Shown one piece after another: positions 1 to 33,707 of a stretch of 33,707 bases of DNA. The notes under the pieces are model-generated. The model was given only the letters and a program-made list of their open reading frames with translations. It was not told where the DNA came from and did no database searches. Each line of letters begins with the position of its first letter. Position 1 is the stretch's first letter. The DNA lies in assembly GCA_039801245.1 (NCBI GenBank), contig JBDRUF010000018.1, forward strand, positions 1 to 33,707, in the 5' to 3' direction. Source of the stretch: a candidate division WOR-3 bacterium (GTDB lineage: Bacteria > Hydrothermota > Tepidihabitantia > Tepidihabitantales > Tepidihabitantaceae). Made by a program: the position numbers and the translations under genes.

Positions 1-108
1 GGGAGAAATTGCTAAGTAATTAAAATAAAAAGAAATATAAACATTAGTTAATGTGAATTAATTTGTAAGAGCTGTGTGATTTGTTTTATGGATAAAATCA
101 AGCATTCT

Positions 109-117
109 TTTTCCACA
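109..117 (+). promoter_or_regulatory. DnaA-box-like site downstream of dnaA
   Basis: TTTTCCACA differs by one base from the TTATCCACA consensus. It lies in an AT-rich stretch (1-150) past the dnaA stop codon. The same 9-mer occurs upstream of dnaA at 1513-1521, so boxes flank the gene on both sides, as at many bacterial origins. An imperfect inverted repeat (ACCTGT...ACAGGT, 117-144) sits beside it and may help end dnaA transcription, although no T-run follows it. Confidence 0.45.
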
Positions 118-150
118 CCTGTTTCTACAGATTAATCTACAGGTATTTCC

Positions 151-1479
151 TTAGCCCCGTGCCTGTTCCAGTTGACTGCTTAAATTATCAACAATATTGG
201 CAAACCCTGGGTCTTTATCCTTTAGCCCTGAGACCTTTTCGATGGCATGCATGACGGTTGTGTGGTCCTTACCGCCGAAGTAATAACCGATATCTTTCAA
301 AGAAAGGTTCAGGACATTTCTCATCAGAAACATTGCCACCTGCCGCGCAAGGGCAACCCTCTTTGTCCGCAACCGCCCTTTTAAATCCTGCACCGGGACC
401 TGGAAATGCTCCGCAACGAGCGCGATGACGCGGTTGCCATCTATCGGCTCCTCAGGATGAACCAAATCCTTGAGCGCCTGTTCTGCCAGTTCCTTACTTA
501 CCGGTTTGCCGGTAAGGGAGTGAATAGCAATCAGGCGCACCAGCGATGCCTCAAGGGTCCTGATATTGGAGCGGACCCTGCTGGCGATGAAAAGGGCAAT
601 ATCCTCCGGAAGGTTAAACCCCTCAATTTTTGCCTTCTGCAAGAGAATCGCCACCCTTGTCTCCAAATCAGGTGGCTGGATATCAACAACCAGGCCGCTG
701 CCAAGCCGGGAGATAAGCCTCTCTTGGAGGGTTGGAATGTCTTTAGGCGGGCGGTCGCTCGTAAAAACCACCTGGGCACCCGCATCCTGCAGCGCATTGA
801 AGGTGAAGAAAATCTCCTCCTGCAGGCTCTCCTTGCCAACAAGGTAATGGACATCATCAAGCAAAAGCAAATCAAGCCCCCGGTACTTGTCTTTAAACTC
901 AAGCCGGGTGTTTCTGCCTATCGCCTGAATCAGCTCGAGGAAAAGGGCCTCGGCAGCAGTATAACAAAGCCGCAAACCAGGATAAAGACCCAGGGCATGA
1001 TTACCAATTGCCTGAAGTAAATGGGTTTTGCCCAACCCGACACCACCGTAAATGAACAATGGGTTGTAGGTCCTGCCTAAATTCTGGGCGACACTCCGCG
1101 CCGCAGCCCAAGCAAGCCGGTTGCTCTCCCCCACAATGAAATTGTCAAAGGTGTAGCGGGTCCGCAGCCGGAACTGGCTCTGGGCAACAGGAGGAGGGCT
1201 GGGCTCGAAGGGTTTCTCAACCATTTTTGTCCGGTTCTCAGGCAATACAAACTCAACCTGAAGATCCCTGCCGGTAACCTCTTTCAAAGCGAGAAGGATG
1301 TCAGCAAGATAGTGATGCTGAAGCCAGTCCGCAAAGAAGGGGTTGGGCACGCGAACCTTAACAATACCATTGGTGAAGCCCTCAAGGCGGGTGGGTAAAA
1401 GCCAGGTCTCAAACGCCTGGCGATTGACCCGTAGTTTCAGCGCCTCAAGGACATTTGTCCAAACCTCTTCACCAGCCAT
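151..1479 (-). CDS. dnaA: Chromosomal replication initiator protein DnaA
   Basis: DnaA is the AAA+ ATPase that binds DnaA boxes, melts oriC and loads the replicative helicase. Counting from the upstream GTG at 1497, the protein shows an N-terminal domain I (residues about 7-85, with the usual W...F..W pattern), a short proline-rich linker (95-105), and an AAA+ domain with Walker A GGVGLGKTHL (151-160) and Walker B LLLDDVHYL (about 211-219). The C-terminal DNA-binding domain carries the DnaA signature GGKDHTTVMHAIEKV. The length of 442-448 aa is normal. I prefer the ATG at 1479 because domain I of relatives begins a few residues before the first Trp; the GTG at 1497 is the alternative, and neither has a Shine-Dalgarno. 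The gene is transcribed away from a box-containing intergenic region. The identification is essentially certain. Confidence 0.97.
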   Translation of the reverse strand: MAGEEVWTNVLEALKLRVNRQAFETWLLPTRLEGFTNGIVKVRVPNPFFADWLQHHYLADILLALKEVTGRDLQVEFVLPENRTKMVEKPFEPSPPPVAQSQFRLRTRYTFDNFIVGESNRLAWAAARSVAQNLGRTYNPLFIYGGVGLGKTHLLQAIGNHALGLYPGLRLCYTAAEALFLELIQAIGRNTRLEFKDKYRGLDLLLLDDVHYLVGKESLQEEIFFTFNALQDAGAQVVFTSDRPPKDIPTLQERLISRLGSGLVVDIQPPDLETRVAILLQKAKIEGFNLPEDIALFIASRVRSNIRTLEASLVRLIAIHSLTGKPVSKELAEQALKDLVHPEEPIDGNRVIALVAEHFQVPVQDLKGRLRTKRVALARQVAMFLMRNVLNLSLKDIGYYFGGKDHTTVMHAIEKVSGLKDKDPGFANIVDNLSSQLEQARG

Positions 1480-1497
1480 AGGTAAAATGTTTTTCAC

Positions 1498-1640
1498 ACA
1501 AAATGTCTAAACTTTTCCACATATTTTTCCACCAGAAAGATGGGTTTAAGTTCTGAATCTTAAATAAGATACAAATAGATAAGCGCATTTGTCCACACAC
1601 CTTTTTGATTTTTCTTTAGCCGCTGATGATAATAATCACA
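1498..1640. other. Candidate oriC / dnaA upstream region
   Basis: This AT-rich region upstream of dnaA contains DnaA-box-like sites TTTTCCACA (1513-1521), TTTTCCACC (1525-1533) and TTGTCCACA (1589-1597), all on the same strand. GATGATAATAAT (1625-1636) nearby is a run of AT-rich triplets that could serve in unwinding, which is speculative. Boxes around dnaA fit an origin. Whole-genome GC skew would be needed to confirm this, because some phyla keep box-rich dnaA promoters away from oriC. Confidence 0.5.
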
Positions 1641-1680
1641 TCCCTTTCGCTGTCAATAAGCAAACACCAAGATATGAAAA

Positions 1681-3978
1681 TCAATCAGGCACAACAACCT
1701 GACCCAATGCGATGCCCCCATCATTCAATGGCACCTTTTCATTATGATAGACCAGAAGATTTCTTTTGCTCAGCAGCCTCTTTAACCCGCGGCGCAAGAA
1801 CCGGTTCTGAAAACTGCCACCAGAAAGGCAAACAACCTTAACCCCGGTTTCCTTAGTTAGCTCCAAAGCGGCACGAGCAAGGAGGAAGGTTAGCGCCTGA
1901 TGGAACCAGAGTGCAATGGAGTTTGGGTTTTTCCCCGAGAGGGTCATCTCAAACACCCGAAGCAAAATAGGCTTGGGGTCAATGATTAGACCCCTTGGTG
2001 ATGAGATGAGGGCGTTGGATAGACGGTTTTGGCGCAAGGCAGATTTGCGGGCGTTTAGCGCGGCATTTTCAAGGGCAATCGCTGCCTCACCCTCAAATGT
2101 TGCCCTTATGCAGATTCCGGTTATTGCGGCGACAGCATCAAAAAGTCTGCCCAAACTGGAGGTTAGGACCGGGAGGTTGTCTGGAAGTGGGTGACCTTTT
2201 AAACCCAGCCCATTAATTTGCCTTTCCTTTAACCCGCACTGAGACAGATAGGCAAGCGCCACCTTTACCGGGTCGGCAACCATACCTGCGCCGGCATTAT
2301 GCCTTAGATAGCCAAGATGACCCAGCCTCCTCCACGAAAGGTCCTTTCTTATCAGGATAAACTCACACCCCCAGATTGCCCCATCAAGCCCATAGCCGGT
2401 GCCATCACAGCCAACCCCAAGGACAGGAGCAGATAGGTTGTGTTCCGCCATTACCGCAAGGAGATGAGCAAAGTGATGCTGGATTTGGCAGACATTAGCA
2501 CCAAACCGTTCTGCCAGTTTAAAAGCGAGGCGGGTTGAATGGTAGTCGGGATGGAGGTCACAGACAACCCTTTTTGGTATTATACCTGTCCAGGTAATTA
2601 GCCTCTCTAAGGTTTCAAGGAGAAATTGTTCGGACCGGGCAGAATCAAGTTCACCAATATGGGGGCTGAAAAAAACCCTTTCGCCTGCAGCAACTGCAAA
2701 CATATTCCGGCCATCCCCACCCAGCGCCAAGGTGGGTTGTTTCACGTGAAACATCCTGCCCAATTGTAAAGGCTGGGGGGCATAACCCCTTGCCCTGCGC
2801 ACCAAAATCGGCTTACTACTTTCCATAGCGACAACCGCATCGTCGCAGCGGTTGGCGATGGGACGATTATGGGTTAGTGCAAGGTCAAAAACCCCTCTGA
2901 GGTTATTTATAAGTTCCTTCTCCTCACTAACAATAGGTTCATCGCTACGATTGGCACTGGTCATCACCAAAACCGCGGGCTTTTTGGTTAACTGGCGCAG
3001 GGTGTGAAAAAGGAGAAGGTGGAGCGGGGTATAGGCAAGCATCACCCCCAAATCAGGGTTGTTAGGCGCAACAAGAGGGGCGATTTCAAGTAAAGGTTTT
3101 TTCTTTTTGGGCAAAAGGACAATTGGACAGGCGGAGGAGCCAAGGATTTTAGCAGCACCCGGTGGTAGTTTGCAGATAAGTTTAGCAGTTTTAATATCTT
3201 CTACCATTATCGCCAGCGGTTTGTTTGAGCGCTCCTTTCTTAAGCGGAGGCTTTTCACAGCGGTTTCGTTCGTGGCATCGCAGGCAAGATGAAAGCCTCC
3301 CAACCCTTTGATTGCTAATATCTTACCTTTTATGAGCGCATTTGCCGCCTCACTCAGGGGGTTACCGGGTAGATGCCTTCCCTTATTATCTACCAGGTAA
3401 AGTTGCGGTCCACAAACAGGGCAGGCAATCGGTTCGGCGTGGAAGCGCCGGTTAAGCGGGTCAAGATACTCTTTTTGGCACTCGGGGCACATATTGAAAA
3501 GACGCATTGTGGTTCTTTCGCGGTCGTAGGGGATTTGCTCGATAATGGTGTAGCGGGGGCCGCATTTGGTGCAGTTGATAAATGGATAAAGAAAGCGCCG
3601 GTCCCGAGGATTAAAAAGCTCTTGGCGGCATTCAGCGCAGATGGAGAGGTCTGGCAGGACATCAACGCTTTGGGAACTGGGTTCAGCGGTGCTTTTGATA
3701 ATTGAAAAGTTGGCAAAGGGAGGGGCTTTTATATAAACAGTTTTAAAGGCGGTAATAATTGATAAAGGAGGGGGGTGGGTTCGAAGTTGGTGGATAAATA
3801 ATTGTAAATTATCGCCTTGGGCAACAATCACCACCCCTGCCCTGGTATTGGCGATTGTGCCTTTGATGTTTAAGGCAGAGGCAAGTTGATAAACATAAGG
3901 TCGGAAACCAATACCCTGAACCTGCCCCTTTATCTCAATGTGGGCGGTTTTGACAAGCCTTTTCTTTATGATACTCAG
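1681..3978 (-). CDS. hypF: Carbamoyltransferase HypF (hydrogenase maturation), apparent CTG start
   Basis: HypF makes thiocarboxamide on HypE from carbamoyl phosphate and ATP, the source of the CN ligands of NiFe hydrogenase. In order the frame shows an acylphosphatase-like domain (GQVQGIGFRPYVYQLA, coded about 3930-3880), two zinc-finger blocks (CAEC, CTKC, CPEC, CPVCGP), a YrdC-like domain, and a Kae1-like carbamoyltransferase domain ending in NDGGIALGQ. The first ordinary start codon (GTG, 3834) would delete the acylphosphatase catalytic Arg. The homologous frame is open back to a TAA at 3981-3979 and contains only CTG (3978), ATC and ATA as possible starts. CTG at 3978 overlaps the stop of the upstream gene as CTGA, like the ATGA and GTGA overlaps at 17601 and 18668. 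It gives 765 aa, normal for HypF. No other hyp or hydrogenase gene is in the window. The function is secure; the start is inference, and a sequencing error is possible. Confidence 0.9.
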   Translation of the reverse strand: MSIIKKRLVKTAHIEIKGQVQGIGFRPYVYQLASALNIKGTIANTRAGVVIVAQGDNLQLFIHQLRTHPPPLSIITAFKTVYIKAPPFANFSIIKSTAEPSSQSVDVLPDLSICAECRQELFNPRDRRFLYPFINCTKCGPRYTIIEQIPYDRERTTMRLFNMCPECQKEYLDPLNRRFHAEPIACPVCGPQLYLVDNKGRHLPGNPLSEAANALIKGKILAIKGLGGFHLACDATNETAVKSLRLRKERSNKPLAIMVEDIKTAKLICKLPPGAAKILGSSACPIVLLPKKKKPLLEIAPLVAPNNPDLGVMLAYTPLHLLLFHTLRQLTKKPAVLVMTSANRSDEPIVSEEKELINNLRGVFDLALTHNRPIANRCDDAVVAMESSKPILVRRARGYAPQPLQLGRMFHVKQPTLALGGDGRNMFAVAAGERVFFSPHIGELDSARSEQFLLETLERLITWTGIIPKRVVCDLHPDYHSTRLAFKLAERFGANVCQIQHHFAHLLAVMAEHNLSAPVLGVGCDGTGYGLDGAIWGCEFILIRKDLSWRRLGHLGYLRHNAGAGMVADPVKVALAYLSQCGLKERQINGLGLKGHPLPDNLPVLTSSLGRLFDAVAAITGICIRATFEGEAAIALENAALNARKSALRQNRLSNALISSPRGLIIDPKPILLRVFEMTLSGKNPNSIALWFHQALTFLLARAALELTKETGVKVVCLSGGSFQNRFLRRGLKRLLSKRNLLVYHNEKVPLNDGGIALGQVVVPD

Positions 3979-5132
3979 TTAGTTACGCTTTCAGCCTTTT
4001 CTTTCGGTTTATCGGGTTCGATCACCTCTGGCTCCTCTTCTCTTACCTCAAGGATGTTTTTGTCATCCTTTTTCTTAACAAGAACAGCAATATTGAGGAC
4101 ATTGCCCGAAAACCAGACCGAAAGCCCATAGGCAATTACCATTAATCCTATCGCATAGGCGCAGATTGCTAACAGTATTGAGCCGTTATAAATGCCCCAG
4201 TTGGTGTTTGTCCAGAAACCAGGTAGGTAAATCTGGGGTAGTCCGTAAAGGTTGGTTTCGATTATCAGCATTTTGTGCAGGGGTGCAAAGATGCCCCAGT
4301 TAGGGATCGAAACCTTAAAAATGAAGCCAGTGGTGTCGAGCATCTCCTGCCAGGTTCCCCTCATAAAGGCTGATAAGACCAAAGAACCGATTCTGCCCGC
4401 AAGGCTGGAGCCAACCCCGAGGAGAAATGAGCCCAATTTAGCAAGGATTCCAATAAGAAAAGTGAACCAGACCAGGCGCGCCGGCTGTTCATTAATGCAA
4501 GAAAAGACCTCAAAGAGGGTGTCAAAGGTGTCATTACCCATAGCACCGACAATGCTCGGCCCAAGAAGTAAATTAAAGAAGAGGACAATCAAAAGATAGA
4601 CAATAAACAGGGAGGTGAGAAAGGCAGGGATTGCAAGAAGACCGACAAAAATCGGGCCGAAATAGGGGATTGAGCCAATCGCGCTTAAAATGAGGCCGGC
4701 GATGACCAAAAGGGCAATAAAGGCAATAATCAAAAGCGGGCTGGCAAGAACTGCACCGGCATTGCGAATTGCGAACTTGAACCCTTCCCTCGCCTCATAG
4801 AACTCATTGCCGCGCAACTGTTCAAAGGTAACCTTGGCGATTGCTGTGCCGGTGAGAAGCATCACCACTATCAACCACAAAACGCCAATGGTATAGATTA
4901 TCCAGGAAAACCAGGGGAAAGGAAGATGGGGATTAGGGAAGGGCAAAAGCCGGTAGGTTTCCCAGATGGAAACCCAGTCGTTGCCGGCAACAAGATGGGC
5001 AAGATAAGAGAGAAGGGAGTAGCCGAAAAGACCGAACAAAAGCCCAAGCATGCCCATACCGACCTTCTTGGCAGAAAAGCCCAGTCTTAGTGACCGGAAG
5101 ATGTCTTTGTAGTTAAAATGTAGATTGGTCAT
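3975..5132 (-). CDS. Polytopic membrane protein, unknown function
   Basis: I do not recognise a named family. The product (385 aa) has a cytosolic-looking N-terminus, a hydrophobic segment around residues 25-50, then about six to seven further strongly hydrophobic stretches and a charged C-terminal tail rich in Lys and Glu (KKKDDKN...EEEPEVIEP). This resembles DUF4013/YciC-like membrane proteins that have long amphipathic N-termini and Gly/Ala-rich helices. An ATG at 5147 overlaps the stop of the upstream peptide gene (TAATG), but GGAAGGAG lies just upstream of the ATG at 5132, so I chose 5132. The gene sits between a small membrane peptide and hypF with touching ends, so it is probably cotranscribed with both. 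It ends in TGA, showing that TGA is a normal stop here. Confidence 0.75.
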   Translation of the reverse strand: MTNLHFNYKDIFRSLRLGFSAKKVGMGMLGLLFGLFGYSLLSYLAHLVAGNDWVSIWETYRLLPFPNPHLPFPWFSWIIYTIGVLWLIVVMLLTGTAIAKVTFEQLRGNEFYEAREGFKFAIRNAGAVLASPLLIIAFIALLVIAGLILSAIGSIPYFGPIFVGLLAIPAFLTSLFIVYLLIVLFFNLLLGPSIVGAMGNDTFDTLFEVFSCINEQPARLVWFTFLIGILAKLGSFLLGVGSSLAGRIGSLVLSAFMRGTWQEMLDTTGFIFKVSIPNWGIFAPLHKMLIIETNLYGLPQIYLPGFWTNTNWGIYNGSILLAICAYAIGLMVIAYGLSVWFSGNVLNIAVLVKKKDDKNILEVREEEPEVIEPDKPKEKAESVTN

Positions 5133-5146
5133 TTTAACTCCTTCCA

Positions 5147-5281
5147 TTATTTATTTGCCAACAAAACCCTGATAACCCAGAAAAGAAATAAAAGCAACCC
5201 TGCCCAGAGCAGCCAGAAGAGCCAGCGCAAGGGCAGACGGTAGCGCCGCTCCGGAAAGAGTCTGCGCCTGAAATTAACCAT
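5147..5281 (-). CDS. Small single-span membrane peptide (44 aa)
   Basis: The ORF encodes 44 residues. The start is basic (MVNFRRRLFPERRYRLPLR), followed by one long hydrophobic helix (about residues 20-42) rich in Leu and Trp, and it ends in ANK. This is the positive-inside pattern of a small integral membrane protein. Its stop TAA overlaps an ATG (TAATG) in the frame of the downstream membrane protein, and it starts 34 bp after the M28 peptidase stop, so it fits neatly into the operon. The Shine-Dalgarno is weak (AGAGCG at most), suggesting coupling to upstream translation. I know of no homologue. It may be an accessory subunit of the next gene's product; a chance ORF is less likely given the fit. 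Confidence 0.5.
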   Translation of the reverse strand: MVNFRRRLFPERRYRLPLRWLFWLLWAGLLLFLFWVIRVLLANK

Positions 5282-5315
5282 CGCTCTGATAATTTTCCAT
5301 AACTTTGGCGACCTG

Positions 5316-6896
5316 TCAAGGGGTGATTATCAACTTGGTTGCCGAGGCTGAGGGGGCGTCTTTCCAGCGCAAGAGGTAGACACCGGGCTTGACCTGAGCA
5401 CCTTTTTGGTCCTTGCCGTCCCAAAAACAGGCGGCATTCACACTTTTGACCCTTTTGCCCAGGGCATCAAAGACCTCAACCTCTGCGATAAAAGGGGTTT
5501 TTAGGTAGAATGGCGGTCTGCCAACAGAAGGGCTGACAGCAAGCCTCGAAATAGCGCCGGGCTTTTCCGCGATGCCGGTCTGGATTGAGGCGCCGGCAAG
5601 TTTGGCAACCGTTACCACCGCTGCCTTGATTGCCTCAGTTGCAAGGAACCAGTTGTTCGTGCCGCAGTAGCGGAAGTAAAGCGGACCGATGGTGTCGCCA
5701 ATGGTGTGATACATCGGGGTGAAGTCCCTTTCAATGCCGCAGAAGGCAACATAGCCCTCATGCCAGAATGAGGCATGGTCGGAGTTTTCCTGCTGCCCAG
5801 GGTTGACCAGCCTGCGCCTGGTTTTTAAGGTGGTATAGGTCTGGGCATTGGCGATAAAGGAGTCAACCAGCCAGGCGCAATCAGGGCTAATATTCCTGCC
5901 AATGACATTGAACGAGTCGCGGTTCTCCCTGCCATAGGATATCATATCAAAGTTGAGCACCGCAACTATTGATTCCCCGCGCAGATGCGCCTGTTGGGCG
6001 TAGTATTCACTGCCATAAAGCCCCTGCTCTTCGCCGCTGAAGCCGATAAAGTAGACCGAATAGTCAAACTCAATGTCCTGAAACACCCTTGCCGCCTCAA
6101 GGACCGCGGTTGTGCCCGAGGCGTTGTCATCCGAACCCGGGCACCTTTCCGGCGCATAGTCAGAGGTGTTGTCAATATGTCCGCAGATGATATAGATTTG
6201 GTTGGGGTTGACTTTGCCCTTTTTGACACCGATGCAGTTGGGCGCGTAATCAGGGAAAAAGGTTTCAAGCGCGGTTGAGTCGCAGCCATAGGCAATAAGT
6301 TTTTCCCTCATCCAGTTGACAGCACTCCGGCAGGAGTCGGTGGTTGAATAGCGGGTATAGAAATCCTGCAACCGCTGGATAGAGGCAAGGACCGAATCGG
6401 CACTCACCCTTGATACCAGTTCCAGCAATAGGCTTTCTGACACCATCACCCTTGGCGGGATAGGCAAATTGAGGCTGGGTTTTGCCGGCGCAAGTGAAAT
6501 CCGGCGGAGTTGAACCGGCAAGCGGTTAAGATATAGCAGGTTCGATTCAGCGGTTGCCAGAAGGACACCATTTTTATCCTCGGTGAGGGGGGTGCCAAAC
6601 TGGGCTAACCTTTGCCGGTCAAAGCCAGGCGCGGTCCAGACATAAAAAAGCTCCTTTCCCTCGGGCAGGTCAAGTTTTTGAAAAGAGGCGCCAAGCCGGT
6701 TGAGCCGAATCAGCTCATCCTCATCTGCCTGGACAAGACAGAACTGCTCAAACCAGGCAACAACCTTGAGGTTGAGCCGGACAAGTTGTTCAACGGTTGT
6801 ATTCGGGTCGGTTGTGACCTTGAAAAGAGTTTCCTTTGCGATAAGCGGCAGGGCAATGGTGAAACAGAAAGATAGAACTATTATTGTTTTCCTCAT
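5316..6896 (-). CDS. Secreted M28-family zinc aminopeptidase with C-terminal sorting-like domain
   Basis: This is probably an exported di-zinc exopeptidase. It has a signal peptide (residues 1-20, basic MRKT then a hydrophobic core), a pro-region (about 21-150), and the M28 catalytic domain. Visible zinc ligands and catalytic residues are H240 (IICGH), D256/D257 (GSDDNASG), E289/E290 (FSGEEQGLYGSEYY), D317 (LNFDMIS) and H397 (YHTIGDT). The last 80 residues form a beta-rich domain with FDALGKRV and GVYLLRW, typical of FlgD-Ig or type-IX-like C-terminal targeting domains. It is a paralogue of the protein at 31154-33707, which shares pro-region and catalytic motifs (RYSTxDSCRxA, GSEYYA). A Shine-Dalgarno AAAGGAG precedes the ATG. 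It heads the run leading to hypF. Substrate specificity is unknown. Confidence 0.9.
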   Translation of the reverse strand: MRKTIIVLSFCFTIALPLIAKETLFKVTTDPNTTVEQLVRLNLKVVAWFEQFCLVQADEDELIRLNRLGASFQKLDLPEGKELFYVWTAPGFDRQRLAQFGTPLTEDKNGVLLATAESNLLYLNRLPVQLRRISLAPAKPSLNLPIPPRVMVSESLLLELVSRVSADSVLASIQRLQDFYTRYSTTDSCRSAVNWMREKLIAYGCDSTALETFFPDYAPNCIGVKKGKVNPNQIYIICGHIDNTSDYAPERCPGSDDNASGTTAVLEAARVFQDIEFDYSVYFIGFSGEEQGLYGSEYYAQQAHLRGESIVAVLNFDMISYGRENRDSFNVIGRNISPDCAWLVDSFIANAQTYTTLKTRRRLVNPGQQENSDHASFWHEGYVAFCGIERDFTPMYHTIGDTIGPLYFRYCGTNNWFLATEAIKAAVVTVAKLAGASIQTGIAEKPGAISRLAVSPSVGRPPFYLKTPFIAEVEVFDALGKRVKSVNAACFWDGKDQKGAQVKPGVYLLRWKDAPSASATKLIITP

Positions 6897-6918
6897 TTAC
6901 TCCTTTCTTTAGTACAAA

Positions 6919-6947
6919 AGATTAACCGCAACCCTTAGGTTTGTCAA
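6919..6947 (-). promoter_or_regulatory. Promoter of the M28 peptidase gene
   Basis: TTGACA (6947-6942) is followed after 17 bp by TAATCT (6924-6919), a perfect -35 with a weak -10. The -10 ends 22 bp before the ATG at 6896, leaving room for the AAAGGAG ribosome site. Confidence 0.5.
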
Positions 6948-7084
6948 ACAGGTAGATGAATAGTAAAACTTTAAAAAAGTTTTAAGGGTGTGCCCGCTTT
7001 GGTCGGCAGGGTTGAGGGAATCGCTGATTAAGTTATTGATATTCAATGTCTTACAATACTAAAACCCGGCCTGGATTTGATTGC

Positions 7085-7111
7085 GGGGGTGAGGGAGGGG
7101 GTGACCCCGGG
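7085..7111 (+). other. Four G-runs with G-quadruplex potential
   Basis: G-runs of 5, 3, 5 and 3 bases (7085-7089, 7093-7095, 7097-7101, 7109-7111) separated by short loops lie between two minus-strand genes. A competing hairpin (GGGG/CCCC around the TGA at 7102-7104) could form instead. The position past the stop of the 7153 gene would also suit a role in ending transcription. Confidence 0.3.
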
Positions 7112-7152
7112 TTTAAATTCAAGTTTGGGTTCTGGGTTTGATGTTAATTGGG

Positions 7153-8547
7153 TTATTTAATTATGAGCAGTTTTTGAGTGTGGTTTTTGTCGTAGCAGAA
7201 GTAAACACCAGGCTTTGTTGTTGATGGTTGCACCCGCCTGCCAGTGACATCAAAGATAAGGTTGGTTTTTTGCGCTGCTTTTTTGAATGGGTCGGAAAAG
7301 GGGATAACGGGCAATGGTTCGGGGCGAAGGGAGAGACGCTCAAAGAGGATGCCTGAGACAAAGTCAGGGTGGTAATAACTGAAAAGGGCACCAGGAGGAA
7401 TTACCCTTGGTCTTGCCGATTCAAAAAGGGCGTTGGCACGGGCGTCATTCAAAATTACCGGTGATGACCAGATGTTTGGTGCCCAGGGGCGGCTGTACCG
7501 AAAGCAGAGAACGGTCGGGCTGTTTGGCTCTTTGCCGCCAGAGTTGTAGACAAGAAAAGAGACCGATGGTGAGGTGACAATTGCCGGCCACCACTCGTCA
7601 ACGAACATCTCACCTAAGTTTTCCATCGGGCTGAAGGTGTTGCCACCATCGGTTGAATAGGAAAAGACCAAATCAAGCATTTCGGTGTCGCGGCGGGCAA
7701 TGGTCCAGACCGCCCAGATTGGTGCGCGATAGGGTGGGGCGGTTTCTGCCTGAGCAACAACCGGACTATAGCATTTTTCAGAAGTGGCAGAGAGGACCCG
7801 GAGCCAGTCCCAGCGGGCAGGGGCGCCAAAATGCCGGTTCTGGGTGTAGTGGATTTCCCTGCCGTTGAGGGCAAACCGCCAGATGCAATGGAGAATTGAG
7901 CCGGAGCCAAAGGAGAGGTAAGGGTCAAGGCAGTTGTAGAAGTCCTGAGGCATCTCCCAGGTGAGACCGAAATCAAGGGAGCGGGTGAACCTGCCGTTGC
8001 GTCCGAGGGCATGCTCGTTGGTGTAGAGGCAGTAAAGGTAATAGCGGGGTTCGCGGTCAAGGGCAACCGAGAAGTCATCAACCGTGTCCGGACCAATTGC
8101 AATGGGAACCTCAACCCAGTCGGTGAAATCAGGGGAGATGCGCAGAAGGTAAAGGTCGCCCGAGTTTTCCGGGGTGAGATAGAAGACAAAGATGTAGCTG
8201 GAGTCTCCCTTACCGGAAGCCATTTCCAGGCGGCTGGGCGCAGAGTTGAGGACAAGCGAAAACTCCTGGTGCCAGGTGGTGCCGGTGTCTAAAGAGGAGT
8301 AGATGTGAAGCAGGCTTTCCGGTGTGGCGAGGGCAACGAGGATGCGGTTTTCAGGGTCCAGAGCGGCAGCGAAAGCGGTTATCTTGCCGTTAAACACAGA
8401 GACATCAGACCCAATGTTGGATAAGGGCTCCGCGCGGTTGGCGGGGAATTCTAAGGGGTCGCTAACTGATATTTTTGGGGTAGTAAAGCCCGGTCCGGAA
8501 AGCAGGGTTTGCGAAAAAATCATCGGCAGGAAAAGGAAAATGGGCAT
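7153..8547 (-). CDS. Secreted BNR/sialidase-like beta-propeller protein
   Basis: The 464-residue product has a hydrophobic N-terminus with no basic residue (MPIFLFLPMIFSQ), acting as a minimal signal peptide. It then shows repeated beta-propeller motifs of the exo-sialidase/BNR type (SLDTGTTWHQEF, SLDFGLTWEMP, STDGGNTFSP). It ends in a short sorting-like tail (FDVTGRRV, GVYFCY, KLLIIK). A TAA stop in the same frame lies two codons upstream of the ATG at 8547, so the start cannot be further upstream. A -10 ends 5 bp before that ATG with no Shine-Dalgarno, which implies a leaderless message. True sialidase activity is not supported, because I see no clear catalytic Arg triad. A binding or structural surface role is as likely. 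Confidence 0.75.
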   Translation of the reverse strand: MPIFLFLPMIFSQTLLSGPGFTTPKISVSDPLEFPANRAEPLSNIGSDVSVFNGKITAFAAALDPENRILVALATPESLLHIYSSLDTGTTWHQEFSLVLNSAPSRLEMASGKGDSSYIFVFYLTPENSGDLYLLRISPDFTDWVEVPIAIGPDTVDDFSVALDREPRYYLYCLYTNEHALGRNGRFTRSLDFGLTWEMPQDFYNCLDPYLSFGSGSILHCIWRFALNGREIHYTQNRHFGAPARWDWLRVLSATSEKCYSPVVAQAETAPPYRAPIWAVWTIARRDTEMLDLVFSYSTDGGNTFSPMENLGEMFVDEWWPAIVTSPSVSFLVYNSGGKEPNSPTVLCFRYSRPWAPNIWSSPVILNDARANALFESARPRVIPPGALFSYYHPDFVSGILFERLSLRPEPLPVIPFSDPFKKAAQKTNLIFDVTGRRVQPSTTKPGVYFCYDKNHTQKLLIIK

Positions 8548-8552
8548 ATCTT

Positions 8553-8582
8553 ATAGTAAACATCGTTATCGGTCCAAGTCAA
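8553..8582 (-). promoter_or_regulatory. Promoter of the propeller gene (leaderless)
   Basis: TTGACT (8582-8577) and TACTAT (8558-8553) are 18 bp apart. The -10 ends only 5 bp before the ATG at 8547, so transcription should begin at or next to the A of the start codon. An alternative -10 (TTTACT) gives a 16-bp spacer. Confidence 0.5.
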
Positions 8583-8628
8583 TATCTGAATATTGGGAAA
8601 GGTCGTAAAAATCGGCTGGCTGCTTTCC

Positions 8629-8657
8629 TTGCGTCGTCTTTGTCGGCAGGGTAAAAT
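8629..8657 (+). promoter_or_regulatory. Promoter of the AAA+ activator gene
   Basis: TTGCGT (8629-8634), 17 bp, then TAAAAT (8652-8657). The expected start lies about 7 nt before the ATG at 8671, giving a very short leader without a clear Shine-Dalgarno. The element is divergent from the promoter at 8553-8582. Confidence 0.45.
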
Positions 8658-8670
8658 TTAAGAGAATAAT

Positions 8671-10278
8671 ATGATGGAGCCATTTCCGCGAAGGCCGGTA
8701 GTAGTGTGTTGTTATGACCAGGTAGCAAAGTTTGCCAATTTGGTTGAGGCGGCAAAGAGGTTTGAGAATGGCAGGCTTTTTGCTGAGTTTGAGTTTGTGT
8801 ATTGCGACAGCCTTGAGGCAATAAAAAGATTCTACAACCGCAGTCAGAACAGATATGTGGCATTGATTGTGCTCGGGGTTGATTTCAGTGAGATTGACAA
8901 TGAGCAGAAGCTGGTATCCTTTCCTTTTGGTCTGCGACCGTTCGGCATAGCAGTTGACATCCGTCAGGTGCAGGGTTTTATCATCTATCAGCATATCCGC
9001 CAGTCAGGCCTTGACCGCCTGGCACCGGTCCTCTTTCATCTTGACGGGGGCACCGAAATTGAACCTCAACAGTTTCTTGACTTCATCCACTGCCCCGACC
9101 TCGGCGGGTGTATTTTTTTCACCGCCGAACCCAGTGAGCGGTCGCTATTTGAGCTGCTGAGCAGGATTGACGGTTGTGCACTACGACCGCTGAGCCCAGA
9201 GCAGCGGATTAGCTGGCAAAAGCGGCATAAGATGGTGGTGGGCAGGTCAAGGCGGATGGCGGCACTGGTGCGGGACATTGAGCGAATTGGACCAACCGAT
9301 GGAATTGTGCTGATTTTGGGACCTCAGGGCTCGGGCAAGGAGTTAGTGGCAGGGGCATTGCACCGTTTAAGCTACCGCTATCTTGAAGGTGACCCGCTCC
9401 GGGAAAAGCCGGTGGTGGTGAATATGGGGACACTTGATCAAAACCTTGCTCTTGACGAGCTTTTCGGTCATGTTGCGGGTGCCTATACCGATGCCAAAAC
9501 CCCACGGGCAGGGATATTTGAAACTGCGAAGGGGTCAACCGTCTTTCTTGACGAGATTGGGGATATCGGTCTGGAGCTGCAGGCAAAACTGCTGCGGGTG
9601 ATTGAATACCGGCTGGTGAAAAGGTTGGGGAGTTCCTTGGAAAAGGAGGTTGATGTGCGCATCCTTGCTGCGACAAACAAGCCGATAAATGAGCTGCAGG
9701 AGCGCTTTCGCCCGGACTTTTACAGCCGGCTGGTCCAGCAGTGCCTGATGGTGCCATCTTTAGAGGAGCGCTGGGATGGTGAGGCAGCTGAGACGGTTGA
9801 AGCCGATATTGCCGATTTCTTTAACTTTTTTGTGCAGGAGATGAATAACAATCGCAGATACCGGCAAAAACTGCTACCGGAACCGGCTGCGATAAAATTC
9901 CTCACCCAGGTTGTGCTCCAGCATATTGAGGGCAAAATGGATATTTTCTCAGGGAATGTGCGGACTTTGCGGGCATTAATTGAGCGTTCCTATGAAAGGG
10001 CACAGTACGAGCAGGCAAATGTGGTGGGCGTTGGTCAGGTGGCTACCGCGATAACCCATTTTCAGGCACAGCGGGCATCGGTCAAAACCACAGAGGGTAA
10101 GGGGAGGGGCGGCTTATTTGAGAACCTGCTGGGAACCCTGAGGCTCAATGAGATTGAAAAGGCGGCGATCAAGGAGGCGCTGATGAGAAGCGGAAACAAC
10201 AAGAGCCAGGCTGCAGTATTACTTGGCATTCACCGTGACACCCTGCGGAAAAAGATGAGAGAGTATCGCATCGAATAA
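8671..10278 (+). CDS. Sigma-54-type AAA+ transcriptional activator with degenerate receiver-like domain and Fis HTH
   Basis: This is a bacterial enhancer-binding protein of the NtrC class. Residues about 1-185 look like a response-regulator fold by strand spacing (VVVCCYD, VALIVLGVDF, APVLFHLDGG, IFFTAEP), but the conserved Lys is missing, so phosphorylation is doubtful. The AAA+ domain has Walker A GPQGSGKE (217-224), the sigma-contact loop GAYTDA (270-275, canonical GAFTGA) and Walker B VFLDEIGD (291-298). The C-terminus (about 500-535) is a Fis-type HTH (NNKSQAAVLLGIHRDTLRKKM). There is an unusual insertion around 365-420 (EERWDGEAAETVEADIADFF). The gene is single, with a sigma-70-like promoter. 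A sigma-54-like -24/-12 site lies 134 bp past its stop, in front of a structured RNA candidate, which is a plausible local target. Confidence 0.9.
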   Translation: MMEPFPRRPVVVCCYDQVAKFANLVEAAKRFENGRLFAEFEFVYCDSLEAIKRFYNRSQNRYVALIVLGVDFSEIDNEQKLVSFPFGLRPFGIAVDIRQVQGFIIYQHIRQSGLDRLAPVLFHLDGGTEIEPQQFLDFIHCPDLGGCIFFTAEPSERSLFELLSRIDGCALRPLSPEQRISWQKRHKMVVGRSRRMAALVRDIERIGPTDGIVLILGPQGSGKELVAGALHRLSYRYLEGDPLREKPVVVNMGTLDQNLALDELFGHVAGAYTDAKTPRAGIFETAKGSTVFLDEIGDIGLELQAKLLRVIEYRLVKRLGSSLEKEVDVRILAATNKPINELQERFRPDFYSRLVQQCLMVPSLEERWDGEAAETVEADIADFFNFFVQEMNNNRRYRQKLLPEPAAIKFLTQVVLQHIEGKMDIFSGNVRTLRALIERSYERAQYEQANVVGVGQVATAITHFQAQRASVKTTEGKGRGGLFENLLGTLRLNEIEKAAIKEALMRSGNNKSQAAVLLGIHRDTLRKKMREYRIE

Positions 10279-10411
10279 AGAAATTTAGCCGTTGTTTTAG
10301 GCAAATTGGCGTAAATTTCGGCGGGTATAAATGAAACTAACGAGTTGCAAAAATAGTTAAATTTTTGTAAATCAAGCAATTAGAAAGCCAAATACAACCC
10401 CAACTTAAAAA

Positions 10412-10427
10412 TGGCACAAATTTTGTA
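10412..10427 (+). promoter_or_regulatory. Sigma-54-like -24/-12 promoter
   Basis: TGGCAC (10412-10417), five bases, then TTGTA (10423-10427). The consensus is TGGCAC-N5-TTGCA/T. The -24 element and the spacing are exact, while the -12 C is T. Predicted initiation is near 10438, immediately ahead of the structured segment. It is the only intergenic site of this form I noticed, and it directly follows a gene for a sigma-54 activator. TGGCAC hexamers also occur by chance inside genes. Confidence 0.4.
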
Positions 10428-10437
10428 TTAATATAAA

Positions 10438-10566
10438 AAGAGGACCGAGCCGCAACTCTGTTTTGGGGGTGAGTTTCGCTGCCCCTTTCGTCAATCCTAT
10501 CTCAAAAAGGGGGGCGAAAGCATGGTGTGCCAGCCATAGGGAATGGTGCACCATGCTTTATTTTAT
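10438..10566 (+). ncRNA. Candidate structured small RNA (about 129 nt)
   Basis: The segment folds as three consecutive hairpins. The first pairs AACTC (10454-10458) with GAGTT (10471-10475). The second pairs 10474-10488 with 10506-10519 (TTTCGC with GCGAAA, CCCC with GGGG, TTT with AAA). The third is a 12-bp stem, 10520-10531 with 10545-10556, followed by a T-rich tail. It is bounded by the sigma-54-like element upstream and the tldD promoter (10598) downstream, so it is transcriptionally separate from both genes. I matched it to no known riboswitch, 6S RNA, SRP RNA or tmRNA. Hairpins one and two share two bases at their boundary and so could switch. Existence as a stable RNA is inference. 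Confidence 0.45.
10520..10566 (+). terminator. Intrinsic terminator of the RNA candidate
   Basis: GCATGGTG (10520-10527) pairs with CACCATGC (10549-10556). The stem is extended by TGCC/GGTG, including two G-U pairs, to 12 bp around a 13-nt loop. TTTATTTTAT follows at 10557-10566. It could also end read-through from the activator gene. Confidence 0.75.
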
Positions 10567-10597
10567 ACCTAAACTACAGAGGGCAGCAAACCAATAA

Positions 10598-10625
10598 TTG
10601 ACAAAGGGGCTGTAATTTTTATGCT
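10598..10625 (+). promoter_or_regulatory. Promoter of the tldD operon (near-leaderless)
   Basis: TTGACA (10598-10603), 16 bp, TATGCT (10620-10625). The -10 ends 9 bp before the tldD ATG (10635) and no Shine-Dalgarno lies between, so the leader would be about 2-4 nt. Confidence 0.6.
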
Positions 10626-10634
10626 AAAGAGTAA

Positions 10635-12008
10635 ATGAGTTCAATGAAACCGTTTCTCAAATCTATCCTTTCCGGTCTGGCGGTTGATTATGCTGATATC
10701 AGAATTGAGGAGAGTGAAGAGAGTACAATAATTTTTCGTGGTAAGGAACTTGACGAGATTGGCACAGGTTTTGAAAAGGGTGGTTGTCTAAGGGTTTTTC
10801 ATCGTGGGAACTGGGTGGTGGGGACATTTACTATCGTAGATGACGGTCTTAGAGAGTTGGCAAGAGAGCTGGCTGCCCAGGTAACAAAACTGCCCCCCCG
10901 GGAGGGTGGGGTGGTAGGTCTGCCAGCATTTGAGGATACTGTCCGCTTGCCAGCCGAGCATGACCCTCGGAGCGTGTCGTTAGAGGAAAAGCACGGCTTG
11001 ATAAGCCATTACAACAAGACGCTCCTTGCTCAACCAGGAATTGCGAGCACCCACTGCGCCTATCATGATGCCCATCGATTTGTTTACTTTTGTTCAAGTG
11101 AGGACCGCTATTTAGAACAAGAGTTTGCCTGGGCTGGCTTTTCCTGCCGGGCAATTGCCCGGGACGGGAACAACATCCAGGATTACGGCGAGTCGATTGG
11201 CAAAACATGGGGTTTTAACGCACTTCGCGGCCAAGAGCCGATGGTGGAAAATGTGGCAAAGATTGCCCTCGATTTACTTAAGGCAGAACCAGTTCGGGCA
11301 GGAGTTTATACGGTAGTGATTGACCAACGCCTGGCAGGGGTTTTTGCCCATGAGGCCTTTGGCCATCTGAGTGAGGCAGACCACATTGCGGAGAACGAAC
11401 GGTTAAAGGAGTTGATGCAAATCGGCACAAGGTACGGGGTGGAGGAGTTGACTATAATTGACGATGCCTCTCTGCCATGTGAAAAAGGGAGTTACCGCTA
11501 TGATGATGAAGGGACACCGGCAAGGCGGACAGAACTGATTAAGAACGGGGTTCTCGCTGGGCACCTTCATAACCGCCAGACCGCGTACCTGATGGGTGAA
11601 CCGGTTTCAGGAAACGGAAGGGCAATATCCTATCGATTTGCACCCATAGTCAGGATGAGCAACACATTTATCGAGCCGCGCGACAAGACCCTTGAGGAGC
11701 TTTTGGATGGGGTTGAGTATGGTCTTTATCTTGCAGGGAGCCGGGGTGGCATGACCGAGCTGGAAACATTTACATTCTCCTCCCAGTACGCTTATCTCAT
11801 TGAGAATGGTAGGATTACGAAGATGGTCAGGGATGCAACTCTTTCAGGGAATGTCTTTCACACCCTGCGAAACATTGATGGGATTGGGAATGATTTGGTA
11901 CTTTATGGCGGATTAGGAGGCTGCGGAAAGGGCGGCCAGAGCCCCTTGCCCGTGGGCTTGGGTGCGCCTCATATTCGCATTAGGAATGTGGTAATTGGTG
12001 GAAGGTAG
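10635..12008 (+). CDS. tldD: TldD-type zinc metallopeptidase
   Basis: TldD is the catalytic partner of the TldD/TldE heterodimer, a cytoplasmic metalloprotease that trims unfolded peptides and, in other bacteria, matures peptide antibiotics such as microcin B17. The zinc site HEAFGH (H239, E240, H244) fits the family's HExxxH motif, and the Cys of GGCGK near the C-terminus is the expected third ligand. The 457-residue length is normal. The gene heads an operon with tldE and a LonB-like protease, from a TTGACA promoter only a few bases upstream. No RiPP precursor was found nearby, so a housekeeping proteolytic role is more likely than toxin maturation. Confidence 0.93.
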   Translation: MSSMKPFLKSILSGLAVDYADIRIEESEESTIIFRGKELDEIGTGFEKGGCLRVFHRGNWVVGTFTIVDDGLRELARELAAQVTKLPPREGGVVGLPAFEDTVRLPAEHDPRSVSLEEKHGLISHYNKTLLAQPGIASTHCAYHDAHRFVYFCSSEDRYLEQEFAWAGFSCRAIARDGNNIQDYGESIGKTWGFNALRGQEPMVENVAKIALDLLKAEPVRAGVYTVVIDQRLAGVFAHEAFGHLSEADHIAENERLKELMQIGTRYGVEELTIIDDASLPCEKGSYRYDDEGTPARRTELIKNGVLAGHLHNRQTAYLMGEPVSGNGRAISYRFAPIVRMSNTFIEPRDKTLEELLDGVEYGLYLAGSRGGMTELETFTFSSQYAYLIENGRITKMVRDATLSGNVFHTLRNIDGIGNDLVLYGGLGGCGKGGQSPLPVGLGAPHIRIRNVVIGGR

Positions 12009-12015
12009 AGCGGGA

Positions 12016-13317
12016 ATGAGAGGAGAAGTTCTTGAAATGGTCCGACCGTTGGTAGAGGAGGCAGAGGTTTTTGAGAGCGAAACAGACCAACTGGCGATTG
12101 AGTTTCGTCAAGGCAAGCTTTTTTCCCAGGAGAGAAGGTCGGGGCGGGGCTGGGGTTTGCGGGTGATTAAGGATGGCAAGGTGGGATTTGCTGCCGGTAC
12201 CAATCCAGACAAGCTCGGCGAGATGGTTAAGGCGGCAATTGCTGCCAGTGTCCATGGGAACAGAGCCGGGTTTGATTTGCCGAAGCCGGCTGAATTAAAG
12301 CCGGTAAAAATTTTTGAAAATCGGGTGATGTTAGTTACAGCCGATAAAATGGTGAGCTGGGGCAAGGAGTTGATTGATGCCTTGGGTTCGCGGGTACCAG
12401 AGTTGAAACTGGATGTGGAGTTTGGGCGGACTTATCGGGAAGTGGGGTTGGCTAATACAGCAGGAATAGATTATGCCTTTCAGCGGGTTGAGTTTGATGT
12501 GACCGTGACCGGACTTTTGGTGCAGGATGGGCTCTTTTGGTTAGGGGATTATGTTAATCTCTCTTCAGGGGCGCATTTTCCCTTGCACGAGGTGGTGGGA
12601 CGAATGGAATTGTTGGCGCGGTTGGCAAAGGAACGGGTGGTTTTGCCCTCAGGAGATTATCCGGTAGTGGTGATGCCAACCGCCCTACCTGCGCTTCTGG
12701 CGCCGCTCCTGACAGGTGTAAATGGTAAGTACAAAGAAAAAGGCGTATCTCCTTTGATTGGTAAAGAGGGAAGCAAGGTTTTAAGCCAGGAAATAACGCT
12801 CATTGACAATCAGGTGCGACCATTTGGAATGGCAACAGCCCCCTTTGATGGTGAAGGGGTGCCAGCAAGAAAAAATGTTCTATTTGATAGGGGTGTGTTT
12901 AAAGGGTTTCTCTTTGATATTGCAACCGCTGCTGCCTCCGGTGCTGAATCAACCGGTTCCGCGGTACGGAGTTACAAGAGGCTACCCCAGCCAGGCACGA
13001 GCAATATCGAGTTGAATCCAGGAACAGAGGAACTTGAGGGAGTAATAAGAGAGATGAAAACCGGTCTAGTGGTTTACAACTTTATCGGCGGGGGGCAGTC
13101 GAACCTTCTTGCCGGTGAGGTATCCTTGAATATTGCCTGTGGTTTCCGGGTAGAGAAGGGGGTGGTCGTGGGTAGAGTAAAGGATGTATGCATCGCGGGC
13201 AATGTGTATGAGATGTTTCAACGGGTGGAAGGGGTTGGTTCAACTCAGCGGGACCTGGGCAGTTATTTTCTGCCCTTTGTTAAGTTTTCAAGTTTAAAGG
13301 TAGCATCAAAGGATTAG
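12016..13317 (+). CDS. tldE: TldE/PmbA-type partner of TldD
   Basis: This is the paralogue of TldD that lacks the HExxxH motif and forms the substrate tunnel of the heterodimer. The protein shows the family layout: N-terminal half with the RxGxGLRVI region, central GLFWLGDY segment, and C-terminal part with GFLFD, SNxxLxPG and the final GVGSTQRDLGSYFLPFVK. I chose the ATG at 12016, seven bases past the tldD stop (433 aa). TTG (11995) or GTG (11998) starts would overlap tldD, and their extra residues do not look conserved. Translational coupling to tldD is likely. It is followed after 9 bp by the LonB-like gene. Confidence 0.9.
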   Translation: MRGEVLEMVRPLVEEAEVFESETDQLAIEFRQGKLFSQERRSGRGWGLRVIKDGKVGFAAGTNPDKLGEMVKAAIAASVHGNRAGFDLPKPAELKPVKIFENRVMLVTADKMVSWGKELIDALGSRVPELKLDVEFGRTYREVGLANTAGIDYAFQRVEFDVTVTGLLVQDGLFWLGDYVNLSSGAHFPLHEVVGRMELLARLAKERVVLPSGDYPVVVMPTALPALLAPLLTGVNGKYKEKGVSPLIGKEGSKVLSQEITLIDNQVRPFGMATAPFDGEGVPARKNVLFDRGVFKGFLFDIATAAASGAESTGSAVRSYKRLPQPGTSNIELNPGTEELEGVIREMKTGLVVYNFIGGGQSNLLAGEVSLNIACGFRVEKGVVVGRVKDVCIAGNVYEMFQRVEGVGSTQRDLGSYFLPFVKFSSLKVASKD

Positions 13318-13326
13318 GGGATTAAA

Positions 13327-15894
13327 ATGCCTGCAACAAAAGGTAAGGAGCATAAAGGAAATGTGTTAAGGGTAGCGGCAGAGCAACTTTACTGGCGCTG
13401 TCCCGATAAATGGTTTAGTTTCCGGACCACCGACGAGATTAAAGTCTCTCGGGAGATTATCGGACAAGAGCGGGCGCTGGAGGCGTTGCAATTAGGGTTA
13501 GAGATTGAGGCGGTGGGTTATAACATCTTTGTCACGGGGCCCGCAGGGAGCGGGAGAAGGACAACGGTGGAGAAGCTGTTAGAAAAGGCAAAGCCAACAC
13601 GCTCCCTCACGGATAAGTGTTATGTCTACAACTTTTCCAATCCTGACCAACCACGGCTTTTACTTTTACCTGCAGGTGAAGGCAGGTTGCTGCGCGAGGA
13701 GATGGAGGAACTGGTGGATTATCTTATAAAAAACATCCCCCGGCATTTTGAAGCGGAAGGTTATCAGAAGATCCGCCAGGATATTATTGACCGGTTCAAG
13801 GAAAAAGGGGCAAGTCGGGTAAGGGAGTTTGAAAGGAAGGTAGCGCAAGAAGGTTTTGCGTTGGTGCAGTCAGGACCGGTTGCCCGGCCAGAACTGGCGC
13901 CAATCGTTGAGAAGCAACCAGTGAGCGTGGATGTCCTCGACCGGCTGGTGGAGGAGGGGAAATTGACACCGGAGAGGGCAGCTGAACTCAAGAGCCGTTA
14001 CCGGGAATTGAGCGCCGAACTTTTGGCGATATTCAAGGAACTGCGGGAGTATGAGCGCCAGGCTCGGGATGAACTTGCAAAGGTAGACAAAGACCTTGTT
14101 AACTCAATTATTGAGGAGCGAATTACCGAAATCAAGGAGCGACATCGGATTCGGAGAGGTCAGAAGAGCGAAGAGGAGAAAAATAGCAGGCAGGGCGGGT
14201 CTTCGCCACCTGATGATGTAATTGGTGAGTATCTTGATGGGGTGAAGGCAGCGGTAATTGAAGAAATTGACCTCTTCCGTCATAGGGGAGCAGAGGGTGA
14301 GGGGGGGACTCAGGCTACAGGTGGTGTTGACCCTTATTTGAAATTCCGGGTAAATGTGTTAGTGGATAACGGTGAGCAAAAGACCGCGCCGGTGGTGTTT
14401 GAAACCAACCCGAGTTATCGGAATCTTTTCGGTGCGATTGAGAGGGTTTGGGACCGTTCCGGTCAGTGGCGTACCGATTTCACCCACATTAAAGCAGGTT
14501 CGTTAGTGAGGGCGGATGGTGGTTTTTTAGTTGTTAACGCCCTCGATCTCCTCTTAGAACCGGGGGTATGGCCTAACCTCAAGCGAACCCTGCGTAACCG
14601 GCAGCTGGAAATTGCTGCATACGACCCTTTTGTTTCCCTTTTTGGTACAACCGCTTTAAAGCCCGAACCGATTCCCCTTGACCTGAAGGTGATTATGATT
14701 GGGGACTCGCTGATTTATAGCCTTTTAGCCGCTTATGACGAGGAGTTTAAAAAAGTCTTCAAGGTCCGGGCAGACTTTGACTGGGAGATGGAACTAAATG
14801 CGGCAGCAGCACAGGAGTATGCCCAGGTAATTAAAGTGCTCTGTGAAAAGGAGAACCTCAGACCATTCGACAGGTCTGGGGTAGCGCAGGTGATTGAGTA
14901 TGGAGTCCGACTGGCTGGCAAGCAGGGCAAGATTTCTACCCGATTTAATGTCATCGCGGATGTGCTCAAAGAGGCAAACTACTGGGCAGGGAAAGCAGGC
15001 GCAAAGGTGGTAAAGGGAGAGCATGTGCACCAGGCGATTGAAAAGCGCCGGCAGCGGGTGCGGATGATTGAGGAGAAATTACAGGAGAGCATCAAAAAGG
15101 GGCTTTTGTTCATTGATACCAAAGGAAAGGTGCAAGGGCAGGTTAACGGGCTGGCGGTTTACGAACTGATTGAGCACTCCTTTGCCATTCCGGTCCGGAT
15201 TACCGCGAAAGTGGGTGTTGGTTCAGCCGGAATAATCAGCATTGACCGGGAGGCAGAGCTTGCCGGTCCGATTCACAACAAAGGGCTTTATATCATCACC
15301 GGTTATCTGCGCTCAAAATATGCCTCAGACCAGCCGCTTATCCTTTCAGCGTCGATAACATTTGAGCAGTCCTATGGTGGGATTGACGGTGACAGCGCCT
15401 CGTCAACCGAACTTTATGTTTTACTTTCCGAACTTGCCGGTCTGCCACTGCGTCAGGACTTGGCAGTAACCGGTTCAGTTAATCAGAAGGGCGAAATCCA
15501 GCCGATAGGTGGGGTTAATGAGAAGATAGAGGGGTTTTTTGATGTGTGTGCGCAAAAGGGTTTGACCGGAACCCAGGGTGTTTTGATTCCTAAGGCGAAT
15601 TTAGGCGACCTGATGCTCAGGGAGGATGTGGTCAAGGCAGTGAAGGAGGGTAGATTTCACATCTATGCGGTTGAGACGATTGACCAGGGTATTGAGCTTT
15701 TGACCGGCGTCCCTGCAGGCAAACCTGACCGCAAGGGCAACTACCCTCCAGATACAGTTAATGGCAGGGTTAAGGCAAGGCTTAAGGAGTTGGCTGAGAT
15801 CTTCCAGCGGTTTCGGCGTGAGGAACCCAGAGCCGAACCTAAAGAGGTGGAAGGTCAGAGGCGCGCACCAGTCCGCCGGAGACGACAAACTTAA
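13327..15894 (+). CDS. LonB/LonH-like ATP-dependent serine protease (COG1067 type)
   Basis: This AAA+ protease has an N-terminal ATPase region carrying a Walker-A-like loop (VTGPAGSGRRTT) that replaces the canonical GKT with GRRT. A long charged coiled-coil insertion (about residues 130-310) precedes a second ATPase-like half. The C-terminal S16 proteolytic domain has catalytic S690 (DGDSASS) and K733 (GVNEKIEG). The 855-residue length and the order match the non-classical Lon family that includes E. coli YcbZ, not housekeeping Lon. AGGGGA precedes the ATG. Operon membership with tldD and tldE points to a shared role in degrading damaged or unfolded proteins. The last 56 bp overlap the convergent DUF502 gene. 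Confidence 0.9.
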   Translation: MPATKGKEHKGNVLRVAAEQLYWRCPDKWFSFRTTDEIKVSREIIGQERALEALQLGLEIEAVGYNIFVTGPAGSGRRTTVEKLLEKAKPTRSLTDKCYVYNFSNPDQPRLLLLPAGEGRLLREEMEELVDYLIKNIPRHFEAEGYQKIRQDIIDRFKEKGASRVREFERKVAQEGFALVQSGPVARPELAPIVEKQPVSVDVLDRLVEEGKLTPERAAELKSRYRELSAELLAIFKELREYERQARDELAKVDKDLVNSIIEERITEIKERHRIRRGQKSEEEKNSRQGGSSPPDDVIGEYLDGVKAAVIEEIDLFRHRGAEGEGGTQATGGVDPYLKFRVNVLVDNGEQKTAPVVFETNPSYRNLFGAIERVWDRSGQWRTDFTHIKAGSLVRADGGFLVVNALDLLLEPGVWPNLKRTLRNRQLEIAAYDPFVSLFGTTALKPEPIPLDLKVIMIGDSLIYSLLAAYDEEFKKVFKVRADFDWEMELNAAAAQEYAQVIKVLCEKENLRPFDRSGVAQVIEYGVRLAGKQGKISTRFNVIADVLKEANYWAGKAGAKVVKGEHVHQAIEKRRQRVRMIEEKLQESIKKGLLFIDTKGKVQGQVNGLAVYELIEHSFAIPVRITAKVGVGSAGIISIDREAELAGPIHNKGLYIITGYLRSKYASDQPLILSASITFEQSYGGIDGDSASSTELYVLLSELAGLPLRQDLAVTGSVNQKGEIQPIGGVNEKIEGFFDVCAQKGLTGTQGVLIPKANLGDLMLREDVVKAVKEGRFHIYAVETIDQGIELLTGVPAGKPDRKGNYPPDTVNGRVKARLKELAEIFQRFRREEPRAEPKEVEGQRRAPVRRRRQT

Positions 15895-16450
15895 GTCCAT
15901 CTTCAATACTTAAAGAGGTTTCGGTAATATCCTCTTCGGGCACAATCGCCAGCCAGCCGCTTGTGGGATTGGGTGCGGTTGGGAAAAACACTAGATACGC
16001 CTTGCGGTGGTCAGCGAGTTCGAGGGGTTCTTCACTGGTAATAAAACCGATGGCGAACATCCCTTTCCGTGGATACTGGACGATAACCGTTTTGCGCAAA
16101 GAGCTGCGTTTGATAAACACCGCCTCGGTCAGCTGTCTTGCCGAGGTGTAAATTGAGCGGACAAGCGGCAGTTGCTGCATCAGCCGGTCAAGCCAGTTGA
16201 CCAGACGCCTGCCGAGAAAACCTGAAGTCAGCGCACCAATAATGGTGATGGCAACAAGTCCCAAAAGAAACCCAATGATAGTGATGAGGGCAGGTGGCAA
16301 TCTACCAATCCAGGGTTGCCAGACTACAAGGGGACGGAAGATTTTGCCCAGCGCGGAGATAACAAACCAGAGGACAAACAGGGTCAAGCCGAGCGGCAAA
16401 ACGGTGGCGAGGCCTAAAAGGAAGTGGCGACGCAGGCGGGTGAAAAGCAC
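15839..16450 (-). CDS. DUF502 family membrane protein
   Basis: The 203-residue product has two transmembrane segments (about 10-32 and 50-77, with a Gly-rich second helix), then the family pattern LPLVRSIYTSARQL, FPTAPNPTSGWL and a Gly-containing end (SGGLV). This is DUF502, whose molecular function is unknown; members are found widely as small inner-membrane proteins. The start is GTG at 16450, with a weak site (AAGGC) upstream. It is the last gene of the GT2/flippase/hisC operon, 23 bp after hisC. Its final 56 bp overlap the 3' end of the LonB-like gene on the other strand. Confidence 0.88.
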   Translation of the reverse strand: MLFTRLRRHFLLGLATVLPLGLTLFVLWFVISALGKIFRPLVVWQPWIGRLPPALITIIGFLLGLVAITIIGALTSGFLGRRLVNWLDRLMQQLPLVRSIYTSARQLTEAVFIKRSSLRKTVIVQYPRKGMFAIGFITSEEPLELADHRKAYLVFFPTAPNPTSGWLAIVPEEDITETSLSIEDGLKFVVSGGLVRASDLPPL

Positions 16451-16473
16451 TCTTTTGCCTTCAGCCGGTCTGG

Positions 16474-17604
16474 TTACTCTTGACCGGCAGGTGGGGTTGA
16501 GCGCAAAATTTCCAGTGTCTCATTTAGCGCTTTAATAAACCGCTTGTTATCGGATTCCTTTCCAACTGTGACCCGCAACGCGGTGGGAAAGCCGTATTCC
16601 TTGACCGTGCGGGTTATAACCCCTTTGCGCTGGAGCCCTTCAAACACCTGTTGAGAGTCAATGGCAAAGTTGACGAAGACGAAGTTGGCATAACTTTCAA
16701 GGTAGAAAAGTCTCAACCGCTTGAACTCCTTATAGAAGAGGTTTTTGCCCGCCTCATTGACCTTGCGGCTGCGAATGATGTGCTTGGTGTCGCCGAGCGC
16801 GGCAAGCGCGGCAACCTGGGCGGCGCGGTTAGCATTAAAAGGCAGACGGACCTTGTTGAGGGTCTGGATTATATCAGGCTTGGCAATCCCGTAGCCGATG
16901 CGCAGGCCGGCAAGCCCGTAGATTTTAGAGAATGTACGCAGGATGAGGATGTTGTAGTTCTGGTTATAATAATCAAGACCCCGGGGATAATCCCGGCTGG
17001 TGATATATTCGGCATAGGCTTCGTCAAGGACAACCAGGACCCGCGGCGGCACCTTTTGGATAAACTCGCCGAACTCCTTTTTGGTGACAATGGTGCCCAG
17101 GGGGTTCATCGGGTTGTCAAGGTAGATGAGTTTGGTCTTCGGCGTGATGGATTCAAGGATGCGTCCGAGGTCATGCCGGTAGTCTTGGAGCGGGACCTCA
17201 ATCACATTGGCGTTCATAATGGTGCCACCGATTTTTGCCGAGATGAAGGAGCCGGCGCTGATGAGCATCTCGTCGCCCGGTTCAAGATAGGCAAGGCAGG
17301 TGAGGTAGATTAAGTCAACCGAGCCGTTACCAACGATGGTAGAGTCGTAATCAACCTTGTAGAGTTCGGCGAGGCGCTGACGGAGATAAAAGCAGGTGTC
17401 TTCCGGGTAATAGTGGAGCTGGGGCAGCGCCTTGCGCAGGGCTGCCAGCGCCTTGGGCGAAGGACCTAACGGGTTTTCATTGGAGGCGAGTTTGATGACC
17501 GGGACCTTGAGCCCAAGTTCACGCACCACCTCCTCAACCGGTCTCCCCGGTTTATAAGGAACAACCCGTTCGATGTTCGGTCTTGCCGGTGGTAATAACA
17601 TCAT
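16474..17604 (-). CDS. hisC: Histidinol-phosphate aminotransferase-like (HisC)
   Basis: This is a fold-type I, PLP-dependent aminotransferase, normally converting imidazole-acetol phosphate and glutamate to histidinol phosphate in the cytoplasm. Visible residues: K227 for the PLP Schiff base (TFSKIYGLAGLRIGYG), D194 (VLDEAY), N164 (LDNPMNPLGT, where NPNNPTGT is typical) and the start region LASNENPLGPSP. The 376 aa are usual for the family. Two adjacent ATG codons (17604, 17601) follow AGGAGG; the second has better spacing, while the first overlaps the upstream TGA as ATGA. No other his gene is in the window and the neighbours are lipid or sugar genes, so an aromatic or other phospho-amine substrate is possible. 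Confidence 0.85.
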   Translation of the reverse strand: MMLLPPARPNIERVVPYKPGRPVEEVVRELGLKVPVIKLASNENPLGPSPKALAALRKALPQLHYYPEDTCFYLRQRLAELYKVDYDSTIVGNGSVDLIYLTCLAYLEPGDEMLISAGSFISAKIGGTIMNANVIEVPLQDYRHDLGRILESITPKTKLIYLDNPMNPLGTIVTKKEFGEFIQKVPPRVLVVLDEAYAEYITSRDYPRGLDYYNQNYNILILRTFSKIYGLAGLRIGYGIAKPDIIQTLNKVRLPFNANRAAQVAALAALGDTKHIIRSRKVNEAGKNLFYKEFKRLRLFYLESYANFVFVNFAIDSQQVFEGLQRKGVITRTVKEYGFPTALRVTVGKESDNKRFIKALNETLEILRSTPPAGQE

Positions 17605-18671
17605 TCCTCCTTTTGTTCTATTGTCAAATCTCTTTGCAAATTGTTTTGTAAGGATGCGGCGGGCGCTGTCTCTTTTGAGCGCCTCATAAATGCAAAGAAA
17701 ATGCCGCCTAAAAGGGCAAAGAGCAAATCCAGACCCAAAAACAAAAGTGCGGTGGAAAGCGCCTGCTCAGGCGATAACTGATTGGGCAGCCATTTGGGGG
17801 TAAAGAAAAGCACAAACGCCGCCTCGCGCACACCCAGGCCGCCAATCGTCGGGATGTTGACAACGATGTTTAAAAGCGGGATGAAGATAAAATAGTAGCC
17901 GAGCCCGACCCGTGCCTGAACCGAACGGGCGGTAAAGAACCAGGCAAGTGAAAGCGCAGACTGAACGCCGATACCGGAGAGAAAACTGATGCCCAGTGCC
18001 AGCGGCTTTTGGCGATAGCCCTTTACCGCCTCATAGGAACGGTCAAGCAATTGGGTTATTCTGTGCAGGGCGCCGACCCTTCTCGAAAGGGAGTTGAAAA
18101 GGCGCCGGGCAAGCCGGTGGCAGGGGTCAGAAAAGAAGACCGCGGTGAGCAAAATCAAAAGGAGGAGAATCAATACGAGCAAAAGGACCACCCCGAACCC
18201 GGTCAATTTTCCCTGCCCGAGGCTCAGCGCTCCCGGGCGCCGAATCGCAACAAAGAGCGCCATCACAATGGCAAGAAATGTCAGGCTCTGGAACCCGATG
18301 AGCCGGTCAAGAAAGGTTGCGGAAAATGCCTCTGGTCCTTTACCCGGTCTGGTGGTATAGGCGATACGCATCACATCACCGCCGATTGATGTGGGCAGGA
18401 GCTTGCAGAAGAAAAGCCCGAGGGTGAAGACCCGGGCAAGATACCAGCTGGAAAAGCGCAGACCCTTGGCAAATAAAAGGACCTGCCAGCGCCAGGCAGA
18501 AATCCAGATAAAAAGGAAATAGGTCAAAGCGGCAAGGGAAAGAAAGCGCGGGTCGGCTTTGAGCATCGCATTGATGCTTTTTGAGAGTTGATTGCGGAAG
18601 AGATAGCCGAGAAGCGCCAAAAGTCCGAAGGAGATAACGATGCGGATTAAGGTCTGAAAAGAGCGCTTCAC
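17601..18671 (-). CDS. Flippase-like integral membrane protein (LPG synthase TM-domain/YbhN family)
   Basis: The 356-residue protein has about eight hydrophobic segments and the family hallmarks AWRWQVLL, LLPTSIGGDVMRI, a TFLDRLIGF motif and a PTIGGLGVREAAFVLFF segment. These mark the YbhN/AglD/MprF-TM superfamily (DUF-type lysylphosphatidylglycerol synthase transmembrane region), proposed to move lipids or polyprenyl carriers. It starts with GTG at 18671, whose last two bases are shared with the TGA of the glycosyltransferase gene (GTGA overlap). It ends in an ATGA overlap with hisC, so translation is coupled both ways. Paired with GT2, it suggests synthesis and flipping of a sugar-lipid. 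Substrate unknown. Confidence 0.85.
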   Translation of the reverse strand: MKRSFQTLIRIVISFGLLALLGYLFRNQLSKSINAMLKADPRFLSLAALTYFLFIWISAWRWQVLLFAKGLRFSSWYLARVFTLGLFFCKLLPTSIGGDVMRIAYTTRPGKGPEAFSATFLDRLIGFQSLTFLAIVMALFVAIRRPGALSLGQGKLTGFGVVLLLVLILLLLILLTAVFFSDPCHRLARRLFNSLSRRVGALHRITQLLDRSYEAVKGYRQKPLALGISFLSGIGVQSALSLAWFFTARSVQARVGLGYYFIFIPLLNIVVNIPTIGGLGVREAAFVLFFTPKWLPNQLSPEQALSTALLFLGLDLLFALLGGIFFAFMRRSKETAPAASLQNNLQRDLTIEQKEE

Positions 18672-19618
18672 CCCTCACGCTTTCTCTGATTATTTCCTGT
18701 TTCCTGTTTGCGCAAAAGGCTTTCCAGTCCTTCAATCCGGTCGTTGAGGGCCGCAATCGCCTCTCCCAAAAAGCCCGCGGCAAAGAACAGAAGCCCGGCA
18801 AGGACAAACAGGATGACAAGATAAAGGAGCGGTCTGAAACCATGACCGAAAATCCGCAGAATTACCGCAATCAGACCGACAACAAACCCGGCGAGCATGC
18901 TGATAAATCCGAGGGTGCCGAAATAGAGCATCGGTTTGCGCATAAATGAGGCCTGAAAACCAACCGCAAGAAGGTCTAAAAGCCCAATCACAATCCGGAA
19001 AGGACTGGAGTATTTTGACCTGCCCGCATAGCGGGGTCTGAGTTCAACCGGCACCTCGGTAATGGCAAAACCTTTCATCGCGGCGAGCGGCACGATATAC
19101 CGATGCCAGTCCCGGCGCAAGGACATCCCCTCAAGCACCTCGCGGCGAAAGGTCTTGAGCGCATTGATGTCGTGCACCTTCAGACCGAAAAGTTTGCGCG
19201 CCAAAAAGTTATAGATTGAGGATACGGTCTTTTTCTCATATTTGCCTACCTTTCTGCCGGTAACAAGGTCATAGCCCTTGTCAAGCATCTCTACCTGCAA
19301 TTTGATGTCCTCAGGTGCAAACTGCAGGTCGGCGTCAAAGATGGAGATGTAGTCGCCTTGAGCAATCTTAAAACCGGCAAGGACCGCGGCGGTTTTGCCC
19401 TGATTTTTGGGCAGGCGACAGACCTTTAAAAAGGGATAGCGGGAACGAAGGGCATCGGCAATGGCAAAGGTCTTGTCGGTTGAGCCGTCATCAACGATGA
19501 TGACCTCATAGGTCTCGTCAAGTTTCTCTGAAAGTTCCTTAAGCAACGGCTCAATGTTTTCCGCCTCATTAAAGGCAGGAACAATCACCGAGGTTCGGGG
19601 AGGCTTTGTAAACCCCAT
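18668..19618 (-). CDS. Family 2 glycosyltransferase, DPM/GtrB-like
   Basis: An inverting GT2 enzyme of the dolichol-phosphate mannosyltransferase/GtrB type, which transfers a hexose from a nucleotide sugar to a polyprenyl phosphate. Motifs are SVIVPAFNEAENI, VIIVDDGSTDKT (UDP/GDP binding), the catalytic-metal DAD (IFDADLQFAPED) and the acceptor region GRSKYSSPFRI. Two C-terminal transmembrane helices (about 230-252 and 265-290) are present, followed by a charged tail. The ATG at 19618 is the only good start; the -10 ends 9 bp upstream and there is no Shine-Dalgarno. It leads the operon with the flippase-like gene. Confidence 0.9.
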   Translation of the reverse strand: MGFTKPPRTSVIVPAFNEAENIEPLLKELSEKLDETYEVIIVDDGSTDKTFAIADALRSRYPFLKVCRLPKNQGKTAAVLAGFKIAQGDYISIFDADLQFAPEDIKLQVEMLDKGYDLVTGRKVGKYEKKTVSSIYNFLARKLFGLKVHDINALKTFRREVLEGMSLRRDWHRYIVPLAAMKGFAITEVPVELRPRYAGRSKYSSPFRIVIGLLDLLAVGFQASFMRKPMLYFGTLGFISMLAGFVVGLIAVILRIFGHGFRPLLYLVILFVLAGLLFFAAGFLGEAIAALNDRIEGLESLLRKQETGNNQRKREG

Positions 19619-19627
19619 TACTGTAAA

Positions 19628-19655
19628 AATATAGCAAAGTCAAATATGATGTCAA
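19628..19655 (-). promoter_or_regulatory. Promoter of the GT2 operon (near-leaderless)
   Basis: TTGACA (19655-19650), 16 bp, TATATT (19633-19628). This is one of the best promoters in the window. The -10 ends 9 bp before the ATG at 19618, so the leader would be about 2 nt. Confidence 0.7.
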
Positions 19656-19741
19656 GAGTTGCCGAGGCGAAAAAGGGCGTCTTTCAGGCTGGTTTCTGCT
19701 CTAACTAATTGATTGGGCGATACTTATGTGATTATACCCGT

Positions 19742-19845
19742 TTGATTAGCAAAATAGTCATTTTCCTGGTTCCGCCCCTGATTTTTGTAGCATCTCTTTC
19801 CGTCATTTCGAGCGCAGCCGAGGCATCCCTTGTCAGGCTAATCAA
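19742..19845. repeat. Small element with 9-bp terminal inverted repeats
   Basis: TTGATTAGC (19742-19750) and its exact complement GCTAATCAA (19837-19845) bound 104 bp. The right arm includes the TAG stop of the methyltransferase (19838-19840), so insertion may have reshaped the gene's end. Inside is a REP-like motif (separate entry). This could be a MITE remnant or a long-range hairpin; no target-site duplication was identified. Confidence 0.35.
19801..19830 (+). repeat. REP-like extragenic motif
   Basis: The motif starts CGTCATTTCGAGCGCAG and continues CCGAGGCATCCC. It matches in form a dispersed extragenic repeat seen in many bacterial genomes (CGTCATT.CGAGCG.AGC...). Only this copy was seen in the window. 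Confidence 0.45.
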
Positions 19846-20779
19846 TATTTAGCTTTTTCTCCCTCACTGCAAATAGGGTTGAGGCGCTGGAGGTCTGCAA
19901 AAACTCTTTTATCCTTCGCTCCGCCAATTTTACATACTCTTTATTGATGTCGTAACCCACATAGTGCCTGCCGGTCTTTATTGCGGCGATGGCGGTCTGT
20001 CCGCTCCCAATAAAGGGGTCAAGAACAACCTCACCCGCAAAGGTATAGAGCTGGATGCACCTTCTGGGCAACTCCTCGGGGAAGGGCGCGGGATGCCCGA
20101 CCTTTTTGGCTGATACCGCTGGGAATGTCCAGACGCTTTTGGTTAGTTCCAGAAACTCCTCTCTGGTGATGGTGCTTTTTCTCCCTACGGTTTTTCTGGT
20201 AAATGCCCCTTTGGAAAATATGAGGATGTATTCGTGAATGTCTCTTAATGTGGGATTTTGGGCAGAAAGCCAACTGCCCCAGGCGGTTGAAGGGCTGGCG
20301 CTGGTGTCCTTGTTCCAGATAACCTGACCTCTCATAAGGAAGCCCAGTTCAAGCAAATCTTCGGTTAGAAATGCCTCAAGCGGAATGTATGGTCTTCTTC
20401 CCAGATTGGCGATATTCAAACATAACCGTCCACCAGGAACCAGAACCCGGTAAACCTCCTTCCAAACACGCTTTAAAAAATCTCGGTATTCCTGCAAAGT
20501 CAGATTCTCATCGTATTCCTTCCCGACATTATACGGAGGTGAAGTTACCATCAAATGGACGCTGCAATCGGGCAGTTCTGACATATCTTCGCTTGACTTG
20601 CAGAATATTCGGTCCAGATATTCTGGGGGTATCGGATTTTCAACATATTTAACCCTATGTTCCTTAGGCAGACCTTCATATAAACGGCTACGGTAAAAAC
20701 GGCTGGAATCATGCCCGATTCGTCCTGGTGAACCAAAACTGCTGGTCTTTGTGCCTTCTCTTCTGCCGGGGCGCATCAT
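19838..20779 (-). CDS. Type II DNA methyltransferase, beta class, probable N4-cytosine
   Basis: An AdoMet-dependent modification enzyme, partner of the endonuclease at 20933-21565. Motif IV TSPPY (79-83) precedes motif I DPFIGSGQT (254-262), giving the beta-class order. SPPY favours N4-cytosine modification, although N6-adenine cannot be excluded. The N-terminal SPGRIGHDSSRFYRSRLY is shared with known N4-C enzymes of this type. The 313-residue length is normal. AAGAAGGGGA is well placed for ATG 20779 or the adjacent ATG 20776. The gap to the endonuclease is 153 bp, with no controller-protein gene and no convincing promoter. The last residues lie in the right arm of a small inverted-repeat element. 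Confidence 0.9.
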   Translation of the reverse strand: MMRPGRREGTKTSSFGSPGRIGHDSSRFYRSRLYEGLPKEHRVKYVENPIPPEYLDRIFCKSSEDMSELPDCSVHLMVTSPPYNVGKEYDENLTLQEYRDFLKRVWKEVYRVLVPGGRLCLNIANLGRRPYIPLEAFLTEDLLELGFLMRGQVIWNKDTSASPSTAWGSWLSAQNPTLRDIHEYILIFSKGAFTRKTVGRKSTITREEFLELTKSVWTFPAVSAKKVGHPAPFPEELPRRCIQLYTFAGEVVLDPFIGSGQTAIAAIKTGRHYVGYDINKEYVKLAERRIKEFLQTSSASTLFAVREKKLNID

Positions 20780-20932
20780 CTTAAATTCCCCTTCTTTTGC
20801 CCAGTAAGAAAAGGACTAAATATTCGTTTTTTGGCAAACCCATCTTTATCGCCTAAATTCCTTCACCCAATACAACAGGTATAATTTTTATGGCGCCCAC
20901 TTTATCTTTCCAGTTTAATCCAATTATTTTTC

Positions 20933-21565
20933 CTATTCTTCCCTCCAATAATCAACCCATCTCTTATATGAGTTGAATTCAATTTTGGTCCTTTGCCAAT
21001 TCACCGTGATACTTCGGGTTAGGTTATCGGCAACTAAATCTGATAGCGCCTCTTTTGTAATTTCTACTCCCCGTGGATTTGTCCCCGGCTTTGGAAGTTT
21101 TATGTAGTTCTCCTTTCCTATTCTATAAAAGAGTCGCTCCTGTGCCTCCAATGGAATATAATAAAATCCCCCAGTATCATTCCAGTTTATTTGAATTAGG
21201 AGCATATCACAGTGAGGGTAATATGATTCACGGAATTCTGCTGCCTTCTGAGCATCGACTGTCCATATCAGTTTAACCCCACCAAGGGATTTGCCGGTAA
21301 TTGTTTTTATTGAGACTGGTTGACCAAACAATTTCACATCCACCTCCGGCTGGGTGATGGGAACCTCGGTCTCAACATTCTCCTCGCCGAATTTGTAGAT
21401 AAGTAAAGCGACGATGATTCTTTCGCGCAAGGAGCCAACCTCCATCCCTGTCCTGCCGGCTCGGGAACTTTCCACTTCGGCAAGTTGGAAAAGGTAGGGC
21501 AAGCGCCTTTTTATCTTCTCAACAAGTTTCTCATCATCAAATATTGCGTTAAGTTGGCTGGGCAT
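20933..21565 (-). CDS. Type II restriction endonuclease (ThaI-like, tentative)
   Basis: The 210-residue protein has the size of a simple homodimeric endonuclease and lies directly upstream of the methyltransferase in the same direction. A PD-(D/E)xK-like core is visible: ETEVPI, then PEVD (73-76) and VSIK (84-87), with Ser in place of the usual acid before the Lys. Trp-rich parts (LIWTVDAQKAAEF, LIQINWND) resemble, from memory, the ThaI/FnuDII family (CGCG cutters); this assignment is weak. AAGGA is 7 bp before the ATG. The gene looks more AT-rich than its neighbours, as expected for a transferred RM module. Its promoter (21600-21627) is strong, so the endonuclease transcript would also carry the methyltransferase. 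Confidence 0.75.
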   Translation of the reverse strand: MPSQLNAIFDDEKLVEKIKRRLPYLFQLAEVESSRAGRTGMEVGSLRERIIVALLIYKFGEENVETEVPITQPEVDVKLFGQPVSIKTITGKSLGGVKLIWTVDAQKAAEFRESYYPHCDMLLIQINWNDTGGFYYIPLEAQERLFYRIGKENYIKLPKPGTNPRGVEITKEALSDLVADNLTRSITVNWQRTKIEFNSYKRWVDYWREE

Positions 21566-21599
21566 TTTTATCCTTCTTTAGCATCGCCTTTCAGTTTAC

Positions 21600-21627
21600 A
21601 ATGTATCATACTCCTGATATGTGTCAA
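21600..21627 (-). promoter_or_regulatory. Promoter of the restriction-modification genes
   Basis: TTGACA (21627-21622), 16 bp, TACATT (21605-21600), with a 34-bp leader carrying AAGGA before the ATG at 21565. A repeated block (21658-21705) lies 30 bp upstream. Confidence 0.65.
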
Positions 21628-21657
21628 GCAGAAATCTTGGTGCAAAATCCATACTCT

Positions 21658-21705
21658 TTCTATTCATTAAGAGCCGGAATTTTGAGGAAATTAACAGGGG
21701 ATTTT
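21658..21705 (-). repeat. Dispersed 47-48-nt block, copy 1
   Basis: Read on the minus strand it contains AAAATCCC, GTTAAT, GGCTCTTAAT and AATAGAA, in the same order and spacing as copy 2 at 28809-28855; about 38 of 47 positions match with one gap. Both copies point towards a TTGAC promoter shortly downstream. Confidence 0.45.
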
Positions 21706-21892
21706 GCGGAAGATTGGGGAGGAGTGGTTTAAGGCACGGATTAGAAATGGGTTAGGGAGTTTATGGTTTTTGGCTTATAGTTGAAAGGGTTGGTCCACTC
21801 CACCACCCCGGATGTGGTTTCGGTTTTCGGTCTGGGTTGAGGGAAGGTTGGCAGGTTTGTTTTGGGCGGTATTTTGGTTGGTGTTAGATTTG
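21706..21892. other. Non-coding G/T-rich spacer
   Basis: Part of the 405-bp gap between the endonuclease and glnA. The top strand is strongly G/T-rich with many GGTT-like words. A 62-codon minus-strand ORF here (21741-21929) reads as Pro/Thr/Lys-rich low complexity and looks like an artefact of the skew. I see nothing else. Confidence 0.4.
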
Positions 21893-21920
21893 TTGACTTG
21901 GGATGGGGTTTGATTAGATT
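21893..21920 (+). promoter_or_regulatory. glnA: Promoter of glnA
   Basis: TTGACT (21893-21898), 16 bp, TAGATT (21915-21920). This predicts a leader of about 44 nt ending in a near-perfect ribosome site GGAGGTGAT just before the ATG at 21971. Confidence 0.5.
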
Positions 21921-21970
21921 TCTGGTCATTGTGATGAGTTTTCAGTTTAAGATTTTAAGCGGAGGTGATA

Positions 21971-23296
21971 ATGGCTAAGCCAAAGGAGAGTTTTTTTGAG
22001 CGGATAAGGAGGGAGAAGATAGGGTTTTTGCAGTTGTGGTTTACCGATGTGTTGGGCTTTTTGAAGGGGATCACGATTTCCAGTTCGGAGATGGAGCGGG
22101 CTTTCCGGCACGGTCTGGGTTTTGACGGCTCTTCAATTGAGGGTTTTGCGAGGGTTGAGGAGTCGGATATGGTCATCATGCCTGAGCCTGACACCTTTGC
22201 CATTCTGCCCTGGAAAATTCAGGAGAAGCGGGCAGGCAGGGTTTTCTGTTCGGTGCTTTTTCCGAACGGGAGACCGGTGCCTTTTGACCCGAGGGAGGTT
22301 TTGCGGAAGGTCTTGAAAAGGGCAGAGAAAATGGGCTTTTCGGTTTATGCCGGTTGCGAACTTGAGTGTTTTTATTTTAAGGGTTCAGAGGCGCCGCAAC
22401 TATTGGATTCGGGTGGCTATTTTGATCTGACGCCGAGCGCGGTTTCTGAGGAGGTGCGGGAGGCAACGATTGCGGCCTTAGAGAGTTTTGGGATTGTGGT
22501 GGAGTGCGGTCATCATGAGGTTTCGCCCAGCCAGCATGAGTTTGATTTGCGCTATACCGATGCCTTGAGGATGGCGGACAATGTGATAACCTGCCGCTTT
22601 GTTGCCCGGCAGATAGCGCGGGAGCACAATGTCTATTGCAGTTTTATGCCCAAGCCGGTTTTCGGGATTAACGGCTCGGGTATGCACATCCACCTCTCCC
22701 TTTTCAAGAATGGTAAAAACAGTTTTTTCTCGGCGAGCGATGAGATGAACCTTTCGCCAATTTGCCGGCATTTCATTGCCGGGCTTTTGCGGTATGCGCC
22801 GGAGATTACCGCGGTAACAAATCAATGGGTCAACTCCTATAAGCGGCTTGTGCCGGGTTATGAGGCGCCGGTTTATGTGTCCTGGGCAAGGATGAACCGC
22901 AGCGCGCTGGTAAGGGTGCCGGCATTTTCAAGGAGCCGTCCGGATGCGGCAAGGGTTGAGTTTCGCTCCCCTGACCCTGCCTGCAACCCCTATCTGGCAC
23001 TGGCGTTAATTGTCGCCAGCGGACTTAAAGGGGTGGAAACAAAGATGGCTTTACCGCCGCCGACAACAAACAACATCTACCGGATGACCGATGAGGAAAG
23101 GAGGGAGGCGAACATCACCTGCCTGCCCAAGGACCTTTCTGAAGCGATTGGGCTTGCCGAGAAAAGCGAACTGGTGCGGACAACCCTTGGTGATGAACTC
23201 TTCAACTTCTTTCTGCGGAACAAGAGGCAGGAATGGGAGGAGTACAAGGCACAGGTTACCGAGTTTGAAATCAAGAGGTATCTGCCGATTCTTTAA
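21971..23296 (+). CDS. glnA: Glutamine synthetase type I
   Basis: GlnA makes glutamine from glutamate, ammonia and ATP as a cytoplasmic dodecamer, the entry of nitrogen into metabolism. Visible motifs are GFDGSSIEGF near the N-terminus, ECGHHEVSPSQHEFD (metal-binding His and Glu), NGSGMHIHLSL and the ATP-site stretch TNQWVNSYKRLVPGYEAP. The C-terminal region NIYRMTDEER resembles the B. subtilis (GSI-alpha) form, so adenylylation control is unlikely. The ATG at 21971 is chosen for its GGAGGTGAT site; a GTG six bases earlier would lie inside that site. The 441-residue length is normal. A secreted lamin-tail protein follows 10 bp after its stop. Confidence 0.96.
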   Translation: MAKPKESFFERIRREKIGFLQLWFTDVLGFLKGITISSSEMERAFRHGLGFDGSSIEGFARVEESDMVIMPEPDTFAILPWKIQEKRAGRVFCSVLFPNGRPVPFDPREVLRKVLKRAEKMGFSVYAGCELECFYFKGSEAPQLLDSGGYFDLTPSAVSEEVREATIAALESFGIVVECGHHEVSPSQHEFDLRYTDALRMADNVITCRFVARQIAREHNVYCSFMPKPVFGINGSGMHIHLSLFKNGKNSFFSASDEMNLSPICRHFIAGLLRYAPEITAVTNQWVNSYKRLVPGYEAPVYVSWARMNRSALVRVPAFSRSRPDAARVEFRSPDPACNPYLALALIVASGLKGVETKMALPPPTTNNIYRMTDEERREANITCLPKDLSEAIGLAEKSELVRTTLGDELFNFFLRNKRQEWEEYKAQVTEFEIKRYLPIL

Positions 23297-23306
23297 CCGC
23301 GGTTAG

Positions 23307-24563
23307 ATGTTAAATCTTCTGTTGATGGCGGTTGTCTTTTCGGCAAAAGGGGTTGTCATCTCTGAGGTGATGGCAAATCCAAAGGGTTTAAGTGGGGCGC
23401 ATATGCCTGAAGACAGAAATGAGTTTGTGGAGCTGTATAATGCGGGAAGGGAGGCGATTGACCTTTATAACTACCGGATAGGTGATGGCGATGCGGTTGA
23501 TTTTATCTGCGCGTGGCAGGACTCAACAATCCTTGAGAAAAACCCCAATGTCATTATAAATAATACCTGGCTCAAACCCGGCGGTTATGCGGTTATCCTT
23601 GACCCGGAATACACCGACCCTGATGCGCAGGGAGGTTTTGTTCAGCCCTACCGGTTTGGCGACTCCTGCCTGATTTTGACTGTTGGTAATACCACGATTG
23701 GCAACGGTTTGGCAAACAATGACCCGGTAATAGTCTTTTCAATTTATGGTGACAGTTCCACATTTGGCACGCCAGGGGATGCAGGTGACAGTTTTCCTTA
23801 TAGTGCGGGTGATGGCTTTTCCTGGGAGCGGATTGAACTTTCTGGTCCTGATATCAAGGAGAACTGGGCAGTCTGTCCTGAAGGTTCGGGTTCAACACCA
23901 GGAAGGCAAAATGGTATTCTAACGGTGATTGATGTGGTGTTAGCAGGTCTATTTGTTATTGATTCGGTTGTGCCTGAGCCGGGCAATTTATTCAATTTCG
24001 GGGTTAATCTTAAAAACAGCAGTTTTATTCCGAGTCCGGCAGGTGAGATAAGATGCTGGTTTGGTGAGGCTGATACATTTTTGCGCACAGGATTGCCGGA
24101 GATAGGGGCGCAGAGGGAGACAACCCTCATTTTCAGTGGGGTGGTGCCGAGGATGGAGAAAGAACTTTGGGTTAAGGTGATTGTGCCTCTGGATAAAGAT
24201 ACAATGAACAATCGGGCAAGGGTTGTAATTGTGCCTGGAGGTCAAAAGGGGGTTTTGAGCCTTGGATTTAGCAGTTTCACCCCTGATGATGATGGGTTTG
24301 AGGACAGCCTGCCGATATTTTATTCCCTGCCTGAGCCCAGGGGCAGATTAACAATAAGGGTCTTTGACCTTAAGGGCAGGGTGGTGAGAACCTTGGTTGA
24401 GAACCTTAACTATGGTGATTTTTGTAAAGGCACGGTCTACTGGAACGGCAGAAGGGATAATGGGGCGCTTGCACCTAGTGGATTTTATTGCATTGTTTTG
24501 GATTGCAGGTATAAGGGTGATAGAATCAGGGCAAAGATGCCGGTTGTTTTGGTTAAGAGATAA
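23307..24563 (+). CDS. Secreted lamin-tail-domain protein with FlgD-Ig-like C-terminus
   Basis: The 418-residue product begins with a short signal peptide (MLNLLLMAVVFSAKG). A lamin-tail (LTD) domain follows (VVISEVMANP, EFVELYNAG, WLKPGGYAVI, ENWAVCPEGSGSTPGRQN; about 15-205). Next come a CARDB-like beta domain (about 215-310) and a FlgD-Ig-type end (SFTPDDDGFEDSLPI, IRVFDLKGRVVRTL, YWNGRRDNG, SGFYCIVL). These are extracellular binding and targeting modules; no catalytic motif is seen. It starts 10 bp past glnA and may be read from the glnA transcript, an unexpected partner. It ends 7 bp from the convergent M23 gene. Confidence 0.82.
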   Translation: MLNLLLMAVVFSAKGVVISEVMANPKGLSGAHMPEDRNEFVELYNAGREAIDLYNYRIGDGDAVDFICAWQDSTILEKNPNVIINNTWLKPGGYAVILDPEYTDPDAQGGFVQPYRFGDSCLILTVGNTTIGNGLANNDPVIVFSIYGDSSTFGTPGDAGDSFPYSAGDGFSWERIELSGPDIKENWAVCPEGSGSTPGRQNGILTVIDVVLAGLFVIDSVVPEPGNLFNFGVNLKNSSFIPSPAGEIRCWFGEADTFLRTGLPEIGAQRETTLIFSGVVPRMEKELWVKVIVPLDKDTMNNRARVVIVPGGQKGVLSLGFSSFTPDDDGFEDSLPIFYSLPEPRGRLTIRVFDLKGRVVRTLVENLNYGDFCKGTVYWNGRRDNGALAPSGFYCIVLDCRYKGDRIRAKMPVVLVKR

Positions 24564-24570
24564 AAGGGTT

Positions 24571-25434
24571 TTATCTGGCTCTGCCGGAAAGGATATAATC
24601 TGCAGGGTTTACCCAGTTGCCGTTGACCTTGATCCCGTAATGGAGGTGGTTGCCGGTTGCCTGACCGGTGGCACCAACAGTGGCAATAATCTCACCCCTT
24701 TTAACCTGTTTGCCAACACCCACCCTTAAAGTCCGGCAATGTCCAAAAAAGGTGTGGATGCCATAGCCATGGTCAATCTCCACAGTTCTGCCAAAACCCG
24801 GTTTCCAGCCGGAATAAACAACCCTGCCATCAGCCGGGGCAACAATCGGGGTTCCAGGAGGGGCAACAATATCCATCCCCTCGTGGATTTCGCGCCTGCC
24901 GGTAAACGGGTTCTGGCGATAGCCATACCCTGAAGTTACCCAGCCCTGAACCGGCCAGATTGAGGGGAGATGGCGCAGGCGGACCTGCTCCTGGCTGGCG
25001 GTTCGCTCAATTTCCAAAAGGGAGTTCTGGGCAAATTTTGCCCGGCGCAGAAGTTCATCAATCTCGGGTGCGACGCTTAAAGGCTGGGTGCCGCCAATTC
25101 CCATCCTGCGGACATCCCCAGGCACCAGGCTTAAATTTACCGCTGCCCTGAGCCGGTTGTCCATCTGCTCGGTAAAGGCAAGGAACTGGCGGAAACTGTC
25201 CACTGCGGCAGCATAGGCAGAAAGTTTCTGGTTTAGGACCGAGTTTTCCGCAATCAACCGGTTGAGCATCCCCTGGTTGGTAAAACGGTTAAAAACAAAT
25301 CGGCTGATGGTGCCGCTGAAAAAGAGAAAGCCGAGGAGAACCGCACCCCCAATATATATATAGTGGAGGGGAATGGCAAGGCTCAATGCCTTGTTCCGTC
25401 GGGTCAGGTTAACCCAAACCTGGAGCTTTTCCAT
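24571..25434 (-). CDS. Membrane-anchored M23 (LytM-type) peptidase
   Basis: A peptidoglycan-cleaving zinc endopeptidase, or its regulator, facing the periplasm. It has a cytoplasmic N-terminus (1-22), one transmembrane helix (about 24-42), a coiled-coil-like stretch (about 50-100 and 125-150) and a C-terminal M23 domain. Zinc-site residues are all present: H184 and D188 (IHEGMD), and H263/H265 (NHLHYG); the domain is therefore probably active. A promoter with TAAAAT ends 6 bp before this ATG and no Shine-Dalgarno is visible, so a leaderless transcript is likely. The gene is divergent from the subtilase gene. The architecture resembles elongation- or division-linked M23 proteins. Confidence 0.9.
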   Translation of the reverse strand: MEKLQVWVNLTRRNKALSLAIPLHYIYIGGAVLLGFLFFSGTISRFVFNRFTNQGMLNRLIAENSVLNQKLSAYAAAVDSFRQFLAFTEQMDNRLRAAVNLSLVPGDVRRMGIGGTQPLSVAPEIDELLRRAKFAQNSLLEIERTASQEQVRLRHLPSIWPVQGWVTSGYGYRQNPFTGRREIHEGMDIVAPPGTPIVAPADGRVVYSGWKPGFGRTVEIDHGYGIHTFFGHCRTLRVGVGKQVKRGEIIATVGATGQATGNHLHYGIKVNGNWVNPADYILSGRAR

Positions 25435-25440
25435 AGTGGC

Positions 25441-25468
25441 ATTTTAGCGGTTCAAAATTCCCTGTCAA
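25441..25468 (-). promoter_or_regulatory. Promoter of the M23 gene (leaderless)
   Basis: TTGACA (25468-25463), 16 bp, TAAAAT (25446-25441). The -10 ends 6 bp before the ATG at 25434, placing the expected transcript start on the A of the start codon. Confidence 0.7.
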
Positions 25469-25494
25469 TCTTTTCTTTTCAGAAAGTTTTATTT

Positions 25495-25522
25495 TTGACC
25501 GGGGTAATTTTTCTGGTATTAT
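25495..25522 (+). promoter_or_regulatory. Promoter of the subtilase gene
   Basis: TTGACC (25495-25500), 16 bp, TATTAT (25517-25522), then a short leader with AAAGGAGG before the TTG at 25549. Its -35 lies 26 bp from that of the divergent M23 promoter. Confidence 0.7.
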
Positions 25523-25548
25523 ATAAGGTTATAATAAAAGGAGGTCTT

Positions 25549-28278
25549 TTGAATAGTTTTATCGGTCGTGCCAGCCTTTTTCTAATGCTGGCGGTAGCTG
25601 TTCTTTCTGCCGGTGTAAAGAACCATTACAATATGGGACCGGCACACAGGTTTATGCCCGTAACCGGTGAGGAAATCAACCGTATCAGTTTCAGCAACGG
25701 TTTTTTTATTGATACCCGTTATGGTGAGCCGGTTGTCCCGGCTGATTTCAGGCTTGAGCCCGAAGATGGGGAGGCGGTTTATTATATCGTTCAGTTTACA
25801 GGTCCAATTCAAAGGCGCTGGTTCAGAGAGCTGGAACGGCTGGGCATCAAAACCATTGGTTATCTGCCCAATTATGCCACAATCGCGAGATTGAGTCCGC
25901 AAGACAGGGAGCAGGTTGCCGGTTTGCCTTTTGTTAACTGGATAGGGATATTCCAGCCGGCTTATAAGGTTCAGGCAGAACTGCTTGAGGGTAACGGCAT
26001 TAAAGATATTGCCATCCTTATTACTCCAGGTGAGGAGCCGGAGCCAATAAAGGCGGTTATCACAGGTCAGGGGGGGAAGGTTATCAATACCACCACCAGC
26101 CCTTTTGGCACGGTAATTGAGGCAACGGTCAGCACCTGGGCGATTGCGGCGATTGCGCGCAGACCCGAGGCGTTCTGGATTCAGGAACGGACCGAGCCGA
26201 CCACCGCCAACAATAAGTGCCAGTGGGTAACCCAATCTGGCTGGAGTTCAAGCGCACCGCCGGATACATCACTTGCAGCCCGTCCTGCCTGGCTTAATGG
26301 TGTGCGTGGCCAGGGGGTAATAATGTCAACAACCGATACCGGGTTAAATATGGGGCATGATATGTTTCGGGATGATTCAATGAGCGTAACACCGCCTGGT
26401 GTCTGGCCCGAACACCGCAAGGTTGTTGCCTATAAGAAATATGGCACTGCGGATGCGAGCGAAGGGCAGTATCACGGTTCCCATGTTAATGGGACGGTTG
26501 CCGGAGATGACTCAATAACCGGCGGCAGCAGTTTTTATGACGGGATGGCAATCAAGGGCAGGCTCTATTTTGTTGATGTCACCAATGGCAGCAGTTTTGT
26601 TGTCCCTAATGACCTTTGGACGGTCTGGGATACGGTCTATTTTGGCAGGGGTTTGCCCGATTCGCTGCGCCCGATAAGGCAGCATTCCGGCTCCTGGGGA
26701 TGGGGAAACACGAGCGGGACATATCTGATTCAGGATGCTTCAACCGATGCATTTGCCTGGGCGTATAAGGATTTTTTGAATATTATGGCAGCAGGTAACG
26801 AGTACTCAGCCAGGCGCATCCGCAACCCCGGAATTGCCAAGAATGTGCTGACAGTGGGTGCAACCAGGAATGGCACCTCGTCAAATGCGATTGCCAGTTT
26901 TTCCAGCCGGGGTCCAACACAGGATGGCAGGCTGAAGCCGACAATAATGGCGCCTGGTGAGTCGCTCTATTCGGCGACACGAACCGGGACAAATACCTAT
27001 TCATCGATGAGCGGGACATCAATGGCAACGCCCGCAGTTTCAGGTGCGGTGGGTCTGATGCGCTGTTATCTGCAGGAGGGTTATTATCCAACTGGTGAAC
27101 CGGTTGAGGAGAACCGGCTTGATTATATTTCGGCAGCGCTCTTGCGTTCAATGGCAATCGCATCTGCTGACCCGAACATCGGCTCCTATACCCCGCCGGA
27201 CAATAACATTGGCTGGGGCAGGATTGATGTTGATTCGGTGCTCTATTTTGCTGGCGATACCAGGCGGCTTTTATTAAAGGATGATACCTTTGGTCTTGCT
27301 ACTGGTGAATACAAGATGGAGTATTTTCAGGTAAATTCGGCAATTCCGCTGAGGGTCGCTTTAGTGTGGACCGACACCGCGGCTGCGCCCAATGCCAATC
27401 CCACACTGGTAAATAATCTTGATTTGGAGTTGATTTCACCTGCCGGCGTTTCCTATCACGGCAACAAATACTCAAGCGGTCAGTCAATTGAGAACCCAAC
27501 CGGCTGGGATTCAATCAATGTTGAGGAGTGCTGCCGGGTCAATGCGCCTGATTCCGGGCTCTGGGCAATAAGGGTCTGGGCGCGCAATGTCGCTACGAGC
27601 AGGCGCCAGCCTTTTGCCTGGACTATTACCGGTGATGTCAGCTTTAGTTCATTTATGGCTGATGTCGGGGTGAGTGCGATTCTGGCACCGGTCGGTGAGA
27701 TTGATTCGGGCACAATCGTGACGCCGCAGGTTTTGGTTCAGAACTTCGGGACCGAGGATGAGAGTCTATCAGTGGTTTTTGCGATTGAGCCGGATTATGC
27801 TGATACCCAGTCAATCTTCATAAATGCGGGTGCGGCAGAGACACTGAACTTTCTTGACTGGGAGGCTCTGGTCATCGGCACCTATGCGAGCCGGTGCACA
27901 ACGATGCTTTTTGGTGATATGAACACAACCAATGACCTTGCGGTTGACAGTTTTGAGGTTGTGCCGGTTAGCGGGGTTGCCGAAGGCAAGAATCTGCCCA
28001 GGCGGCTTTTGCTTGAACCGACTCAGCCCAATCCGTTTACCAACAGGGTTGCCATTCGTTATGGCTTGCCTGTTCAGACAGGGGTGAAGGTGCAGATATT
28101 CTCGGTTACCGGCGAACTGGTAAAGACGGTGGTTGCGGGTGAGAAGGCTGCCGGTTTTCATCAGGTGTTCTGGAACGGAACCGATGAGCGCGGGCATAAT
28201 CTTGGTTACGGTGTTTTCTATCTGCGGCTGACAACCGCTGAAAAGGTTTTGACCAGAAAGATGGTCAGGACAAGGTAA
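25549..28278 (+). CDS. Secreted subtilisin-like serine protease (S8) with C-terminal sorting-like domain
   Basis: An exported endopeptidase of 909 residues. The start is TTG at 25549, because AAAGGAGG is correctly placed and a signal peptide follows at once (GRASLFLMLAVAVLSAG); the open frame upstream overlaps the divergent gene and precedes the promoter. A pro-region (about 60-230) is followed by the peptidase domain with D263 (STTDTGLN), H312 (GSHVNG), an oxyanion Asn (AAGNE) and S491 (SGTSMATPAVSG). Next are a P-domain-like beta module (VALVWTD, NNLDLELISPAG), a CARDB-like module (about 710-800) and a FlgD-Ig-type end (NPFTNRVAIRY, GVFYLRL). A strong terminator follows. Confidence 0.92.
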   Translation: MNSFIGRASLFLMLAVAVLSAGVKNHYNMGPAHRFMPVTGEEINRISFSNGFFIDTRYGEPVVPADFRLEPEDGEAVYYIVQFTGPIQRRWFRELERLGIKTIGYLPNYATIARLSPQDREQVAGLPFVNWIGIFQPAYKVQAELLEGNGIKDIAILITPGEEPEPIKAVITGQGGKVINTTTSPFGTVIEATVSTWAIAAIARRPEAFWIQERTEPTTANNKCQWVTQSGWSSSAPPDTSLAARPAWLNGVRGQGVIMSTTDTGLNMGHDMFRDDSMSVTPPGVWPEHRKVVAYKKYGTADASEGQYHGSHVNGTVAGDDSITGGSSFYDGMAIKGRLYFVDVTNGSSFVVPNDLWTVWDTVYFGRGLPDSLRPIRQHSGSWGWGNTSGTYLIQDASTDAFAWAYKDFLNIMAAGNEYSARRIRNPGIAKNVLTVGATRNGTSSNAIASFSSRGPTQDGRLKPTIMAPGESLYSATRTGTNTYSSMSGTSMATPAVSGAVGLMRCYLQEGYYPTGEPVEENRLDYISAALLRSMAIASADPNIGSYTPPDNNIGWGRIDVDSVLYFAGDTRRLLLKDDTFGLATGEYKMEYFQVNSAIPLRVALVWTDTAAAPNANPTLVNNLDLELISPAGVSYHGNKYSSGQSIENPTGWDSINVEECCRVNAPDSGLWAIRVWARNVATSRRQPFAWTITGDVSFSSFMADVGVSAILAPVGEIDSGTIVTPQVLVQNFGTEDESLSVVFAIEPDYADTQSIFINAGAAETLNFLDWEALVIGTYASRCTTMLFGDMNTTNDLAVDSFEVVPVSGVAEGKNLPRRLLLEPTQPNPFTNRVAIRYGLPVQTGVKVQIFSVTGELVKTVVAGEKAAGFHQVFWNGTDERGHNLGYGVFYLRLTTAEKVLTRKMVRTR

Positions 28279-28296
28279 AAAGACAAAAGGAATAAG

Positions 28297-28333
28297 GGGC
28301 GGAAGGCAAAAACCTGCCGCCCTTTTTATTTTT
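28297..28333 (+). terminator. Strong intrinsic terminator after the subtilase gene
   Basis: GGGCGG (28297-28302) pairs with CCGCCC (28317-28322), and AGG with CCT, separated by one A/G mismatch, around a 6-nt loop. TTTTTATTTTT follows. It overlaps the stop of the minus-strand propeller stub and could work in both directions. Confidence 0.88.
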
Positions 28334-28553
28334 CTATTGCGGTCAAAACCCGATTGTTGGCGCAGTCAATAACAATGGTTGCCTCGCCATCCTGACCGGC
28401 AACATAGAGCCGGTTGTTTATCTGGTTATAGGCGCAACAGCGCGGGTTAACCATTCCGCCAAGGGAATCGGGCAAAAGGATGGTTTTCTCAAGGACCTGG
28501 GCATTCAAACTGAGAGTGCAGAGAAGAAGGAAAGGCAGGGCTTTGGTATTCAT
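28326..28553 (-). pseudogene. Truncated secreted beta-propeller (YVTN-type) gene remnant
   Basis: The 75-residue ORF has a clear signal peptide (MNTKALPFLLLCTLSLNAQ), a short linker and just one propeller repeat (NPRCCAYNQINNRLYVAG, TIVIDCANNRVL), then stops. Such proteins normally carry six or more repeats, so this looks like the 5' end of a larger gene whose remainder was lost, with the subtilase terminator now at the break. Yet its promoter is nearly perfect, so it may still be expressed as a short secreted peptide. It has no Shine-Dalgarno. Confidence 0.6.
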
Positions 28554-28570
28554 CTGACGGTGTTGGAGCG

Positions 28571-28598
28571 ATTATAGGACAGGACAGTTTCAGGTCAA
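28571..28598 (-). promoter_or_regulatory. Promoter of the propeller stub
   Basis: TTGACC (28598-28593), 16 bp, perfect TATAAT (28576-28571), ending 17 bp before the ATG at 28553. Confidence 0.7.
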
Positions 28599-28808
28599 GC
28601 GGTTCTGAAATGGTCTTATTCAGTTGAAGGTTAAGGTAAGGGGCAGAACCCTCAGGAAGGCAAAAGTTTTAATCGGGCAACAGGTTTGAAAATGGTGCAG
28701 ATAAGGGGGTGGTGGGGAGGACCTGCCCTCGCTATGAAAAATAAAGAGGAAGCGGGTTCTCAAGCCTTTGCCAAACCGAAACTTATCAGTTTGGACAGGT
28801 TAAATCAG
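28599..28808. other. Intergenic stretch without recognised feature
   Basis: Middle part of the 372-bp gap between the propeller stub and the BNR gene. It holds a G-rich run (about 28706-28720) and a 29-codon ORF (28735-28824) with no ribosome site. I find nothing I would call functional. Confidence 0.3.
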
Positions 28809-28855
28809 AAAATCCCGCGTTAATCTTTGCCAATTTTCGGCTCTTAATAATAGAA
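28809..28855 (+). repeat. Dispersed 47-48-nt block, copy 2
   Basis: AAAATCCC, GTTAAT, GGCTCTTAAT and AATAGAA occur in the same order and spacing as in copy 1 (21658-21705, minus strand). It ends 10 bp before the -35 of the BNR promoter. Confidence 0.45.
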
Positions 28856-28865
28856 GGTGTTGGCG

Positions 28866-28893
28866 TTGACGATTGGTTTTGAAGTTCTATAAT
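28866..28893 (+). promoter_or_regulatory. Promoter of the BNR gene
   Basis: TTGACG (28866-28871), 16 bp, perfect TATAAT (28888-28893). A leader of about 26 nt follows, with AGGAGG five bases before the ATG at 28926. The promoter is strong and intact although the gene is interrupted. Confidence 0.75.
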
Positions 28894-28925
28894 CTCCTAA
28901 ATGTGAACTTAACCAGGAGGAGCTT

Positions 28926-30164
28926 ATGAAGGCTTTTCTCGTGTTTGTTTTTGCCGGATTGGCAACCATTGGTTCAGGAGAATGGGTCTCAATTGGTCCG
29001 GATGGTGGCAATGTTATGGCGCTGGCAATTGACCCGAACAACTCCAGCAGGCTTCTGGCAATTCCCTATACCTATCCTGATACACCCAATGTTTATGTTT
29101 CTGAGGACAGCGGTGCAAACTGGCAGGTTGCAGGCAGGTTTGGTGGTCTCTATCCCTTGTGTCTGGCAATTGACCATCATCAGCCAAGGAGGGTTTATGC
29201 GCTTGGTCGTTCTGGTCTGTTCTTGTTTTCAACTGATGGGGGCGAAACCTGGAACAGCCGTCCCCTTAGCCGGTTTGCCTATGCGCTGAAACCTGACCCG
29301 CATATTGAGGGCAGGGTTTTTGCCTGCGGTTCTGAGGTTATTGGCGGCAATCCTGTGCCTGTGGTTTTTGTCTCCACCGATTACGGTGAAAACTGGTTCA
29401 GGGTCATTCCTGATTCCCAGGCAATTTCAATTCAGGCTTTTAGCCTGGCTTTTGACCCGAATAGAAGTGATTTGGTCTGGCTCGGGTGTAACGGCGCGAG
29501 GGTTTATCGCTCAGAGGATGGTGGCACAAGCTGGGAGTTGCGGGGTTCGGGTCTACCGGAGAATTCAACAGTCCAGATGATTTCGGTAAATCCGGATAAC
29601 AGCAGTATTGTCCTTGCCGCCACATCAGCAGGTGCCTATCGGACAACCGATGAAGGTGAAAACTGGTACCAGGTGGAGGTGCCGCAGGCGATAATGGTTG
29701 ACTTTCCTCTGACTGATGGGGCAAGAGGTTATGCTATAGGTTATAATGAGACAACAAGGGCGAGTGCGGTTTTTGTCTCCACCGATTCAGGTGCGAGTTG
29801 GAGTTTGGCACAGCCCGGAATTGTTCTTGATAAAGGGAGCGGCTTCTGCTCAGACCCGAATGTCCCGCTTGTTGCCTATGTCAATAATACCCGTGGTGTT
29901 TTTCGGACGGTTGATGGTGCTAATAACTGGTCAGAAAGGCATTCAGGTCTGCGTTTTGCCCACATCTCGACAATCAGCGTGAGCCCGGTTGATTCCAGCC
30001 GGGTTTATCTTGAGTTTTACGAGAACGGGGTCTATAAGTCTCTTGATGGTGGCAACACCTGGCAGAGGTGTGAGGATTTCCTTGCCTGCGGCAATATCTG
30101 TGGCATCGGAATCGCACCCAATGCCGGCGTGGATGTCCTTTATGCGCTTGAAGGCAAGGGTTGA
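28926..30164 (+). CDS. 5' part: signal peptide and propeller repeats, no sorting domain
   Basis: The portion made if the TGA is obeyed: 412 residues with signal peptide and about six Asp-box repeats. It ends inside a blade (VLYALEGKG) and lacks the C-terminal targeting domain, so it would probably not reach the normal location. Translation starts at a very good site (AGGAGG). Two unusual Cys pairs flank the break (LACGNICG before, GGCCIV after). Confidence 0.7.
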   Translation: MKAFLVFVFAGLATIGSGEWVSIGPDGGNVMALAIDPNNSSRLLAIPYTYPDTPNVYVSEDSGANWQVAGRFGGLYPLCLAIDHHQPRRVYALGRSGLFLFSTDGGETWNSRPLSRFAYALKPDPHIEGRVFACGSEVIGGNPVPVVFVSTDYGENWFRVIPDSQAISIQAFSLAFDPNRSDLVWLGCNGARVYRSEDGGTSWELRGSGLPENSTVQMISVNPDNSSIVLAATSAGAYRTTDEGENWYQVEVPQAIMVDFPLTDGARGYAIGYNETTRASAVFVSTDSGASWSLAQPGIVLDKGSGFCSDPNVPLVAYVNNTRGVFRTVDGANNWSERHSGLRFAHISTISVSPVDSSRVYLEFYENGVYKSLDGGNTWQRCEDFLACGNICGIGIAPNAGVDVLYALEGKG

Positions 30165-31133
30165 GGCTCCTCTGAGCTCTTTAAGAGCACGGACGGCGGG
30201 TCCGTCTGGACACAGATTGACAGCTATTATGATGATGGCGGCTGTTGCATCGTCCATCCTGACAATTTGGATTTGATTCTCACCGGTGGCAGAGGTCCTT
30301 CAACCCAGACCAACTTGTCTTTTGTTGTCTCCTATTCAACCGATGGCGGCACCAACTGGACAAGATGCAACCTTTCCGGCTCAACATCAGGTTTCTGTTA
30401 TTCCCTTGCGGTAGCACCTTCACAGACACAAATCGTTTATGCTGGTGGCGAGGTTGGTGGCTCAGGTGCGGTATATCGCTCAACAGACAGCGGTTTGAAC
30501 TGGACAAGAACCCCTGGTTCACCAGCGGAAACGGTCTTTGGTCTGGCGGTTCATCCTTTTGACCCGAACCGGGTTTTTGCCGCAACCAGCGGTGGTGTTT
30601 ATCTGACAACCAATGGTGGTGTTGACTGGAACCTTTTGCGGGAAGAGCGGGGGTTACGCGCGGTGAGGGTTTATCCTTTTAGTGCGGATACGGTCATCGT
30701 TGGTGGTGATTTCGGGGTCTTGATTTCTGAGGACGGTGGCAACTCCTGGGATGAGATGAATCAGGGGCTTGGCTGCACAAAGGTGACCGCGCTGGAGTTT
30801 GCCCGCGAGGATGAGCTGCGTCTTATTGCCGGAACAAATGGCGCTGCCTGTTATGCCTGGGTTTTCCCCACCGGGGTGAGCGAGTTAAAGGAAAAAGGGC
30901 TGAGGGTGTTGCATATTGCCCCTAATCCGGCAACAGGGCAGGTGCGGGTTTCTACCGGAAAGGATTTTGGCAGGGTGGCGCTGTTTGATGCTTTGGGCAG
31001 AAGGGTTTGGCAGGGGATGAGTAGCGGTAATGAGATGGTAGTTGATGTGCGCGGGTTAACACCAGGCTGCTATCAGGTTGAATTTGTGGCAAACGGGCAA
31101 AGGAAATACCAGCGGCTGATAATCAGCCGCTAA
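30165..31133 (+). CDS. 3' part: remaining propeller repeats and sorting-like domain
   Basis: The portion downstream of the TGA: about 322 codons with three to four further Asp-box repeats, then the C-terminal domain (LRVLHIAPNPATGQVRV, LFDALGRRVW, PGCYQVEF, YQRLIISR). The first available start (TTG, 30267) has no ribosome site and falls inside a blade, so independent expression is unlikely. It ends 20 bp from the convergent M28 gene. Confidence 0.6.
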   Translation, partial: GSSELFKSTDGGSVWTQIDSYYDDGGCCIVHPDNLDLILTGGRGPSTQTNLSFVVSYSTDGGTNWTRCNLSGSTSGFCYSLAVAPSQTQIVYAGGEVGGSGAVYRSTDSGLNWTRTPGSPAETVFGLAVHPFDPNRVFAATSGGVYLTTNGGVDWNLLREERGLRAVRVYPFSADTVIVGGDFGVLISEDGGNSWDEMNQGLGCTKVTALEFAREDELRLIAGTNGAACYAWVFPTGVSELKEKGLRVLHIAPNPATGQVRVSTGKDFGRVALFDALGRRVWQGMSSGNEMVVDVRGLTPGCYQVEFVANGQRKYQRLIISR

Positions 31134-31153
31134 ATAATTGGCGAAAGCCCTGA

Positions 31154-33707
31154 TTAATGCACCACCAGCAGTTTTACCGGTGAACTGGTGCTGTTGGTTT
31201 TAATAAAGTAAACCCCGGACTCAAGATTGCGGCAGTCAAGATAGAGCGAGCCCTTTCCGCGCGGGAACGGTAGCGTTTTCATCAGGCGACCGGCGCGGTC
31301 ATAAAGGCTGATTTTGGCTGGTGTCAGGGTTGGTGAGAGCCTGATTTCAGCAAAGGCACGGGCAGGATTGGGTAAAACAACAACCGGTTTGGGTAGGAGT
31401 TTGGGTTGGGGAGCGGCAATTCCGGTTAATGGTTCAACAGTGGTGAACTTGATCGCCCTTTGCGGGGCGATTGGTGCGGCACCATGGGCATAGGAGCCGT
31501 TATATAGGCACTGGATTGCAATCTGGCGGGTCTGGTCCTGGATGCCAACAGTTGAACTTGTGTAGCCGTTAGCGGTGAGATACTGAAAGACAATCACATT
31601 GTCACCGGTCGGGGTGGTGATGGTGGTGTCATAGATTATCACCTGAAACTTGTCCCTGAGCGCGCGGGGATTGTAATAGCAGACGCTGTCGTATTCAACA
31701 ATCAGGCGGTGCCCGGAGGTGTCATAATACCAGTAGACAAAGCCGGTGTTGTTGTAGTCAGGATAGAGGTCGTCCCAGTTGACGCAGATAACACCAGGAG
31801 GGGTCTGGGAACTCGGCAGGGGCTGATTGGTGTAGCGGGGTTGGCGGTAAAAGCCCGGGCAGAGCCAGCCATCAGCCGAGATGGAGAGGGAGTCATACTC
31901 CTGTCCATAGAAGCGGAAGGGTCCGAACCCTTCGGGCAGGGCAATAACCTTGACGCTGTCATTATGGGGAAATGTTAATCTTGTGCCAACGGTATTAATC
32001 TCAATCCATTCAAAAACCGGATGCTCGGTATAGCCGGTGTCAATGTCGTCATAAGCCCAGTAAAGCGGTGGCCAGCGCGGTCCATCAGGAATCGGGTCGG
32101 TGATGAGATACTGACCGATCTGGATGTTGAAGGAGGTCTGATAGGTGCTTTCATCAGCAAAGATGGTCAGGCTGAAACCTGCCTGGTGTTCGCGCGGGGT
32201 TTGGGTTGAAGAGAGCAAAAGATAGGGGGTTGAACAGATTGCGGTGTCACCACCGGGGATGTCGCCAAACAGGGATGAGTCCTGAAGGGTGGTGACAAAG
32301 GTGTCGGTTGTTGACAGAAGGGCAGAGACATTGTGCCCAGCAACCGTGCCGAAGTTTTTGAGCGTCAAGTAGACCGCAATGCTTTCACCTGGGTCCCAGA
32401 AGTTGTTGCCGCCAAAGTCATCAATCCGGATGCGAAGGAGTCCAAGTAAAGGCATATTCAATGGCAGGGGCTGAGCCAAAGTTGCCAGCCCGGCAACGCC
32501 CGCCTTTGTTACCTCGGTGCAGAAGTCGTTGTTGTTATAACCGGCGCCAATGGAGTCTCCGGGTGTGTGGTAATAGGGGTTGACCGGCCAGAAGTCCTCA
32601 ATACCACAAAAGGCTAAGTAGCCGTTGTTCCAGAATGGACCGTGGTCAGAGTTCTGGTTGTCATTGACCATCCGCTTGTAAATCGGCAGGGTGGTATAGG
32701 TGTCGGCAATCGCGGTAAACCAGTTAACAAATGGCTCGCAGGGCGGGTTGTTAATCTTGCCCATAACATCAAGGTTTTCCGGCTCGGCATCAACATAGCC
32801 AATCATATCAAAGTTCAAAACACCAAGGATGGAGTCGCCCTGAGAGCGTGCCTGACCAGCATAGTATTCGCTGCCATACAGTCCGAACTCCTCTCCGGAA
32901 AAGGCGATGAACCGCAAGTCATAGGTAAAGAGATAGCCCTGGGTAACCCTTGCCGCCTCAATAACCGCTGCGGTGCCAGAGGCGTTGTCATCAGCACCAG
33001 GTGCGTTGCTGGACGCATAGGAGTCAAAGTGTCCGCAGATGATAGCATAGGGGTTACGCTGACCAGAGGTGCCATATCTGATGCCAATGACATTGGGTGC
33101 ATGGCCGGTGGTGTGATACTGAAAATAGACCGAGTCGCAGCCATAGTTGATGAACTTCTGGCGAATCCATTCGGCTGCTGCGCGGCAGGAGTCAGAGGTT
33201 GAGTAGCGGGTGCGATACCGCTGGAGCCGGTTGACATAGGAAAGAACTGAATCGGGAGAGACCGCACCGACCATCTGCTCAATCAAAGGGTTGGAAAATA
33301 CCAGTGGCGGTTCAAACTTAACCGGTTTGAAAACCCAGGGCTGGAGAGTGATTCTTGCGAGCATTACCCTGAGGCTCAGCAACTTTTCAACATTTTCTGG
33401 TTTAACCGCAACAAGATACTCATCGCCGTCAAAATCAAGAATCTGGCTGATTTGGGCAAGTTGTTCTCTTTTCGCCCAGTCAAAGAGATGAACCTGATAA
33501 TAAATTTTATCTCTCGGGTTGTAATCAAGGATTCTGCCATTCAAGTTGTTAAGAACGGGCTCATCCTGTTCTGAACCAATGACAAGGACACCATTGCCGG
33601 TAACGCCAACAACATTGAACAAATCCTTTAATTGTTCTGGCTGGACATCAGGGACAATGGCAAGAAACTCACCGGCAAAACCTAAACCGATAACGATGAG
33701 AAATGTT
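31154..33707 (-). CDS. Secreted M28-family zinc peptidase with sorting-like domain (5' end beyond window)
   Basis: The frame is open to the window edge and begins inside a signal peptide (TFLIVIGLGFAGEFLAI), so only a few N-terminal codons are missing; the TTG at 33622 is not the start. A pro-region is followed by the M28 domain with IICGHFDS, GADDNASG, FSGEEFGLYGSEYYA, LNFDMIG, NSDHGPFWNNGYLAFCGIE and YHTPGDS, so all metal ligands are present. A CARDB-like domain and an extra beta-rich region (about 300 residues) come next, then a C-terminal domain (NPARAFAEIRLS, LYDRAGRLMK, GVYFIKT). It is larger than its paralogue at 5316-6896 because of the added beta modules. An exported aminopeptidase is likely. 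Confidence 0.92.
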   Translation of the reverse strand, partial: TFLIVIGLGFAGEFLAIVPDVQPEQLKDLFNVVGVTGNGVLVIGSEQDEPVLNNLNGRILDYNPRDKIYYQVHLFDWAKREQLAQISQILDFDGDEYLVAVKPENVEKLLSLRVMLARITLQPWVFKPVKFEPPLVFSNPLIEQMVGAVSPDSVLSYVNRLQRYRTRYSTSDSCRAAAEWIRQKFINYGCDSVYFQYHTTGHAPNVIGIRYGTSGQRNPYAIICGHFDSYASSNAPGADDNASGTAAVIEAARVTQGYLFTYDLRFIAFSGEEFGLYGSEYYAGQARSQGDSILGVLNFDMIGYVDAEPENLDVMGKINNPPCEPFVNWFTAIADTYTTLPIYKRMVNDNQNSDHGPFWNNGYLAFCGIEDFWPVNPYYHTPGDSIGAGYNNNDFCTEVTKAGVAGLATLAQPLPLNMPLLGLLRIRIDDFGGNNFWDPGESIAVYLTLKNFGTVAGHNVSALLSTTDTFVTTLQDSSLFGDIPGGDTAICSTPYLLLSSTQTPREHQAGFSLTIFADESTYQTSFNIQIGQYLITDPIPDGPRWPPLYWAYDDIDTGYTEHPVFEWIEINTVGTRLTFPHNDSVKVIALPEGFGPFRFYGQEYDSLSISADGWLCPGFYRQPRYTNQPLPSSQTPPGVICVNWDDLYPDYNNTGFVYWYYDTSGHRLIVEYDSVCYYNPRALRDKFQVIIYDTTITTPTGDNVIVFQYLTANGYTSSTVGIQDQTRQIAIQCLYNGSYAHGAAPIAPQRAIKFTTVEPLTGIAAPQPKLLPKPVVVLPNPARAFAEIRLSPTLTPAKISLYDRAGRLMKTLPFPRGKGSLYLDCRNLESGVYFIKTNSTSSPVKLLVVH

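Follow-up and report, generated by a model that had tools for sequence, protein, structure and literature searches.

A sigma-54-dependent gene for a small regulatory RNA very likely lies in the window (the whole 33,707-nucleotide stretch of DNA analysed, contig C18 of a 1.70 Mb, 97% complete genome); its start would lie near 10438 and its end at the terminator at 10518-10564, and it is very probably switched on by the activator encoded upstream. Arrangements of this type have been described before; what is new is the RNA family, the phylum in which it occurs and a setting that apparently lacks Hfq. The find adds a small-RNA family that is well delimited and previously undescribed, with a promoter and a terminator predicted and a regulator likely, and it places an activator beside its sRNA far from Proteobacteria and Desulfovibrio. 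The RNA is directly testable because its likely regulator is known.

WOR-3 is an uncultured phylum. Nearly all of the relatives used, from a GTDB-derived collection, are listed as "candidate division WOR-3 bacterium" and are now assigned to the phylum Caldifarciminota. Neither this name nor literature on WOR-3 small RNAs with sigma-54 was found in the paper library searched.

Table 1. Coordinates of the features in and around the predicted RNA gene
Feature	Position	Strand	Remarks
Sigma-54 activator gene (bacterial enhancer-binding protein)	8671..10278	+	535 aa; Pfam PF00158, PF02954
Spacer, activator stop to promoter	10279..10411	+	133 nt; upstream binding of the activator would be expected here
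Sigma-54 promoter TGGCAC-AAATT-TTGTA (predicted)	10412..10427	+	GG 10413-10414, GT 10425-10426; conserved in 16 species
Predicted transcription start	10438	+	12 nt past the -12 base; from the sigma-54 position rule
Small structured RNA	10439..10565	+	~125 nt; model R1 match, no Rfam match
Central helix of RNA, CCCCUUU / AAAGGGG	10482..10512	+	10482-10488 paired with 10506-10512
Intrinsic terminator	10518..10564	+	15-bp hairpin AAGCATGGTGTGCCA..TGGTGCACCATGCTT and T-rich tail
Separate sigma-70-type tldD promoter TTGACA-N16-TATGCT (predicted)	10598..10625	+	promoter scan and conservation
tldD/pmbA-type protease gene	10635..12008	+	Pfam PF19289; downstream neighbour, outside the cassette

Sigma-54 site

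The original prediction had described a sigma-54-like site, TGGCAC-N5-TTGTA, of exact spacing and intergenic position. The site (TGGCACAAATTTTGTA, 10412-10427, + strand) was found as described, downstream of the activator stop codon (10278) and ahead of tldD (10635). Matches to the sigma-54 consensus with one mismatch are not rare, with 8 found in the window where 3.3 would be expected, and 144 in the whole genome on both strands against 46 for a reversed-pattern control, and the site is therefore unproven by pattern alone.

Relatives were found by means of the N-terminal domain of the activator, their surroundings were fetched, and the sequence behind each ortholog was read. A DNA similarity search of the spacer among 41 relatives gave nothing useful because the spacer nucleotides diverge too fast. 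A sigma-54 site of exact spacing was present ahead of the RNA in 16 of 16 species (the window counted), these being all the species whose sequence covers the place. In a shuffle test restricted to the 128 nt ahead of the RNA, the best site of each of the 16 species was reached by 0.05-1.2% of dinucleotide shuffles. When the 16 sites were stacked, the -24 bases GGCA and the -12 bases TG carried 2 bits each and most key bases 1.3-2 bits, while the flanking columns averaged 0.15 and 0.34 bits. The GG of the -24 element was present in all 16; the C of the -12 element was kept in 13 and replaced by T in three, including the window. Conservation of the -24/-12 bases among relatives, on which the original prediction had hinged, was thus nearly complete over 16 species, and its one mismatch (C to T in the -12 element) proved not to be peculiar to the window, TTGTA being common to the window, G009 and G013. 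On this comparative evidence, conservation lifts the site above chance.

A chance consensus match beside an ordinary hairpin would draw on the fair frequency of one-mismatch sites in the genome, on another such site inside tldD at 10760 and on the imperfect -12 element of the window. Set against the joint conservation of site and RNA in 16 species, which already makes such a coincidence very unlikely, this explanation was given almost no weight.

No sigma-70-like site turned up when the + strand was scanned from the activator stop to the RNA. A search of the spacer for activator binding sites gave only weak dyads (Fisher p 0.03 over the 16 species; p 0.13 for the window). Points against the promoter of the window are a -12 element with GT rather than GC, an activator loop of the form GAYTDA, and the failure of the search to give a convincing activator binding site.

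The structured segment might instead be the 3' end and terminator of the activator mRNA, perhaps processed to a stable fragment, with the sigma-54-like site incidental. The RNA does directly follow the activator gene, a + strand scan showed no other terminator between the two, and in Azotobacter a cbrB-crcZ read-through transcript is processed into a CrcZ variant (PMC6292655). This explanation is nevertheless improbable, since 16 species preserve the -24/-12 bases but not their flanks, and since in G013 the RNA, together with its sigma-54 site, lies apart from the activator gene. A separate sigma-54 start and read-through from the activator gene may both operate together.

Structured RNA

As had been predicted, the segment after the predicted start is strongly structured, folding better than its shuffles with z of -2.5 to -3.4. 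A covariance model (R1) built from ten relatives, with the window left out, recovered the copy of the window (10439-10565; 36.4 bits, E 3.1e-9). Alignments showed that the RNA begins just before the strict motif GACCGAGCC (10443-10451) and also contains a GCGCUC block, the central helix and the terminator hairpin. The copy of the window has the lowest score among the full-length copies and is without part of the UCGCGCUC motif.

The position of the central helix is kept in relatives as GUCCCC/GGGGAC, GUUUCGGCUG/CAGCCGGGAC and AAUCCCCUU/AAGGGGAUU, with changes on both sides in three of six model pairs. The terminator hairpin was present in 16 of 16 copies (96.9% of cells paired), and nine of its 12 model pairs showed changes on both sides; the covariation counts of both helices are biased towards the structure, because the alignment was fitted to it. 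For the two helices together, shifting the partners by 1-3 columns cut the pairing from 91.6% to 34-60%.

No Rfam family reached its gathering score in the window or in six relatives, CrcZ, Qrr and other sRNA families being among those unmatched, and relaxed thresholds gave chance-level matches only. Judged from these comparisons, the RNA is a new, undescribed family.

The possibility that the transcript codes for a short peptide instead of acting as RNA is suggested by the same genome, in which a sigma-54 site, a ribosome-binding site and a 19-codon frame come after an activator gene on contig C3. A peptide frame in the RNA was rejected, as no reading frame was common to the 16 copies and frames were broken between relatives as close as G003 and G009. 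Conservation instead tracks RNA pairing, and coding by this transcript is accordingly most unlikely.

The strictly conserved motifs of the RNA are GACCGAGC, GCGCUC and GGGGAC. The pyrimidine strand that follows GCGCUC has two possible partners in several relatives, a purine strand upstream of it and the GGGGAC downstream; the assessment of the alternative helix around GCGCUC was based on visual inspection of the copies and on pairing probabilities. The alternative pairing is a lead towards a two-state RNA and not a result.

The terminator loop AGNNCCCAC (L098 and relatives) is nearly invariant in many copies of genera g1, g2 and g4 and differs from that of the window. In several copies, its sequence would allow pairing with GUGGG close to the 5' end of the RNA.

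Distribution and linkage

Strong copies of the RNA were found by whole-genome covariance search in 15 genomes of the family to which the window belongs (f1); the copy of the window itself fell under the stricter genome-wide filters, the copy of G012 is cut by a contig end, and the contig of G017 ends before the RNA. A second search, of 147 genomes, gave no copy at E <= 0.001 in any other family of the phylum. Extra weaker model matches, mostly antisense and on the palindromic terminator, were excluded from the copy counts; one weak extra match, on contig C298 of G010, scored 27 bits. On viral contigs, a short gapped motif matched unselectively at more than 100 places, and on plasmids nowhere.

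The activator orthologue lies directly ahead of the site and RNA in 15 of the 18 genomes of the family (G000-G007, G009-G012 and G014-G016). Of the remaining three, G008 has an assembly gap on the upstream side, the contig of G017 ends, and G013 has activator and RNA apart. In G013, the RNA and its promoter lie with tldD on contig C73 (L145 1-620) and the activator on another contig, both being kept, a separation that fits an activator able to work in trans. The cassette of activator and RNA proposed in the original prediction is strongly supported by the relatives; "self-contained" was too strong a term, because the RNA and promoter of G013 sit apart from the activator gene.

The sigma-54 promoter might serve tldD-tldD-lonB, with the RNA as their leader carrying an attenuator. 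Indeed, tldD, tldD and lonB follow the RNA in the window and in four relatives of g1 and g2, and RNA and tldD stay together in G013. The genes after the RNA vary by genus, however, with tldD in g1 and g2 and others, e.g. a glycosyltransferase, in g4, while the activator is still in front. Moreover, a strong terminator and a promoter of conserved TTGACA/TATxCT form, found ahead of tldD in G013 too, lie between RNA and tldD; its TTGACA is invariant in five species of two genera. Since the downstream genes change while the activator stays, and since tldD has its own promoter, the RNA is no tldD leader and, with the exception of G013, travels with the activator. Pairing of the RNA with the start region of the activator gene or of tldD gave no consistent signal above shuffles: only the tldD start of the window reached p 0.03, and its relatives did not. 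A leader for tldD is thus very improbable, and we retain the reading of a separate RNA gene.

Activator orthologues in families f2, f3 and f5 (G018-G024) are without an RNA detectable by the model, which leaves two histories for the RNA: a gain in family f1, or divergence outside it too great for recognition. In family f3 the activator closes a run of genes with PpiC-type rotamase and beta-propeller proteins.

Activator protein

The gene ahead of the site had been called a sigma-54-type activator, and a Pfam search bore this out, with an AAA+ sigma-54 activator domain (E 2.7e-45) and a Fis-type HTH. The protein has Walker motifs GPQGSGKE and VFLDE and, with its GAFTGA-type loop, the full set of features of a sigma-54 activator (AAA+, loop, HTH). 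In the sigma-54 contact loop, the window has GAYTDA, its nearest relatives (G001-G003, G009 and G013) have GAFTDA, and the others GAFTGA or GAYTGA. The D-type loop by itself is no sign of inactivity, because GAYTDA and GAFTDA are both on record for Desulfovibrio activators with assigned regulons, the GAYTDA variant being given for DVU2275 of D. vulgaris (PMC4641369). The change to GAFTDA/GAYTDA spans genera g1 and g2, all other relatives having GAFTGA/GAYTGA, and is thus clade-wide.

The N-terminal domain had no match in Pfam, the receiver family included. Its AlphaFold2 model (pLDDT 77) has receiver topology, with the (beta-alpha)5 fold; the top PDB match was the LuxO receiver 3cfy (E 4.9e-5), and most PDB matches at E <= 0.001 were receivers. 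The Asp of the third strand is kept in all members, and a conserved receiver-type Lys is absent. From the model, the domain may be an atypical receiver, perhaps non-phosphorylated or unusual.

Proposed function and comparison with known systems

The neighbouring activator very probably switches on the RNA. A signal would be taken in by its receiver-like domain, after which the activator would be bound upstream through the Fis-type HTH, somewhere in the 133-nt spacer, and its AAA+ domain would open the sigma-54 complex at the promoter. Sigma-54 RNA polymerase would then transcribe from the predicted start, giving an RNA of ~125 nt that ends at the terminator hairpin. The RNA would act elsewhere in the cell, most likely by mRNA pairing or protein binding through its strictly conserved motifs.

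Qrr RNAs act together with Hfq. Searches of the 97%-complete genome for Hfq and CsrA yielded neither, an absence that the missing 3% or a divergent protein could explain; as neither was detected, the CrcZ and Qrr mechanisms are not simply transferable. The alternative pairing of the pyrimidine strand and the conserved motifs make a two-state or protein-binding RNA conceivable, rather than an ordinary antisense sRNA. A tentative proposal, which we hold to be on the doubtful side, is a lineage-specific class of regulatory RNA, of one Caldifarciminota family, that would act without Hfq or CsrA and would have, besides its strictly conserved motifs, a pyrimidine strand with two alternative partners, the upstream pairing exposing the GCGCUC loop.

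The same arrangement is known experimentally from Desulfovibrio vulgaris, in DVU0679 with its downstream sRNA Dv_sRNA2 and in DVU0653 (PMC3333781, PMC4641369). There too, a non-coding RNA lies immediately behind the gene of the sigma-54 response regulator whose target it is, and the arrangement is apparently conserved in relatives. The WOR-3 case differs from DVU0679 in its phylum and in the divergent receiver-like domain of its activator, which Pfam missed; Dv_sRNA2 is likened to the WOR-3 RNA by arrangement, not by direct sequence comparison. In CbrB-CrcZ of Pseudomonas and Azotobacter, an NtrC-type activator controls the sigma-54 promoter from which an sRNA is made (PMC6292655, PMC6296734), and activator and sRNA genes are likewise neighbours, as cbrB-crcZ co-transcription shows. 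CrcZ, however, antagonises the Hfq/Crc repressor, whereas Hfq was not found in the WOR-3 genome and the RNA has no Rfam match to CrcZ. In LuxO-Qrr1 of Vibrio, the sRNA gene adjoins the sigma-54 activator that activates it (PMC8043402). Both systems have an activator with a receiver or receiver-like domain beside an sRNA, the LuxO receiver being the best structural match of the WOR-3 N-terminal domain; unlike the WOR-3 RNA gene, qrr1 is divergent and upstream of luxO, and the WOR-3 RNA has no sequence match to Qrr in Rfam. By analogy, the WOR-3 RNA most likely works like those of cbrB-crcZ, luxO-qrr1 or DVU0679-Dv_sRNA2, with no sequence relationship detected.

Sigma-54 elements elsewhere in the genome

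The original prediction presupposed an rpoN gene, and one is present and intact, coding for a 474-aa RpoN with AID, CBD and DBD domains. Four strong and three weaker matches to sigma-54 activator domains were found in the genome. A search for further sites near activator genes had been suggested, and perfect sigma-54 sites do adjoin two other activator genes, which indicates that sigma-54 regulation is probably working in this organism.

On contig C3 (L061, minus strand, ~1516-1320), the perfect site TGGCACAAAAATTGCT comes after one of these activator genes, together with a ribosome-binding site (GGAGG), a proline-rich frame of 19 codons (MDGPFAPIYPPPIPAPPTA) and a strong GC hairpin, possibly a sigma-54-driven micropeptide gene. 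On contig C2 (L060 1410-1520), the perfect site TGGCACATTATTTGCA stands immediately behind a third activator gene, where the next gene begins, and a further perfect sigma-54 site lies ahead of a gene in L059, on contig C2 too.
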